Source: Sphingobacteriales bacterium (GTDB lineage Bacteria > Bacteroidota > Bacteroidia > Chitinophagales > Chitinophagaceae). From it: a stretch of DNA of 59,085 nt. Made by a program: the position numbers and the translations under genes. This document shows, in pieces, positions 1-59,085 of this stretch. The notes under the pieces are model-generated. The model was not told the origin of the DNA. It did not search any database and was given only the letters and a program-made list of their open reading frames with translations. Each line of letters begins with the position of its first letter. Position 1 is the stretch's first letter. The stretch is from positions 1 through 59,085 of the forward strand of contig REAR01000061.1 in NCBI GenBank assembly GCA_004295245.1, written 5' to 3'.

Positions 1-1098
1 ATCTCCATTCTTTGGATTATAGTTTATTTGAATGGGCAGCCAAATATCATTGGTAATACGCAATCGTATGGTACCCTCCCCGGCAAACAAGCTTTTTGTT
101 TCTCCAGCATATCCTCCCTTTAAAACATTAAAATAAGATACCGCACCTTTAAATTCCAGCAAAGACTTGCTCCGGCTGTTTCTTAATATAATCCAGTTAA
201 AGCCCCCTGAAAAATTAAATACTTGCCGGTTTAAATCGTATAATTTAACATTAGCAGTATCATCTGAAAAATCTAAAGAGGCTTTCAGGTTCAACTCAAT
301 ATTGGTCTTTTTGTTTTCAGGAATAAGGCCTTTCAAATATTGAGAGTTTAAGTTTATACCTGAAAAAAGTCGCCCATTATTAAAACTTGAAAAAGCACCT
401 TCCAAAGTTAAAAGACCTCGGTTCTCCACATACTTAGCCAAGCTACGATACTGGTCTCTTAAATAATTCCTGAATTGATCAGGTGTAAATTTTTGAAAAA
501 TTGTTCTGTTAGACTTATTTTTTAAAAGCTGTTTAAAATCTGCAGGCAGCTTTTCAATAGGTGTACGGTTTTCTTCGTCTTCATCACTAAAAAAATTCAA
601 CGCCAATCTGTAATTAGGATTTCGGGTACTGTCAGAGAAGGTTTTAGCATATTCTTCCAGTACAGATCTTTTGAGTTTTGTAAAAAAAGTATCTGTAGGA
701 GTAGAAAAATCAAAGACTGTTTTATCCCGGTTATTTACAATAGCATACTTAAAAGCAAAAGTGTTGCTTTTAAATTTATAGGAAGAATCAAAAGTTGGAG
801 AAATACTTAGAACAAGGTTTCTTGAAAATTTTTCCTTCAGGTAATTTCTATCAATCCATAGATTGGAGTCTGTTTTTGCTTTAATAGCAAAAAGCGAAGA
901 CTGAAATTTCAATGATTTTTTTTCACTTGTAATGTCATCAAATGCTAATTGAAAAAAACTGATAAGCACATCCTGGCTATTGCCGGTTTTTAAATTGGCT
1001 GCAGTTCTGATGCTATCTTTTGCATTTGATTGCGCAGCAATTTTCATTGATAAAGCCAATGAACAAAAAAACAGTAAGAGTATTTTTAAACGTATCAT
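1..1098 (-). CDS. Secreted or outer-membrane protein of unknown function (C-terminus cut by window edge)
   Basis: Reading leftward from an ATG at 1098, the frame stays open for 366 codons to the window edge, so the C-terminus is missing. The first ~23 residues (MIRLKILLLFFCSLALSMKI, then AAQ) form a typical signal peptide. The mature part is rich in Phe, Asn, Lys and Ser, with alternating hydrophobic stretches towards the visible end (for example FSGGFNWIIL), which fits a beta-rich envelope protein. I recognise no domain. It starts 9 bp after the stop of the preceding small gene, so it is probably the last visible gene of a leftward operon beginning at 2112. The reading frame is certain; the envelope location is inferred. 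Confidence 0.75.
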   Translation of the reverse strand, partial: MIRLKILLLFFCSLALSMKIAAQSNAKDSIRTAANLKTGNSQDVLISFFQLAFDDITSEKKSLKFQSSLFAIKAKTDSNLWIDRNYLKEKFSRNLVLSISPTFDSSYKFKSNTFAFKYAIVNNRDKTVFDFSTPTDTFFTKLKRSVLEEYAKTFSDSTRNPNYRLALNFFSDEDEENRTPIEKLPADFKQLLKNKSNRTIFQKFTPDQFRNYLRDQYRSLAKYVENRGLLTLEGAFSSFNNGRLFSGINLNSQYLKGLIPENKKTNIELNLKASLDFSDDTANVKLYDLNRQVFNFSGGFNWIILRNSRSKSLLEFKGAVSYFNVLKGGYAGETKSLFAGEGTIRLRITNDIWLPIQINYNPKNGD

Positions 1099-1107
1099 AA
1101 AGTAATT

Positions 1108-1380
1108 TTATAAAGTAATTTGTATGATTTTTGAAAAATTACCTTCTCTTGTAATTCTTCTTTTGGCCAGCACAGTTTCATTTTCGTCAGTAATAGTAAT
1201 GGTTGTACTCATTGAAGGACAAACACCATCACAAAGAATATCATAACTACCCGTTGGCAATAAGTACTCATAGCACTCAGACTCATCAAATTTCACTATA
1301 TGATAATCAGACATAAGTATAGTTACATAGCAATGGCCTTTGCCGCCTTTAAACTCAAGGCATAAAAATATTTTTTTCAT
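1108..1380 (-). CDS. Small hypothetical protein (90 aa)
   Basis: A short ORF starting with ATG at 1380, preceded by GGACT and an A-rich stretch. The protein is beta-rich and has no signal peptide or membrane segment; it has four cysteines in its first two thirds (residues ~7, 17, 36, 50, 54 region) and a motif-like middle, GSYDILCDGVCPSM. The shape (short strands, PTGSYDI) resembles small beta-sandwich accessory proteins, but I do not recognise the family. It lies 54 bp after the upstream membrane-protein gene and 9 bp before the secreted-protein gene, so it is probably cotranscribed. Its leader contains the 25-nt motif shared with the gene at 2112. Confidence 0.65.
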   Translation of the reverse strand: MKKIFLCLEFKGGKGHCYVTILMSDYHIVKFDESECYEYLLPTGSYDILCDGVCPSMSTTITITDENETVLAKRRITREGNFSKIIQITL

Positions 1381-1395
1381 AGTCCTTTTTTTTGC

Positions 1396-1420
1396 GCCTA
1401 CTCTTAATACCGTTTTCGGC
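1396..1420 (-). promoter_or_regulatory. Shared leader motif, copy 1
   Basis: Read on the minus strand this 25-nt stretch runs GCCGAAAACGG, TATTA, AGAGTAGGC and ends 15 nt before the ATG at 1380. A close copy (27 nt) precedes the next gene upstream. The ends GCC/GGC could pair, and both copies keep GCCGAAAA and AGAGTAGGC exactly. The function is unknown; it could be an RNA element or a protein-binding site. Confidence 0.4.
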
Positions 1421-1434
1421 TTACCGGTTTTGTA

Positions 1435-2112
1435 TTACTTAACTGCGTTACTTACTTTATTAAAAGCATACGGCACCACACCTATACCCAATGCCAACAG
1501 CACAGAAGATAAGCCAGACAACTCCGGCGCTTTATTTCCTTTTATATACTGGTACATAAAAAAACAAGAAAGGCAGAGGGCTATTACCCAGGTTAATGCA
1601 CTTGTAATAAAAGCAATATAACGGCTGCTGCTTTTAGGATACTCATTGGAGGCAGTCACTTCAATAGTGGGGGGTACAAGTGCTGTTAAAATAGCTGCTG
1701 TTGCGGGGTTATTGGCCAATGCCGTTAATTTTTCTGCGGTATACTCCGGGTTGGCAATTGTTTTCCTTGGCAAATCTGTTTCGGAGAGTGCTTCACGTAG
1801 ATTAAAACCTTTTATTTTCTTTCTGATTGCAAGTAATGTTAAAAGAAAAATCATGATGGGTGAAAAAACAAGCATCCATTGCCAGAAGTATATTTCACAA
1901 TTGGCACATTCTTTTAAATTACTACTTACAGGCAGCTTGCTGGTTGTAAGCTTCTCTTTAATTGTATCAACATCACTTTTTAAGGTTGCGGTAGTTTTTT
2001 GCAGAGATTGTATGGACTTGCCTTGTTCTTTTACAAGAGAATCTGTTTGCTGGGCTATGCCCTGAATGTTTAATAAAAGGAGTACTACAATAATTAAGTT
2101 TCGCATAAACAT
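1435..2112 (-). CDS. Membrane protein with N-terminal coiled coil, unknown function
   Basis: 225 residues. An N-terminal signal sequence or anchor (residues 1-20, ending GIAQQ) is followed by a predicted coiled coil (about 25-60, heptad-like KEQGKSIQSLQKTTATLKSD). Three hydrophobic segments follow at about 75-97 (a Trp-rich stretch with FSPIMIFLLTLL), 165-190 and 203-220. Segments two and three lie close together near the C-terminus, giving a small multi-pass membrane protein with a periplasmic coiled coil. I do not recognise the family. Two in-frame ATGs (2112 and 2106) could start it. It is the first gene of the leftward group 2112 to 1 and carries the same leader motif as the following gene. 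Confidence 0.65.
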   Translation of the reverse strand: MFMRNLIIVVLLLLNIQGIAQQTDSLVKEQGKSIQSLQKTTATLKSDVDTIKEKLTTSKLPVSSNLKECANCEIYFWQWMLVFSPIMIFLLTLLAIRKKIKGFNLREALSETDLPRKTIANPEYTAEKLTALANNPATAAILTALVPPTIEVTASNEYPKSSSRYIAFITSALTWVIALCLSCFFMYQYIKGNKAPELSGLSSVLLALGIGVVPYAFNKVSNAVK

Positions 2113-2125
2113 AGTTTTAAGGTTT

Positions 2126-2152
2126 GCCTACTCTTTATTACCCTTTTTCGGC
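2126..2152 (-). promoter_or_regulatory. Shared leader motif, copy 2
   Basis: On the minus strand this reads GCCGAAAAAGGGTAATAAAG followed by AGTAGGC, and ends 13 nt before the ATG at 2112. It matches the copy at 1396-1420 at both ends with a 2-nt length difference in the middle. Just upstream, at 2162-2181, lies an 8-bp perfect hairpin (AAATACAG, loop CATC, CTGTATTT) that may belong to the same leader. Confidence 0.4.
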
Positions 2153-2181
2153 TTCTGGGTTAAATACAGCATCCTGTATTT

Positions 2182-3007
2182 ATTTTTCGTAATAAAGATG
2201 ATTTATAACAAACACCCCCACCACCCCGCTTCCACCCTTTTTGTTACGGTGTTTTAACGGTAGGCAAGTCATGCGCCGGCAGGCAGCATTTGCTATTAAC
2301 CAGTAGCCTTAAATTATTTTTGATGTGTACTTTTTTGAGGGGGAAACAGGATTACCATGGCCTTATTTAAAGTTCTACTATTTATGGCAACCCGCAAAAC
2401 GCTTTGCTAAAACGTACTATTATTTAAAAATGGTGCTGCGGCTATTAGCATTACTGCACCACTGTTAAAGCGGGATGCCACTAAAATGTTTATTTGTATT
2501 GTGTGGTACAAGTGTGCGACGCAACCACTGCTGCATAGCATTACTACTGCTGATTACCCACTAAAAAAATGTAAAAACCGCCACCAGCAAGGGTTGTAAA
2601 CTATCAATCAAACCACCCAATTTTTATGGTAATTTTGTTTTGCACGGGCTTTGTGGATTACGGCCTAAGGCTGGTGCTAAAAATTATAAAATTGTGGAAA
2701 GAAGGCAGAATGACTGGGGATAAGCCATTATTGTGCGTGAATAAGCTGTTGATGACACCTTGATAAATATTAGCTGAAAAAACTGATTTTTAATTGCCGC
2801 GGCGGGTTTATATTCGTCGCCTGACCCACGGGATAATATTCAGTTCACAGTTCGGTAACAATCACGCAACATAAGGCTGAGCAATACCCCCCGCAGTCAT
2901 TGGTTGGAAAAATATCCAAATCACTGGCATGGCAGTATATGGCCATCCCTGCCTAAGAAAAACCACAACAAACCAATGCTATTAACCCTTTTGAGTGTTT
3001 GCTAACA
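2182..3007. other. Long intergenic region without a gene
   Basis: Over 800 bp between divergent genes. It holds one right-arm copy of the dispersed TTGCGWCGCA repeat at 2512-2525, with a flank resembling the usual outer end (CTGCTGATTACCC, ~2548-2560). Short GC-rich patches occur (2265-2290, 2800-2840). I see no ORF with coding character, no tRNA and no clear structured RNA. Its second half presumably holds the dnaB promoter, which I could not place. Confidence 0.5.
2512..2560 (-). repeat. Dispersed TTGCGWCGCA repeat, solo right arm
   Basis: GTGTGCGACGCAAC at 2512-2525, preceded by ACAA and followed within 35 bp by CTGCTGATTACCC, which resembles the right outer end of the family. No clear left arm is seen upstream, so this is a solo or decayed element. 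Confidence 0.6.
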
Positions 3008-4591
3008 ATGGATATTACAAATCTTAATAAAGACAGAAAAAACCGCCGCAAAAATTCTTCGCTCGATATGAGCACGATGGTATATGGTAAAGTACCCCCG
3101 CAGGCTAAAGACCTGGAAGAAGCGGTGCTGGGTGCCATTATGCTGGAGAAAACAGCTTTTGATACCGTTATTGAAATTTTAAAGCCACAGTGCTTTTATG
3201 TGGATGCACACCAGCGCATTTTTAACTGCATGCAAAGCCTGCAGCAAAAAAACCAGCCCATAGATATTTTAACGGTGGTAGAAGAATTAAAAAGCCACAA
3301 TGAGCTGGATATGGTAGGCGGCCCCTATGCCGTTACTCGCCTTACCAATGCGGTAGTAAGTGCGGCTAATATTGAAGCACATGCCCGTATTATTCTGCAA
3401 AAATTTATTCAGCGGGAGCTGATTCGCATCAGCGGAGAAATCATCAGCGATAGTTATGAAGACAGTACCGATGTGTTTGATTTGTTAGATGAAGCAGAAA
3501 GCAAACTGTTTGAAATTACCAATAACCACCTGCGCAAAAACTTTGATAAGATTGATGACGTATTGGTAAGAACTGTGGCCCGTATTGAAGACCTGCGCCA
3601 TAAAAACGAAGATATTTCTGGTGTGCCCAGTGGCTTCCCTTCTTTAGACCGTGTTACCTATGGCTGGCAAAACACCGACCTTATTATTTTAGCGGCCCGC
3701 CCTGCTGTGGGTAAAACCGCGTTTGCATTAAACCTGGCCCGCAATGCAGCATTAAGCCCTAACAAACCAACACCGGTTGCGGTGTTTAGTTTAGAAATGG
3801 GTGCTGGCCAGTTGGTGCAACGTATATTAAGTGCCGAAAGCGAAATATGGCTGGAGAAAATAAGCCGTGGTAAATTAGAAGAACATGAAATGAAACAACT
3901 GTATGCCAAAGGCATTCAGCGATTAAGCGAAGCACCAATATTTATTGACGATACTGCAGCCCTCAATATTTTTGAACTGCGTGCCAAATGCCGACGCTTA
4001 AAAAACAAACACAATATTGGTTTAATCATAATAGACTACTTACAATTAATGAGCGGCAGCGGCGATAGAAACAGCAACCGAGAGCAGGAGATCAGCAGCA
4101 TCAGCCGTAACTTAAAAGGGCTGGCAAAAGAATTACAAGTGCCCATTATTGCACTTAGCCAGTTAAGCCGTGCGGTAGAAACCCGTAAAGAAAGCAATAA
4201 GATGCCGCAGCTGAGCGATCTTAGAGAATCGGGTGCAATTGAGCAGGATGCAGACATGGTAATGTTTATTTACCGCCCTGAGTATTACGACATCAATCAA
4301 AACGAAATGGGCGAAGCCGTAAAAGGAGAAACTCATATACGCATAGCCAAACACCGTAATGGTAGTTTAGAAACTATTAAGCTGCGAGCCTTACTACATA
4401 TTCAAAAGTTTGTAGAAATGGATGGAGACGATTTTGGCGGTGGCTTTAATAATGGCGGTGGTGGCGGCAACTGGCGCCCTGTGCCCACCGGAGATATACC
4501 CGAAGGAAATAGTGGTGCAAAATTATATATGCAAGCCGGCAGCAAAATGAACGATATGCCATTTGGCGATGAAGAAGACGCTCCGTTTTAA
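3008..4591 (+). CDS. dnaB: Replicative DNA helicase DnaB
   Basis: The hexameric helicase that unwinds DNA at the replication fork and contacts DnaG primase. The 527-residue protein has the N-terminal DnaB domain (about residues 30-135, PPQAKDLEEAVLGAIM), a linker, and the RecA-like C-terminal domain. Visible motifs are Walker A ARPAVGKTAF (~230), the EMG motif of H1a (~256), IIDYLQLMSG (~340) and LSQLSRAVETR (~382). The tail is glycine-rich (FGGGFNNGGGGGN) followed by an acidic end. The length is normal and no intein interrupts the conserved motifs. I chose ATG 3008; a TTG three codons upstream is the alternative. A repeat arm and a hairpin follow in the convergent gap. Confidence 0.97.
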   Translation: MDITNLNKDRKNRRKNSSLDMSTMVYGKVPPQAKDLEEAVLGAIMLEKTAFDTVIEILKPQCFYVDAHQRIFNCMQSLQQKNQPIDILTVVEELKSHNELDMVGGPYAVTRLTNAVVSAANIEAHARIILQKFIQRELIRISGEIISDSYEDSTDVFDLLDEAESKLFEITNNHLRKNFDKIDDVLVRTVARIEDLRHKNEDISGVPSGFPSLDRVTYGWQNTDLIILAARPAVGKTAFALNLARNAALSPNKPTPVAVFSLEMGAGQLVQRILSAESEIWLEKISRGKLEEHEMKQLYAKGIQRLSEAPIFIDDTAALNIFELRAKCRRLKNKHNIGLIIIDYLQLMSGSGDRNSNREQEISSISRNLKGLAKELQVPIIALSQLSRAVETRKESNKMPQLSDLRESGAIEQDADMVMFIYRPEYYDINQNEMGEAVKGETHIRIAKHRNGSLETIKLRALLHIQKFVEMDGDDFGGGFNNGGGGGNWRPVPTGDIPEGNSGAKLYMQAGSKMNDMPFGDEEDAPF

Positions 4592-4646
4592 TTTGAAAAT
4601 GGTTCCGGCTTTTTATATTGCACAGCAGTAATAACTTTTTATTTTT

Positions 4647-4694
4647 TGTAACCAGCCCTAATAATTCTGTTCAGCAGTGGTTGCGTCGCACACT
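4647..4694 (+). repeat. Dispersed repeat, solo left arm
   Basis: TTTTTTGTAACCAGC marks the left outer end (about 4643-4657) and TTGCGTCGCACACT the inner core (4681-4694), with TTCAGCAGTGG between them. No opposing right arm follows before the histidine kinase gene. Confidence 0.7.
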
Positions 4695-4740
4695 GAGACA
4701 GTAACATAAAACCCAACAAAAAGCAATAGCATACTATTAT

Positions 4741-4770
4741 AATGGCAGCAGGAGTATACCTGCTGCCATT
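4741..4770. terminator. Strong hairpin between convergent dnaB and histidine kinase
   Basis: A perfect 12-bp stem, AATGGCAGCAGG (4741-4752) with CCTGCTGCCATT (4759-4770), loop AGTATA. Neither side has a classical T-run, so termination is inferred from its position between two convergent 3' ends. Confidence 0.5.
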
Positions 4771-4840
4771 CTCTGTTCTCTACTATTTTCAATACATAAA
4801 TGATGTTCTTCCACCTGCAACTTATAACCTGCCAACGCTG

Positions 4841-6184
4841 CTATCCTTCTTTTTGCAATAGCATATCAATGGTAAATACCGTACCACGGCCCAGCATACT
4901 ATCTACTTTAATTTTTCCTTCGTGGGCATCTATCATGGTTTTAACATAGCTCAATCCAAGTCCAAACCCCTTTACGTTGTGTATGTTGCCGGTATGTGCC
5001 CGGTAAAATTTTTCAAAAATGCGTTTTTGAGTTTCCTTACTCATACCAATGCCATTGTCTTCCAGCCGTATAGTAATATATTTACCAGACGATGAAGTGC
5101 TTAATTTTAAATGTAGTTGCTCTTTTGAGTATTTTACGGCATTGTCCATAAGGTTAGCCACCAGGTTGGTAAAATGTACTTCATCAGCAGCAATCAAATC
5201 GTTTTTAGCATTCAGCTGTAAATCTAATGTGGCTTGCTTTTCATTTAGCTGCAACTGAAAATTATCCAAAATGCCTTCAATTACTGCATGCACCTGTACG
5301 GGTTTTTTATTCAGCTGTATTTCCTGCTTATCCATTAAAGCAGCCTGTAAAATGGTTTCTACCTGTTTGTTCATCCGCTTGTTTTCTTCTTTAATAATAC
5401 CGCTGAAATAGTGCAACTTCTCTTTATTGCCTTGTACTTTTTCATTGCGCATAGCATCTACCGCCAGCGATATGGTAGCCAAGGGCGTTTTCAACTCATG
5501 CGTCATATTATTAATAAAGTCGTTTTTTATTTCGCTTAGTTTTTTCTGGCGCAGCAATGCAGTAAGCGTAACATAAAATGCCGTGCAAAGAATGAGCGTA
5601 AAGAAAATAGCGCCAATAATCATCCACCGCAATTGAGCAAGTACAATGTTTTTAACATTGGGTACCACCACAATCATTCGCTCTTCGGGTACCAGGCTTT
5701 CAAAATCGCTGCCACTGGGCACCTGCAATAAATATACAAAGCGCCTGTTTTGCACTGTATCATCAACTTCGTTTAAAAAATTTTTTGATTTTAACTCGTA
5801 GCTAAAAAAAGTAAGGCTGCTGGTAACAGCAAACTCAAACTTGGTGTCTTTAATATTGTTTTCATTAAAGGCTTTGCGCAGTTTTTCTTCAATTTCAAAA
5901 GAGGTAAAATTTTTGGCTATGGTAGAGGGCTTCATCAGTTCATTCATCAGCTGGTCGCTGGGCATCATAAACCCGGGGCGAAAGCCCTGCTTTTTGATAT
6001 TGGGCAAAGCAAACTTTTGCTCCATTAATTCTTCGCCCACTTTATCCATTGCTTTAATAACATGCTCACTCAGTTGTTCTTCTTTTACCACCAGCATGGT
6101 ACGTATCCACGATACCTGAATGAATATGATGCCAATGAGTGAAGCTGTAATTAAAACAATAATAACTGGTAGAATTCTCTTCAT
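4841..6184 (-). CDS. Membrane sensor histidine kinase (orphan)
   Basis: A two-component sensor kinase that autophosphorylates on a His and passes phosphate to an unlinked response regulator. Of its 447 residues, a membrane segment (~4-24), a periplasmic sensor region (~25-185) and a second membrane segment (~188-212) come first. HisKA follows with the H-box NNMTHELKTPLATISLA (phosphoacceptor His ~229), then HATPase_c with the N-box NLMDNAVKYS (~345), the G1 box DNGIGM, the F-box FEKFYR and the G2 box GFGLGLSYV. No response regulator adjoins it, so the ligand and output are unknown. A clear promoter (TTTG-N18-TATTTTTG) ends only 4 nt before the ATG, predicting a leaderless mRNA. Confidence 0.93.
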   Translation of the reverse strand: MKRILPVIIVLITASLIGIIFIQVSWIRTMLVVKEEQLSEHVIKAMDKVGEELMEQKFALPNIKKQGFRPGFMMPSDQLMNELMKPSTIAKNFTSFEIEEKLRKAFNENNIKDTKFEFAVTSSLTFFSYELKSKNFLNEVDDTVQNRRFVYLLQVPSGSDFESLVPEERMIVVVPNVKNIVLAQLRWMIIGAIFFTLILCTAFYVTLTALLRQKKLSEIKNDFINNMTHELKTPLATISLAVDAMRNEKVQGNKEKLHYFSGIIKEENKRMNKQVETILQAALMDKQEIQLNKKPVQVHAVIEGILDNFQLQLNEKQATLDLQLNAKNDLIAADEVHFTNLVANLMDNAVKYSKEQLHLKLSTSSSGKYITIRLEDNGIGMSKETQKRIFEKFYRAHTGNIHNVKGFGLGLSYVKTMIDAHEGKIKVDSMLGRGTVFTIDMLLQKEG

Positions 6185-6188
6185 TCGT

Positions 6189-6218
6189 CAAAAATAGTTT
6201 ACCATGGCGGCTTTCAAA
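6189..6218 (-). promoter_or_regulatory. Bacteroidota-type promoter of the histidine kinase
   Basis: On the minus strand: -33 TTTG (6218-6215), an 18-nt spacer, and -7 TATTTTTG (6196-6189), then ACGA and the ATG. This matches the known Bacteroidota consensus (TTTG / TAnnTTTG) closely. Confidence 0.65.
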
Positions 6219-6330
6219 GAATTTACCCGGCAGAGCTTGGTTTTTTTAACGAAGTTTTACCGCCTTTTCTTGAGTGGCCGACACATAAAAGAAATACAAT
6301 TCTTAAAAATTATTGGCTAATTTAGAATAA

Positions 6331-6882
6331 ATGATTGAACCTGCACCCGGCATATTATTAATTGCAGATCCGTTTCTAAAAGATCCTAATTTTTTAAGAA
6401 GCGTGGTGCTGTTGTGTGAACATGAGCCAGTGGGCAGTTTTGGATTTGTATTAAACCGACAATACCTGCATACACTGGATGAACTGGTAACCACGGCCGA
6501 CGATTTAAAGCTGCCTGTTTTTTATGGCGGACCTGTACAAAAAGATACGATTCACTTTCTACATCAATACCCACAGCAAATACCTGATAGTAATGAAATA
6601 TTGAAAGGGGTATATTGGGGGGGCGATTTTGAAACTGCTGTAACCTTGCTGCGCAATGGTGATATACTGCCTGAAAAAATTCGTTTTTATATTGGTTACA
6701 GCGGCTGGAGTGAGGGGCAGCTACATGAAGAACTAAAAGAAAAAACATGGCTCACTGCGGCTGCAAAATCTAAACTTATATTTCATAACGATGTAAACGA
6801 GATCTGGAAGGATGCCATACGATTGCTGGGCAGCGATTTTGAGCCCATTATTAACTACCCCATTGACCCGCAACTGAACTAA
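6331..6882 (+). CDS. YqgE/AlgH family protein (UPF0301)
   Basis: 183 residues, a full-length member of the YqgE/AlgH family, recognised from the N-terminal PAPGILLIADPFLKDPNF, then RSVVLLCEHEPVGSFGFVLN and the central FYGGPV and IRFYIGYSGWSEGQL motifs. The family is widespread but its biochemical role is not settled; it is a soluble alpha/beta protein. The gene is divergent from the histidine kinase and convergent with atpC; the weak TAATTTAG box 6 nt before its ATG may be a promoter. The family call is secure and the function unknown. Confidence 0.93.
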   Translation: MIEPAPGILLIADPFLKDPNFLRSVVLLCEHEPVGSFGFVLNRQYLHTLDELVTTADDLKLPVFYGGPVQKDTIHFLHQYPQQIPDSNEILKGVYWGGDFETAVTLLRNGDILPEKIRFYIGYSGWSEGQLHEELKEKTWLTAAAKSKLIFHNDVNEIWKDAIRLLGSDFEPIINYPIDPQLN

Positions 6883-6887
6883 TAAAA

Positions 6888-6911
6888 AACCCCCAACCGT
6901 AGTTGAGGGTT
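6888..6911 (-). terminator. Terminator of atpD-atpC
   Basis: The stem AACCCCCAAC (6888-6897) pairs with GTTGAGGGTT (6902-6911), with one mismatch and loop CGTA. On the minus strand the hairpin is followed by TTTTTTATT, so it ends the atpDC transcript. It lies just after yqgE and may act in both directions. Confidence 0.75.
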
Positions 6912-7016
6912 CACTAATTTTTCATTGATGGTGGACCGGGGTTTATAGTAATACTGGTCTTAAATGGTTGTAGATTTTCCCCGGATAGTAGATTGGTATT
7001 TGAGGTTGCGGCTCTT

Positions 7017-7277
7017 TTATTCAGCTGCAGCAGCGCCTTCTACCAATACGGTAACCTTGTTGTTTAATACTTCTACAAATCCACCTTGTATAGTATATGC
7101 AGCCACTTCTTTAAGGGCCTTATCTTTTAATACTTTTAATTTACCTGCCTTTAATGCACTTACCATGGGTGCATGTTTATCCAGCACTTCAAAACTACCG
7201 CCAATGCCTGGCAACTGAACGCCAAACACACTATCGCTGAATATTTTTTTTTCAGGTGTTAATATTTCTAATTCCAT
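7017..7277 (-). CDS. atpC: F1 ATP synthase epsilon subunit, short form
   Basis: The epsilon subunit of the F1 rotor stalk at the inner membrane. Starting at ATG 7277 the protein is 86 residues (MELEILTPEKKIF, then LPGIGGSFEVLDKHAPMVS and YTIQGGFVEVLNNKVTVLVE). This is only the N-terminal beta-sandwich domain; the C-terminal helical hairpin that regulates ATP hydrolysis in proteobacterial epsilon is absent, a form common in this phylum. An upstream in-frame start would add 14 residues without similarity to the family, so I prefer 7277. It follows atpD in the same direction; the 148-bp gap contains a dispersed repeat arm. Confidence 0.92.
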   Translation of the reverse strand: MELEILTPEKKIFSDSVFGVQLPGIGGSFEVLDKHAPMVSALKAGKLKVLKDKALKEVAAYTIQGGFVEVLNNKVTVLVEGAAAAE

Positions 7278-7314
7278 AATTTGAAAATTAAGCCATTTGA
7301 AAATTTGAAAATGC

Positions 7315-7360
7315 TGCATTGTGTTCTATTGCTGAAGTGTGCGACGCAACAATGTTGATT
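7315..7360 (-). repeat. Dispersed repeat arm inside the atpD-atpC operon
   Basis: GTGTGCGACGCAAC at 7337-7350, preceded by TTGCTGAA and followed by AATGTTG. Only the right-arm type is present. It sits between the atpD stop and the atpC start and should be transcribed with them. Confidence 0.65.
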
Positions 7361-7425
7361 ATTTAATTGCAGCTGAGTGCAAAAAACAATTCAAAAAAAA
7401 GCCTGCGTAACTTCTCATTCTCAAA

Positions 7426-8985
<1,560 letters not shown>

Positions 8986-9122
8986 TTAAAAAAAGGCCCT
9001 TTTAAAATCTTGGGTAGGTTTTTTTATACCTGCAAGGGCTTTTAGGCTAACCGCTTTAAAATGTGGAGAATACCCGGTTTTTTACTGCTATTTTAGTTTA
9101 ACTTAGAACAAAATAAACCATT

Positions 9123-9500
9123 ATGACTGACCAAAACACTGAAAAATTTTTGGGAACGCAGGAACAACCCGCCACCCCGCCCACGCAAGATGAGAAAACG
9201 ATGGGTATGCTCAGCCATTTGCTGGCTATTATTTTCCCCATATTGGCACCGCTTATTATTTACCTGGTAAAGAAAGACGAGTCAGACTTTGTTAAGAAAA
9301 ACGCAGCAGAGTCGCTTAATTTTCAAATTACATCTATCATTGTTTGGATTGTAGGTTTTATTACGATGATTATTTTAGTGGGTTTTTTAATTCTAGCGCT
9401 CTGGGGTCTGGTTTCTTTGATATTAATTGTAGTGGCCACCATAAGATCCAGTGAGGGCAAAATTTACCGCTACCCTATCAATATCCGCTTAATTAAATAA
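9123..9500 (+). CDS. DUF4870 (Tic20-like) membrane protein
   Basis: 125 residues. A hydrophilic N-terminal tail rich in Pro, Thr and Gln (1-25) is followed by the DUF4870 signature KTMGMLSHLLAIIFPILAPL, then VKKDESDFVKKNAAESLNFQ and two further hydrophobic segments (about 62-85 and 88-108) ending in the basic RLIK tail. That makes three or four membrane spans. Family members are small membrane proteins of unknown function. A perfect palindromic terminator separates it from the convergent GNAT gene. Confidence 0.88.
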   Translation: MTDQNTEKFLGTQEQPATPPTQDEKTMGMLSHLLAIIFPILAPLIIYLVKKDESDFVKKNAAESLNFQITSIIVWIVGFITMIILVGFLILALWGLVSLILIVVATIRSSEGKIYRYPINIRLIK

Positions 9501-9504
9501 TGCA

Positions 9505-9543
9505 TTAATAAGAACGGCTGCCTTTGGCAGCCGTTCTTATTAA
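9505..9543. terminator. Bidirectional terminator, perfect 18-bp stem
   Basis: The arms 9505-9522 and 9526-9543 are perfectly complementary around a TTT loop (core GAACGGCTGCC/GGCAGCCGTTC), flanked by A/T. It serves both the DUF4870 gene and the convergent GNAT gene. Confidence 0.85.
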
Positions 9544-9554
9544 TTGTTATCTTT

Positions 9555-9986
9555 TTATCTCAAATTCTTTTCCATTACAAAATGCGGTAGGGTTACCTCT
9601 AAAAACTCATCGCTGCAAACTTTATACCCCAGCTTTTCATAAAAGCCCAGCGCTGTTTTGCGGGCATGCATGGTTAACCTTTTATAACCCATATCTCTGG
9701 CAATATTCTCGGCAAAAACCATCAACGCCCGGCCAATACCCTTGCCCTGTAAATTATTTAATACCGCCATTTGCCGCAGGCGCACCGTGCCTTCTTCTTC
9801 TTTAATAAGCATGCAGCAACCCAACATTTTCTCTTCTTCAAAAGCACCAATCAAAACCTCTCCTTTTTCTTTTTCCAGTTCTGCTTCCGCAATAGTAAGC
9901 CCCAGTGGTTTGCGCAAAATATCCATGCGCAACTGCACCATTTGCCGGTATTCTTTTGTGCCGTGGTCAATTATTTTCAAAGCCAT
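9555..9986 (-). CDS. GNAT family N-acetyltransferase
   Basis: 143 residues, a single GNAT domain that transfers an acyl group from acyl-CoA to an amine; the substrate is unknown. The acyl-CoA binding loop is LQGKGIGRALMVFAE (Q/RxxGxG/A motif, ~80-95), preceded by the strand RLRQMAVLNN and followed by the C-terminal LGFYEKLGYKVCSDEFLE. The N-terminal part (YRQMVQLRMDILRKPLGL) matches the ElaA/YjcF-like subgroup. A monocistronic gene is likely, with its terminator on the left and a dispersed repeat in its upstream region. Confidence 0.9.
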   Translation of the reverse strand: MALKIIDHGTKEYRQMVQLRMDILRKPLGLTIAEAELEKEKGEVLIGAFEEEKMLGCCMLIKEEEGTVRLRQMAVLNNLQGKGIGRALMVFAENIARDMGYKRLTMHARKTALGFYEKLGYKVCSDEFLEVTLPHFVMEKNLR

Positions 9987-10071
9987 GCTATCAGTTTGGT
10001 TGGTTTATATACTCAATTTACAAATTATGTTTCAAATAGCCACAGGCTGCACTGTCAGTATATATTTTTTA

Positions 10072-10260
10072 AACCAGCCAAAGCAAAAAGCCCGGCCCCG
10101 GTTGCGTCGCACACTTATACCTTGGTGCACCGCTCAGCCATGCAGCCCATTTTAAGTTGGTAAAAACCGTATTTTGCGTTAGGCTTGTATTTAACCTGCA
10201 CAACTGCTGCAGGGTGCGACGCAACAAAGGCCCGGCTTTATAAAACAGTTGGTACCAAAA
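10072..10260. repeat. Dispersed repeat, paired element
   Basis: The left arm has the outer end AAACCAGCC (10071-10079) and core GTTGCGTCGCACACTT (10101-10116). The right arm has core GGGTGCGACGCAAC (10212-10225) and outer end CAGTTGGTACCAAAA (10246-10260). CCCGGCC before the left core mirrors GGCCCGGC after the right core, so the whole unit is an extended inverted repeat. It fills the divergent region before the haem-binding protein gene. Confidence 0.75.
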
Positions 10261-10283
10261 CACAATTACTAAAACAACCATAT

Positions 10284-10772
10284 ATGATTAAAAAAATAGC
10301 TTTGGCCCTGTTGCTTATTTTTGCAATAATGCAGTTTTTTAGGCCTGCAAAAAACACCAGTGCAACAGTAGCCGTTGCCAATATTGCTACTAAATACAAT
10401 ACCCCGGCCAATGTGCAGGCTGTTTTAAAAAAAGCCTGCAACGATTGCCACAGTAACAACACCTTTTACCCCTGGTATGCTGAAGTGCAACCAGTAGGTT
10501 GGTGGCTGAACCACCATGTTGACGAAGGCAAGGGCGAACTGAACTTGGACGATTTTATGAACTATAACCTGCGAAAGCAATACCATAAACTGGAGGAAAT
10601 AACAGAACAGGTAAAAACAGGTGAAATGCCGTTGGATAGTTATACATGGACACATAAAGACGCCATACTTACAATAGAAGAAAAAGCGTTATTAACCAGT
10701 TGGAGTGAAAGCATACGCACCCAGATGCAGCAACAATACCCAATGGATAGTCTGATAAGAAAGAAAAACTAA
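10284..10772 (+). CDS. Haem-binding domain protein (c-type, CxxCH)
   Basis: 162 residues from ATG 10284. One N-terminal membrane anchor or signal (~2-18, ALALLLIFAIMQFF) is followed by a periplasmic domain with CNDCHSN (a CxxCH haem c attachment site, ~54-58), FYPWYAEVQPVGWWLNHHV and LDDFMNY. This pattern is the Haem_bd domain found in Bacteroidota cytochrome-like proteins. It is probably a membrane-anchored periplasmic electron carrier or haem-handling protein. The next gene begins 8 bp downstream and a TonB receptor follows, suggesting a haem or redox theme. An upstream in-frame start would run through the repeat and is rejected. Confidence 0.85.
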   Translation: MIKKIALALLLIFAIMQFFRPAKNTSATVAVANIATKYNTPANVQAVLKKACNDCHSNNTFYPWYAEVQPVGWWLNHHVDEGKGELNLDDFMNYNLRKQYHKLEEITEQVKTGEMPLDSYTWTHKDAILTIEEKALLTSWSESIRTQMQQQYPMDSLIRKKN

Positions 10773-10780
10773 CCCAATCA

Positions 10781-11284
10781 TTGCATTTATTTAAAAAGAT
10801 AACAGCCTGTTTTTTTGCACTTACGGCCGTATTGCCGCTGGTAATGGCCTTGTCTTTTTTATGGCAACAACACAGTATACGGGAGCAGATGAAAGAACGC
10901 ATGGAAGAAGAATACCTGCAAACTATAGTGCTGCACCCGCAAGAGTTTATTTGGGTGAAAGCGGGTAAGGAAATTAAGATTGGCAACCGCTTGTTTGATG
11001 TTAAAAAAATACAGTATCAAAACAATATGGCAGTGGTTACTGGTTTATATGATACTGATGAAGATGCCCTGCATGATGCGCTGGCAAAATTTGTACAGAA
11101 GCAACAAAACAAAAATGCCGGTAGCCAGTTAACAACGGCGTTTTTCTGCGCCAGCTCATCGCAACATTACTTGCAAATAACTATTGCTACAGATTTTATT
11201 AGTAACACTGCTTACAATAATGCAAAGCCACAGCATAAACAGTTACGTTCAAAAGAAGTGAGTACTCCCCCACCCAACGCATAA
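10781..11284 (+). CDS. Small membrane-anchored protein of unknown function (TTG start)
   Basis: 167 residues if it starts at TTG 10781, 8 bp after the previous stop; no ATG lies before the membrane segment, so the TTG start is likely. An N-terminal hydrophobic segment (about 8-28, ACFFALTAVLPLVMALSFLW) precedes a charged region (REQMKERMEEEYLQ) and a soluble domain with FIWVKAGKEIKIGNRLFDVK, the kind of short extracytoplasmic beta segment often seen next to TonB receptors. The tail ends in PPPNA. I do not recognise the family. Its position between the haem-binding protein and the TonB receptor suggests a role with them. Confidence 0.65.
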   Translation: MHLFKKITACFFALTAVLPLVMALSFLWQQHSIREQMKERMEEEYLQTIVLHPQEFIWVKAGKEIKIGNRLFDVKKIQYQNNMAVVTGLYDTDEDALHDALAKFVQKQQNKNAGSQLTTAFFCASSSQHYLQITIATDFISNTAYNNAKPQHKQLRSKEVSTPPPNA

Positions 11285-11377
11285 ACAGACTTTATACTTT
11301 TTTTAATTACACATCAGCAATGCCATAGGTGTTACTGATGTTATTTGCTTTATTATTATTTAATTAACCAAAATATT

Positions 11378-13681
11378 ATGCGTTTATTTATAATAGCCGC
11401 TCTTCTCTTTTCTGCAATTAGTATGCAGGCACAAGAAATGCCTGCTACAGACACTACTAATAAATTTATTACCTTAAACGAAGTAGTGGTATCTGGCACA
11501 AAGTTTTTTGAAAAGAAAAAAAATATAGCACAGCGGGTAGATGTTATTTCACAAAAATATATTGCTAAAACAAATGCTCAAAACACTGGTGATTTACTAA
11601 TTAGTACAGGTAATGTATTTGTTCAAAAAAGTCAGCAAGGTGGAAGTAGCCCCGTAATTCGCGGCTTTGAGGCAAGCCGGGTATTACTGGTAATTGATGG
11701 CGTACGGATGAACAACTTAATATACCGCAGCGGGCACTTACAAAATGTTATTTCAGTTGATCAAAACATATTGGAAGCGATGGAAGTGATGTATGGCCCT
11801 GCTTCTACTTTATACGGAAGCGATGCACTAGGTGGCGTTATTCATATGCGTACAAAAGCCCCACAACTTTCTGTAAACGGTAAATTATTAGTCAAAGGTT
11901 CGGCCTTTGCCCGCTACAGTAGTATAAATGATGAAAAAACAACTCATATAGATGTAACGTTGGGAAGTAAAAAATTTGCATGGTTACAAAGCTATAACTA
12001 TAGCAATTTTGGCGATATGAAAATGGGCAATAGCTACTCTGACAAGTATCCAAATTTTGGGCGCAGAGATTCTTTTGTAACAACTATTAATGGCATTGAT
12101 ACTACTTTAAAAAATGCCAACAACCTGGTACAAAAATTTTCAGGCTATAAACAATGGGACATTCTGCAAAAACTGCTTTTTAAGCAAAGCGACAAAATTA
12201 CACATAGCTTAAACCTGCAATTTTCTAATACCAATGATGTGCCGCGATATGACCGTTTGCAGGACCGCCGTAATTTTGGTGGCAACATTGGTAACCGCCT
12301 GCGGTATGCAGAATGGTACTATGGCCCTCAAAAAAGAAATTTGTACGCATACGAGTTGAATGTACAAAACCTGCACGGCCTCTTTGATGAGGTAAAAGTA
12401 AATCTCAGCCATCAGGATATTGAAGAAAGCCGCATTACACGTGAGTTTAAACGATACGACCGTAAAGATGCACGTGTAGAAAAAGTAAAAGTATCTGGCT
12501 TTATAGCAGACGCCCGTAAAAAATTTGGCGCTAACGAATTAACGGTGGGCTTTGACGGACAATTAAACAATCTTAAGTCTGTTGCCACACGCACCAATAT
12601 TATAACCGGTTTGGTTAGTAAACTAGACACCCGTTACCCTGATGGTAAAAACAAAATGAATAATTTTGGCATTTACGCCCAACACACTTATAAGTTTAAA
12701 AATAATAAGCTGGTATTAAACGATGGCTTGCGCTTACAAAGCGTTTCATTAAAATCTGCTATTGTTGATAATTCATTTTTCAACTTACCTTATACCAGCA
12801 TTAATCAAAACAATAAAGCAGTAACTGGTAATATTGGGTTAGTGTACTTGCCACAAAATCAAACAAAAATTTCTATAGCAGTCTCATCGGGTTTCCGGGC
12901 ACCCAATATAGATGATCTGGCAAAAATTTTTGAGTCCAGCACTGCATCAAAACAACTGGTGGTACCTAACCCGGATATAAAACCAGAGTACACTTATAAT
13001 GCAGAAATTGGCGTTTCTCATTTAATCAGCAACAAGGTTAAACTGGAAGGAAGCGCTTACTATACCTGGTTTCGCAACGCATTGGTTAAAGCGCCATTTA
13101 AACTAAATGGTCAGGATTCAATTTTATACAACGGCGTACTAAGCCAGGTATTAGCCAACCAAAATAAAAACAAGGCCTATATCTACGGCTTTACCGTAGG
13201 CATCAGTGCAGATATTACTGAACATTTATCTGCAGCCAGCACCATCAGTTACACTAAAGGCCGCTTTGAAACAGATGCTACTAAAACATCGTCTGTGTAT
13301 CAAAAACAAAGCAACGGCACGTATGCGTTGGTGCAAGCTAAGGTAAGCAGCAAACCACTGGATCACATTCCCCCCGTATTTGGTAAAACCAATATACAAT
13401 ACACCATTAAAGGTTTTCTGGCAGAATTTTTTGCCTTGTATAATGGCTGGAAACATTTAGACCAGTTTAATGCAGATGGAGAAGACAATGCACAATACGC
13501 CACTGCAGCTGGTATGCCCAGCTGGCTTACAGTTAACCTGCGCAGCAGTTATCAGTTTAACAAGCATCTTAGTGTACAAGCTGCCATTGAAAACATACTG
13601 GATCGTAATTATCGTTATTTCGCTTCGGGCTTTTCAGCCCCCGGCAGAAATTTTATAATTGCTTTAAGAGCATCTTTATAA
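11378..13681 (+). CDS. TonB-dependent outer-membrane receptor, haem-receptor-like
   Basis: 767 residues from ATG 11378 (signal MRLFIIAALLFSAISMQAQ). A TonB-box-like stretch and the plug domain span about 25-150 (NEVVVSGTKFFEKKKNIAQR, SSPVIRGFEASRVLLVIDGV, YGPASTLYGSDALGGVIHM). A beta-barrel with the FRAPN and NPDIKPE blocks follows (~505-540), then an aromatic C-terminal strand (APGRNFIIALRASL). FRAP and NP(N/D)L-type boxes are features of haem/haemoglobin receptors, although related siderophore or cobalamin receptors share part of this. No carboxypeptidase-like N-terminal domain of the SusC type is present. Import energised by TonB from the periplasm is known for the family; the haem substrate is inferred, helped by the haem-binding neighbour. 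Confidence 0.9.
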   Translation: MRLFIIAALLFSAISMQAQEMPATDTTNKFITLNEVVVSGTKFFEKKKNIAQRVDVISQKYIAKTNAQNTGDLLISTGNVFVQKSQQGGSSPVIRGFEASRVLLVIDGVRMNNLIYRSGHLQNVISVDQNILEAMEVMYGPASTLYGSDALGGVIHMRTKAPQLSVNGKLLVKGSAFARYSSINDEKTTHIDVTLGSKKFAWLQSYNYSNFGDMKMGNSYSDKYPNFGRRDSFVTTINGIDTTLKNANNLVQKFSGYKQWDILQKLLFKQSDKITHSLNLQFSNTNDVPRYDRLQDRRNFGGNIGNRLRYAEWYYGPQKRNLYAYELNVQNLHGLFDEVKVNLSHQDIEESRITREFKRYDRKDARVEKVKVSGFIADARKKFGANELTVGFDGQLNNLKSVATRTNIITGLVSKLDTRYPDGKNKMNNFGIYAQHTYKFKNNKLVLNDGLRLQSVSLKSAIVDNSFFNLPYTSINQNNKAVTGNIGLVYLPQNQTKISIAVSSGFRAPNIDDLAKIFESSTASKQLVVPNPDIKPEYTYNAEIGVSHLISNKVKLEGSAYYTWFRNALVKAPFKLNGQDSILYNGVLSQVLANQNKNKAYIYGFTVGISADITEHLSAASTISYTKGRFETDATKTSSVYQKQSNGTYALVQAKVSSKPLDHIPPVFGKTNIQYTIKGFLAEFFALYNGWKHLDQFNADGEDNAQYATAAGMPSWLTVNLRSSYQFNKHLSVQAAIENILDRNYRYFASGFSAPGRNFIIALRASL

Positions 13682-13705
13682 ACCAACTGCATTTTGCTAA
13701 AAAAA

Positions 13706-13731
13706 CTGCTGATTATTTCAGCAGTTTTTTT
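13706..13731 (+). terminator. Terminator of the TonB receptor gene
   Basis: CTGCTGA (13706-13712), loop TTATT, TCAGCAG (13718-13724), extended by flanking A and T runs and followed by TTTTTTT. Confidence 0.85.
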
Positions 13732-13740
13732 ATTTATATA

Positions 13741-13855
13741 CCAACAGTAATTTTTCATAGCAGTCCCGAAACTTCGGGATTGCGTCGCACACTTGTACTG
13801 AAGTTGAAGGGTGCGACGCAACAATGCTTAATAGCAATACAAAAGCCGGTTACCC
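13741..13855. repeat. Dispersed repeat, compact paired element
   Basis: Left arm: CCAACAGTAA, then TTTCATAGCAG, the palindrome TCCCGAAACTTCGGGA (13764-13779) and core TTGCGTCGCACACTT (13780-13794). Right arm: core GGGTGCGACGCAAC (13809-13822) and outer end CCGGTTACCCC (~13845). The cores are only 14 bp apart and can form one hairpin. The 42 nt at 13753-13794 are identical to 42393-42434. Confidence 0.8.
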
Positions 13856-13857
13856 CA

Positions 13858-15456
13858 TTACAAACCTAATGCAGTAACACGGCTTAGAATAAACCGTTTG
13901 GCATTGTTATAAAAAATGTCTTCTGTAATTTGTTGGGCCTGTTGTTTACTTAGCGTAATATTTAAAACCTCTTTTACAAAATAGGCAAAGAAGGTTTCAA
14001 AGCGGGTTTTAAACGTTGGAAACTCTTCTGCGGTATAACAACAAGCGGCCGCATTAATAATTCCATCAAAATCGGACCCGATACATACCTGCCGCAATGC
14101 CTGAACAGGTGTTATGTCCGCTAATTGGGCCTGGTATTTTTGAGCCACCTTCATTACATGCAACAGATGATTAATAAAATGAAACAGGTGCAAATCTTTA
14201 AAAGCAGCTGAGGTGGCGCTGTAATTATTTATTTCATCTTTTGTTAGGCAATAATCTTCGTGTGCCTTTTCGCCGTGTTCAATAGTATTGTTTTGTACAT
14301 CTAAAAAATCTTCTGCAAATTCCTGAAAGGGATAATAATCATAATCCAGCAGCAACTCCGTTCCGCTATTGGCATTCAAAGCATCATCCCAAGGCGTATA
14401 ACCAATTATTCGTTTGTCTAATGAAATACCAATAATGCCGCCAGACAATAATATCTCTTTTATGTCTTCATCAAACAACCCAATAGTATTGGTATTAAAA
14501 GCAGTGTCTTTTATATAGCCCCGCTTCTTGGTCATTTTATTTTTTACATATCCTTTAGCCGCATTGGGTGCACAGGTTAAAATATAATCGTTATAATCCC
14601 AAAATTCTATGCCTGTAAAGCCGGCATGTGTACATACAATGGGGCAGCTGCCGGCATAATTAAAGTACAAGCGCTGCCTTGCTTTAACACTCATGTGTTT
14701 AATATCAATACAAATATTTTTACTGTTTAAATAGCTTACGACATTTTCTGCTGCAGTACTTAAACTATACCCGGTGGGTATAAAACTGTTGCCAGCTACA
14801 AACTGCATTCCAAATGCGTGGGTGCAAAATGGTGTGGGCTCAAACTGGCAAAGATGCGTAAGGTTAACTGATACAATGGGTATTTGCTGCAGCAATAATT
14901 TATTGATATTATTTTTTATAATAGCTGGCACTGCAGCAAGGTTTTTAAAATCAGCATAGCTGTTTAATAAACCATGGCAGCCTTCTATTGCAAAAACAAC
15001 ATTGGTGGTAGTGGTATCCGCTTCGTTATATTGTGAAGCCTTGGTAAGTATATTAAAGCGCCCCAGTGTGGGATGGTTAAAATTTTTAATAGTGTTTACT
15101 TCGTTTTGTATAAAACTACCCGGAATAAAATTGGGTTTGGCAAAACTTTCCAAGCGGCTGCGGGTAATATAACGCTGCGCAGTGGGATTGTTTTTAACAG
15201 CATCCAGTAATATTTTGTTGCCGATAATTTGTGGCTCTGGCACGTAAAAAGCGATACAGACTAGTTTTACATTAACCTTACTTAGCATACGTTTACTGGC
15301 CTGGCTTTCTAACACCTGGCCAAGCTCTGTGCAGTTGGCATAAATCCATTTAATAACTTCATCAGGCTTCAGGTCTTCTGCTAATGTAAAATGGTTGGGC
15401 GCATCTGAAAACTGTGTTTTCATTGATGGATGCAGGTGCAAATCGGCAAATGGCAT
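13858..15456 (-). CDS. Diverged peptidase M19 (membrane dipeptidase-like) metallohydrolase
   Basis: 532 residues. Metal-binding motifs characteristic of the M19 renal dipeptidase family appear in order: ADLHLHPS near the N-terminus (metal HxH), FAIEGCHGLLN (bridging Glu), VSVNLTHLCQF, CIDIKHMSVKARQ, PIVCTHAGFTG and CIGSDFDGI near the C-terminus. The fold is a TIM barrel with a two-metal centre; the family hydrolyses dipeptides or related amide substrates. The protein is longer than usual M19 enzymes (about 350-400), with insertions between the conserved blocks, and has no signal peptide, so it is probably cytoplasmic. It is convergent with the TonB gene. The substrate is unknown. Confidence 0.78.
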   Translation of the reverse strand: MPFADLHLHPSMKTQFSDAPNHFTLAEDLKPDEVIKWIYANCTELGQVLESQASKRMLSKVNVKLVCIAFYVPEPQIIGNKILLDAVKNNPTAQRYITRSRLESFAKPNFIPGSFIQNEVNTIKNFNHPTLGRFNILTKASQYNEADTTTTNVVFAIEGCHGLLNSYADFKNLAAVPAIIKNNINKLLLQQIPIVSVNLTHLCQFEPTPFCTHAFGMQFVAGNSFIPTGYSLSTAAENVVSYLNSKNICIDIKHMSVKARQRLYFNYAGSCPIVCTHAGFTGIEFWDYNDYILTCAPNAAKGYVKNKMTKKRGYIKDTAFNTNTIGLFDEDIKEILLSGGIIGISLDKRIIGYTPWDDALNANSGTELLLDYDYYPFQEFAEDFLDVQNNTIEHGEKAHEDYCLTKDEINNYSATSAAFKDLHLFHFINHLLHVMKVAQKYQAQLADITPVQALRQVCIGSDFDGIINAAACCYTAEEFPTFKTRFETFFAYFVKEVLNITLSKQQAQQITEDIFYNNAKRFILSRVTALGL

Positions 15457-15543
15457 AGCTGGTAATTTTATTTTTTTAGAATGAGGTTTATTGCTACCAA
15501 CCAGCGCCAGCCATTAGAAAGTTACAGCTTGTTTAAGAGATAA

Positions 15544-16497
15544 TTATTTTTTGGGTTGCAGTATCTCTAAAATACTACCAAAACGCTGGCGCCAGTAAAC
15601 TTCACTGTGCTCTGCGTTTTTAAATTCTTTTGTAACCCAGCTTTTATTTTGCTCATACCCTTTAAATTGCATAATGCTGTCTATTTGTTGCTGGTGTGGT
15701 GCATACAAGGAATCTAATTTTGCGGTACCGTAATCATAATATATAAAATGATTGGCAGGGCCGGGCAGGTGTGCGGCAAAATATTTTTTTATTGCTGCTG
15801 CCGGAACTTGATTGCTATTATTAAACACAATAGGCCAGTGGGTGGAAATACAGGCGGCTTTACCAAATACAGCCGGGTACTCGCAAAGGGCATACAATGA
15901 AATGAGCCCACCCATGCTGCTACCTGCAATCATGGTGTTTGCAGCATCTTGTTTTGTTCTGTAATTGCTATCAATAAATGGTTTTAATTCTTTTACCAAA
16001 AACTGCAGGTAGTAGTCTGCACCAAAATAAATGCTATCGCTGCCCTTATATGCACCATGATACGTTAATGCTGCTTTTTGTTCTGCTGTAGAAAGATTTT
16101 GTAATGCTTTTTGGGGAAAGTACTCCCAAAAACGACGGTTGGTATTCCATATACCAACAATAATCAACTCATTTATTTTACCCGAGGCAATGGATGCTTC
16201 AGCTATAGAATCCACCTCCCATGCCTCGCCACCAAAAGCAGTTGTTTTATTAAACAGGTTCTGGCCATCGTGCATATAAAGCACCGGGTATTTTTTTGTA
16301 CCATCTTTTTTATAAGATGGGGGCAGCCATATTTCAATATTTCTTGTTGGTACAACTGCTGAGGCAAAGCCCGGGTATTGCAGCATGGTGCCACCGGTAA
16401 ATTGAAGTGCTGGATTCTCTTCTTGGCGGGGCATTAAAATACAAGCTTGTAGTGCTACAATAAATACCACTGATAACAGGTATCTCAATCTTAACAT
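15544..16497 (-). CDS. Putative lipoprotein esterase (esterase D family, alpha/beta hydrolase)
   Basis: 317 residues from ATG 16497; an upstream TTG lies inside the -7 box and is rejected. The N-terminal signal ends in the lipobox LQAC (~18-21), so it is probably an acylated envelope lipoprotein. The hydrolase domain has RNIEIWLPPSY, KYPVLYMHDGQNLF, the nucleophile elbow AGSSMGGLISLYAL (Ser ~184) and a C-terminal His in FKNAEHSEVYWRQRF. These match the putative esterase family that includes enterochelin esterases and acetyl-xylan esterases. An esterase acting on siderophore or carbohydrate esters is possible; the substrate is not determined. Confidence 0.85.
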   Translation of the reverse strand: MLRLRYLLSVVFIVALQACILMPRQEENPALQFTGGTMLQYPGFASAVVPTRNIEIWLPPSYKKDGTKKYPVLYMHDGQNLFNKTTAFGGEAWEVDSIAEASIASGKINELIIVGIWNTNRRFWEYFPQKALQNLSTAEQKAALTYHGAYKGSDSIYFGADYYLQFLVKELKPFIDSNYRTKQDAANTMIAGSSMGGLISLYALCEYPAVFGKAACISTHWPIVFNNSNQVPAAAIKKYFAAHLPGPANHFIYYDYGTAKLDSLYAPHQQQIDSIMQFKGYEQNKSWVTKEFKNAEHSEVYWRQRFGSILEILQPKK

Positions 16498-16515
16498 GCC
16501 TTTTGTTATTTCCTT

Positions 16516-16523
16516 CAAATATA
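16516..16523 (-). promoter_or_regulatory. Promoter -7 box of the esterase gene
   Basis: TATATTTG on the minus strand, 18 nt before ATG 16497. No good -33 element is visible. Confidence 0.45.
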
Positions 16524-16575
16524 ACCATTGCGCTTTTTAATTCTTATTAACTTTAAAGGATTAAATACTTGATTT

Positions 16576-17259
16576 ATGAAAGGTTATTTTTTACTGTTGG
16601 CAGCTGTGTTTACGTTGAGTGCTGTAGCACAAACTGTAGATAATGGTAGCAGCTATTTTGTAGGGTATTTTAATGCAGATGGCAAAAGTATGGTGCCGGC
16701 TAAAAAAGATAATCTGGAGGGTTCTCCGTTTTTAAACGACAATTGGGAGTTGGGTAAGGTTTATTTTGCATCCGGAAAGGTGGCCGATAAAATGTTACTG
16801 CAGTTTGATTTAAATAAAAATCAATTACAGTTCAGGCAGGATACCACCAGCTATTACTTTGCTGAGCCGGTAAAAGAATTTATTATTACCACCAAAGATA
16901 AAGAAGCTATACGCCAGGTGTTATTCAGAAATGGTTATACAAAAAACAGCGGGCACGCCACTACGGCATTTTATAATGTAATGGCTGAGGGTAAAAATTT
17001 TCAGTTATTAAAAATGTTTGTATGCCGTTTACAGGATAAGTATGAATACATTGGTACTTCTAAACAAATTTACCAAACCATTGAAGAATTATACCTGTAC
17101 GAAGTAGCCACTAAAAAGTTTATCCGCATAAAAAAAGACCGCAATACCCTTGTTGAAAAATTAGGCGCCTATAACGAAGATGTAAAAAAGTGGTTGCAAA
17201 AACACAGTATTGAAACTGAAGCTGATTTGCTGGACTTTACTGACCAATTAAATAAATAA
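16576..17259 (+). CDS. Secreted protein of unknown function
   Basis: 227 residues with a signal peptide (MKGYFLLLAAVFTLSAVAQ). The mature protein is soluble and mixed alpha/beta, with motifs such as NWELGKVYFASGKVADKMLL and YFAEPVKEFIITTKDKEA, then YIGTSKQIYQTIEELYLYE and a helical C-terminus (KKWLQKHSIETEADLLDF). The pattern resembles a periplasmic domain seen in many Chitinophagaceae proteins but has no family name I can assign. It is monocistronic: divergent from the esterase and closed by a perfect palindromic terminator. Confidence 0.75.
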   Translation: MKGYFLLLAAVFTLSAVAQTVDNGSSYFVGYFNADGKSMVPAKKDNLEGSPFLNDNWELGKVYFASGKVADKMLLQFDLNKNQLQFRQDTTSYYFAEPVKEFIITTKDKEAIRQVLFRNGYTKNSGHATTAFYNVMAEGKNFQLLKMFVCRLQDKYEYIGTSKQIYQTIEELYLYEVATKKFIRIKKDRNTLVEKLGAYNEDVKKWLQKHSIETEADLLDFTDQLNK

Positions 17260-17273
17260 TATTTTTTAAGTAT

Positions 17274-17313
17274 ATAAGGAGAGGCGGCCGGTAAACCGGC
17301 CGCCTCTCCTTAT
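17274..17313. terminator. Bidirectional terminator, perfect 18-bp GC-rich stem
   Basis: The arms 17274-17291 and 17296-17313 are perfectly complementary with loop TAAA (core GAGAGGCGGCCGG). It lies between a rightward and a leftward gene. Confidence 0.85.
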
Positions 17314-17334
17314 AATTTTAACGGCACAATTTTG

Positions 17335-17390
17335 CATTGCAGCTGAAGTGTGCGACGCAACGATGTTGAAAAACGGCTTGCGGCTGATTA
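17335..17390 (-). repeat. Dispersed repeat, solo right arm
   Basis: GTGTGCGACGCAAC (17348-17361), preceded by GCTGAA and followed by GATGTTG and CGGCTGATTACC (~17379-17390), the right outer end. The outer end abuts the stop of the following convergent gene. Confidence 0.7.
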
Positions 17391-17395
17391 CCTAC

Positions 17396-18652
17396 TTACA
17401 TAGCTTCTGCCATATCGGGTATTTCTGCAACTTTATAAGCACCTTCATCTAACTTTTTCTTTGTAATAGTAAAAGCTTCCAATGTTTCTTCAATGTCTTT
17501 ATCAGTATGTGCGGCCGTAGGTATCAGGCGGTAAATAATTTGTCCGCGTGGAATAACAGGATACACCACAATAGAACAGAAAATACCATAATTCTCACGC
17601 AGGTCCATTACCATGGCGGTTGCCTCAGGCACATCTCCCTTCATATAAACCGGTGTAACGGGGCTATTGCTTTTGCCAATATCAAAGCCACGTTCTTTTA
17701 AGCCAGTTTGCAATTTGTTTACGTTGTACCATAATTTCTCACGCAGCTCTGGCATATTTTGCAGCATTTCCATGCGCTTTAACATGCCCTCTACAATAAT
17801 CATGGGCAGGCTTTTTGCAAAAATCTGGCTGCGGGTATTGTAGCGCAGATAGGCCAGCACATCTTTGGGGCCGGCAATAAAAGCACCAATACTACCCATG
17901 CTTTTTACAAATGTGCTAAAGTATAAATCAATCTCCTCCTGGCACCCTTGCTCCTCATCGGCACCGGCACCTGTTGGGCCCATACTGCCAAAGCCATGTG
18001 CATCATCTATTAAAATTCTGAACGGGTATTTTTCTTTTAAAGCCACCAGATCTTTTAAACGGCCTTGGTCTCCGGCCATACCAAACACACCTTCTGTAAT
18101 TACCAAAATGCCGCCGCCTGTTTTTTCTACCATTTTAACGGCACGTTGCAATTGCTTTTCGCAATCCTCTACGTCGTTGTGTTTAAATGCATAACTATAA
18201 CCCAAATGCAAACGGATGCCATCAACAATACAAGCATGGCACTCGGCATCATATACAATCACATCGCGGCGGTTTACCAACGCATCAATGCAGCTCATAA
18301 TGCCCTGGTAACCGAAGTTGAGTAACATGGCGTCTTCTTTTTTTACAAAAGGAGCAATCACTTTCTCCAGTTCTTCATGCTTACTGGTATTGCCACTCAT
18401 CATACGGGCACCCATTGGATAACCCATACCCCAGCGTTCAGCCGCTTCCGTATCAATTTTTCGTGTTTCGGGGTGGTTTACTAGTCCCAGATAATTATTC
18501 AGGCTCCAACAGATTACATCTTTGCCTCTGAATTTCATGCGGCTTCCCAGCTCACCTTCTAATTTTGGAAATGCAAAATAACCATGAGCTCTTTTCATAT
18601 GCTGGCCAATCGGGCCACCATCCTTAACCAGTTTTTCAAAAACATCTGCCAT
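17396..18652 (-). CDS. PLP-dependent alpha-oxoamine synthase (KBL/AONS/serine palmitoyltransferase family)
   Basis: 418 residues from ATG 18652. Family members condense an amino acid with an acyl-CoA or acyl-ACP, with decarboxylation. Visible features are the substrate-entry region CWSLNNYLGLVNHPE (~45-60), GARMMSGNTSKHEELE, the PLP-binding block ILIDDAHGFGSMGPTG and the catalytic lysine in STFVKSMGSIGAFIAG (~248). No CoA ligase or biotin genes adjoin it. In this phylum such enzymes make sphingolipids (serine), sulfonolipids (cysteate), biotin (alanine) or aminoketobutyrate (glycine). The sequence alone does not choose; the lone position and N-terminal extension (PIGQHMKRAHGYFAFPKLEG) favour lipid base synthesis, as inference. 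The promoter is clear. Confidence 0.85.
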   Translation of the reverse strand: MADVFEKLVKDGGPIGQHMKRAHGYFAFPKLEGELGSRMKFRGKDVICWSLNNYLGLVNHPETRKIDTEAAERWGMGYPMGARMMSGNTSKHEELEKVIAPFVKKEDAMLLNFGYQGIMSCIDALVNRRDVIVYDAECHACIVDGIRLHLGYSYAFKHNDVEDCEKQLQRAVKMVEKTGGGILVITEGVFGMAGDQGRLKDLVALKEKYPFRILIDDAHGFGSMGPTGAGADEEQGCQEEIDLYFSTFVKSMGSIGAFIAGPKDVLAYLRYNTRSQIFAKSLPMIIVEGMLKRMEMLQNMPELREKLWYNVNKLQTGLKERGFDIGKSNSPVTPVYMKGDVPEATAMVMDLRENYGIFCSIVVYPVIPRGQIIYRLIPTAAHTDKDIEETLEAFTITKKKLDEGAYKVAEIPDMAEAM

Positions 18653-18688
18653 ATAAATAGTAGAATTTATGTTTAAAAAAATCAGCCG

Positions 18689-18718
18689 CAAATGTAACAT
18701 TTAATGGCTAATGAGCAA
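18689..18718 (-). promoter_or_regulatory. Promoter of the alpha-oxoamine synthase gene
   Basis: On the minus strand: -33 TTG (18718-18716), a 19-nt spacer, and -7 TACATTTG (18696-18689), with 36 nt of leader to ATG 18652. Confidence 0.6.
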
Positions 18719-19132
18719 GCCGTTATGCCGTTTTAACCTGCCGCTGGCAGGTATGTGTTAATTTACCGACCGGCCGTTGTTTGTTATAGCAACAGCCGTT
18801 GCTACGCTCAGTTCATCAGTAAAGCTGCGGGCAGCAGCTAAAAAATTCAATGATTTAAAAAGTAATAGCAATCAACAATTTGCTGTAATTAAACCATCAA
18901 GCAGCGTTTTAGCCTATAACCGGCTCATGTTTAAAACACAAAATTCTATAACCTGCCGTTTTTGCACAATTAAGACTATTTTTGCAAATCGTTCGCCGGA
19001 AACGGTGTAACATTACGGATTCAATTATTTTATTTGAAACCAGTTAAAGCATCAAATCATCCTAAGTTAAAGTCTGTTAGTAAGGCCATGCCCCTTGCTG
19101 AAGAAAAACCAATTCTTAAGAACCTCAATACA
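18719..19132. other. Divergent intergenic region before lpxA
   Basis: About 410 bp. It contains a variant arm of the dispersed repeat (18786-18815) and a possible -7 box TATTTTTG (18977-18984) that could serve lpxA. A TTG-started extension of lpxA through 19034 is possible but has no similarity to the family. No other gene is seen. Confidence 0.45.
18786..18815 (+). repeat. Variant arm of the dispersed repeat (GTTGCTACGCTCAGTTCA type)
   Basis: ATAGCAACAGCC followed by GTTGCTACGCTCAGTTCA (18798-18815). The flank matches the usual left arm (CAGCAGCCGTTGCG...), but the core differs from GTTGCGTCGCACACTTCA. The same variant recurs at 33184-33203. Confidence 0.5.
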
Positions 19133-19930
19133 ATGATTCACCCGCATACATATATACACCCCAACGCAAGGTTGGCTACCAATGTTAAAATCGATCCGTT
19201 TACAGTTATTCACCAAAATGTAGAAATTGGTGAAGGCACCTGGATTGGCAGTAATGTAACCATTATGGAAGGGGCCCGCATCGGCAAAAATTGTCGCATA
19301 TTTCCCGGGGCTGTTATTGCCGCCATTCCGCAAGACCTGAAATATGGGGGAGAAGACTCACTGGTAGAAATTGGTGACAATACCACAATCAGAGAATTTG
19401 TTACCATCAACCGCGGCACCAAAGACCGTATCAGTACCAAAGTTGGCAGCAACTGTTTATTAATGGCCTATACACATATTGCACACGATTGTGTAATTGG
19501 CAACAATTGTATCATGAGCAATAATACACAGGTGGCCGGGCATGTGGTAATGGGAGACTGGGCTATTTTGGGCGGCATGTGTGCGGTACACCAATTTGTA
19601 CAAATTGGCCAGCATGCTTTTGTAAGTGGTGGTTCATTGGTTAGTAAAGATGTTCCTCCCTACATAAAAGCTGGAAGAACACCATTGAGCTATGCTGGCG
19701 TAAACTCTGTTGGCTTAAAAAGAAGAGGATTTACGGTAGATAAAATCAATCACATCTTAGATATTTACCGTGTTATTTACAACAAGGGTATGAACACCTC
19801 ACAGGCATTGGAGTTTATTGAAGAAGAGCTGGCCGCTACAGATGAAAGAGATGAAATTGTAACTTTTATAAGAGATAGCGGACGCGGCATCATTAAACGC
19901 TATACCAAAGGCAGCACCGATGAAGATTAG
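19133..19930 (+). CDS. lpxA: UDP-N-acetylglucosamine acyltransferase LpxA
   Basis: The first enzyme of lipid A synthesis; it transfers a 3-hydroxyacyl chain from ACP to the 3-OH of UDP-GlcNAc in the cytoplasm. It has 265 residues from ATG 19133 (MIHPHTYIHPNARLATNVKI). A left-handed beta-helix of hexapeptide repeats covers about 1-185, with the catalytic-His region LMAYTHIAHDCVIGNN (~113-117) and IPQDLKYGGE; a helical C-terminal bundle follows (KINHILDIYRVIYNKG). The length fits the family (~260). In many Bacteroidota it follows a fused lpxC-fabZ, which is not here. Its 3' end overlaps the ABC ATPase gene by 11 bp, suggesting translational coupling. Confidence 0.95.
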   Translation: MIHPHTYIHPNARLATNVKIDPFTVIHQNVEIGEGTWIGSNVTIMEGARIGKNCRIFPGAVIAAIPQDLKYGGEDSLVEIGDNTTIREFVTINRGTKDRISTKVGSNCLLMAYTHIAHDCVIGNNCIMSNNTQVAGHVVMGDWAILGGMCAVHQFVQIGQHAFVSGGSLVSKDVPPYIKAGRTPLSYAGVNSVGLKRRGFTVDKINHILDIYRVIYNKGMNTSQALEFIEEELAATDERDEIVTFIRDSGRGIIKRYTKGSTDED

Positions 19931-20540
19931 TTTGACCTCTGCTGGCAAACGTTATAACCGCGACTGGATTTTCAGAAACTGCTCTTACCAGTTTATTACA
20001 GGCAACAGTTACGCTATTACCGGGCCCAACGGATCTGGAAAAAGCACATTGCTACAATCTATTGGCGGGGCTATTGCATTAAGTGAAGGACAAGTACATT
20101 GGCACAGTGCCACCAACAATACCACCGCTGAAATTGCACACACACAAATAGCCATTGCAGCTCCCTACTTAGAAGTTATTGAAGAAATGACTGTAACAGA
20201 ATTTTTACAGTTTCACCAGCAATTTAAACCGTTGTTAAGTGGTATTACTATACCATTTATAATAGATAAAATAGGCTTGGCCTCAGCCTCAGAAAAACAA
20301 ATCCGTTATTATTCATCGGGTATGAAACAGCGGGTAAAACTGGCACAGGCTATTTTTTCTGAAGTGCCGGTTTTGTTATTAGATGAGCCCTGTACAAACT
20401 TAGATGCTGCTGGTATAGAATTATATCAACGTTTGGTAAACGAGTATTGCCAGCAGAAACTGGTAATTGTAAGCAGTAACGATATTGCCGAATATGGGTT
20501 TTGTACCCATCAGGTTAAAATAACAGACTATAAGTCTTAA
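19920..20540 (+). CDS. ABC transporter ATP-binding protein (stand-alone)
   Basis: 206 residues, a single nucleotide-binding domain. Walker A is GPNGSGKSTLLQSIGG (~36-43), the Q-loop lies near AIAAPYLEVIEEM, the signature is YSSGMKQRVKLAQAIF (~137), Walker B is PVLLLDEPCTNLDAAG (~157) and the H-loop position appears as VSSNDIAE, with Asn/Asp instead of His. No permease adjoins. The signature SSGMKQR is typical of exporter-type ATPases of the CcmA/ABC-2 type. Its start lies inside the end of lpxA, so its product may be made together with LpxA. The partner permease and substrate are unknown. Confidence 0.88.
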   Translation: MKISLTSAGKRYNRDWIFRNCSYQFITGNSYAITGPNGSGKSTLLQSIGGAIALSEGQVHWHSATNNTTAEIAHTQIAIAAPYLEVIEEMTVTEFLQFHQQFKPLLSGITIPFIIDKIGLASASEKQIRYYSSGMKQRVKLAQAIFSEVPVLLLDEPCTNLDAAGIELYQRLVNEYCQQKLVIVSSNDIAEYGFCTHQVKITDYKS

Positions 20541-20869
20541 ACCGCAAAACTTTCTCCGCAGCCACAGGTTCTGCTGGCATTGGGGTTACTAAAATAAAAA
20601 CCCTTGCCATTTAAGCCATCAGAAAAATCAAGTGTGGTATTTACTAAATATAAAAAGCTTTTTAAGTCTGTCACCACCTTTAGTCCATTGTCTTCAAAAA
20701 CCTGGTCATTAGGTTGGGCTTCATTATCAAAATCCATCTTATAACTTAAGCCACTGCATCCGCCACCTACAACAGATACTCTTAAAAAATAAGAGCCGTC
20801 TGCTGCCACATTTGCTTGCGCCATTAAGGCGTTTACCTTCTCTTTAGCTTTATCGCTTACAAAAATCAT
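20537..20869 (-). CDS. HesB/IscA family iron-sulfur carrier
   Basis: 110 residues, a full-length A-type Fe-S carrier that receives clusters and delivers them to apoproteins. The three conserved cysteines are present in GGGCSGLSY (~39) and RTCGCGESF (~103-105). It lies 45 bp after the cysteine desulfurase gene in the same direction, so the two form a small Fe-S biogenesis operon. Its 3' end overlaps the convergent ABC gene by 4 bp. Whether it is IscA, SufA or ErpA cannot be decided, so no symbol is given. Confidence 0.92.
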   Translation of the reverse strand: MIFVSDKAKEKVNALMAQANVAADGSYFLRVSVVGGGCSGLSYKMDFDNEAQPNDQVFEDNGLKVVTDLKSFLYLVNTTLDFSDGLNGKGFYFSNPNASRTCGCGESFAV

Positions 20870-20914
20870 GATTGCACGTTTTTTTAATTAAAACAAAAAA
20901 TAAGCCACCGTTGT

Positions 20915-22096
20915 TTACTGTCTTATTGACTTATCATCATCTCCCCCTCTTAACTCTTTAACCAAGGCTATTACTTTTTCTGCCACAAAATTAACTTCTG
21001 CTGTTGTTGTAAACCAGCCAACAGAAAAACGCAGCGAGGCCTTGGCCAATCCATCCTCTACACCCATTGCTTTTAAAACATGAGAAGCTTTTGGCAATGC
21101 CGATGTGCAGGCAGCACCAGAAGAAACTGCTGCATAAGAAACCAACCTGTTCAGCAAACGACCACCCTCCAAACCTTTAAAACTAATATTACTAACATGC
21201 GGCAATCTACCAACGGTGTTGCCATTAACCACGCAATCATTTAAACCCAGCAGTATTGTATTTTCTAATTTGTTACGCAACAGGCCCATCCGTTCAGCGG
21301 CCGGCACCATTTCATTTAATGCAATTGCGCAAGCTTTTCCCATACCTGCAATTGCCGGAACATTTAAAGTGCCACTGCGCATTCCTTTCTCATGGCCTCC
21401 CCCATCTATTTGAGCTATTAATTTTACACGCGGGTTTTTTCTTCTTACATACAAAGCACCAACACCTTTAGGTCCGTATACTTTATGCGCACTTAATGCT
21501 AATAAATCAATGCCTGCTTCCTGTACATCTGTTTTTATTTTTCCTGCAGCCTGTACCCCATCGCAAAAAAACAACACTTCTTTTTCTTTGGCAATTTTTC
21601 CAATAGCAGCAACATTCTGTACAACCCCGGTTTCATTATTAGCAAATAGTACAGCAATTAAAATAGTAGCTGGCGTAATACTTTCTTTCAGTTGTGTTAT
21701 ATCTATCAATCCATCGGCCTGCACGGGCAAGTAAGTAACAACAGCTCCTTTTTTTTCTAAATGCTTACAAGTATCCAACACTGCCTTATGTTCAGTAGCA
21801 ACAGTAATAATATGATTGCCCTTAAAAGCATACGCTTCGTAAACACCTTTAATAGCAAGATTAATAGCTTCTGTAGCGCCAGATGTAAAAACAATTTCTT
21901 CTGCACTTGCATTTATTAAGGCTGCCACCTGCTCTCTTGCAATAGCAACACCCTCTGCCGCCTGCCAACCATAGCTATGATTATTGCTGGCAGCATTGCC
22001 ATACCAATTTGTAAAAAAAGGTAACATTGCCGCCACCACATCGGGGTGACAGGGGGTAGTAGCATTATAATCTAAATAAACAGGTGTTTGAATCAT
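20915..22096 (-). CDS. iscS: Cysteine desulfurase (IscS/NifS family)
   Basis: A PLP enzyme that removes sulfur from cysteine as a persulfide for Fe-S clusters and thio-modifications. It has 393 residues from ATG 22096 (MIQTPVYLDYNATTPCHPDV); a longer frame would run into the repeat arm upstream. The PLP lysine lies in LLALSAHKVYGPKGVGALY (~204), ATEHKAVLD gives the His that stacks on PLP, and the catalytic cysteine lies in SSGAACTSALPKASHVL (~328) in the short-loop (class I, IscS-like) context. The Fe-S carrier gene follows. Class I assignment is from the loop sequence; NifS is an alternative name. Confidence 0.93.
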   Translation of the reverse strand: MIQTPVYLDYNATTPCHPDVVAAMLPFFTNWYGNAASNNHSYGWQAAEGVAIAREQVAALINASAEEIVFTSGATEAINLAIKGVYEAYAFKGNHIITVATEHKAVLDTCKHLEKKGAVVTYLPVQADGLIDITQLKESITPATILIAVLFANNETGVVQNVAAIGKIAKEKEVLFFCDGVQAAGKIKTDVQEAGIDLLALSAHKVYGPKGVGALYVRRKNPRVKLIAQIDGGGHEKGMRSGTLNVPAIAGMGKACAIALNEMVPAAERMGLLRNKLENTILLGLNDCVVNGNTVGRLPHVSNISFKGLEGGRLLNRLVSYAAVSSGAACTSALPKASHVLKAMGVEDGLAKASLRFSVGWFTTTAEVNFVAEKVIALVKELRGGDDDKSIRQ

Positions 22097-22109
22097 TTTT
22101 TTTTGAGGC

Positions 22110-22160
22110 CGGCATTGTTGCTTTGTGCAGCAGCCGTTGCGTCGCACACGTATACGGCAA
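22110..22160 (+). repeat. Dispersed repeat, solo left arm
   Basis: GTGCAGCAGCC, then GTTGCGTCGCACAC (22136-22149) and GTATACGGC. It lies in the divergent gap between iscS and the epimerase gene. Confidence 0.65.
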
Positions 22161-22242
22161 ACCCATATTCAGCTGTAATGTTATAGCCCGCCTGCAAATT
22201 TAGTTCAGAACATTGTAATTTGTGAACTATAAAACTGTTTGC

Positions 22243-22644
22243 ATGCGTAAGATTGAACATATTGGTATTGCTGTAAAAAGCCTCAAGCAATCCATTCCTC
22301 TATATGAAAAATTATTAAACACCCACTGCTATAAAACAGAATTGGTAGCTACCGAAAATGTAGCTACAGCCTTTTTTAAAACAGGCGATAATAAAATAGA
22401 ATTACTAGAAAGTACCGATGCGGAAGGAGTTGTTGCAAAATTTATAGAAAAAAAGGGCGAAGGCATTCATCATATTGCTTTTGATGTGGAAGACATAAGC
22501 GCAGAAATGAAAAGGCTACAAGAAGAAGGTTTTATTTTATTAAATACCACCCCAAAAAAAGGGGCCGACAATAAATTGGTTTGTTTTTTACACCCCAAAC
22601 AAACACAGGGTGTGTTAATAGAGCTTTGCCAGGAGATAAAATAG
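22243..22644 (+). CDS. mce: Methylmalonyl-CoA epimerase
   Basis: 133 residues from ATG 22243 (MRKIEHIGIAVKSL); a GTG seven codons upstream is the alternative. It is a vicinal oxygen chelate (glyoxalase-fold) protein with metal ligands in IEHIGIAV (His), NKIELLES (Glu), GIHHIAFDVED (His) and GVLIELCQ (Glu). It interconverts the R and S forms of methylmalonyl-CoA in propionate metabolism. The mutase is not in the window. The GNAT gene starts 5 bp after its stop, so the two are probably cotranscribed. Confidence 0.92.
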   Translation: MRKIEHIGIAVKSLKQSIPLYEKLLNTHCYKTELVATENVATAFFKTGDNKIELLESTDAEGVVAKFIEKKGEGIHHIAFDVEDISAEMKRLQEEGFILLNTTPKKGADNKLVCFLHPKQTQGVLIELCQEIK

Positions 22645-22649
22645 TTTTT

Positions 22650-23174
22650 ATGGAAACCGCAGTTAGTATACAACAACCCGATGCAGCAGATTATAACTGG
22701 ATGGCTACTTTATGTGCCGACCAGTTTTACAGGGTGCATGAAACCGGCTTTGTAAATGAAGACCTGCATTGGCTTATTGATTATAAGTTTAACCCTTTAG
22801 CCCTGCAAGAAGATATTGAAACAGCCGAAAATAGTTATTGGGTTGCTTTTATAAACCAACAGCCTGCCGGTTGTGTTAAATTAGGCCCCACCTCACTTAG
22901 TTTAGCAAAACAACATCCAAAAGCTATAGAACTTTCTAGGCTGTATTTATTTGCGCATATAACCGGCCATGGAATAGGCAAGCTATTGCTACTTACAGCT
23001 TTGGCCGCAGCAATTAAAATGGGTTATACCAGTTGCTGGCTGCATGTGTATATTGAAAACCCCGGTGCCCGCAGGTTTTATGAAAGAGAAGGGTTTACTG
23101 TGGTGGGCACAGAACAGTTGTTGGTTAAAAACAGTAAACCAGAAGGTTGGGTAATGATGAAAACGTTGGTGTAA
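22650..23174 (+). CDS. GNAT family N-acetyltransferase
   Basis: 174 residues from ATG 22650 (METAVSIQQPDAADYNWM). The GNAT core has AGCVKLGPTSLS, ELSRLYLFAHITGHGIGKLL (the loop HITGHGIGKLLL binds acyl-CoA) and the C-terminal WLHVYIENPGARRFYEREGF. It is related to the spermidine/PaiA-like group by LHVYIENPGARRFYE. The acceptor is unknown. It lies immediately after mce, with a repeat arm downstream. Confidence 0.88.
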   Translation: METAVSIQQPDAADYNWMATLCADQFYRVHETGFVNEDLHWLIDYKFNPLALQEDIETAENSYWVAFINQQPAGCVKLGPTSLSLAKQHPKAIELSRLYLFAHITGHGIGKLLLLTALAAAIKMGYTSCWLHVYIENPGARRFYEREGFTVVGTEQLLVKNSKPEGWVMMKTLV

Positions 23175-23184
23175 ACCAGCTCGT

Positions 23185-23262
23185 TTTTGTATTGCCGTTG
23201 AAGGGTGCGACGCAACGGCTGCTGAAAATTATACTCCTGCTGGTTACCAAAAAATCTCTCCT
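23185..23262 (-). repeat. Dispersed repeat, solo right arm
   Basis: Core GGGTGCGACGCAAC (23203-23216), preceded by CCGTTGAA and followed by GGCTGCTG and the outer end CTGCTGGTTACCAAAAAA (23237-23254). The outer end lies 19 bp before the pheT -7 box. Confidence 0.7.
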
Positions 23263-23272
23263 CTCATTCCAT

Positions 23273-23280
23273 TATCTTTG
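23273..23280 (+). promoter_or_regulatory. Promoter -7 box of pheT
   Basis: TATCTTTG followed by CCGC, 26 nt before ATG 23307. No -33 element is clear; that region is occupied by the end of the repeat. Confidence 0.5.
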
Positions 23281-23306
23281 CCGCAATTGAAAAGAGATAA
23301 AAGAGT

Positions 23307-25733
23307 ATGACTATTAGTTACAAATGGCTGAGCGAATATTTGCCTGTTAGCATTGAACCGGAAAAATTGAGTAAAATTTTAACCAGCCTTGGTTTAGAGG
23401 TAGAAAGCCTGGAAGCTTTTGAGGAAGTAAAAGGTGGCATGCAAGGCCTTGTTATTGGTGAAGTGCTGGAATGCGAAAAACATCCGAACGCAGATAAATT
23501 ATCGGTTACTAAAGTAAATGTGGGCGGCGATGCGCCTTTGCAAATTGTTTGTGGCGCACCCAATGTTGCTGGCGGCCAAAAAGTGGTGGTGGCTAAGGTT
23601 GGCACTACTATTTATCCTAAAAAGGGAGACCCGCTAACCATGAAAGTGGCTAAAATTCGTGGAGTGGAAAGCTATGGTATGATTTGCGCAGAAGATGAGA
23701 TTGGCTTAAGCGACAATCACGCAGGCATATTAGTGTTGCCAGCAGCAGCTACTGTTGGTACGCCTGCTGCAGATTATTTTAAGCCTTACACAGATTGGAT
23801 TTACGAGATTGGCCTTACCCCCAACCGTATGGATGCAATGAGTCATTTAGGTGTGGCCCGAGATGTTTGTGCGTATTTAAGCCATCACAATAAAAAAGAA
23901 CATAAGGTTATTAGCCCGTATAAAAATAATTGGAAGCCAGATGCCAGTAGCTTGCCCATAACAGTAACCATTGAAAATACCAATGCCTGCCAGCGCTATA
24001 GTGGGGTAAGCATTAGTGGTATAGAGGTAAAGGAAAGTCCGCAGTGGTTGCAACAAAAATTAAAAGCCATTGGTGCACGCCCCATTAATAATATAGTAGA
24101 TATTACCAATTATATTTTACACGAAACCGGGCAACCTTTGCATGCGTTTGATGCCGATAAAATTACGGGCGGCGCCATTGTTGTAAAAAATATGCCTGCA
24201 GGTACTTCTTTTGTTACGTTGGATGAAAAAGAGCGGAAGTTGAATGCAGAAGATTTGATGATTTGCAATACTACTGATGCCATGTGTATTGCCGGTGTAT
24301 TTGGTGGCCTGCAAAGTGGCGTAAGTAACAGCACTGCTAATATTTTTTTAGAAAGTGCCTGGTTTAATCCGGTAGACATCCGTAAAACATCCTTTCGCCA
24401 CGGGCTGCGTACAGATGCCGCTACCCGGTTTGAAAAAAATACCGACATCAGCAATACTGTAAACGTTTTAAAAAGAGCGGCTCTATTAATTAAAGAACTT
24501 GCAGGCGGCAGTATTGCATCAGAAATAACAGATATTTATCCGGCAGCAAAAGAAAAAGCTACTATAGCATTAAAGTACCATTACTTAAAAAAACTAAGCG
24601 GCAAAAGTTATCACTCAGATACCGTTAAAAATATTTTAACCGCATTAAATTTTGAAATTGTAAAAGACGATATAGATGCTTTATGGGTGGCAGCACCTTA
24701 CAGCAAACCCGATATTTCTTTGCCAGCCGATGTGGTGGAAGAAATTATGCGTGTTGATGGTTATGATAATATTGAAATACCTGCTACCATTGCCATTACA
24801 CCTTCTGTAGATACAGAAGGCTACAAACATACTTACAAAGAAAAAACCGCCAATTACCTGGCAGGTCTTGGCTTTAATGAAATTATTACCAACTCTATAA
24901 CCAACACTGCTTTTTATACCGAAGAAGAATTGAAGCAGAGCGTAACCATGCTAAACAGCCTGAGTGCCGATTTAAATATGATGCGCCCATCAATGCTGGA
25001 AACTGGTTTGCAGGTGGTGGCTCATAACCTAAACCGCAAAAATCTACACCTTAAATTGTTTGAGTTTGGCAAAACCTACCATCAATACAAACCAGGGCAA
25101 TATCAGGAAAATGAATACCTGAGCCTTTACATTTCAGGCAACACCAACACTGATAGTTGGAAACAAAAAGGCACTGCATCAGATTTATACTATGCAAAAG
25201 GAGTGGCACAACAAGTGCTGCAATTGTTAGGTATAAAAGATACTATAACAAAAGAAGCCGCTATCAATAAATTAGAGCAAGCTGTAGAAATTAGTAGTAA
25301 TAAAAATGTGGTGGCTGTAATAGGTTTGGTAACTAAACCCGGCTTGCAGCAATTTGATATTAAACAAACCACCTGGTTTATTAATTTTAATTGGACCACT
25401 ATTTTACAACAAGTACAAAAACAAATTATAAAATATACCGAACTGCCAAAACAGTTGCCTGTTTACAGAGATCTTTCAATGCTGGTATCAACCAACACCC
25501 GTTACGAAGCTATTGAACAGAGCGTACAAAAAATTAAACTGGGCAAATTGCAGCAGGTGCAATTATTTGATGTTTTTGAAAGCGAAAAATTAGGTGCCGG
25601 TAAAAAATCATTGGCCATCAGCTTCACTTTTTTAGATGAGGAAAAAACCCTCACCGATAAAGAAATTGATGGCATGATGGAAAAAATTATGACAGCCATA
25701 GAAAAAGAAACCGGTGCAGAAATAAGAAAATAA
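23307..25733 (+). CDS. pheT: Phenylalanyl-tRNA synthetase beta subunit
   Basis: Charges tRNA-Phe as an alpha2-beta2 enzyme in the cytoplasm. The 808 residues are full length. Domains: N-terminal B1 (MTISYKWLSEYLP), a tRNA-binding OB fold (~45-155; GEVLECEKHPNADKLSVTKV), B3/B4 editing domain (~215-390; LHAFDADKITGG, FEKNTDIS), B5 (~400-480; PDISLPADVVEEIMRVDGYD), a catalytic-like domain (~480-690) and the C-terminal anticodon-binding FDX-ACB domain (~715-808; YRDLSMLVS). pheS is not adjacent. A coiled-coil gene, zapA and rny follow, an order seen in other Bacteroidota. Confidence 0.97.
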   Translation: MTISYKWLSEYLPVSIEPEKLSKILTSLGLEVESLEAFEEVKGGMQGLVIGEVLECEKHPNADKLSVTKVNVGGDAPLQIVCGAPNVAGGQKVVVAKVGTTIYPKKGDPLTMKVAKIRGVESYGMICAEDEIGLSDNHAGILVLPAAATVGTPAADYFKPYTDWIYEIGLTPNRMDAMSHLGVARDVCAYLSHHNKKEHKVISPYKNNWKPDASSLPITVTIENTNACQRYSGVSISGIEVKESPQWLQQKLKAIGARPINNIVDITNYILHETGQPLHAFDADKITGGAIVVKNMPAGTSFVTLDEKERKLNAEDLMICNTTDAMCIAGVFGGLQSGVSNSTANIFLESAWFNPVDIRKTSFRHGLRTDAATRFEKNTDISNTVNVLKRAALLIKELAGGSIASEITDIYPAAKEKATIALKYHYLKKLSGKSYHSDTVKNILTALNFEIVKDDIDALWVAAPYSKPDISLPADVVEEIMRVDGYDNIEIPATIAITPSVDTEGYKHTYKEKTANYLAGLGFNEIITNSITNTAFYTEEELKQSVTMLNSLSADLNMMRPSMLETGLQVVAHNLNRKNLHLKLFEFGKTYHQYKPGQYQENEYLSLYISGNTNTDSWKQKGTASDLYYAKGVAQQVLQLLGIKDTITKEAAINKLEQAVEISSNKNVVAVIGLVTKPGLQQFDIKQTTWFINFNWTTILQQVQKQIIKYTELPKQLPVYRDLSMLVSTNTRYEAIEQSVQKIKLGKLQQVQLFDVFESEKLGAGKKSLAISFTFLDEEKTLTDKEIDGMMEKIMTAIEKETGAEIRK

Positions 25734-25735
25734 AT

Positions 25736-25800
25736 TTTGTAGCCAGCTGTGGTGCTACGGCTCATCATCCTTGCGTCGCACCCTTCAACAGCAGTGCATG
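25736..25800 (+). repeat. Dispersed repeat, solo left arm
   Basis: The left outer end TTTTGTAGCCAGC (25736-25748) is followed by core TTGCGTCGCACCCTT (25771-25785) and CAACAGCAGTG. It is located between the pheT stop and the coiled-coil gene. Confidence 0.7.
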
Positions 25801-25820
25801 CATCAACAATAAGGCATACC

Positions 25821-26114
25821 ATGCAAGATCAATTGCACCAACAGGTAAAACGTATTAGCGATAAGCTACAGCAACTGCTAAAGCAACATCAGCAATTGCA
25901 AAAACAATACACGCAACTGCAAGAGCAACATACGCAAACTAAAGAAGAGTTAAACAGAAAAACTGCATTGACAGATGATCTGCAGCAAAAAGTAGCCGTA
26001 CTAAAAACAGCTACTAACAATTTAACAGAAGCAGATAAAAAAGAATTAGAAAAGCGCCTTAACCACTACATCAAAGAAATAGACCGTTGCATTAACCTGA
26101 TGGGGGAAAAATAA
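25821..26114 (+). CDS. Small coiled-coil protein upstream of zapA
   Basis: 97 residues from ATG 25821 (MQDQLHQQVKRISDKLQQLL). Almost the whole protein is a Gln/Lys/Leu-rich coiled coil (about 5-75), followed by KRLNHYIKEIDRCINLM. A longer frame upstream runs through the repeat arm and is rejected. The size and position (pheT, this gene, zapA, rny) suggest a division or chromosome accessory factor of ZapB-like character, by context only; sequence identity to ZapB is not claimed. It lies 87 bp after pheT. Confidence 0.7.
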   Translation: MQDQLHQQVKRISDKLQQLLKQHQQLQKQYTQLQEQHTQTKEELNRKTALTDDLQQKVAVLKTATNNLTEADKKELEKRLNHYIKEIDRCINLMGEK

Positions 26115-26116
26115 TA

Positions 26117-26371
26117 TTACACCCTTTTTACCAGCCGTGTTTTCATTTCATCTTCACCCTGCGATACTTCTAAAGTGTACACACCGTAAGGCAAATGATT
26201 TAACCCACGCCAGGTAATTTCTCGTTCTTGTTCAGGCAATGTGGCTTCAAGCGTTCCGCAAATACGGCCACCCTCGTCTTTAAGCACAGCTCTTAAACAA
26301 GAAGATGAACAGTTAGCTAATTCAAGTTTCAGTGCATCTATAAACACCGGATACTTAACTTTGGCAAACAT
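26117..26371 (-). CDS. Short stand-alone protein resembling a T9SS C-terminal sorting domain
   Basis: 84 residues without a signal peptide. The chain has the rhythm of the type A sorting domain: short strands (KLELANCSSSCLRAVLKDEG), then WRGLNHLPYGVYTLEVSQG and MKTRLVKRV. Compare GYLPEGTYLLRVQAGESIF...VIKRK at the end of the large cargo protein at 37679. Here the domain stands alone with no cargo in front, and two cysteines lie close together. It overlaps the gap between two rightward genes on the opposite strand and is convergent with the coiled-coil gene (2 bp between stops). I infer a beta-sandwich fold; no function can be given. Confidence 0.6.
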   Translation of the reverse strand: MFAKVKYPVFIDALKLELANCSSSCLRAVLKDEGGRICGTLEATLPEQEREITWRGLNHLPYGVYTLEVSQGEDEMKTRLVKRV

Positions 26372-26494
26372 TGGACGGTTAGTTTTGAGTTTAGAGGCTT
26401 TCTAGCAATATTGGCAGGAGGAGTTTAATAAGGGGAGAGATCGAGTGGATAAAGTGTGGATAAATATAAGGTAGTATTTTTAATAAACAATCAA

Positions 26495-26776
26495 ATGGCA
26501 GAATTAATTCCAATAAATATTATCATCGCAGATCGTAGTTATCGTATTAAAGTAGACCCCAAGGATGAAGAGGTTGTACGAAAAACGGTAAAAATCATTA
26601 ACGATAAGGTAATTGAATATAAAACCCAGTTTGCCGGAAAAGATATGCAAGACTATTTGGGCATGGTAGTAATTTGGTACGCCACCACCCAAGCGGGCAG
26701 CGGTAGTATTCCGGTAGCTACCGAGCTAAGCCAGCAACTACTAAAACTGGAGGCTCTTTTAGATAAAGCTGTTTAA
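26495..26776 (+). CDS. zapA: Cell division protein ZapA
   Basis: 93 residues from ATG 26495 (MAELIPINIIIADRSYRIKV); an upstream GTG would add 13 residues. The ZapA N-terminal domain (PINIIIADRSYRIKVDPKDE) is followed by a helical, coiled-coil tail. ZapA bundles and stabilises FtsZ filaments at midcell. Its neighbours, a coiled-coil protein and RNase Y, match the gene order of other Bacteroidota. A perfect 16-bp palindromic terminator closes the gene. Confidence 0.87.
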   Translation: MAELIPINIIIADRSYRIKVDPKDEEVVRKTVKIINDKVIEYKTQFAGKDMQDYLGMVVIWYATTQAGSGSIPVATELSQQLLKLEALLDKAV

Positions 26777-26810
26777 TTAAAAAGGCCAGGCTACGCCTGG
26801 CCTTTTTAAT
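26776..26810. terminator. Bidirectional terminator, perfect 16-bp stem
   Basis: ATTAAAAAGGCCAGGC (26776-26791) pairs with GCCTGGCCTTTTTAAT (26795-26810), loop TAC. It serves zapA and the convergent secreted-protein gene. Confidence 0.88.
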
Positions 26811-26830
26811 AGTAGCAATAATAGCAATAC

Positions 26831-27667
26831 TTATAATTTCTTGGCGGTTGTTGTGGCTGTCACTTTCATATCAATAGGTACGCTCTGGCCCATAACGCTG
26901 ATAGATCCTTTAACATCTACATTGCTGGTGCCACCCTTTAACCAGCCGGTAGCAGCTTCGTAAACAGACTCTCCATTTACCTTACCATTCAATTCTATTT
27001 GCATTTCCATACCCTGCACTTCGGCAGTACCGTTTTTAACTAAAGTACCCACAACAGTCACAATCAAATCATCTCCTTTAATTTCTTTTAAGGTATAGGT
27101 ATTAACTAACTTAACCGTTTCAGCAGTACCAGAAGAATCAACCCAAGAGTCGCCTGGTTTTAAAGATTTTGAAGGTACTGGCACCAGAAAAGGCAATTGT
27201 TGTCCCACACTAATTGTACCCGAAACGCCAGACAAATCATTCATCGGATTAGATTCGCCGGTTTTTGAAGCAGGAGCAGTTAATACTTTTCCGGTAGCAC
27301 TTATTTTATACTCTTCTTCCACACCCAGTTTACCTTTAACAGCTTCTCCCATTTGCCCATCCATATCTTCTTTTTTATCAGAATCAAATTTTATTTCTTG
27401 TCCCATCATGGTAGCATTCATAGTCATTTTTTTCAAAAGCTGTCCTATGGTAAATTCTGTAGCAGACGCCTCTTTTACTTCAGCAACGGTAGTTCCAACC
27501 GTTTCGGTAACATTTTCCATACTCTGCCCCATCATTTCCATTGTCATGGTCATTTTGGTACTTACGGTGGCCTCCAGTTTCTGGCCTTTGGCAATAACAA
27601 TTTTCTGCGCCTGTACACCCATGGCAATGCTTAATAAGAATAAGGAAGACAATACAATTCTTTTCAT
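26831..27667 (-). CDS. DUF6263-like secreted protein
   Basis: 278 residues with a signal peptide ending VQAQ (~20). The mature protein is beta-rich and unusually rich in Met, Thr, Val and Lys (TKMTMTMEMMGQSMENVTE, MTMNATMMGQEIKF). Conserved-looking blocks are VSVGQ-type strands (GTISVGQQLPFLVPVP), KPGDSWVDSSG and a C-terminal ESVYEAATGWLKGG. This fits the DUF6263 family of periplasmic or surface proteins of unknown function. It is monocistronic, with a terminator on the left; no clear promoter box was found. Confidence 0.75.
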   Translation of the reverse strand: MKRIVLSSLFLLSIAMGVQAQKIVIAKGQKLEATVSTKMTMTMEMMGQSMENVTETVGTTVAEVKEASATEFTIGQLLKKMTMNATMMGQEIKFDSDKKEDMDGQMGEAVKGKLGVEEEYKISATGKVLTAPASKTGESNPMNDLSGVSGTISVGQQLPFLVPVPSKSLKPGDSWVDSSGTAETVKLVNTYTLKEIKGDDLIVTVVGTLVKNGTAEVQGMEMQIELNGKVNGESVYEAATGWLKGGTSNVDVKGSISVMGQSVPIDMKVTATTTAKKL

Positions 27668-27949
27668 TTTTGTAGTTTAATGTTTAGGCAAAGAAACACA
27701 AATGCTGGGTATTTTACCTTTTTTGTGTTTTAATATTTATACAATATCTCAGACGCATTAGCGCAAAGTACCGTTGCAGTTTTTTACTTAAAAAAAAGCC
27801 AATCAGGCAGATAATAGTTCAAACTCAGGCCTCAGGTGTGCGTCAAATTGCAGCATCTTTCGTATTTTCGCCAACTATCACCATTTACACAAAACAAAAC
27901 TACGCAGCTGTTTTTAAATGGATTGTAAACCGTATTAAAAAAATGAACA

Positions 27950-29515
27950 ATGGACTCCAACATACTATTATTAATTACCGGCGCCGGCGCCCTAGTAGCC
28001 GGCATTGTAGCGGGAAAGCTGATTTTTACTAAGAACACCCAAAAGAAACTGGAAGAAGCCGAAATTCAATCGCAAAGCATATTAAAAGAGGCCGAATTAA
28101 GAGGCGAAACCATCCGGAAAGAAAAAGAACTGGAGGTAAAAGAGAAATTTGTGCAACTAAAAGCCGCTCATGATAAAGATGTTAATGAGCGCAGCCGTAA
28201 AATTAACGACACAGAAAACAGGGTAAAACAAAGAGAGGTTTCAATTATTCAGAAAGAAACTTCACTGGATAAACAAATTAAAGAAAACGAAGCTATTAAG
28301 GAAAACCTCAATCGCCAGATTGAGGTTGTAAACGTAAAAAGAACCGAGCTTGAAAAGCATCAGGAAGAACATATACGCCGCTTAGAAAAAGTAGCAGGAT
28401 TAAGCGCCGATGAAGCAAAAACACAATTAATTGAAAGCCTTAAGCAAGAAGCGCAAACCAGGGCTTTAGGCATTCAGCAGGAAATAATTGACGACGCTAA
28501 ACAAAAAGCCAATAAAGAAGCCCGCAAAATTATTATTCAAACTATACAGCGTACTGCTGCAGAGCAAGCAATTGAAAATTCAATTACTGTTTTCAATTTG
28601 GAGAGTGACGAAATAAAAGGTCAAATAATCGGTCGCGAAGGACGAAACATCCGTGCTATAGAAGCTGCTACCGGGGTAGATTTGATTGTTGACGATACCC
28701 CTGAAGCCATTGTATTATCTTCTTTCGATCCCTTACGCAGAGAAATTGCCCGTATCAGCTTACAACGCTTGGTTACAGATGGCCGCATCCACCCCGCCCG
28801 TATTGAAGAAGTAGTAGAAAAAACCCGCAAGCAAATTGAAGAGCAGGTAATGGAAATTGGAGAAAGAACGGTTATTGAATTAGGCATTCATGGCCTGCAT
28901 AAAGAACTGGTTCGTATAGTAGGCAAAATGCGTTTTCGCTCTTCTTACGGCCAAAACCTGTTAATGCATAGCCGCGAAGTAGCAAATTTATGCGGCCTTA
29001 TGGCCAGCGAATTGGGAATGAACCCCAAACTGGCAAAAAGAGCCGGCCTATTACACGATATTGGTAAAGTGCCCGACGAAGAAACAGAATTAAGCCACGC
29101 ACTTTTAGGCGCTAAACTGGCAGAAAAATATGGCGAGAATCCTGCTGTAATAAATGCAATTGGCGCCCACCACGATGAAATGGAGATGCAATATGTAATT
29201 TCTCCCATTATTCAGGCCTGCGATGCCATTAGTGGTGCACGGCCCGGTGCCCGCCGAGAAATTATGCAGCAATACCTGCAACGCATTAAAGACCTTGAAA
29301 ATATGGCGCTGGCTTACAATGGCGTAGAAAAAGCCTACGCAATACAAGCAGGTAGAGAATTAAGAGTAATTGTTGAGGCTGATAAAGTTACAGATGCCGA
29401 CAGCGAAAAACTGTCTTTTGAAATAGCACAGAAAATTCAAACCGAAATGACTTTTCCGGGGCAAATTAAAGTAACCGTTATCAGAGAAAAGAGAGCCGTA
29501 AACGTAGCTCGTTAA
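27950..29515 (+). CDS. rny: Ribonuclease Y
   Basis: A membrane-anchored endoribonuclease that starts mRNA decay. The 521 residues hold an N-terminal membrane segment (~4-24, [20 protein letters not shown]), a long charged coiled coil (~30-205), a KH domain ([20 protein letters not shown], ~226), and an HD domain with the metal-binding pair in [10 protein letters not shown] (~368) and HHDEMEM. The length and domain order are those of the family. It follows zapA after a 1.2-kb interval holding a leftward gene, and rplS follows. Confidence 0.96.
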
Positions 29516-29529
29516 AAAGTAGTAGTACA

Positions 29530-29585
29530 AGCTGTTGAACAGGATGCAGCAGCCGTTGCGTCGCAATCCGTTCATCGGTAGTGCG
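29530..29585 (+). repeat. Dispersed repeat, solo left arm
   Basis: AGGATGCAGCAGCC followed by GTTGCGTCGCAA (29555-29566), where the core is the perfect palindrome TTGCGTCGCAA, then TCCGTTCATC. It lies downstream of rny. Confidence 0.65.
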
Positions 29586-29633
29586 TACTTCAGCAGGTTT
29601 CGTTTTAAATCATAAAAAAAATAAGGTAATGCG

Positions 29634-29664
29634 TTTCTATTTACAGTTGAAACCCCTACCTTTG
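29634..29664 (+). promoter_or_regulatory. Promoter of rplS
   Basis: -33 TTTC (29634-29637), a 19-nt spacer, and -7 TACCTTTG (29657-29664), 22 nt before ATG 29687. Confidence 0.6.
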
Positions 29665-29686
29665 CCGTCCGATAAAATTTACAGCT

Positions 29687-30049
29687 ATGAATGCAGTAGC
29701 ATATGTACATGAGCAGTTAACTCCAAAAAAAGAGTTTCCAAAGTTTAAAGCAGGTGATAATATCACTGTGAACTATAAAATTATTGAAGGTGGTAAAGAG
29801 CGTATCCAGGGATTTCGTGGAGACGTTATTAAACGCCAGGGAACTGGTGCCACTCAAAATTTTACTGTTCGTAAAATTTCTGATAGTATTGGAGTAGAAA
29901 GAACGTTTCCGTTGCTTTCTCCAAACATTGAGTCAATTTTGGTAAATAAAGTTGGTAAAGTACGCCGTGCCAAGCTGTTTTTTCAGCGTGAAAGAAGCGG
30001 TAAGAGTGCCAGAATTAAAGAAAAGAAAATGGCTGTGGCTACTGTTTAA
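29687..30049 (+). CDS. rplS: 50S ribosomal protein L19
   Basis: 120 residues, a full-length bL19 at the 30S-50S interface. Characteristic motifs are FKAGDNITVNYKIIEGGKER, IQGFRGDVIKRQG, FTVRKISDSIGVERTFP and VRRAKLFFQRERSGKSARI. It has its own promoter and a strong terminator, so it is monocistronic here, separate from trmD/rimM with which it is often clustered. Confidence 0.98.
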   Translation: MNAVAYVHEQLTPKKEFPKFKAGDNITVNYKIIEGGKERIQGFRGDVIKRQGTGATQNFTVRKISDSIGVERTFPLLSPNIESILVNKVGKVRRAKLFFQRERSGKSARIKEKKMAVATV

Positions 30050-30074
30050 TAGTCATAAACCTTCTAATACATTA

Positions 30075-30107
30075 CAAAAAACGCATTTATAATAAATGCG
30101 TTTTTTG
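30075..30107 (+). terminator. Terminator of rplS
   Basis: The stem CAAAAAACGCATTTA (30075-30089) pairs with TAAATGCGTTTTTTG (30093-30107), loop TAA, including a T6 run. Confidence 0.88.
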
Positions 30108-30119
30108 TTTTATATACAG

Positions 30120-30188
30120 CTTTATTGTGCAGCACCAGTGTGCGACGCAACACATGCCGGGCTTAGTACAACTGTTAGTACCAAAAAA
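30120..30188 (-). repeat. Dispersed repeat, solo right arm
   Basis: Core GTGTGCGACGCAAC (30138-30151), then GCCGGGCTTAG and the outer end AACTGTTAGTACCAAAAAA (~30170-30188). It lies downstream of the rplS terminator and upstream of tatA. Confidence 0.7.
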
Positions 30189-30272
30189 TAAGTATAAAAT
30201 ATAGCCGTAGTTTTATAAAAGATGCATGCAATTTGCATTGTCTTAGTATCTTTACTTACTAATAAACATTTT

Positions 30273-30494
30273 ATGTTACAAACTCTTTTTCAGCCCGTAT
30301 TATTGGGGGTTTTAGGAACACAGGAAATCATTATCATTTTGGTGATTGTTTTGTTACTGTTTGGTGGTCGTAAAATACCAGAATTAATGCGTGGCCTTGG
30401 CAAGGGTATCAGAGAATTTAACGATGCTAAAAACAACGTAAAAAAAGAAATTGAAGACGGTATTAAAGAAAAAGATACCAACTCCGCCTCTTAA
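30273..30494 (+). CDS. tatA: Twin-arginine translocase subunit TatA/TatE
   Basis: 73 residues from ATG 30273 ([19 protein letters not shown]). One membrane helix (~10-28, [15 protein letters not shown]) is followed by the hinge and amphipathic helix [19 protein letters not shown], then a polar charged tail. TatA multimers form the conduit for folded proteins across the inner membrane. tatC is not in the window. gatA starts 30 bp downstream with no terminator between, so they may be cotranscribed. Confidence 0.93.
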
Positions 30495-30524
30495 TTATTA
30501 ATACACCGGCACCGTTTATTTGAA

Positions 30525-31955
30525 TTGTTTAGTTTTCACTCAATACAACAATATCATAAAGAATTAATCAATAGCACTACCACTTGCGTAGCAGCAGTTG
30601 ATTTTTTTTTAGCCCGCATAGAAACCAGTAAGCACCTGAATGCTTATACTGAAGTGTACGCTGCTGCTGCAAAAGAAAGAGCCTTAGCTTTAGATGCAGC
30701 ATTTACCAATACAGGGCAACTTTCCGGGCCCCTTCACGGCGTTGTTATTGCGCTTAAAGATGTTATTTGTTACAAAGATCATACTGTTACTGCAGCTTCT
30801 AAAATACTAAAAGGGTTTACTGCCACTTACAATGCCACCGCAGTAGAGCGGTTGCTGAAAGCCGGCGCAATTATTATAGGCAATTGCAATTGTGATGAAT
30901 TTGCCATGGGCTCCAGCAACGAAAACTCTTGCTATGGAAAAACCCTAAATGCTTTAGATAATGACAGGGTACCCGGTGGCTCATCTGGCGGCTCTGCAGT
31001 AGCTGTACAAGCGGGCTTATGTATGGCAAGTCTGGGAAGTGATACCGGAGGCTCTGTGAGACAACCCGCAGATTTCTGTGGAATTATAGGGTTTAAGCCC
31101 ACCTATGGTCGTATATCAAGATATGGTCTTATTGCATATGGCTCTTCTTTTGACCAGATTGGTATTTTTGGTACACAGATTAAAGACATTGCGCTTATTT
31201 TAGAGGTTATTGCCGGGCAAGATGATTATGATGCTACCGTAGCAACAGAGCCCGTTCCTGCATACAGTACTTTAACAGCTAGCAACAAGCCACTTAAAAT
31301 TGGTTTTTTTGAGGAAGCTTTGAATCATCCCGGTTTAGATCCGGTAATTCATAAAGGCATAACAGCTTATTTTACAGATTTAAAAGCCATGGGGCATACA
31401 GTTGAACCGGTTAATTTTGGTTTGTTAGATTATATTGTGCCGGCTTATTATGTGCTTACCACTGCTGAAGCATCTTCCAACTTATCAAGATATGATGGGG
31501 TTAAATATGGCTACCGGGATAATACGCCCGGGGTTGAATTAACAGACTTTTACAAAAACACTCGTTCGGCCGGTTTTGGCAGAGAAGTAAAGAAAAGAAT
31601 ACTGCTAGGCACTTTTGTACTTAGTGCCGGGTATTTTGATGCATATTTTACACAAGCACAAAAAGTTCGAAACCTTTTATTTGAAAAAACTAAACTGATT
31701 TTCAAGGATTTTGACATTCTAATCCTTCCTACGGTTCCATCCACGGCTTTTAAATTTGGCGAAAAGACAGACGACCCAATAGCTATGTATTTAGCTGACA
31801 TATACACCGTTTACGCCAACTTAACAGGCATTCCTGCAATTTCATTACCCCTATTTCGGCATGATAATGGCATGCCATATGGCCTTCAGGCTATGGCAAA
31901 CCACTTTTCCGAGTTATCTTTGCTCCAGCTTTCACAGCAACTACTGAAACAATAA
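30525..31955 (+). CDS. gatA: Glutamyl/aspartyl-tRNA amidotransferase subunit A
   Basis: The amidase of the GatCAB complex, which makes Gln-tRNA(Gln) or Asn-tRNA(Asn) by transamidation. The 476 residues carry the Ser-cisSer-Lys amidase triad: Lys in HGVVIALKDVI, the Gly/Ser-rich PGGSSGGSAVAV (~150), and the nucleophile Ser in LGSDTGGSVRQPA. The first codon is TTG 30525; no ATG lies between it and the tatA stop in frame, and the residues after it (FSFHSIQQYHKELI) align with the family N-terminus. gatB and gatC are not in the window. Confidence 0.93.
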   Translation: MFSFHSIQQYHKELINSTTTCVAAVDFFLARIETSKHLNAYTEVYAAAAKERALALDAAFTNTGQLSGPLHGVVIALKDVICYKDHTVTAASKILKGFTATYNATAVERLLKAGAIIIGNCNCDEFAMGSSNENSCYGKTLNALDNDRVPGGSSGGSAVAVQAGLCMASLGSDTGGSVRQPADFCGIIGFKPTYGRISRYGLIAYGSSFDQIGIFGTQIKDIALILEVIAGQDDYDATVATEPVPAYSTLTASNKPLKIGFFEEALNHPGLDPVIHKGITAYFTDLKAMGHTVEPVNFGLLDYIVPAYYVLTTAEASSNLSRYDGVKYGYRDNTPGVELTDFYKNTRSAGFGREVKKRILLGTFVLSAGYFDAYFTQAQKVRNLLFEKTKLIFKDFDILILPTVPSTAFKFGEKTDDPIAMYLADIYTVYANLTGIPAISLPLFRHDNGMPYGLQAMANHFSELSLLQLSQQLLKQ

Positions 31956-32032
31956 TCCAACCTGGCTCCGTATCCTACGAACTAAATCTTTGTAAGACAA
32001 GTGATTTGATTTTGTGAACGAAAACAAAGCAA

Positions 32033-33148
32033 ATGAAAAAGTTAGCATTGGTTTTATTTAGTTGGATGATGCTTCTTGTAGCCCACGCCCAAAACACGGT
32101 GGCTATAGAAGCGTTTGCCAAAGACACTGTAACCGAAAAAGCATTACCTCTAAAAAAGGAAACTGTTTCGCCAAGTGAAAAAAAAGTAATCAAAGATCTT
32201 TATGAGCTTGATAATCTAAACACTGTTGGCCCAAGGTTAAACCCCCGTGCGGTTAGCTTTGTAAAAGATTATATGGAAGATTATGGCCCAAGCATGGAAA
32301 AAATGAAAGACTGGGGCCGCCCTTACTTCAATATGATGGATGGTATCCTTGTTTCTCACAACCTTCCCAAAGAATTGAAATACCTGGCCGTTATTGAATC
32401 GAAGCTTAAAACAACAGCGGTTTCTTGGGTTGGTGCTGTTGGCCCCTGGCAATTTATGCCGGCAACTGCAAGAAATATGGGCCTTGTAGTTAACCGCAAA
32501 GTTGATGAAAGAACCAATTACATTAAAAGCACACATGCTGCTGCCAAATACCTGAATGTTTTATATAAAGAATTTGGAGATTGGTTATTGGTAATAGCGG
32601 CCTATAACGGTGGCCCGGGCAATGTGTACAAAGCAATTCGCAAAAGCGGTAGCCGTAATTTTTGGGACCTTCAATATCATTTACCGGCAGAAAGCCGTAA
32701 CCACGTAAAAAAATTTATTGGCACCCACTATATTTTTGAAGGGCAGGGCGGTTTAACTACGCTTACCAAGCAAGAAACAGCATCGCAGTACGGTATAAAC
32801 CTTTACACCGCCAATAGAAAAATTACCAGCGAAGAGTTAACCCAAGCCAAAACCCAAAAAGTATCGGGCAAATACAATTCTTTAGTTATTGCCAAATACT
32901 TAATTATGGATATTAACGAGTTTAACCGTTATAACCCCGATTTTGATAAGGTAATGGCCAGCACAGAGAATACGTACGAAATGAAGCTTCCGGCTGATAA
33001 AATGGAATTGTTTAATGCTAATAAATATCAGATTTTACAAGAATGTATTCAGCTTTTATTAAACAATACTGTTGCTGGTAATGCTGCAGAAAACAACGCC
33101 AATTACGGTAACACAGAAGCCGTCATTAAAAAAATAGCTAAAAAATAA
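32033..33148 (+). CDS. mltD: Lytic murein transglycosylase, MltD-like
   Basis: 371 residues with a signal peptide (LALVLFSWMMLLVAHAQ). The SLT domain (~105-235) has the catalytic Glu in LAVIESKLKTTAVSW (~121), the AVGPWQFMPATARNMGL motif and AYNGGPGNVYKAIRKSG. It cleaves the MurNAc-GlcNAc bond to anhydro products during wall turnover. The C-terminal ~100 residues (IAKYLIMDINEFNRYNPDFD) resemble a LysM-like region but a true LysM is not evident. It is monocistronic: a terminator follows that uses the variant repeat arm. Confidence 0.9.
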   Translation: MKKLALVLFSWMMLLVAHAQNTVAIEAFAKDTVTEKALPLKKETVSPSEKKVIKDLYELDNLNTVGPRLNPRAVSFVKDYMEDYGPSMEKMKDWGRPYFNMMDGILVSHNLPKELKYLAVIESKLKTTAVSWVGAVGPWQFMPATARNMGLVVNRKVDERTNYIKSTHAAAKYLNVLYKEFGDWLLVIAAYNGGPGNVYKAIRKSGSRNFWDLQYHLPAESRNHVKKFIGTHYIFEGQGGLTTLTKQETASQYGINLYTANRKITSEELTQAKTQKVSGKYNSLVIAKYLIMDINEFNRYNPDFDKVMASTENTYEMKLPADKMELFNANKYQILQECIQLLLNNTVAGNAAENNANYGNTEAVIKKIAKK

Positions 33149-33157
33149 ATTAGGCAT

Positions 33158-33327
33158 CCGGCAGTATAACCGGTTGCAACATTGTTGCTACGCTCAGTTC
33201 AACTATTACAGCAATATTGAACTGAGCTTTTTTATTGCAGGTAACCATTGCTCAATAGCAAACTATAAGTTGACGTGATTGCGACGCAACGATGCTGCGC
33301 ACAGATACCGAGGCTGGTACTATAAAA
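33158..33327. repeat. Dispersed repeat, paired element with variant left arm
   Basis: The left arm is the variant GTTGCTACGCTCAGTTCAAC (33184-33203). The right arm has core TTGCGACGCAAC (33279-33290, containing the perfect palindrome TTGCGACGCAA), then GATGCTGCG and the outer end GGCTGGTACTATAAAA (~33312-33327), which abuts the cobA stop codon. GGTAACCATTGCTCAATAGC at 33240-33259 resembles another outer end, so the element may be composite. Confidence 0.6.
33192..33233 (+). terminator. Terminator of mltD, built partly from a repeat arm
   Basis: The stem GCTCAGTTCAA (33192-33202) pairs with TTGAACTGAGC (33217-33227), followed by TTTTTT. The 5' half of the stem lies inside the variant repeat arm 33184-33203. 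Confidence 0.85.
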
Positions 33328-34113
33328 TTATTTCTTTAACGCTTCAAAAACTGAGCCCTCTCCATCTGCCACAAACCAGTTAAATGATTGATGAAGCCGA
33401 ACTACTTCTCCGATAATGACCAATGATGGTGAGCTGAAATTAATGCCCGCAAAATCTTGCTGGCAATTTTGCAAGGTAGTTAAATGAATTTTTTGTTGCT
33501 GGGTAGTTGCCTGTTCTATTACTGCCAATGGCGTAGAGGGTTTACGTGAGTACCGAAGTAATAACTCAGACAAGTAATGAATGTTTTTGGAAGCCATATA
33601 AAATATCAACGTATCATCAGTGGTGGCTAAAACCTTCCATTTTTCAGGGCTATAATAACTATTGGGATTAAAAGTAACAAACTGAACTCCCTGTGCAAAA
33701 CCTCTGGCTGTAAGCGGAAAACCAGCATACGCAGAAGCACCAGAAGCGGCAGTTACACCTGGTATAATTTCAAAACAAATATCATGTTGTTTCAATGCCT
33801 CCAACTCATCCAGCACATTGCTGAAGAAAGCAACATCACCTCCTTTTAAACGCACTACATTTTTACCTTCGTTTGCGTATTGAATAATCAGCGCCGTTAC
33901 TTCATGCTGTTGTAAAGAGGCATCATTAAAACCTTGCTTACCAGCTAAAACAAGTTTTGCCAAAGGGTTAGCATTTTGTTTTATAATATCTGGGTTTACC
34001 AAGCGATCAGAGATAATCACTTCAGCAAGAGCTAATGCTTTTTGCAATTTCAGCGTAATCAATTCAGCATCGCCAGGGCCCGCCCCTGCAAGTATTACTT
34101 TACCTTTTTTCAT
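33328..34113 (-). CDS. cobA: Uroporphyrinogen-III C-methyltransferase
   Basis: Methylates uroporphyrinogen III at C2 and C7 with SAM to give precorrin-2, the precursor of sirohaem and cobalamin. The 261 residues have the SAM-binding GAGPGDAELITLKLQKAL (~10-28), VVRLKGGDVAFFSN (~90) and EIIPGVTAASGASAYAGFPL. No CysG N-terminal oxidase/chelatase domain is fused. It starts 9 bp after cysN, so here it supplies sirohaem for sulfite reduction; the reductase genes are not in the window. Transcription should depend on the SAM-I riboswitch at the head of the operon. Its stop abuts a dispersed repeat. Confidence 0.93.
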   Translation of the reverse strand: MKKGKVILAGAGPGDAELITLKLQKALALAEVIISDRLVNPDIIKQNANPLAKLVLAGKQGFNDASLQQHEVTALIIQYANEGKNVVRLKGGDVAFFSNVLDELEALKQHDICFEIIPGVTAASGASAYAGFPLTARGFAQGVQFVTFNPNSYYSPEKWKVLATTDDTLIFYMASKNIHYLSELLLRYSRKPSTPLAVIEQATTQQQKIHLTTLQNCQQDFAGINFSSPSLVIIGEVVRLHQSFNWFVADGEGSVFEALKK

Positions 34114-34122
34114 TAGTACTTA

Positions 34123-35364
34123 TTAATTAAATAATACAGCAGCAACAGTGCTGTTGCTTGTTTCATCTATTAAGATGGCGCTGCCATTTACGTTCAGTGC
34201 ATCGTATTTATCAAACACCAGCGGTGCGGCAGTTTTTATACTTGCTTTTACCACTTCGTTTAATTTGATGGCTTCATTTACTTCCTGCTGCTGCAAAGTA
34301 TTTACATCCAGCTTATATGCAATTTCTTTAACCACGGCCCTTACAGATCTGCTATTGTGTTGTAATAAGTATTTGTTACCGGGCTGCAGTGGCTTATCGC
34401 CCAGCCAACACAATAACACTTCCAACTCATTACCGGTAGCAGGCAGGTTATCGCTTTTTACAATTGAGTCTCCCCTGCTGATATCTATATCATCTGCCAA
34501 ATGTATAACCACACTTTGCGGAGCAAATACTTCTGCTACTTCTAAGCCGGCTATTTCCAGTTTGCTGATGGTAGTTTCTATTTGCTGTGGCAAAACAGTT
34601 ACAATATCCCCCTTTTTATAAATGCCGCTAATTATTTTACCAGCATAACCACGGTAATCGTGTAAGTTTTCTGTTTGGGGTCTTATAACATATTGTACCT
34701 GAAAACGGGCATCTGTTAAATTAATATCGTTGGCCAATTCTACTTCTTCTAAAAAATTAAGCAGTGCTTTTCCTTCATACCATGGCATTGCTACCGATTT
34801 CTCAACTATATTATCGCCTTGTAAAGCACTCATAGGTATATAGGTCACATCTTTTAAACCAAGTTGTGCAGCAACTTTAGAATACTCAATAACTATATTG
34901 TTGTAAATATCCTGCGAAAAATCTACCAGATCCATTTTATTAATAGCTACCACCACATGTGGTATTTGCAATAAAGAAGCAATTATAGAATGCCTGCGGG
35001 TTTGTTCCACCACTCCCTGCCGGGCGTCTATTAACACTATAATAAGGCTGGCATTACTGGCACCTGTAATCATGTTACGGGTGTATTGTACATGGCCGGG
35101 CGCATCTGCAATAATAAATTTTCGTTTGGGCGTGGTAAAATAACGGTAGGCCACATCAATTGTAATTCCCTGCTCTCTTTCTGAACGCAAACCGTCTGTT
35201 AATAGGGCAAGATCTATCTCGCCGTTTTCTTTATTCTTTGTGCTTTTTTCCAATGCCTCCAACTGATCAGCAAGTATGCTTTTGCTATCATATAATAAGC
35301 GGCCAATTAAAGTACTCTTTCCATCATCAACACTACCTGCAGTTATAAATCTTAATAAGTCCAT
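34123..35364 (-). CDS. cysN: Sulfate adenylyltransferase subunit 1 (GTPase)
   Basis: The GTPase subunit that powers ATP sulfurylase (sulfate to APS) with CysD. The 413 residues have translation-factor-like GTPase motifs: G1 AGSVDDGKSTLIGRLLYD (~8), G3 DAPGHVQYTRNM (~92), G4 NKMDLVD (~147), then two beta-barrel domains. No APS kinase (cysC) domain is fused; the length is that of the GTPase alone. It lies 25 bp after cysD and 9 bp before cobA. The membrane-free cytoplasmic complex CysDN is well established. Confidence 0.96.
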   Translation of the reverse strand: MDLLRFITAGSVDDGKSTLIGRLLYDSKSILADQLEALEKSTKNKENGEIDLALLTDGLRSEREQGITIDVAYRYFTTPKRKFIIADAPGHVQYTRNMITGASNASLIIVLIDARQGVVEQTRRHSIIASLLQIPHVVVAINKMDLVDFSQDIYNNIVIEYSKVAAQLGLKDVTYIPMSALQGDNIVEKSVAMPWYEGKALLNFLEEVELANDINLTDARFQVQYVIRPQTENLHDYRGYAGKIISGIYKKGDIVTVLPQQIETTISKLEIAGLEVAEVFAPQSVVIHLADDIDISRGDSIVKSDNLPATGNELEVLLCWLGDKPLQPGNKYLLQHNSRSVRAVVKEIAYKLDVNTLQQQEVNEAIKLNEVVKASIKTAAPLVFDKYDALNVNGSAILIDETSNSTVAAVLFN

Positions 35365-35389
35365 TGTAATTTTTTTAGTTCAGTTAAAA

Positions 35390-36298
35390 TCAGAAATAGC
35401 CATTTTTTTTACGGTCTTCCATAGCTGCCTCAGTTACTTTATCATCAATTCTGGTTTCGCCACGTTCGCTAATTCTAGTAGCCTTAATTTCATTTACTAC
35501 TTCATCTAAAGTAGCAGCAGTGCTTTCAACAGCGGCGGTACAGGTCATATCTCCCACGGTACGGTAGCGTACACGTTTGGTAAGAACGGTATCGTTTTCA
35601 TCTATTGTAATAAAGGGAGACACTGCGATCAACTGTCCTTCGTGTTCTATTACTTCTCTGTTATGAGAAAAATAAATAGAGGGTAGTGAAATTTCTTCTG
35701 TTTTAATATAATTCCACACATCTAATTCTGTCCAGTTACTAATTGGAAACACCCTCACATTTTCGCCTTTATGAATTCTCCCATTATAGATATTCCATAA
35801 TTCGGGGCGTTGCAGTTTAGGATCCCACTGGCCAAAATCATCTCTTACCGAAAAAATTCTTTCTTTCGCTCTTGCTTTTTCCTCATCTCTGCGGGCACCA
35901 CCAATACAGGCATCAAGCTTAAATTCCTCAATAGTATCTAACAGGGTATAAGTTTGCAACCAGTTGCGGCTTGCAAATTTACCTTTAGGCTCTGTTAGAT
36001 TACGTTGCTTAATGGTATCTTCTACTTTTCTAACAATTAAAGTTGCACCTACTTCATTAGCCAGCCAATCTCTGTAAGCAAGTGCTTCAGGAAAATTATG
36101 CCCTGTATCAATATGCACTAGCGGAAACGGTATTTTGCCCGGTGCAAAAGCTTTTTTTGCCAGTTGCACTAACGTAATAGAATCCTTCCCTCCGCTGAAT
36201 AACAAGGCAGGTCTTTCAAACTGTGCTGCTACTTCCCTGAAAATATGAATACTTTCTGCTTCCAGTTGCTGCAGATAATCTAATTGATGTGCATGCAT
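35390..36298 (-). CDS. cysD: Sulfate adenylyltransferase subunit 2
   Basis: The catalytic subunit of ATP sulfurylase. The 302 residues are full length for CysD. The PP-loop is LLFSGGKDSITLVQLAKKAF (~33-52), followed by PFPLVHIDTGHNFPEAL and the conserved RDEEKARAKERIFSVRDDFG and NWTELDVWNYI. It starts 20 bp after cysH and precedes cysN by 25 bp, so the order is cysH-cysD-cysN. Downregulation by SAM through the upstream riboswitch is expected. Confidence 0.97.
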   Translation of the reverse strand: MHAHQLDYLQQLEAESIHIFREVAAQFERPALLFSGGKDSITLVQLAKKAFAPGKIPFPLVHIDTGHNFPEALAYRDWLANEVGATLIVRKVEDTIKQRNLTEPKGKFASRNWLQTYTLLDTIEEFKLDACIGGARRDEEKARAKERIFSVRDDFGQWDPKLQRPELWNIYNGRIHKGENVRVFPISNWTELDVWNYIKTEEISLPSIYFSHNREVIEHEGQLIAVSPFITIDENDTVLTKRVRYRTVGDMTCTAAVESTAATLDEVVNEIKATRISERGETRIDDKVTEAAMEDRKKNGYF

Positions 36299-36318
36299 AC
36301 GTTCTATCTCTTTAAATA

Positions 36319-37062
36319 TTAATTAGTTTTTTCTTCGTTTGTATGAATGTGCAGTCCACATTCTTTTTTGCTATTATCTTCCCACCACCACCGGCCGGCT
36401 CTAAAATCTTCTCCTGCCTTGATGGCCCTTGTACAAGGGGCGCACCCAATGCTTACGAAACCTTTATCATGTAAAGGGTTATAAGGCACTTCATATTTTT
36501 TTACATACGCCGTTACATCTTCAAAAGGCCAATGCAGCAATGGATGGAATTTAATAATCCGGTTAACTTCATCCCACTCCACAATGGGCATATCATCTCT
36601 ATTATTACTTTGTGCTGCTCTAATGCCGGTTATCCAAATACTATAATTGGCTAATGCTTTTTTTAACGGCACTACTTTACGTAAAAAACAACATTGCTTA
36701 CGCAATTCCACTGCTTCGTAAAAGCTATTAGGGCCGTGTGTAGTTACAAACTCCTGCAACGTTTTTTCTTCTGGATAGTATGCAAATATTTTTACGGCAT
36801 ACTTTTCTATTGTACGGCTCCAGGTACTGTATGTTTCTGCAAACATACGGCCCGTATCTAAAGTAAAAATGTCTATGCTTGCTTTCTCTGCTGCTATCAT
36901 TGCCGTTACTACCTGGTCTTCTATACCAAAGCTGGTAGAAAAAACAACCTTGCCTGCAAAGTTGTTTGCAAGGTATACAATAGCCGCTTCAGCTGTAAGT
37001 GCCGATACATTTTTAACAATCTCTTCCTGCAATAAAACAATATCTGTTTCCCTGTTAATCAT
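36319..37062 (-). CDS. cysH: Adenylyl-sulfate reductase, 4Fe-4S type
   Basis: Reduces APS to sulfite with electrons from thioredoxin. The 247 residues have the PP-loop-like FSTSFGIEDQVV and TLDTGRMF. They carry the cysteines that mark the APS-reducing, 4Fe-4S type: CC in RKQCCFLRKV (~123-124) and CxxC in SIGCAPCTRAI (~205-208), with the catalytic cysteine in KKECGLH near the C-terminus (~236). A PAPS reductase would lack the CC/CxxC pairs. It is the first gene of the operon, 25 nt after the terminator of the SAM-I riboswitch. Confidence 0.93.
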   Translation of the reverse strand: MINRETDIVLLQEEIVKNVSALTAEAAIVYLANNFAGKVVFSTSFGIEDQVVTAMIAAEKASIDIFTLDTGRMFAETYSTWSRTIEKYAVKIFAYYPEEKTLQEFVTTHGPNSFYEAVELRKQCCFLRKVVPLKKALANYSIWITGIRAAQSNNRDDMPIVEWDEVNRIIKFHPLLHWPFEDVTAYVKKYEVPYNPLHDKGFVSIGCAPCTRAIKAGEDFRAGRWWWEDNSKKECGLHIHTNEEKTN

Positions 37063-37080
37063 CTTACCATTTTATAAATA

Positions 37081-37102
37081 AAAAAACCTGTCTTCAGACA
37101 GG
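37081..37102 (-). terminator. Riboswitch-controlled terminator before cysH
   Basis: On the minus strand CCTGTC TGAA GACAGG is followed by TTTTTT and, after 18 nt, the cysH ATG. It is the expression platform of the SAM-I riboswitch just upstream; the segment between (minus GACAGATAAGACAGACTTG) offers an alternative pairing partner for antitermination. Confidence 0.8.
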
Positions 37103-37129
37103 CTATCGAATGTATCTAACAAAGCATTC

Positions 37130-37255
37130 AAGTCTGTCTTATCTGTCGTTTACTTTTGCAAACGTATGGAATTGGCACCTTTTTCTGGTGTTACCAGAAT
37201 AGGTTGTCAAGGCTTCTGCGGGCCATATCCCTCTGCCTTTCTTGATAAGTGTAAG
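37130..37255 (-). promoter_or_regulatory. SAM-I riboswitch (S-box) controlling cysH-cysD-cysN-cobA
   Basis: On the minus strand the aptamer begins with CTTATC (37249-37244) AAGAAAGGCAGAGGGATATGGCCC, continues GCAGAAGCCTTGACAACC, and ends with AAGGTGCCAATTCC and GATAAG (37143-37138). The S-box core is visible: the pairing P1 CTTATC/GATAAG, the AGAGGGA and GGCCC blocks, the GACAACC kink-turn region, and GGTGCCAATTCC. SAM binding stabilises P1 and should leave the downstream terminator free to form, so high SAM turns the operon off. Confidence 0.9.
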
Positions 37256-37342
37256 AACAGGTTCAAAAGTATGTAACTTTAGTAGACTAATCAAAAAAAA
37301 GAATAAAAACAGCACTTACAACTGTTGTTAAGTAGCAATTTT

Positions 37343-37491
37343 GTTACCAGCTGCAGCAACCAGGGCAGCATCGTTGCGTCGCACCAGTTAACTATAAACC
37401 ACTGATTATACAGTAATAGGAAAAATGGTTGCGGCCAGCACTGCCGTTGAAGTGAGTGACACAACGATGCTGCTTGAAAATATACAGTTGG
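37343..37491. repeat. Dispersed repeat, paired element with decayed right arm
   Basis: Left arm: outer end GTTACCAGC (37343-37351), GGGCAGCATC, and core GTTGCGTCGCAC (37373-37384). Right arm: CCGTTGAA then the altered core GTGAGTGACACAAC (37452-37465), GATGCTGCTTG and the outer end ACAGTTGG. GCAGCATCGTTG and its mirror CAACGATGCTGC are still complementary. Confidence 0.65.
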
Positions 37492-37496
37492 AAAAT

Positions 37497-37525
37497 AAAA
37501 AACCCCACCTGGACAAGCGGGGTTT
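37497..37525 (-). terminator. Terminator of the T9SS cargo gene at 37679
   Basis: The stem AAACCCC (37500-37506) pairs with GGGGTTT (37519-37525); on the minus strand it is followed by TTTTTTATTTT. It lies about 150 bp after the stop, directly beside the end of the repeat. Confidence 0.65.
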
Positions 37526-37678
37526 AGTTTGCAAAAAACCATATTTTGAAATTCTCTCGAATCAATATTTTATTCTGAGTGTATACCGTCTATACAGGTT
37601 TTTCTCAGGACATTGACAGAGTACAAAATAGGGTACGGACCAACTGCCCTTGGGGTAAAAATCCCAGGCATGTAACAT

Positions 37679-39946
37679 TTAGTGTTTTCTCTTTATAACT
37701 TTTTTGTTAAAGATGCTTTCTCCAGCCTGTACTCGCAGCAGGTAAGTGCCTTCAGGCAGGTACCCTAAGCCGCCAATATTAATTTTATTGATGCCTGTCG
37801 ATAACGTTCTTTTTTCTTCTTTTATTTTCCTGCCGTAACTATCATTAACCGTAATCAATATTGTTTTTTCTACAGGTGAAATTGCATCAAAGAACAATGT
37901 TTCATTAAACGGGTTAACTACAGCTTTTATTTCAAAGGCCTGCTTATTATTCGATAAAAAAATGATCTTACTATATTTAAATCCATCTGCAGTAACCATT
38001 TTAATTCTGTAGTAAGCCGAACTATTTATTGCATTATAATCATTCCATATATAAGCGTTCTTTTCAGTAGCGTTGCCTATACTATTTATAACGCCGGCTT
38101 TAATAAAATGAATACCATCAGCACTTTTTTCAATTTCATAAATCAAGCCATCATCTTCGTTTTCTGCAATCCAGTTTAATTGTGCTTTATCATTAATTAA
38201 TTTACCGGTTAAACTAAGCAGGTTGGTGCTTAATACAAAGCCGCAACTGTTAACAAACACTCTTATAGTAGTGCTTGCTGTAAAAGAACAACTTTCATTT
38301 TCAAGGTTAGCACTTGATGATGCTACACGAATACGGTATAAAGCATTATGGTTGGCACTATCGCCTAAAAAAGTTGGGTAGCTGGCGGTATACTGCCATT
38401 CTCCGCTTACCAATGTTGGAGAGCCGGTACCGCTTACGCCGGTATTGGTCCAGTTAGATCCGCCATCAATACTTTTTTCCCATCTCCAATAAATATAGTT
38501 GGCATAGTAACAACGTACCACTGTATACATATCTACTGTGTTGCCATAGCAAACGTTTACAGTAGGCGATGGCTGTAAATCTAAATTAGGTGTACAGGTA
38601 GCCACTGAGATATCATCTATTGCCCAGTCGTTACCACCACCACCGGGGGCATTATTTCTGATAGTTAAAGTAAAAGATGTTTCTGATGGGCCTGTTAAAT
38701 AGGTAAAACCTTTTTTAATCCATTGCCCGGTATATTTAATCTGGCCGGTACTGTAATAATCAGTACCGTTAACTTCTACTGTTAAACTGGGATAGACACC
38801 GGATGAATCTCCTGTAGCTGTAGGAATATAACCAGCACTGCTGGCCCCACGGCCTGCAGAATCGCAACCACAACGGCTACACACGTTTCTGAACCACGCA
38901 GAAAGTTCATAGTATGTATTTGGACACAAGCCTGTAATAGTATGTTGAAACGCTGAGTCTGTTTTATAGCTGGCGTTTATTATGACCATGTAACCAGCAT
39001 TAGGGTTTGCAACTGTATCTGCCGCTGGGTTACCTGCCAGCGGATCAGCTGCACCCGTATGATCTCCGATAATATCCCAAACAGAATGCACCCTGTGTGT
39101 GGGTGAACTGGCATCAGGTTTTGCCCATGCATTTGAAGTGGTATAGTTAGTTAATGTACTGGTATTGTTGGGTACGCCATAATAATAATCTTGCGGGCCG
39201 CCTGTTGTAAAATATTGATACGTATAGCTTGCAGGTACAGACCCTGAAGCGCCACGGTTACGGGCAGCACCAGACCCAAAGGTTCCGTTTGTTTCTGCTC
39301 CTAAAGAATTAGCACCAATACTGTTAGAACAAACACCATTATTCTGAAAAACGGCTACAGGATTTGATGCAAAGGAAATAACTTGTATAGAAGCAGCGCC
39401 TAATTTGTAAGTTGCCGTGCCATTACCCAGGTTAATAGTAGACCCATAAGAAGATAATACTCTTACACTATAAGATGCCATCATAATACAGGTGCCACCG
39501 TAAAAAGAAGGACGATGACTGGCACGAACCTGCCCTCTTCTAAAAGCAGTAGCCGGACTATGCGAAGCATTATATCCTAAATGAATACTTACATTACTGC
39601 CCGATACCCAACCGGCATCATCGCCATAAGTATCTGTAAATGTTTTGTAGGTTTTACCTTCATTGGTAAGTATGCAAAGTGATCCGGTAATATAAGCGGT
39701 GCCAGATGGAATAGCATCATAGAAGGCACAGCTATCTGCAATTGCACCACTTCTTACCACAAAGGTAGTTCTTACCTGTATGGTATCGCCGGGCTCTACA
39801 GTGCCTCCCGTTACACCTTTTGATACATTGAAATAATTTTTGCCATAATCTACACTTTGTGATAAAGCGAGAAAAGGCATTAGAAAGAAAAGAAAAAAAA
39901 GTATTCGTTTATAGCCAGCTTCCCTGTTGTGTAAAGTTTGTTTCAT
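37679..39946 (-). CDS. Large secreted protein with T9SS C-terminal sorting domain
   Basis: 755 residues with a signal peptide (FLFFLMPFLALSQS, ~15-30). The body is beta-rich and Ser/Thr/Asn/Gly-rich, with a region like a MAM/jelly-roll segment (ITGLCPNTYYELSAWFRNVC, GPSETSFTLTIRNNAPGGGG, NDWAIDDISVATC) and Ig-like stretches near 460-560 (PSPTVNVCYGNTVDMYT). The last ~90 residues are a type A sorting domain (FNETLFFDAISPVEKTILI, YLPEGTYLLRVQAGESIF, KKVIKRKH). Secretion across the outer membrane by T9SS and surface attachment are expected; binding to a polymer or host is a guess. It is divergent from another T9SS cargo gene. Confidence 0.85.
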   Translation of the reverse strand: MKQTLHNREAGYKRILFFLFFLMPFLALSQSVDYGKNYFNVSKGVTGGTVEPGDTIQVRTTFVVRSGAIADSCAFYDAIPSGTAYITGSLCILTNEGKTYKTFTDTYGDDAGWVSGSNVSIHLGYNASHSPATAFRRGQVRASHRPSFYGGTCIMMASYSVRVLSSYGSTINLGNGTATYKLGAASIQVISFASNPVAVFQNNGVCSNSIGANSLGAETNGTFGSGAARNRGASGSVPASYTYQYFTTGGPQDYYYGVPNNTSTLTNYTTSNAWAKPDASSPTHRVHSVWDIIGDHTGAADPLAGNPAADTVANPNAGYMVIINASYKTDSAFQHTITGLCPNTYYELSAWFRNVCSRCGCDSAGRGASSAGYIPTATGDSSGVYPSLTVEVNGTDYYSTGQIKYTGQWIKKGFTYLTGPSETSFTLTIRNNAPGGGGNDWAIDDISVATCTPNLDLQPSPTVNVCYGNTVDMYTVVRCYYANYIYWRWEKSIDGGSNWTNTGVSGTGSPTLVSGEWQYTASYPTFLGDSANHNALYRIRVASSSANLENESCSFTASTTIRVFVNSCGFVLSTNLLSLTGKLINDKAQLNWIAENEDDGLIYEIEKSADGIHFIKAGVINSIGNATEKNAYIWNDYNAINSSAYYRIKMVTADGFKYSKIIFLSNNKQAFEIKAVVNPFNETLFFDAISPVEKTILITVNDSYGRKIKEEKRTLSTGINKINIGGLGYLPEGTYLLRVQAGESIFNKKVIKRKH

Positions 39947-40107
39947 AGATACTAAGGGTTTTACAGGGTTGGATCATCCATTTAATTACCCAATAAAAGT
40001 AATTGGTTAACTTCTTAATTGCAATCGTAGATACACTATTTCAGTTGCCATTTATTTTACTTAGGTTTGATTCATTACCCTAACACTCAAACAACTAAGT
40101 GTTTCCT

Positions 40108-42324
40108 ATGAGAACTAAACCCAAAAAAACCGTTATACAATTACTTTTTTTATGTCTTACACTGCTCTTGTGCAATAAAAAAATCTTCAGCCAGGGCGAA
40201 ACTTTTTCCTCACAAGTATTAAATACATTACCATCTGGTACGGCCAACGATTATCGTTTGGCGCATCCTTTTGAAATAATTTACGGCCCCGATGATTACC
40301 TGTACATAACTGAAAAAATTGGCCGTGTAGTGCGGGTTAATACCACCACAGGCATCCGTCAAATAATATTAGATATTCAATCTAAAGTTGCATTGGGCAT
40401 CTCACGCAGTGGTAGTTCACCATACGCAGCTTCTTCTATAGAACAAAATGGTATGATGGGTATGGCGCTGCATCCCAACTTTAACCTCGGCACTTCACAA
40501 GACTCTGTTTATATAGCATACACTCATACCACAGGCAGTGTACGCATCTCTAAATTTAATTTCAATAGTAATCGCAGTGGTAATGGTTTGGTGGCAGAAT
40601 ATTTTAACAATACAGCATTTACAGTTCCTGCACTAGTACACCAGGTAGATGCTACTGTAGATAATAGCTGGGCAGGCTCACCTGTTGGCGCAATTGGTAA
40701 TGATAATTTTTCTGTACGATGGAGCGGACAAGTAGAAGCACCCGTTACTGGCAACTATACTTTTTCAACTGTTTCTGACGATGGTGTGCGCCTTTGGATA
40801 AACGACACTATGCGTATTAACAACTGGACCGACCATGCCAGTACCACAGATAACAGTAGTGCTATTTATTTAACAGCCGGACAGAAATACAATATTCGCC
40901 TGGAATATTATGAAGCTACCGGCGGTGCTGAAGTAAGATTACGTTGGTCATACCCCGGGCAAAGCACACAAGTAATACCCAACACTTATTTATACCAAAG
41001 CAGTACCTATTTAACCGGCGAGTCTATTTTACTACAAGGCATGCCTTCTAATAACGATCATAGCACAGGGCGTTTAATAATAGGTGGCGATAATAAACTG
41101 TATTATTCCTGTGGCGACCTGGGTAATAATCAGTTTGGAAACCGTTGTGCTGCCATCCGCTCACAAGATTTACCAAGCAGCGCAGAAATAATTGCTGCTA
41201 ATTACACCGATTACTCAGGCAAAATTTTACGTATTAATTTAGATGGCAGTATCCCTTCAGATAACCCAACACTCTCTTCTGTACAAAGCCATGTGTATAC
41301 ATTAGGCCATAGAAACCCGCAAGGCATGGTTTGGCAAAAAACAGCTTCTGCAGGCTATACGTACCCTTCACCAGTAAGCGGCGGAAAATTATTTAGCAGT
41401 GAACACGGACCAAGAACGGATGATGAAATAAACATCATCACATCTGGCAAAAATTATGGCTGGCCATATATTGCCGGTTTTAACGATAATACCAATTATC
41501 AATACATCAACTGGTCATCTGCACCGGCAACCTGCGGTAGCACCAGCTATACAGAAAACGCAATACCATCGGGCGCAACAGTTTTAAATGAATCAGATGC
41601 TCCGGGCACTGTAACCAGTAATTTTCAACCGCCCATTGGCGCAGTGTTCACAGCTTGTAATACGGCACCCAATTGCAATGCAGGCGGTACCAACTGGATG
41701 CAGTATCCAACCATTGCACCTGCAAGCATCGATTACTACCATGTTAACGGTGGCGCCGGCGTACCCAATTGGTACCCTTCATTGTTAGTGCCAACTTTAC
41801 GCAGAGGTACTTTGTATCGCATTAAATTAACACCCACAGAAGATGGTTTTTTAAGCGATACCATTCCTTATTTCTTTTCCACAAACCGCTACCGGGATAT
41901 TGCCATAAACCCAGGTGGTAATAAAATTTATATTGTAACAGATAGTATCGGTTCCACCTCCGGCCCTAGCGGCAGTGGCACCAGCACACTAAGCAATCGC
42001 GGCGATATTTTGGTGTATACTTATACCGGTGGTGGTCTTAATTATCGCCAGCCAGATTCTGTGGCCAGAAATATTCGTAACAATATTATTCGCATTTATC
42101 CTAACCCAACAACAGAAATAATAAATATTCAGTTTGATAAAGCATTGCACAAACCCATCCGTTACCAATTATACAATGCTGCCGGTGTTATGGTAACTGA
42201 AGGAACCACCAATAAAGATCAAGTAAGTATTGATGTAAAAACACAGCCAAAAGGTATTTATATACTTAAAATATACAACGGCTACAATGTAGAAGTGCGC
42301 ATGGAAAAAATTCTCATTCAATAA
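40108..42324 (+). CDS. Secreted glucose/sorbosone dehydrogenase-like protein with inserted PA14 domain and T9SS sorting domain
   Basis: 738 residues from ATG 40108; a GTG three codons earlier is the alternative. It starts with a signal peptide (~10-30). A PQQ-type sugar dehydrogenase beta-propeller starts at LAHPFEIIYGPDDYLYITEK, with NGMMGMALHPNF, and resumes after an insertion (GHRNPQGMVW, SEHGPRTDDEINII, GKNYGWPYIAGF). The insertion (~157-297) is a PA14 carbohydrate-binding domain (GNGLVAEYFNN, GNYTFSTVSDDGVRLWIND, VRLRWSYPG). The C-terminal ~75 residues (IRIYPNPTTEIINIQF, PKGIYILKIYNGY) form the type A T9SS signal. Extracellular sugar oxidation is inferred; whether PQQ binds is not shown. 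Confidence 0.9.
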   Translation: MRTKPKKTVIQLLFLCLTLLLCNKKIFSQGETFSSQVLNTLPSGTANDYRLAHPFEIIYGPDDYLYITEKIGRVVRVNTTTGIRQIILDIQSKVALGISRSGSSPYAASSIEQNGMMGMALHPNFNLGTSQDSVYIAYTHTTGSVRISKFNFNSNRSGNGLVAEYFNNTAFTVPALVHQVDATVDNSWAGSPVGAIGNDNFSVRWSGQVEAPVTGNYTFSTVSDDGVRLWINDTMRINNWTDHASTTDNSSAIYLTAGQKYNIRLEYYEATGGAEVRLRWSYPGQSTQVIPNTYLYQSSTYLTGESILLQGMPSNNDHSTGRLIIGGDNKLYYSCGDLGNNQFGNRCAAIRSQDLPSSAEIIAANYTDYSGKILRINLDGSIPSDNPTLSSVQSHVYTLGHRNPQGMVWQKTASAGYTYPSPVSGGKLFSSEHGPRTDDEINIITSGKNYGWPYIAGFNDNTNYQYINWSSAPATCGSTSYTENAIPSGATVLNESDAPGTVTSNFQPPIGAVFTACNTAPNCNAGGTNWMQYPTIAPASIDYYHVNGGAGVPNWYPSLLVPTLRRGTLYRIKLTPTEDGFLSDTIPYFFSTNRYRDIAINPGGNKIYIVTDSIGSTSGPSGSGTSTLSNRGDILVYTYTGGGLNYRQPDSVARNIRNNIIRIYPNPTTEIINIQFDKALHKPIRYQLYNAAGVMVTEGTTNKDQVSIDVKTQPKGIYILKIYNGYNVEVRMEKILIQ

Positions 42325-42342
42325 CAAAACAATACATTAAAA

Positions 42343-42376
42343 ATAAAACCCGCTACAGAGCGGGTTTTATTTTTTT
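42343..42376 (+). terminator. Terminator of the sugar dehydrogenase-like gene
   Basis: ATAAAACCCGCT (42343-42354) pairs with AGCGGGTTTTAT (42359-42370), loop ACAG, followed by TTTTTT. The T-run merges with the left end of the next repeat. Confidence 0.88.
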
Positions 42377-42530
42377 GTAACCAGCAGTTGAGTTTCATAG
42401 CAGTCCCGAAACTTCGGGATTGCGTCGCACACTTTTACAGCACAACCGTAAAAAGCCCAATACCCGCACTACCGATGAACGTATTGCGACGCAACGATGT
42501 TTAACCGGAGCCTTACTGCCGGGCACAAAA
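42377..42530. repeat. Dispersed repeat, paired element
   Basis: Left arm: outer end GTAACCAGC (42377-42385), TTTCATAGCAG, palindrome TCCCGAAACTTCGGGA (42404-42419), core TTGCGTCGCACACTT (42420-42434). Right arm: core TTGCGACGCAAC (42484-42495) and AACCGGAGCC. 42 nt of the left arm are identical to 13753-13794. It separates two convergent terminators. Confidence 0.8.
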
Positions 42531-42555
42531 AAACCCCGGCCTATTACCGGGGTTT
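42531..42555 (-). terminator. Terminator of fumC
   Basis: AAACCCCGG (42531-42539) pairs with CCGGGGTTT (42547-42555); on the minus strand a T7 run follows. Confidence 0.85.
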
Positions 42556-42575
42556 ATCAACTAAAAAGTATTGTA

Positions 42576-43973
42576 TTAAATTTTACCCACCATATCGGCC
42601 GGGTTTACCCATGCATCAAATTCTGCGGCAGTAACATAACCTAACTTAATGGCCATTTCTTTTAAGGTAGTGCCTTCTTTATGGGCCTTCTGTGCAATTT
42701 CTGCTGCTTTATAGTAACCAATTTTTGTGTTTAAAGATGTTACCAGCATCAGCGAATTATCAACATGCTTTTTAATATTGGCTTCAATGGGTGCTACCCC
42801 AATGGCACATTTATTATTAAAGCTTACACAACCATCTGCAATTAAACGGGCACTGTGCAAAAAATTATAAATCATTACCGGCTTAAACACATTCAGTTCA
42901 AAATGACCATTGGCACCGCCAATATTGATAGCCACATCATTACCCAAAACCTGTGCCGCAATCATGGTTAATGCTTCGCATTGGGTGGGGTTTACTTTAC
43001 CGGGCATTATAGAAGAGCCGGGTTCGTTATCGGGTATAAACAACTCGCCAATACCACTGCGCGGGCCCGATGACAGCATGCGTATATCGTTTGCAATCTT
43101 CATTAAACTTACGGCTACTGTTTTTAAAGCTCCGTGAGCTTCCACTATCGCATCGTGTGCGGCCAGTGCTTCAAATTTATTTTCTGCAGTAATAAAAGGC
43201 AAACCTGTTAGTGCTGCAATATGTTTAGCTACGTTTTCAGAATAGTTTTCGGGGGTGTTAATACCGGTGCCCACAGCGGTACCGCCCAATGCCAGTTCAC
43301 TTAAATGTGCCAGTGTGTGTTTTATAGCTTTAATGCCATGGTTCAGCTGAGATACATAACCGCTAAACTCTTGCCCAACCGTTAAAGGTGTGGCATCCAT
43401 AAAATGGGTGCGGCCAATTTTAACCACATGCATAAATTCTTTGCTTTTAGCAGCCAGCGTATCCCGAAGCAGTTCAATACCCGGAATGGTTTTTTCTACT
43501 AAAATTTTATACGCTGCAATGTGCATGGCCGTAGGAAACGTATCGTTACTGCTCTGCGATTTATTAACGTCGTCGTTAGGATGCAAAAACTTTTCTTTAT
43601 CGGTTAACTGGCCGCCATTAATTACATGGCCGCGATAGGCTACCACTTCATTCACATTCATATTACTTTGCGTGCCGCTACCGGTTTGCCACACCACCAA
43701 CGGAAAATATTCATCCAGCTTGCCTTCTAAAATTTCATCGCACACTTTACCAATCATATCGCATTTTTCTTTGGCTAAAATACCTGCATCAAAATTGGTA
43801 AGCGCTGCTGCTTTTTTTAAGTAAGCAAAGGCCCTGATGATTTCTTTGGGCATGCGGTTAATATCCTGCGCAATCTGAAAATTTTCAATACTGCGTTGTG
43901 TTTGGGCACCGTAAAAAGCATGCACTGGCACTTTTACTTCGCCCATGGTATCTTTTTCTATTCTGTACTCCAT
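42576..43973 (-). CDS. fumC: Fumarate hydratase class II
   Basis: Interconverts fumarate and L-malate in the TCA cycle; an oxygen-stable homotetramer. The 465 residues are full length. Visible motifs: [20 protein letters not shown] at the start, the active-site [14 protein letters not shown] (~96), [17 protein letters not shown] (His ~187) and the superfamily signature [16 protein letters not shown] (~317). It is monocistronic, with a good promoter and terminator. The aspartase alternative is unlikely because the motif pattern and length fit FumC. Confidence 0.96.
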
Positions 43974-43991
43974 ATATCTTTTTTAGAGGCA

Positions 43992-44024
43992 CAAAGGTAA
44001 TAGCCGCTGCCTGTTTATAAAAAA
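43992..44024 (-). promoter_or_regulatory. Promoter of fumC
   Basis: -7 TACCTTTG on the minus strand (43999-43992), followed by TGCC, 18 nt before the ATG. A TTTA about 18 nt upstream may be the -33 element. Confidence 0.6.
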
Positions 44025-44051
44025 ATAACTGTTTGTGAAGTGTTTTTTATT

Positions 44052-44236
44052 GGGTAGTTAGCAGCAAAGCCCTGCTCAACAGCCGTTGCGTCGCACACTT
44101 CAACAATGGTAAATGGTACAGGGCATACAATTTAAAGCCTTACACACTATTCCTTTCATTTAATACCTATTCTTCCGTTGCAGTGTGCGACGCAATCCCG
44201 AAGTTTCAGGACCCCAACGGAATTAACACAGCTAGC
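44052..44236. repeat. Dispersed repeat, paired element with central core
   Basis: Left arm: CAACAGCC and core GTTGCGTCGCACACTT (44085-44100), then CAAC. Right arm: TTCTTCCGTTGCA, core GTGTGCGACGCAA (44183-44195) and the altered palindrome TCCCGAAGTTTCAGGA (44196-44211), then the outer end CTAGCTGCC. The central ~60 bp align without gaps to the core of the element at 48887. Confidence 0.75.
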
Positions 44237-44239
44237 TGC

Positions 44240-46171
44240 CTAATTATTTGTTTTAGTAACCATGCCCTGCAGGTTAATAGCTATTTTATTTTCTGCCTGC
44301 AAAAAACTTAGCAGTTGCCAGGCCGTAGATTTATTAAGCCCTTTTAAAGCTAGCAATAGATTGGCTGTAGTTTGCGGTTGTTGTAACAGCTGCATTATTT
44401 TTTCAGTATATGCTGTAAAATGCGCTGGGCTTAGCGGCAGGTTTTTTTTCTGTTGTAAACAATTATCGCAAACGCCGCAGGCAGGCACTTTGTCGTCTCC
44501 AAAATAACTGCCTATTAACTGGCTGCGGCATTCATTGGCATTGGTTACATAATTTATAAACTGTTGCACCCGCTGTGTGTATTGCTGGCGGCGCTCTTCG
44601 TATGCTTTATTATTTATGGTAAGGTATTCTGCTTTTATACGCTCTTGCAATAAAAATAATTGCGGTGTATCTTTTTGTGGCGTGTAACGCACCATACCAT
44701 ACACTTGCAGTTGTTGCAGTTGTTGTTTCACAGCTTCAGTTTCCATCTTCAGCCAATAGGCCAAAGATTTTTCATTGATGGCCGTTTCCTGATCGTAAAT
44801 ACCTTCGTACGTACGCAATAGCATTTTAACCACAGGCTCTAAAGTAGGGTAGTCGTTTTCAAACTGGTACAACGCTTCTTTACTACATATAAACTGTAGT
44901 TTTGCCGGAATAAATACCTGCTCATTAAAACCCAAATAAGTTTCTTGCTCTAATACTTTTAATGCGGGCAATAATTCCTGCACATGCAGTTGAAATTTTT
45001 TAGCGCAATCGCCCATATCAAAATTATAATAGGCATTTTCAAAAGTACCGGTGGGCAGTTGCAAATAGTTTACTACCGACTGGTACACCTGCCGCAGGTA
45101 TTGCAGATTTGGGAATTTAATATTCACCTGTTGCAGCAACTCTTGTGTTTCGCCCTGATGGTATAATAAAACAGCGTACGCTTTATTACCATCTCTTCCG
45201 GCCCGGCCAGCTTCCTGGTAATAGTTTTCTAAGCAATCGGGCAGATTATAATGTACTACCGTTCTAACATCGGGTTTATCAATACCCATTCCAAAAGCGT
45301 TGGTGCAAACCATAATACGCACCTGGTTTTTTATCCATGCTGTTTGCTTATCATTTCTTTCATCTGAGCTTAAACCGGCATGATAATAATCTGCACTTAT
45401 AGCATAGGTTTGTAATTGTGCTGCTACTTCTTTAGTAAGTCTTCTTGTTTTACAATATACAATGCCGCTGCCACTTACATTGTTCAATACTTCCACCAGC
45501 TTGTTTATTTTAGAATCAACCGCAAATACACTGTAAGAAAGGTTGGGCCGGGCAAAAGACTGCTGGTAGCTGGCTTCATTTTTAAAAAGAAGTTTCTCTT
45601 TAATATCTTTTTGCACAGTTGTTGTAGCCGATGCTGTTAAAGCAATTACCGGCACACGGGGCAGTTCATCTCTTAAATCGGCAATGCGCAAATACGGCGG
45701 ACGAAAATCGTAACCCCACTGAGAAATACAATGCGCTTCATCTACTGCCAGTAAACTAATTTCTAAAGCAGGCAGGTATTCTTTAAACAAGGCAGTTTCT
45801 AACCGCTCTGGTGATACATATAAAAACTTGCAATTGCTGTGAATAGCCAGTTGCATAGTTTGCAACACTTCTTTTCGGCTCATGCCACTATAAATAGCAA
45901 ATGCGGTAATGCCTTTTTTGCGCAGATTTTCTACCTGATCTTTCATTAAAGCAATCAGCGGCGAAACCACTAAACATAAACCCGGCAACAACATACCCGG
46001 CACCTGATAACAAATAGATTTACCACCACCGGTTGGTAGAAGTGCCAATACGTCTTTTCCATTCAATACACTTTCAATAATTTCCTGCTGCAAGGGCCTA
46101 AAAGATGCATAGCCCCAATAATTGCGGAGTATGTCTGTGGCCGTGGTTGGTGCAGAAAAATTTGTACTCAT
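44240..46171 (-). CDS. recQ: ATP-dependent DNA helicase RecQ
   Basis: A superfamily 2 3'-5' helicase in recombination and repair. The 643 residues start with FRPLQQEIIESVL (Q-motif region). Walker A is LLPTGGGKSICYQVP (~42-54), the DEAH box is LLAVDEAHCISQWGYDFRP (~144), motif VI is YQEAGRAGRDG, and the RecQ zinc cysteines lie in NECRSQLI and ACGVCDNC (~540). A C-terminal winged-helix-like tail follows; no clear HRDC domain is visible. It starts 14 bp after copA and should be cotranscribed with it. Confidence 0.95.
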   Translation of the reverse strand: MSTNFSAPTTATDILRNYWGYASFRPLQQEIIESVLNGKDVLALLPTGGGKSICYQVPGMLLPGLCLVVSPLIALMKDQVENLRKKGITAFAIYSGMSRKEVLQTMQLAIHSNCKFLYVSPERLETALFKEYLPALEISLLAVDEAHCISQWGYDFRPPYLRIADLRDELPRVPVIALTASATTTVQKDIKEKLLFKNEASYQQSFARPNLSYSVFAVDSKINKLVEVLNNVSGSGIVYCKTRRLTKEVAAQLQTYAISADYYHAGLSSDERNDKQTAWIKNQVRIMVCTNAFGMGIDKPDVRTVVHYNLPDCLENYYQEAGRAGRDGNKAYAVLLYHQGETQELLQQVNIKFPNLQYLRQVYQSVVNYLQLPTGTFENAYYNFDMGDCAKKFQLHVQELLPALKVLEQETYLGFNEQVFIPAKLQFICSKEALYQFENDYPTLEPVVKMLLRTYEGIYDQETAINEKSLAYWLKMETEAVKQQLQQLQVYGMVRYTPQKDTPQLFLLQERIKAEYLTINNKAYEERRQQYTQRVQQFINYVTNANECRSQLIGSYFGDDKVPACGVCDNCLQQKKNLPLSPAHFTAYTEKIMQLLQQPQTTANLLLALKGLNKSTAWQLLSFLQAENKIAINLQGMVTKTNN

Positions 46172-46185
46172 TAACCGGAAAAATA

Positions 46186-48333
46186 TTAATCTACTTTTTT
46201 TACAAACAAACGTACTGAATTTATTGCCAGCACCACATCGCTCAACCCCATTACTAACGCACCAAAAGTGGGTGTTAAAAAACCAAAAGCGGCAACCGGT
46301 ATGGCTACAATATTATAGGCAAAGGCCCAGAATAAATTTTGTTTAATAGTTTTTAAAGTATGTTTTCCGAGGCCCAATGCTAAAGGCAATTTTTTTAGGC
46401 CATGGTTCATTAGTACCACATCTGCGGTTTGTAAGACTATTTGCGATGCATCTCCCATGGATATACCAATGGTGGCTTTTGCCAGAGCCGGGGCATCATT
46501 AATACCATCACCTACCATGGCAGTTGGCACAGCAGCACTTAAGGTTGTAATTTTTTCCAGTTTCTGCTGGGGTGTTTGTTCGGCTATTATTTCATCAACC
46601 CCTAATGTAGCTGCCAGCTGCTGGCATTTAGCCAGTCGGTCGCCACTTAGCAAAATGGTCTTAATACCTTTTGCTTTAAAATAACTAACTACGGAAGCAG
46701 CTTCTTCTCTTATCTCATCGGCCACATCTATCCACCCTACTAACACATCATCTTTTATAATGTAAACATTATGGTTTTCTTCTGTAGTTAAATAACTGGC
46801 TCCTTTAAAAGAAACCGCTTTGTAAATATTGCCTTCTTTTGTGGTGGCCTGCATGCCTAGCCCTTTTACCTCTTCTATTTTTTGCCAACGCAACATGTCT
46901 GTTGTTTTCCAATTGTTAGCAATACACAATGCAATGGGATGGTTAGAATATTTTTCTAATGAAAAAGCTGTTTTTTTAAAAGTTTGCTCATCAATAACTG
47001 CCGCATTAAAATAATAACCTGCAATAGTAAACTGCCCCGTTGTTAAAGTGCCTGTCTTATCAAACACTACCTGTTGTATTGTTTTAAAAGCTTCCAAACT
47101 TTTTGCATCTCTGAACAAAACCCCATTTTTTGCAGCACGCCCCAAACCCACTGCAATGGCAGCCGGTGTGGCTAAACCCATAGCACAGGGGCATGCAATT
47201 ACCAATACCGCAATGCTGCGCATCAGTGCTTTAGTAAAATCGTCTAACACAAAATAGCTAACCCCAAAAGTTACCAGTGCTATAATTATAACTGCCGGCA
47301 CAAATATGGCACTGATTTTATCAGCCATTTCCTGCACGGGTGGCTTATCCCCCTGTGCTTTTTTTACAAGGTCAATAATATTTGCCAGCACAGAATCTTT
47401 AGCTGCTGCAGTTACCTGTGCTTTCACCATGCCATCTGCAATTAAACTACCTCCAATTAATGTGTCTTTTGCATGTTTGGTAACCGGTAAACTCTCTCCG
47501 GTAATAATAGCTTCATTTACGCTGGCATCGCCCCATAAAATTTTACAATCAGCAGGCACTTGTTCGCCACTTTTAATTAAAATCAAATCTCCGTTTCTTA
47601 AATCTGTATTAGCTACCGGAAATATTTGCTCTTTATGTTCGTCATCAAAGGCTATCATATTAGCCATTACTTGCTGGCTTTTAGCCAATTTTTGCAAAGC
47701 TCTTTGTGTGGAGGCGATAGAAACATCTTCTAAATAATTACCTAAAAATACCAGCGTAATAATAGTGGCTGCCGTTTCAAAAAAAAGATACTCGTGACTC
47801 CCTAAAAAAATAGTACCAACAACACTATATACAAATGCAGCAGTTGCACCTAATGCTACCAGCACATTCATGTTAGGCACCCCTTTCGTAATACTCTTCC
47901 AGGCACTTTTACCAAAATAACTCATTCCTATTATGTACACAGGTGCACATAACCCCAATTGCACCCAAGGGTTCATTAGCCAATGAATATGCACCCACTT
48001 ATCCAGCATGTGCAACATTAGCACCAGTGTAAATGGCAAACATATAAGCAGGTAGCGCAGGTATTTATTCATGGCAGGTTTAGCGCTGGCAGCACCGGCA
48101 TTTTCATTTGTTACCACGGTATATCCTAAATCAGCAATGCCATTTATTAAAGTATCATCTGCTATTTCAATATTATTTTTATCAAATAAAACATCTCCAT
48201 TAGCATAATTCACCTTTACGCTTTCCATGCCCTGCTTTTTTAAATAATTGGTAATAGAAAGTGCGCAGGTGGCACAATCCATACCCGCTACTTTCCAGTT
48301 GGTAGTGGCCTCATTTTTTTCTTGCGTATTCAT
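46186..48333 (-). CDS. copA: Copper-translocating P-type ATPase
   Basis: Exports Cu(I) from the cytoplasm. The 715 residues carry one N-terminal heavy-metal domain with GMDCATCALSI (CxxC, ~15-20), eight expected membrane helices, the membrane Cu site CPCAMGLATP (~380), the phosphorylation site VFDKTGTLTTGQF (~423), the HP motif YSNHPIALCI, and the hinge MVGDGINDAPALAKA (~608). CPC plus HP identifies a P1B-type (Cu-specific) pump. The promoter box TAACTTTG ends 4 nt before the ATG, so the mRNA may be leaderless. recQ follows closely; tsaE is divergent. Confidence 0.95.
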   Translation of the reverse strand: MNTQEKNEATTNWKVAGMDCATCALSITNYLKKQGMESVKVNYANGDVLFDKNNIEIADDTLINGIADLGYTVVTNENAGAASAKPAMNKYLRYLLICLPFTLVLMLHMLDKWVHIHWLMNPWVQLGLCAPVYIIGMSYFGKSAWKSITKGVPNMNVLVALGATAAFVYSVVGTIFLGSHEYLFFETAATIITLVFLGNYLEDVSIASTQRALQKLAKSQQVMANMIAFDDEHKEQIFPVANTDLRNGDLILIKSGEQVPADCKILWGDASVNEAIITGESLPVTKHAKDTLIGGSLIADGMVKAQVTAAAKDSVLANIIDLVKKAQGDKPPVQEMADKISAIFVPAVIIIALVTFGVSYFVLDDFTKALMRSIAVLVIACPCAMGLATPAAIAVGLGRAAKNGVLFRDAKSLEAFKTIQQVVFDKTGTLTTGQFTIAGYYFNAAVIDEQTFKKTAFSLEKYSNHPIALCIANNWKTTDMLRWQKIEEVKGLGMQATTKEGNIYKAVSFKGASYLTTEENHNVYIIKDDVLVGWIDVADEIREEAASVVSYFKAKGIKTILLSGDRLAKCQQLAATLGVDEIIAEQTPQQKLEKITTLSAAVPTAMVGDGINDAPALAKATIGISMGDASQIVLQTADVVLMNHGLKKLPLALGLGKHTLKTIKQNLFWAFAYNIVAIPVAAFGFLTPTFGALVMGLSDVVLAINSVRLFVKKVD

Positions 48334-48337
48334 ACCA

Positions 48338-48345
48338 CAAAGTTA
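48338..48345 (-). promoter_or_regulatory. Promoter -7 box of copA
   Basis: TAACTTTG on the minus strand, then TGGT and the ATG. No clear -33 element and no obvious metal-regulator operator were seen. Confidence 0.55.
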
Positions 48346-48397
48346 GGCATTGCTGTGGGTGCCTTTTTACGCAGTTGGTAATAATATCAACACCGTG

Positions 48398-48429
48398 TTG
48401 CAATTTTACAGGCGGGGCCAGTACCTTTG
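48398..48429 (+). promoter_or_regulatory. Promoter of tsaE
   Basis: -7 TACCTTTG (48422-48429), with TTG at 48398-48400 as a possible -33 element (spacing 21). The ATG starts 8 nt after the box. Confidence 0.5.
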
Positions 48430-48437
48430 CAACATTC

Positions 48438-48851
48438 ATGCAGTATACTTACACTTTACAAGAAATTAATACGGCCGCGGCCGCGTTTTGGCAACAATAC
48501 AAACAATACCGGGTGTTTGCCCTGCACGGACAAATGGGCGCCGGCAAAACCACTTTTGTACATGCTTTGTGCCAGCACCTTAATATCAGCAGCGCCGTTA
48601 GCAGCCCTACTTTTTCCATTATTAATGAATATGAAGGCAACAACCTGGTTGTTTATCATATTGACCTGTACCGCTTGCAAAACGAAGAAGAAGCAATAAG
48701 AGCAGGTATTGAAGATTGCCTCTACAGCCAACATATTTGCCTGATAGAATGGCCAGAGCGCATCCCCCTTCTTTTTGCGGAAGACACCTTGCACCTATAC
48801 ATTGAAAGCCTGAATAATACCACCCGTACCCTGCGGGTAGGTAATAAATAA
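48438..48851 (+). CDS. tsaE: tRNA t6A synthesis ATPase TsaE
   Basis: 137 residues from ATG 48438 (MQYTYTLQEINTAAAAFWQQ). P-loop ALHGQMGAGKTTFVHALCQH (~32-40), then SSPTFSIINEYEG, HIDLYRL and the C-terminal LIEWPERIPLL are the TsaE signature. TsaE works with TsaB and TsaD to place threonylcarbamoyl on A37 of ANN-decoding tRNAs. A longer upstream frame exists but runs over the promoter. A repeat separates it from ald. Confidence 0.95.
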   Translation: MQYTYTLQEINTAAAAFWQQYKQYRVFALHGQMGAGKTTFVHALCQHLNISSAVSSPTFSIINEYEGNNLVVYHIDLYRLQNEEEAIRAGIEDCLYSQHICLIEWPERIPLLFAEDTLHLYIESLNNTTRTLRVGNK

Positions 48852-48886
48852 GTATATTTGAAAACGGCTTCTATTAAATAAAAATA

Positions 48887-49053
48887 GGAGCCCGGCAATG
48901 GTACTGCTATAGAGCAGTTGTTGCGTCGCACACTTCAACTGTGGCAAAAGGTATGGGCCCTGAGTTTATTGGCTTATACAGTATTCTTTGGTTGAAGGGT
49001 GCGACGCAACGATTTAGCACAGCGAACCGCTGCTGGTTACCCTAACAAAAAAA
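48887..49053. repeat. Dispersed repeat, paired element with central core
   Basis: Left arm: GAGCAGTT and core GTTGCGTCGCACACTT (48920-48935), CAAC. Right arm: GGTTGAA, core GGGTGCGACGCAAC (48997-49010), GATTTAGCACAGCG and the outer end CTGCTGGTTACCCTAAC (~49030-49046), then AAAAAAA. The inner ends GTTGCGTCGCAC.CTTCAAC and GTTGAAG.GTGCGACGCAAC are near-perfect inverted repeats. Confidence 0.8.
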
Positions 49054-49075
49054 CACCGCATACTAACAGCATTAC

Positions 49076-50290
49076 ATGGCCCAGCAAAGACCTATCATCA
49101 GCACTTCCTTCAGCTACGAAACGCTGGAAGAAACATTGGACGTAAAGCCGAAAGGGCAACAGTTGCATATTGGCATACCAAAAGAAACCGCCTTTCAGGA
49201 AAACAGGGTGGCCTTAACGCCTGATGCAGTAGGTGTTTTAATTAGTAACGGCCATAATGTGGTTATTGAACATAATGCCGGCGATGCCTCTCACTTCAGA
49301 GATAAAGATTACAGCGAGGCCGGTGCCCGTATTGTATATGATAAAGCTGAAGTATTTAAAGCGCCTATATTGGTTAAAAGCGCTCCGGTGGTTGAAGAAG
49401 ATTTGCCTTACCTGCAGTTAAACCAGGTAATTATTTCGCCCATACATTTAAGTGTGTTAAAGGCAGAGCTGCTGCAAAAAATGATGGATAAACGCATTAC
49501 CGCCATTAGTTTTGAAAATCTTAAAGACGATAGCAGTACCTACCCCATTGTGCGCAGCATGAGTGAGATTGCGGGTAGCGCAGTAATGCTGATAGCGGCA
49601 CAATACCTCGGTTCTGCCAACCATGGCAAGGGAGTGTTACTGGGTGGCATTAGTGGCATACCCCCCACCAAAGTAATTATTTTGGGTGCTGGCGTAGTGG
49701 GCGAATATGCAGCCCGTGCGGCATTGGCATTGGGTGCCTCTGTAAAAGTTTTTGACAACAGTGTATATAAACTAAAACGCATGCAGGAAAATATTGGGCA
49801 GCGTTTATGGACCAGTGTTTTAGAACCTCGCATTTTGGCCAAGCAATTAAAAACCTGCGAAGTGGCGGTGGGTGCTTTATATGGTACCGGTAACCGCACC
49901 CCAGTGGTGGTTACCGAAGAAATGGTAAGTAATATGCGGCCGGGCAGCGTTGTTATTGATGTAAGTATTGACCGGGGCGGTTGCTTTGAAACCTCTGAAC
50001 TTACGTCTCATGAAAGCCCCATTTTTATGAAATATGGAGTAATACATTATTGCGTGCCCAATATACCCAGCGGATTTTCTCGTACAGCATCTCAATCTAT
50101 CAGTAATGTGTTAATGCCTTTATTGCTGGAAGCCGGCGATGAAGGTGGTTTTGAAAACCTGGTGTGGCATAAAATACATTTGCGCACCGGCATTTACCTG
50201 TTTAAGGGGGCACTTACCAATTTTCATTTAAGCCAGCGGTTTGACCTTAAGTATACCGACCTGAATTTGCTGATAGCCAGCCAGCGCTAA
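49076..50290 (+). CDS. ald: Alanine dehydrogenase
   Basis: NAD-dependent oxidative deamination of L-alanine to pyruvate, reversible. The 404 residues hold the N-terminal domain with LHIGIPKETAFQENRVALTP (substrate Lys/Arg region) and the Rossmann domain with the GxGxxG motif VIILGAGVVGEYAARAALAL (~205-225), then GALYGTGNRTPVVVTEEMV and CVPNIPSGFSRTASQSISN near the end. The ~35-residue N-terminal extension before the usual start (MAQQRPIISTSFSYETLEET) is typical of Bacteroidota members. It follows tsaE across a repeat. Confidence 0.93.
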   Translation: MAQQRPIISTSFSYETLEETLDVKPKGQQLHIGIPKETAFQENRVALTPDAVGVLISNGHNVVIEHNAGDASHFRDKDYSEAGARIVYDKAEVFKAPILVKSAPVVEEDLPYLQLNQVIISPIHLSVLKAELLQKMMDKRITAISFENLKDDSSTYPIVRSMSEIAGSAVMLIAAQYLGSANHGKGVLLGGISGIPPTKVIILGAGVVGEYAARAALALGASVKVFDNSVYKLKRMQENIGQRLWTSVLEPRILAKQLKTCEVAVGALYGTGNRTPVVVTEEMVSNMRPGSVVIDVSIDRGGCFETSELTSHESPIFMKYGVIHYCVPNIPSGFSRTASQSISNVLMPLLLEAGDEGGFENLVWHKIHLRTGIYLFKGALTNFHLSQRFDLKYTDLNLLIASQR

Positions 50291-50307
50291 GAAAGGGTTT
50301 AAAATAA

Positions 50308-50331
50308 CAATCCCGCCGGTGGGCGGGACTG
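50308..50331 (+). terminator. Hairpin after ald
   Basis: TCCCGCC (50311-50317) pairs with GGCGGGA (50322-50328), loop GGTG. No strong T-run follows, so the terminator role is moderate. Confidence 0.5.
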
Positions 50332-50594
50332 TTCAGCAGTTGGTATTGGTTATTTCAGTATGGCAAATGCCATGTAAAATGATAAAGTGTTTTCTGAAAG
50401 GGTTCAAATAAATATATATAAGTTACAGCAGTTGCATACACTAGTCATTAGAGGCAACATTTAAAATAAGAATGCTGCACGACCAGTTAAAAATTTTTTT
50501 AAAAAATTAAATAGTTGATTTTGATCATTTGCCGTACGATTGATTTTTTTGAACTACTATTTCTTATAAAAGCAATGCCATGCAGCTATTTGCG
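50332..50594. other. AT-rich intergenic region upstream of gldF
   Basis: About 300 bp with several A/T runs (for example AAAAATTTTTTTAAAAAATT at ~50490). No ORF, RNA or member of the dispersed repeat family is seen. The gldF promoter lies at its right end. Confidence 0.45.
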
Positions 50595-50624
50595 TTGGTA
50601 GTAGCACCGAAACCATTATTTTTG
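50595..50624 (+). promoter_or_regulatory. Promoter of gldFG
   Basis: -33 TTG (50595-50597), a 19-nt spacer, and -7 TATTTTTG (50617-50624). The gldF ATG begins 5 nt later, so the mRNA should have almost no leader. Confidence 0.6.
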
Positions 50625-50629
50625 ACAAC

Positions 50630-51361
50630 ATGTTTCCTATCTGTAAAAAAGAGGTACGACAATTTTTTAGCAGTCTTACCGGTATAATTGCCCTGGCAGT
50701 ATTTCTGCTGCTAAACGGCCTGTTTCTTTTTGTTTTTCCTGATACCAATGTGTTTGATTTTGGCTATGCCAGTATGGAGAAGTTTTTTGAGCTGGCCCCC
50801 TGGATACTTACTTTTTTAGTGCCCGCCATTACCATGCGCAGCCTTGCTGAAGAATTTAAAGGCGGCAATTACGAAATACTACTAACAAAACCCATAAGTG
50901 CCGCTCAATTAGTAGGCGGCAAATACCTGGGTGCTTTAATAATTGTATTGCTGGCGCTTTTACCCACTGTTATTTATGTGTTTGCTGTGCAGGCCGTAAG
51001 CGCCGATAATGCAGGTATTGATACCGGCGGCACCATTGGGTCTTATATTGGCTTGTTGTTTTTAGCAGCGGTATTTACAGCCATTGGCATTTTCTGTAGC
51101 AGTTTTACAAACAATGCCGTAGTAGCCTTTATTATAAGTGCCTTTGCCTGCTTTTTATTATACACCGGTTTTAATGCCATCAGCCGCATACCTGCTTTAA
51201 GTGGGGGCGCCGATTATTATATTGAAATGCTGGGTATTGATTTTCATTACCGCAGCATTAGCCGGGGCGTTATAGACAGCCGCGATATTATTTACTTTAT
51301 TACCATCATATTGTTCTTTCTGTTATTTACTAAAAGAAACCTTATTACACGCAAACCATAA
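50630..51361 (+). CDS. gldF: Gliding-motility ABC transporter permease GldF
   Basis: 243 residues with six hydrophobic segments (about 18-38, 58-80, 95-120, 140-165, 170-195, 220-238). ABC-2-type permease motifs appear: EFKGGNYEILLTKPISAAQL (the inward cytoplasmic loop) and a C-terminal LFTKRNLITRKP. The opening MFPICKKEVRQFFSSLTGII is characteristic of GldF. It works with GldA (ATPase, not in the window) and GldG; the complex is required for gliding in Flavobacterium, though some non-gliders carry it. Its stop overlaps the gldG start by 1 nt. Confidence 0.92.
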   Translation: MFPICKKEVRQFFSSLTGIIALAVFLLLNGLFLFVFPDTNVFDFGYASMEKFFELAPWILTFLVPAITMRSLAEEFKGGNYEILLTKPISAAQLVGGKYLGALIIVLLALLPTVIYVFAVQAVSADNAGIDTGGTIGSYIGLLFLAAVFTAIGIFCSSFTNNAVVAFIISAFACFLLYTGFNAISRIPALSGGADYYIEMLGIDFHYRSISRGVIDSRDIIYFITIILFFLLFTKRNLITRKP

Positions 51362-53058
51362 TGAAACAACTACTATCAAAAAAATACTGGTGGGTATTGG
51401 TGCTTTTGGTGCTGGTAGCTGTTAACTGGCTGGCCGCTCTCTTTCATTTTAGAATAGACCTAACCGCAGAAAAAAGATATACCCTGGCACCTGCCACAAA
51501 AACCTTATTAAAAAATTTAAAAGAACCAGTAAGTATTACTGTTTTCTTAAGTGGCGATATGCCGGCCGGCTTTAAAAAACTGGCTAATAGCAGTGCAGAA
51601 ATGTTGCAGGAGTTTAAAGAAACCGGTAAGGGCAATATTACCTATCGCTTTGAAAAACCCGCAGAAGGTTTAACAGATAGCTTAAAAATTCAGTTCATAG
51701 ACTCTTTACAAAGCATGGGCCTTAGCCCCATGAATGTTAAAGCACAAGTGAAAGAAGGCGAAGGACAAGAAGAACGTTATGTGTACCCCGGTGCAGTAAT
51801 AGCTTATAAAGGCCGTATTACAGCAGTAGATTTTCTGCAGGGTCAAAGCAATGTAGATGGATTGAACTCTTTAAATAACGCAGAAGCTTTATTAGAGTAC
51901 AAGCTGGCCAATACCATACAAAAAATTACACAAGACTCTGTGCCCTTAATTGGTTACCTGCTGGGCAATGGCCAACCTTTTAGCTATAATGTGTGGGATT
52001 TAATTGAACGCAGTCTTAAAAAAACCTACTCTTTTTCTTTTCTGCCTATTGATAGCGTAAAAGCCATTCCGCCTTTCTTTAATGCCTTGGTAATAACAAA
52101 ACCTACACAAGCATTTACAGATGCGCAAAAATTAAAGCTGGATCAATACGTAATGCAGGGCGGAAAAATTTTATGGATGATTGATAACCTGTATGCAGAA
52201 ATGGATAGCCTGCAGCGCAGCCAAAATGAATTTATTGCTTTTGACCGCGGCCTTAACTTGCAAGACCTATTATTTAAATATGGCGTACGCATTAATCAAG
52301 ACCTGGTGCAAAGTATTGTGAGCGATAAAATACCTTCTGTAGTAGGTAATATGGGGGGCAAGCCACAAATAGAATTATTGCCCTGGCCGTATTTTCCGTT
52401 GCTTACAAATAGCAGCAACCACCCCATTGCAAAAAACTTAGATTATGTGGTAAGCCAGTTTCCAAATAGTATTGATACCGTGCAGGCTGTTGGTATTGCA
52501 AAAACTATTTTATTAAACGCAGCTGAAGCAAGGGCCTTAAACACACCAGCCAAAGTAAGCTGGAACAGTATTCAAACAGAAGACGATTTAAAAACGTTTA
52601 ATAAACCCAATATACCTGTAGCTGTTTTGTTAGAAGGCAGTTTTACTTCTTTATACAATAACCGTTTAACCACGGCTATGAAAGATGAATTAAACAGCAT
52701 TAACACCCCGTTTAAAGCACAGAGCAGCGCCACTAAAATGATTGTAATTGCCGATGGCGATATTGCTTTAAACAGCGTAAGCCAAACTGATGGGCCTTTG
52801 CAAATGGGCATGAATCCCTACACCAAAAACAAATATGCCAACAGCGAGTTTATTGCTAACTGTATAGAATACCTGGTGGGCAACAGTGGTATTTTAGAAA
52901 CCCGCAGTAAAGATTTTACCCTGCGCCTGTTGGATAAAAAGAAACTGGAAGCAAATAAAACCATCTGGCAGGTAATTGCTATTGTGGTGCCGCTACTGCT
53001 GGTAATTATTTTGGGGGCACTTTATCAGTGGCTGCGCAAAAGAAAATATAGTAAGTAA
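51361..53058 (+). CDS. gldG: Gliding-motility ABC transporter substrate-binding protein GldG
   Basis: 565 residues. An N-terminal membrane helix (~10-30, WVLVLLVLVAVNWLAALF) is followed by HFRIDLTAEKRYTLAPATK, the hallmark of GldG/IFT52-type auxiliary proteins. Then come an extracytoplasmic body (TVFLSGDMPAGFKKLANSSAE, QGGKILWMIDNLYAEMDS) and a C-terminal helix (~540-556) ending RKRKYSK. It overlaps gldF by one base (ATG within TAATG), so the two are translationally coupled. It is closed by a strong terminator. Confidence 0.92.
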   Translation: MKQLLSKKYWWVLVLLVLVAVNWLAALFHFRIDLTAEKRYTLAPATKTLLKNLKEPVSITVFLSGDMPAGFKKLANSSAEMLQEFKETGKGNITYRFEKPAEGLTDSLKIQFIDSLQSMGLSPMNVKAQVKEGEGQEERYVYPGAVIAYKGRITAVDFLQGQSNVDGLNSLNNAEALLEYKLANTIQKITQDSVPLIGYLLGNGQPFSYNVWDLIERSLKKTYSFSFLPIDSVKAIPPFFNALVITKPTQAFTDAQKLKLDQYVMQGGKILWMIDNLYAEMDSLQRSQNEFIAFDRGLNLQDLLFKYGVRINQDLVQSIVSDKIPSVVGNMGGKPQIELLPWPYFPLLTNSSNHPIAKNLDYVVSQFPNSIDTVQAVGIAKTILLNAAEARALNTPAKVSWNSIQTEDDLKTFNKPNIPVAVLLEGSFTSLYNNRLTTAMKDELNSINTPFKAQSSATKMIVIADGDIALNSVSQTDGPLQMGMNPYTKNKYANSEFIANCIEYLVGNSGILETRSKDFTLRLLDKKKLEANKTIWQVIAIVVPLLLVIILGALYQWLRKRKYSK

Positions 53059-53078
53059 TTTTTTACAACAATAATTAT

Positions 53079-53106
53079 AAAGCTGGTGTTATTTGCACCA
53101 GCTTTT
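53079..53106 (+). terminator. Terminator of gldFG
   Basis: AAAGCTGGTG (53079-53088) pairs with CACCAGCTTT (53096-53105), followed by T and GTTTTT. Confidence 0.85.
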
Positions 53107-53293
53107 GTTTTTCATAGCAGCAGCCGTTGCGTCGCACACTTGTACAGTTAGTCAGTAAGCTGGCAGAACCGAAAGTCAGAAAGATGCTTGTAAATAATAA
53201 AAGATTCTTTAGGACTTGCCGCCTGGTATTCTTCCGTACAAGTGTGCGACGCAAGGATGCCCAACCGGAGTTACAAATGCTGGTTACAAAAAA
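53107..53293. repeat. Dispersed repeat, paired element
   Basis: Left arm: TTCATAGCAGCAGCC and core GTTGCGTCGCACACTT (53126-53141). Right arm: TATTCTTCCGTACAA, core GTGTGCGACGCAA (53242-53254), AACCGGAGTTACAAATG and the outer end CTGGTTACAAAAAAA (53280-53294). The right end abuts the mfd stop codon. Confidence 0.75.
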
Positions 53294-53294
53294 A

Positions 53295-56200
53295 TTACGT
53301 TGCTAATACAGGCGGAAAAACACCTTTATGCATACGGGCTAAAAACTGGTGCATCTTTTCCATGCCATCTACATCTTTTACCACCAGGTAAAACAGGCGG
53401 CCATTTTGTTTTAGCTGTGCTTTGTTGGTTTGTGTTTGAATATAGGTAAGAATATCTCGAAAGATATTTGATTCGAAATACGGAGAGTCGGGGCGATTGA
53501 TAAAATAGCAACGCAGGGTTTCGTCTTTCAAACTCATTTTTTCAAACCCTAACTGCACGGCCAGCTTGCGGCAACGCACGGTTATAAACAAATCTTCTAC
53601 CTGCTGCGGTATGGGGCCAAAGCGGTCGTGCATTTCTGCATGAAAGCCCAGCAGCATTTCTTCATTGTCGCAATTATCTAAACGGGTGTAGAGCGATAAA
53701 CGTTCTGCAATACTTTCTACATATTTATCTGGTATCAAAATTTCAAGATCGGTATCAATGGTGCAGTCGTGCACAAAATCATCCTGCTGCTGAATTTCAT
53801 CTTTAAACACTTCTTTAAAGCGGGTGCGTTTTAATTCCCGGATGGCTTCGTCTAAAATTTTCTGATACATTTCAAAACCAATCTCTGCCATAAAACCACT
53901 TTGCTCTCCGCCCAGCATATTACCAGCGCCTCGTATATCTAAATCTCTCATGGCAATTTGAAAACCGCTGCCCAATTCGCTGTGTTGTTCTAATGTTTGC
54001 AGGCGCTTGCGGCTATCGCTGGGCAGTGTTGCTAATGATGGTGCCAGCAAATAACAGAATGCTTTTTTATTGCTGCGCCCCACACGGCCCCGCAACTGAT
54101 GTAAATCGCTTAAGCCAAACTGGTGTGCATTGTTTACAATAATGGTATTTACATTAGGTATATCCACCCCGCTTTCTACAATATTGGTACATACCAATAC
54201 ATCGTATTTACGATCTATAAAATCTAAGATGCGCTGCTCCAGCTCAAACCCATCTAATTGGCCGTGTGCAAAGCCAATGCTTAAATCAGGACAAAGGCCT
54301 TGTATTATATTAGCCATTTCTGGCAAACCCATTACGCGGTTGTGTATAAAGAAAACCTGTCCGCCTCTTTCTGTTTCGTAATAAATAGCGTCACGTATAA
54401 AATCTTCATTATACCCATGCACTTCTGTTTGTATGGGCTGGCGGTTAGGCGGTGGTGTGTTAATAATACTTAAGTCTCTTGCACCCATTAAACTAAACTG
54501 CAGGGTGCGGGGTATGGGTGTGGCGGTTAATGTTAAACAATCTACATTGGTACGCAGGGTTTTAATTTTTTCTTTAGCGGCCACCCCAAATTTCTGCTCT
54601 TCATCAATAATCATGATGCCCAGGTCTTTATACTGCACGTCTTTTCCCAGCAAAGAATGTGTACCAATAATAATATCAATTTTACCTTCTTTTAATTTTT
54701 GTAAGGTTTCTTTTTTCTCTTTACTGCTTTTAAAGCGGTTTATATAATCTACCGTAACCGGAAAATCTCTCAAGCGGTCGCTAAAAGTTTTGTAATGCTG
54801 AAATGCCAAAATGGTAGTGGGTACTAATATTACGGCCTGCTTACCATCGCAACAGGTTTTAAAGGCAGCACGAATGGCAATTTCTGTTTTACCAAAACCT
54901 ACATCGCCGCAAACCAAGCGATCCATAGGTGCGGGCAGCTCCATGTCTTTCTTAACATCTGCAGTTGCTTTGGCCTGGTCTGGTGTGTCTTCATAAATAA
55001 AAGACGCTTCCAGTTCAGTTTGCATATAATTATCCGGCGTATGCTGAAAACCCAATTGCGCCTTACGCTGTGCATACAGTTTAATTAAGTCAAAGGCAAT
55101 TTCTTTAACTCTTATTTTTGTTTTTTCTTTCAGCCGGTTCCACACATCGCTGCCCAATTTATTAATCTTAGGCACATTGCCTTCTTTACCGGTGTACTTA
55201 GAAATTTTGTGCAGCGAATTGATATTTACATACAGTATATCACTGTCTTTATAGATAATACGCACGGCTTCCTGCAACCTTCCATTTACTTCTAATTTTT
55301 GCAAGCCACTGTAAGTGCCTACGCCATGATCAATATGGGTTACATAGTCGCCCGGTTGTAAATCTCGCAGGGTGCGCAGGGTAATGGCCTTATTTTTATT
55401 GTAGGCCTGTTTTACTTTGTATTTATGGTAGCGCTGAAAAATTTGGTGATCAGTATAACACACCACTTTTAAATCATCATCAATAAACCCTTCGTGTATA
55501 GAAACAGGTACTGGTGTAAAAGCAATTGCTGCTTTCAGATCTGTAAAAATGCTGTACAGCCGCTCCAGCTGTTTGGGGTTGTCAGCAAAAATATAAATAC
55601 TGTATTTAGCCGCTTCGCGGTTTTTTAAATCTTTAATCAGTAAATCAAACTGGCGGTTAAATGCCGGTTGTTGTTGTGTTTTAAAATTAATTTCAAAACA
55701 TGCTCTTCCCGGAAACAAGGGCTCTCTGCCAATTTCAACAACATGGCGTTGTTGTATTTGCTGCACCAATACGTCTACCGGCACAAAATCATTTACGGTA
55801 ATTACTGTTTTCTCCAGCTCTTCTTCTTCATTCAGCCGTTCTTTTTTTGCGCCACCTGTTTCTTTGTAATAAGTAATGTAAGCATCCAGGTCTTCCTGCT
55901 GTTCTTTCACTGCGGCTTCAATCACATCCCAATCCTGCATCCATACCACCGTGTTCTCTGGCAAAAATTCAAACAGCGATACTTTTTCACTGCTATCAAA
56001 CTGTGTTTCTACATTTGGTATAATGGTTACCTGCAACAATTTGCGCTCACTCAATTGTGTTTCGGGGTCAAACAGCCGTATTGAGTCAATATCATTTCCA
56101 AACAACTCTACCCTATATGGTTTTTCGTTGCCAAAAGAATAAATATCTAAAATACCACCTCGTACAGCAAACTGCCCTGGCTCATACACAAAATCAGTAC

Positions 56201-56711
56201 GCTCAAAACCATAATCAACAAATTTTTCCAATGTAGCATCCACATCCAAAACATCTCCTGCCTTTAAGTAAATCATATTACCTGCCAGTGCTTTGGGCAA
56301 TACTACTTTTTCAAACAATGCCTCTGGGTACGTAATTAATATTTTTTTATTGCCGCCCTGACTTAGTTTGGTCAATGCTTCTGTGCGCAGCATTACATGG
56401 CTGCTATTAAGCAATTTAAAATTTTTCTTATTCTTAAATGATGAGGGAAAATAAAACAGGTCTAACGCCTTAGTTAAACTTTCTACAGAGTTATGAAAGT
56501 AAGCCGCTTCTTCAGCATCATTCAGCACCACCACATGGTTCAGTTGTTGTGTTGCATTGTGCATAAACAAAGCACTCAAAACAAAAGAAGGGGTACTACC
56601 CTGCAAATTGTGCAGGTAAAGTTGCTGGGGCTGAGACATAGTAATCCTGTCCGCAATGCTAAAAATGCGGCCATCCATCACATATCCCTGCTGCAGCGTC
56701 TCTAAATTCAT
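53295..56711 (-). CDS. mfd: Transcription-repair coupling factor Mfd
   Basis: Releases stalled RNA polymerase and recruits UvrA to lesions. The 1138 residues are the full length of the family. Domains in order: UvrB-like N-terminal part (~1-350), RNA polymerase interacting domain (LQPGDYVTHIDHGVGTYSGL, ~445-465), translocase with Walker A VCGDVGFGKTEIAIRAAF (~602), DEEQ motif IIDEEQKFG (~703), motif VI LHQLRGRVGRS, and a C-terminal TRCF domain. A -7 box TATCTTTG ends 7 nt before the ATG, so the mRNA may have almost no leader. Confidence 0.97.
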   Translation of the reverse strand: MNLETLQQGYVMDGRIFSIADRITMSQPQQLYLHNLQGSTPSFVLSALFMHNATQQLNHVVVLNDAEEAAYFHNSVESLTKALDLFYFPSSFKNKKNFKLLNSSHVMLRTEALTKLSQGGNKKILITYPEALFEKVVLPKALAGNMIYLKAGDVLDVDATLEKFVDYGFERTDFVYEPGQFAVRGGILDIYSFGNEKPYRVELFGNDIDSIRLFDPETQLSERKLLQVTIIPNVETQFDSSEKVSLFEFLPENTVVWMQDWDVIEAAVKEQQEDLDAYITYYKETGGAKKERLNEEEELEKTVITVNDFVPVDVLVQQIQQRHVVEIGREPLFPGRACFEINFKTQQQPAFNRQFDLLIKDLKNREAAKYSIYIFADNPKQLERLYSIFTDLKAAIAFTPVPVSIHEGFIDDDLKVVCYTDHQIFQRYHKYKVKQAYNKNKAITLRTLRDLQPGDYVTHIDHGVGTYSGLQKLEVNGRLQEAVRIIYKDSDILYVNINSLHKISKYTGKEGNVPKINKLGSDVWNRLKEKTKIRVKEIAFDLIKLYAQRKAQLGFQHTPDNYMQTELEASFIYEDTPDQAKATADVKKDMELPAPMDRLVCGDVGFGKTEIAIRAAFKTCCDGKQAVILVPTTILAFQHYKTFSDRLRDFPVTVDYINRFKSSKEKKETLQKLKEGKIDIIIGTHSLLGKDVQYKDLGIMIIDEEQKFGVAAKEKIKTLRTNVDCLTLTATPIPRTLQFSLMGARDLSIINTPPPNRQPIQTEVHGYNEDFIRDAIYYETERGGQVFFIHNRVMGLPEMANIIQGLCPDLSIGFAHGQLDGFELEQRILDFIDRKYDVLVCTNIVESGVDIPNVNTIIVNNAHQFGLSDLHQLRGRVGRSNKKAFCYLLAPSLATLPSDSRKRLQTLEQHSELGSGFQIAMRDLDIRGAGNMLGGEQSGFMAEIGFEMYQKILDEAIRELKRTRFKEVFKDEIQQQDDFVHDCTIDTDLEILIPDKYVESIAERLSLYTRLDNCDNEEMLLGFHAEMHDRFGPIPQQVEDLFITVRCRKLAVQLGFEKMSLKDETLRCYFINRPDSPYFESNIFRDILTYIQTQTNKAQLKQNGRLFYLVVKDVDGMEKMHQFLARMHKGVFPPVLAT

Positions 56712-56718
56712 CGGGCGG

Positions 56719-56726
56719 CAAAGATA
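56719..56726 (-). promoter_or_regulatory. Promoter -7 box of mfd
   Basis: TATCTTTG on the minus strand, followed by CCGCCCG and the ATG. The -33 element is not clear. Confidence 0.55.
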
Positions 56727-56773
56727 AGCGCTTTCTTATTTTAACCTATTCGTTGCAAAAAGAATTTATAGAA

Positions 56774-56840
56774 TGGTAACCGGCTGTTGTATAGCTATTG
56801 GGCAGTAGTTGCGTCGCACTCTTCAACAGCAACGCCTTGT
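56774..56840 (+). repeat. Dispersed repeat, solo left arm
   Basis: Left outer end GGTAACCGGCTG (~56775-56786), GGGCAGTA and core GTTGCGTCGCACTCTT (56808-56823), then CAACAGCAACG. It lies between the porin-like gene's stop and the mfd promoter. Confidence 0.7.
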
Positions 56841-56853
56841 GCAGCTATTGTAT

Positions 56854-58077
56854 TTAGAAAACCACTAAATGACTCATAAAGCCCAGCAAAATTTGCCCTG
56901 TATTATTATTCTGAAGACCAAATCGGTTACGGGCATAATCAGAATAGCGGTTAAACTTACCCACATAACTTAAAAACACTTTTATATTATGTTGCTTGTT
57001 CAGGTGGCATTCAACAGAAGAAGTATAGGTCCAAGAGTTTCTTAACCGGTTTGTTTTACCAACACTGTTATCTGGGTTAGCCATCCAGTAACTGGAGCTG
57101 AGCATTCCTATAGTTGTTGCACTGATGTTTGGTGTAAAAAAATATTCGCCCCGCACCCAATGTTCAATATAGTTAACATCATGTAGGCGGTTAGAAAAGT
57201 CGTTACCCAAATAACCACTCACCACAGCTGTTCTGTCTAAAGCTTCGTTACTATACCTGAAATCGTATTGAAGTGTAAGGCCATTTTTTTTATACTGATT
57301 ACCCAACACTATCTGGTTCAGGTGCCTGTTTTTTGCTAAATTAAAATTACTGTAACTCCACTTGGTGCTAAAAACCTGGTTAGCAAAACTACCGTTCCAG
57401 TTAAGGGTTATACCCAATGGTGCTTTAGAAGCGGCAGCACCCGGGGTATTGCCATAGTTCTGCTCAAAACTTCTGGAGCTGGAATTAGCAAGTTGAAAAC
57501 TAAATCTGTGATTGGGCGAAACCCGGTAGTTGGCTTTTATGGCACCCAAAAAAACATCGCCATTAGAAATCCAGTCGTTATACACCACCATGGTAATGGG
57601 GTTGTAAAAAATTTCATACCCACCAAACTCACCAAACATTTTACCTGCAGTTAAAACCAGTTTAGAAGTGGCTTCGTATTCTACATAGGCAAGGTCAATC
57701 GTTCTTCTTAGTAAATCTACCGTGGCAGCATCTGCAGCGCTGCGGCTATACACATCTCTGAAACGTACTTTCAATTTTTTAGAAACCCGGCCTATCACTT
57801 CCATACGCACATCATTTGCTCTAAACTGCGAGTTTATCAACTCACCATTTACAAAATTGTTATTTAAAGCAAAGCGCATATTGGCTATCATATTTACATC
57901 TCGCACAAAGCTGCCTTCTTTATTAATTTTAATAAGGGGCTGTGTTTTTAAAACAGCACTATCAAATTGTGCTTCTTCCAACTCCTGACACAGCGCACAA
58001 ACACTAAAGAGCGCACATACTAAAAACAGCGCTATTCTTCTTAAAGAACGTTTCATGTTGTCAATAATATTATTCAT
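56854..58077 (-). CDS. Porin-like outer-membrane beta-barrel protein
   Basis: 407 residues; a second start at 58056 would give a better signal peptide (MKRSLRRIALFLVCALFSVC, then ALCQ). The mature part alternates aromatic and polar residues over many ~10-residue strands (VRFRDVYSRSAADAATVDLL, YVEYEATSKLVLTAGKMFGE, WVRGEYFFTPNISATTIGML), as in phosphate-selective porin-like (OprP/OprO) families of this phylum. The last residues LLGFMSHLVVF end in an aromatic, as expected for Bam-inserted barrels. The substrate is unknown. Confidence 0.7.
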   Translation of the reverse strand: MNNIIDNMKRSLRRIALFLVCALFSVCALCQELEEAQFDSAVLKTQPLIKINKEGSFVRDVNMIANMRFALNNNFVNGELINSQFRANDVRMEVIGRVSKKLKVRFRDVYSRSAADAATVDLLRRTIDLAYVEYEATSKLVLTAGKMFGEFGGYEIFYNPITMVVYNDWISNGDVFLGAIKANYRVSPNHRFSFQLANSSSRSFEQNYGNTPGAAASKAPLGITLNWNGSFANQVFSTKWSYSNFNLAKNRHLNQIVLGNQYKKNGLTLQYDFRYSNEALDRTAVVSGYLGNDFSNRLHDVNYIEHWVRGEYFFTPNISATTIGMLSSSYWMANPDNSVGKTNRLRNSWTYTSSVECHLNKQHNIKVFLSYVGKFNRYSDYARNRFGLQNNNTGQILLGFMSHLVVF

Positions 58078-58434
58078 TACAGGTATTCTAAAAAATTAAA
58101 GATGGCAGCCGCTTTATAACAACGCCTTTTGGGCTTAGCTAATTGCCTTTTTGCGGTAAGCTTGCCAGTAGCTTACTTTAGATACCGGTTAAAAATACAA
58201 AACAACGGGTAAAAGTAATGGGTACCCGCTTTTGAGATAAGTGTTTTAATATATTAGCTGGCGGTACTTTAATTGCTGAAGCGGGTTGTTTGCCTTGTTG
58301 AACAAGGCACTGCTGTTAACTGTTGCGACGCAATCCCGAAGTTTCGGGACTTAACCGGAGTTACAATGGCCTGTTACCAAAAAAAATATTTGTGTAATAA
58401 TTTAAAGCCTTGCATCTGTTAAAAAAAAGATGCC
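58078..58434. other. Divergent intergenic region
   Basis: About 360 bp between the porin-like and VIT-domain genes. It holds a solo right repeat arm (58322-58381). No clear promoter or gene was seen. Confidence 0.45.
58296..58386 (-). repeat. Dispersed repeat, solo right arm
   Basis: TGAACAAGGCACTGCTG precedes core GTTGCGACGCAA (58322-58333, a perfect palindrome core) and the palindrome TCCCGAAGTTTCGGGA (58334-58349), then TTAACCGGAGTTACAATGG and the outer end CTGTTACCAAAAAA (~58372-58385). No proximal left arm is seen. Confidence 0.7.
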
Positions 58435-59085
58435 ATGAGAAAATTTATTGCCACCGCTTTTGTGGTGCTTATAGTTACCACCATACGGGCACAGATAGCG
58501 CAATTAACCGTAAGCGATAAAACAGCGAACGTATACTTAAAAGAATTACAGGTGGATGTAAAAGTAGCCGGGCCGGTAGCCACTACCACCATGCAACTGG
58601 TTTTTGAAAACAAAACAAGCCGTGTGCTGGAAGGTGAATTGAGTTTTCTGTTGCCGGAAGGTGTGAGTGTATCCCGCTATGCTATTGATATAAATGGCCG
58701 GTTGCGTGAAGCCGTGCCTGTTGAAAAAGAAAAAGGCACACAGGTATTTGAAGCTATTGAACGCCGCCGTGTTGACCCCGGCCTGCTGGAGCGTACGGAG
58801 GGCAATAATTTTCGCACCCGCATTTACCCCATTCCGGCCAATGGCACCCGCACGGTTGTAATCGCATATGAAGAAGAATTGGGTTACAACAAAAAAAATC
58901 AACTGCATTGCCGTTTTTAAATTAAATGTGCTGGTATTACAGAACACATTGGCCCCGGATGTGGATCAAAGCCCGGATGACCTGAGCTTTAACGAATGGA
59001 ATAATAATTACACAGCAAGTATTGAAAAATATAATTACACCCCATCAAAATCATTAGAGTTTAGCATACCCAAGCAACAGAATTT
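58435..59085 (+). CDS. VIT-domain secreted protein, apparent frameshift, C-terminus cut
   Basis: Starts at ATG 58435 with a signal peptide ([20 protein letters not shown]). The VIT domain follows: [60 protein letters not shown] and [20 protein letters not shown]. The frame stops at 58918-58920, straight after NQLHCRF. The +1 frame continues without a stop from 58919 to the window end ([15 protein letters not shown]...), and joined they read [14 protein letters not shown], as the family would. Deleting one T from the run 58914-58918 restores the frame. VIT proteins usually carry a vWA domain later, which lies beyond the window. Confidence 0.75.

Follow-up and report, generated by a model that had tools for sequence, protein, structure and literature searches.

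A dyad-cored extragenic module repeated between genes in some Chitinophagaceae, singly and in face-to-face pairs

The unit of a high-copy repeat in a 3.37-Mb Chitinophagaceae genome is an asymmetric extragenic module of ~75-80 bp, and the inverted pairs in which it often occurs are face-to-face composites of two modules. In this genome TTGCGTCGCACNCTT has 385+381 exact copies, and the pattern arm-N40-70-arm has 40+37 matches; the corresponding controls (a reversed pattern for the former) gave 0+0 in both cases. In order, the module contains a T-run, the block GNNCCNGGC ~30 nt before the core, the core itself, CTT(G/C)(T/A)(A/G)C, and AGC ~34 nt after the core start. The core, TTGCG-T-CGCA(C/A), is 11 nt long, dyad-symmetric and nearly invariant. 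A test of the dyad at core positions 3 and 7 found C-G 230 times, T-A 45 times and mixed letters 3 times.

Since the arms of pairs vary independently, the middles between them split into unrelated groups and many arms are solitary, the single module rather than the pair is the unit. Within pairs, the variable arm letters (positions 15-17) were alike in 14/74 cases, where 14.7 are expected under independence; for positions 15-16 alone the figure was 36 pairs against 29.9 expected (p 0.06). Likewise, similarity over the outer 34 nt was 0.33 within pairs and 0.35 between pairs. No partner was found within 250 nt for 82/148 arms sampled from the own genome, and for 61/71 and 57/77 in two other genomes. 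When only v1 arms were scored and diverged variants were accepted as partners, solitary arms still numbered 66/133, 39/67 and 55/75, respectively.

Both forms occur in the window, the 59,085-nt stretch of DNA that we analysed. Three of its pairs have left arms TTGCGTCGCACACTT and inverted right arms ending GTGCGACGCAA. The first, named in a preliminary description of this DNA, has its left arm at 44086-44104 (+; core TTGCGTCGCAC plus ACTTCAAC), a middle at 44105-44176 with 8 relatives among 74 middles, and its right arm at 44177-44195 (-), whose outer side adjoins a stem-loop, TCCCGAAGTTTCAGGA, at 44196-44211. The second has arms at 48921-48939 (+) and 48991-49009 (-) around a middle (48940-48990) that is a singleton at the clustering threshold used; its left module carries the outer block GAGCCCGGC at 48888-48896 (+), which matches the consensus, and its right module carries GCTGGTTAC, the reverse complement of GTAACCAGC, at 49032-49040 (-). 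The third has arms at 53127-53145 (+) and 53236-53254 (-), and its middle clusters with one other element. A further left arm at 42420-42438 (+), preceded by the stem-loop TCCCGAAACTTCGGGA at 42404-42419, faces a right arm of variant 3 at 42474-42494 (-), which reads TTGCGTCGCAATACGTTCATC on the - strand. Pairs also lie at 10102-10224 (cores 10102 + and 10212 -), at 13780-13821, where the pair is very short (cores 13780 + and 13809 -), and at 37374-37464, where the cores have diverged (37374 +, 2 mismatches; 37452 -, 3 mismatches). Solitary cores lie at 2512-2524, 7337-7349, 17348-17360 and 30138-30150 on the - strand and at 4681-4693, 25771-25783 and 56809-56821 on the + strand.

The core is kept while its surroundings drift. 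Pairwise identity between copies in three genomes was 0.98-0.99 in the core, 0.71-0.83 at positions +12..+19, 0.44-0.60 in the T-run, 0.39-0.48 in the outer block, 0.43-0.49 at -9..0, 0.34-0.36 at +19..+33, 0.30-0.34 at -24..-9 and 0.27-0.28 in flanking DNA, a contrast between core and flank that is partly built in by choosing copies on their core match (at most 2 mismatches, of which few were found). Half-decayed cores are scarce: matches to a 15-mer in the own genome numbered 72, 46, 11, 18 and 73 at 0, 1, 2, 3 and 4 mismatches, against shuffled-motif means of 0, 0, 0.5, 7.7 and 64. In genome G141 the series was 22, 37, 5, 48 and 31, and the 48 matches at 3 mismatches are probably variant v2, one of three core variants (v1, v2 and v3) that we counted with at most 3 mismatches each. 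In ten low-copy genomes (3 to 26 copies, one locus each), the core and much of the module appeared intact by eye.

Copy number is patchy, ranging from 0 to 2,100 among 294 Chitinophagaceae genomes and standing at 766, 2 and 0 within the own genus. Genomes assembled as one contig span 0 (G018), 153 (G004) and 1,573 copies (G141); G104 likewise has 0. Among cultured strains, Limnovirga soli KCS-6 appears to be high-copy. Across 94.7 kb of overlapping congener loci, a search tolerating 3 mismatches met no v1, v2 or v3 arm. The gap holding the 48921 pair measures 224 nt here and ~29 nt in the congener G122, as counted on the sequence, with gene order kept.

Copies avoid genes. With ATG starts, a 100-aa minimum and a 30-nt margin, arms lay inside ORFs in 1/148 cases in the own genome and in 1/71 and 0/77 in two others, or 2/296 overall at a coding share of 83-86%; one duplicate from overlapping stretches (L105/L106) was kept in this and in the solitary-arm, variant and identity counts, so that own-genome values may be one too high. 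Under looser calls, which accepted GTG and TTG as starts and a 90-aa minimum, and with that duplicate removed from 145 arms, 18/144 arms fell inside ORFs; an ORF edge was at most 45 nt away for 12/18, and for the other six the distance to the closer edge was 60 to 142 nt. Convergent gaps hold the greatest density of copies and divergent gaps the smallest. Orientation relative to genes followed no consistent rule, and tandem gaps showed no consistent strand preference. In the own genome, the distance to the stop codon is 68-130 nt for 31/85 of the copies that follow a 3' end. Several of these come, as read by eye and uncounted, after what looks like a terminator stem and T-run.

The repeat also tends toward the same gaps across genera. 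At orthologous 3' gene sides, copies were present in both genomes in 36 cases, in the query only in 9, in the subject only in 5 and in neither in 7 (p 0.014); at 5' sides the counts were 17, 9, 6 and 13 (p 0.026). These rows are non-independent, as a gap enters through each of its two neighbours and through several genomes, and gap length confounds them; gaps under 80 nt, sequence under 250 nt and proteins under 50% identity were left out. Orientation was the same at 22 sides and different at 8. One gene carries a same-orientation copy at its 3' end in 6/6 genomes compared, from 3 genera; when G070 was compared with G141 region L171, all 6 orientation-scored rows (4 gaps) were opposite. Core type can switch between v1 and v2 at orthologous sites. 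Orthologous copies have little in common beyond the family consensus, as judged on 31 pairs from 35 candidate matches whose copies were selected by core. Such occupancy could also reflect repeated insertion at favoured sites.

We tentatively favour the reading that these are REP-like repeats preserved as binding sites for a putative sequence-specific protein. The protein, probably dimeric, would read the core as double-stranded DNA, and individual copies would be kept for an effect of its binding where transcription units end, with insulation and nucleoid or supercoiling organisation as example roles. Since the family ranges from 0 to 2,100 copies and the own genus from 0 to 766, the repeats would first have spread by mobilisation or copying. 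A pair would form when two modules come to face each other in one gap, and the DNA between them would be a spacer, in many cases made of a 7-nt-periodic array with abundant inverted repeats. More speculatively, the repeat may be a lineage-specific marking of the genome: several hundred to two thousand dyad sites between genes, often just behind them, kept intact by selection or drive for a putative protein present in some species of the family and absent in others. The common view of REP-like repeats is that they are palindromes and, in the GTAG kind, linked to a transposase; this family shows neither, yet its core is near-perfect. The old issue of selfish versus functional repeats of this kind becomes testable here, with a short, defined core and one-contig genomes spanning zero, low and high copy numbers; the predicted binding protein should occur only where copies occur.

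A doubtful but still credible alternative is that the modules are selfish miniature elements, REP-like or MITE-like, moved by a transposase in trans, with pairs as BIME-like dimers and a core conserved only by the enzyme's binding requirement and continuous turnover. The patchy copy number, the arm-free congener loci, the shorter gap in G122 and the switching of core types at orthologous sites fit this. So does the ranking of gaps, as REPs are reported in PMC3733652 to prefer convergent and unidirectional gaps. What speaks against it is that no mobiliser was found. The own genome's single Y1_Tnp gene does lie between two arms (L029), the second of which is cut by the contig end. However, 12/13 loci with relatives of this protein at 45-64% identity had no exact core nearby, and more distant relatives had one at 2/16 loci. 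G141, a single contig estimated at 100% completeness, had no PF01797 match, nor did six other examined genomes with at least 50 copies, namely G024 (257 copies), G072, G222, G272, G052 and G288; the other examined genomes with at least 50 copies had one or more. On account of the core-free Y1 relatives and the high-copy genomes free of PF01797, we reject a Y1 transposase/RAYT as mobiliser. In 51 stretches between facing arms, from the parts of genomes read, the only recognised transposase gene was a Y1, the encoded proteins having been assessed by eye on their first 70 residues. Likewise, no fixed-offset direct repeat marking a target duplication rose above scanning noise at 198 solitary copies and 48 pairs, a test limited by length variation. 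Next to the core, copies resemble each other hardly more than random sequences would, which is not what a recent burst from a single master copy would leave. Comparison with empty sites gave no exact insertion boundaries: genes of the relatives were mostly 65-82% identical, and three G141/G058 gaps gave no useful alignment.

Known mobile repeats show both likenesses and differences. MITEs such as Correia or ERIC are intergenic, with inverted ends and variable internal length. The repeat here has all of these, but its solitary ends are common, about half of its middles are unclustered and the scan above, limited by length variation, showed no target duplication. REP/BIME repeats of the GTAG and CGTC super-families, as described in PMC3733652, resemble it in their high copy number, mostly intergenic position, single units and opposed dimers (heterodimers included), preference for convergent and tandem gaps, and differences between related species. 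It is as high-copy and extragenic as they are, and its 79 facing pairs, with several classes of middle and mixing arm variants, recall the alternating units and mixed linkers of BIMEs. It differs in lacking a palindromic stem-loop with an unpaired GTAG/CGTC tag: the module is longer and asymmetric, its 11-nt dyad core happens to contain CGTC, and its conserved fold extends over at most 3 bp, whereas the CGTC families have stems of 8-9 bp. As for the repeat here, no dedicated transposase is known for CGTC REPs (Di Nocera 2013, PMC3733652). RAYT-associated REPs (Nunvar 2010, PMC2817692) share extragenic placement and, through the own Y1 gene between facing arms, a link to Y1; here, however, Y1 relatives are mostly unflanked and the 1,573-copy genome has no Y1_Tnp, so that a repeat-flanked Y1 gene does not consistently accompany abundance. 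In the part of the literature open to us, we found no such repeat family described for Chitinophagaceae and none for TGCGTCGCAC.

It is unlikely that the pairs are RNA hairpins serving as terminators or mRNA stabilisers at gene ends. The folding energy of whole pairs is indeed far more favourable than that of shuffled sequences (-0.41 vs -0.20 kcal/mol per nt), and the pairs are enriched in convergent gaps. Yet the arms show no co-variation, as the 14/74 count above indicates, and in G141 v1 arms face v2 arms in 19 cases, leaving mismatches as judged by eye. RNAalifold, applied to a set of 87 solitary copies and to sets of 148, 70 and 77 copies from three genomes, returned only a 3-bp mini-stem (TGC-GTC-GCA) in the core, and we reject a conserved RNA structure of the module beyond it. 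The selection on a hairpin in the transcript expected of an intrinsic terminator is thus not seen in arms or modules. The many solitary copies, the lack of a consistent strand preference in tandem gaps and the copies 68-130 nt past stop codons, several behind a terminator-like stem and T-run, weigh against hairpins as well.

We give equally little credence to the view of the preliminary description, that the pairs are copies of a single two-ended mobile element whose middle is defined, others being decayed copies. It had aligned 44096-44160 without gaps to 48931-48995; 30/65 positions are identical, 9 of them in the arm, and beyond the 19-nt arms the match falls to 21/56 (38%; shuffle p = 0.03), a level equalled by 27% of same-register comparisons of middles in the genome. 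A shared middle is therefore weakly supported by that alignment; a gapped BLAST match including the arm is better (76% over ~70 nt, E 1.1e-6). The recurrence of TATTCTTCCGT before right cores held, with exact copies at 44168 and 53227, within 2 bases of where it had been placed. Of the 79 distinct facing pairs, five had middles shorter than 25 nt and were set aside; the middles of the other 74 fell into clusters of 27, 9, 2 and 2 and 34 singletons. The cluster of 9 comprises the 44086 middle and 8 others, and BLAST with the 44086 element found ten further matches covering both arms. Some middles are thus shared (40/74 clustered), but the genome-wide comparison proposed at the outset as the refuting test gave unrelated middles for about half of the pairs. 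The arms are independent, solitary modules possess an inner end of their own that is weakly conserved, and other genomes use other middles.

Least probable of all is a role as a DNA-uptake-like sequence. The DUS/USS of Neisseria and Haemophilus are common in coding DNA, and it is biased uptake together with recombination that keeps their core intact. A near-perfect short core present in hundreds to thousands of copies amid variable surroundings, with variants, paired copies and patchiness among relatives, would suit such a role, but the repeat is almost absent from ORFs (2/296) and its module extends past the core into outer and inner blocks.

The middles often show a 7-nt period, and the 27-member cluster may arise partly from a common 7-nt-periodic, AT-rich texture. 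The 7-nt arrays are rejected as the cause of the arms: such arrays are found at sites without arms too, and the middles of G070 do not show this period. Heptanucleotide intergenic repeats are described in other bacteria, for instance the TAACTGA repeats of PMC4679880 and those of PMC4692102. They share the 7-nt unit with many middles here, whose arrays differ in that they are degenerate, contain many inverted repeats and in many cases lie between arms.

Inverted arms, each a 19-nt stretch containing an 11-letter dyad core, are present in both elements at 44086-44195 and 48921-49009, and TATTCTTCCGT recurs exactly at 44168 and 53227. The preliminary description had further proposed that the two elements share an ungapped middle of about 60 bp. 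Without gaps the likeness is weak (30/65 identical including the arm, 21/56 past it), and 27% of same-register comparisons between middles of the source genome do as well; a gapped match with the arm included is better (76% over ~70 nt, E 1.1e-6). In the window the pairs adjoin ordinary genes: a fumarase-like lyase, a RecQ-like helicase, TsaE, alanine dehydrogenase/PNT, an ABC-transport auxiliary protein and a TRCF-like helicase. Directly outside some cores lies a stem-loop of sequence TCCCGAAACTTCGGGA or similar (13764-13779, 42404-42419, 44196-44211 and from 58334), which gives the impression that a further small repeat was placed at these sites. The window also carries a SAM riboswitch at 37136-37251 on the minus strand (Rfam RF00162, 70.6 bits).

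The core TTGCGTCGCACNCTT occurs exactly 385+381 times in the 3.37-Mb source genome (455+452 with one mismatch) and arms face each other across 40-70 nt in 40+37 cases, against 0+0, 0+1 and 0+0, respectively, for the reversed control. In a family-wide draw 152/294 genomes carry the core, with 1 to 2,100 copies each; high-copy genomes include G207 (1044+1056), G141 (815+758), G149 (777+782), G070 (779+759), G063 (599+613) and G058 (488+396). Where copies are few (ten genomes, 3 to 26 each), the one locus inspected per genome also appeared module-like by eye. The phylum-wide draw yielded the core in 13/392 genomes, namely 9/15 family members and four outsiders with a single match each. Full pairs in 26 named stretches belong to Limnovirga soli, to MAGs of the Chitinophagaceae and to one MAG whose name goes no deeper than Bacteroidota. 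Contigs filed as viral (IMG/VR, 29 stretches, L221-L249) carry the core as well, and some of them may be prophages or misfiled chromosome. Two congeners, drafts of 85% completeness, have 2 and 0 core copies, and 94.7 kb of overlapping loci from these drafts yielded none of the arm variants even when 3 mismatches were allowed. In the congener G122 the gap matching that of the 48921 pair is ~29 nt vs 224 here with neighbour order kept, indicating that this pair was gained here or lost in G122.

Arms occur both singly and in pairs. A facing partner within 250 nt was found for 66/148 arms in 459 kb of the source genome, 10/71 in G141 and 20/77 in G070 (200 kb each); with diverged variants accepted as partners, solitary arms of the core variant v1 number 66/133, 39/67 and 55/75. 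Of the 79 distinct pairs of the source genome, 74 have middles reaching 25 nt or more, and these middles form clusters of 27 (AT-rich, ATTTGAGATTTGATATTTCTGATTTGAAATTTC), 9 (containing the 44086 middle, GGTAAAAGGTATGGGGC), 2 and 2 plus 34 singletons. Within a pair the two arms are independent of each other: positions 15-17 are equal in 14/74 pairs (expected 14.7), positions 15-16 alone in 36 (expected 29.9, p 0.06), and outer-flank likeness is 0.33 within and 0.35 between pairs. Such independence argues against the two-ended element with a fixed middle that had been suggested, and against selection for arm-arm pairing. Middles show a 7-nt periodicity with z values, inflated by related sequences, of 24 for all middles together, 18 and 7.9 for the two larger clusters, 6.8 for the remainder, 7.7 in G141, 7.8 in named MAGs and 0.7 in G070; 42% fold better than shuffles (z under -2). 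Degenerate 7-nt-periodic arrays also lie in gaps of the source genome (L108:15041, L114:17156, L112:643) and G141 (L174:18744, L180:209); in four of these five cases no arm has the array on its inner side.

With a strict ORF set (ATG starts, at least 100 aa), arms lying >30 nt inside an ORF number 1/148 in the source genome, 1/71 in G141 and 0/77 in G070, in DNA that is 83-86% coding. A looser caller placed 18/144 source-genome arms within ORFs; for 12 the ORF edge was no more than 45 nt away. Convergent gaps hold 36 arms in 6.9 kb, tandem gaps 76 in 28.9 kb and divergent gaps 13 in 10.3 kb. Where the module's outer side is toward the gene 3' end, the distance from the stop to the core start is 36-44 nt in 31/85, 16/43 and 15/37 cases (source genome, G141 and G070).

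Alignment of 87 solitary copies gave the consensus TTTTTTTTGTAACCAGC...CAGCATCG-TTGCGTCGCACACTTCAAC...CAGCAAT. Modules of G141 (one contig) and G070 follow the same plan in different letters, in the order T-run, GNNCCCGGC, AGCTTT, core, CTTGTAC and AGCA, the last ~34 nt past the core start. The core variants are v1, TTGCGTCGCACWCTTGTAC; v2, TTGTGTCACTCACTTGTAC, which v1 often faces in G141 (19 cases); and v3, TTGCGTCGCAA(T/G)C...TTCATC. At core positions 3 and 7, 230 copies have C-G, 45 have T-A and 3 are mixed, a matching that fits the requirement of a dyad site or mini-stem; the T-A state may reflect a single ancient event. Apart from the core mini-stem, no conserved fold was found in the modules. 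At L194 and L195 (G141, G058) the module's own TTTTGAGCC apparently supplies the TGA stop of the neighbouring gene, whose C-terminus is unlike its relatives; the core lies 31 nt from this stop.

Copies tend to be present together at orthologous gene sides. Across g58, g63 and g70, with rows that are mutually non-independent, 3' sides scored 36 with a copy in both genomes, 9 in the query only, 5 in the subject only and 7 in neither (p 0.014), and 5' sides 17, 9, 6 and 13 (p 0.026). Orientation agreed in 22 cases and differed in 8; in region L171, G070 was opposite to G141 in 6/6 scored rows (4 gaps). One gene end carries a same-orientation copy in 6/6 genomes compared there, from three genera. 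Orthologous copies have only the family consensus in common, with identity of 0.89 in the core, 0.85 in the next 8 letters and 0.30-0.48 in other blocks. Within genomes the core reaches 0.98-0.99, in contrast to 0.30-0.34 for the preceding stretch (-24..-9), and half-decayed cores are rare. These varied surroundings together with the retained core lead us to prefer the reading that modules are putative binding sites under constraint, which would have spread by some form of mobilisation or copying. Surroundings as varied as these would not follow from a recent burst of a single master copy, nor would the core survive in neutral relics.

The source genome's sole PF01797 gene, an IS200-like Y1 transposase, lies between facing arms (L029, G000:C141), the contig ending inside the second arm. 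We rejected it as mobiliser: 12/13 loci of its closer relatives are without an exact core nearby, and seven of the genomes with at least 50 copies, one-contig G141 included, gave no PF01797 match. Among 51 stretches between facing arms, one Y1 gene was the sole transposase gene recognised by eye.

Like REP/BIME sequences, the modules are extragenic, single or face to face, mixed in variants and patchy between species. However, they differ from the stem-loop by which PMC3733652 defines GTAG and CGTC REPs, and lack the association of REPs with RAYT described in PMC2817692. We file the family as REP-like but outside the GTAG/CGTC and RAYT-associated families. A separate repeat, CTTGACTTTTTTTGTTACTTTTTTGTGTCAAGACAAAAAAGTAAATAACA (G141, L171:4408-4457), recurs at about ten places in G149 as stretches of 48-51 nt with 98-100% identity; G149 belongs to another genus, and identity of its matched genes is ~67-84%.
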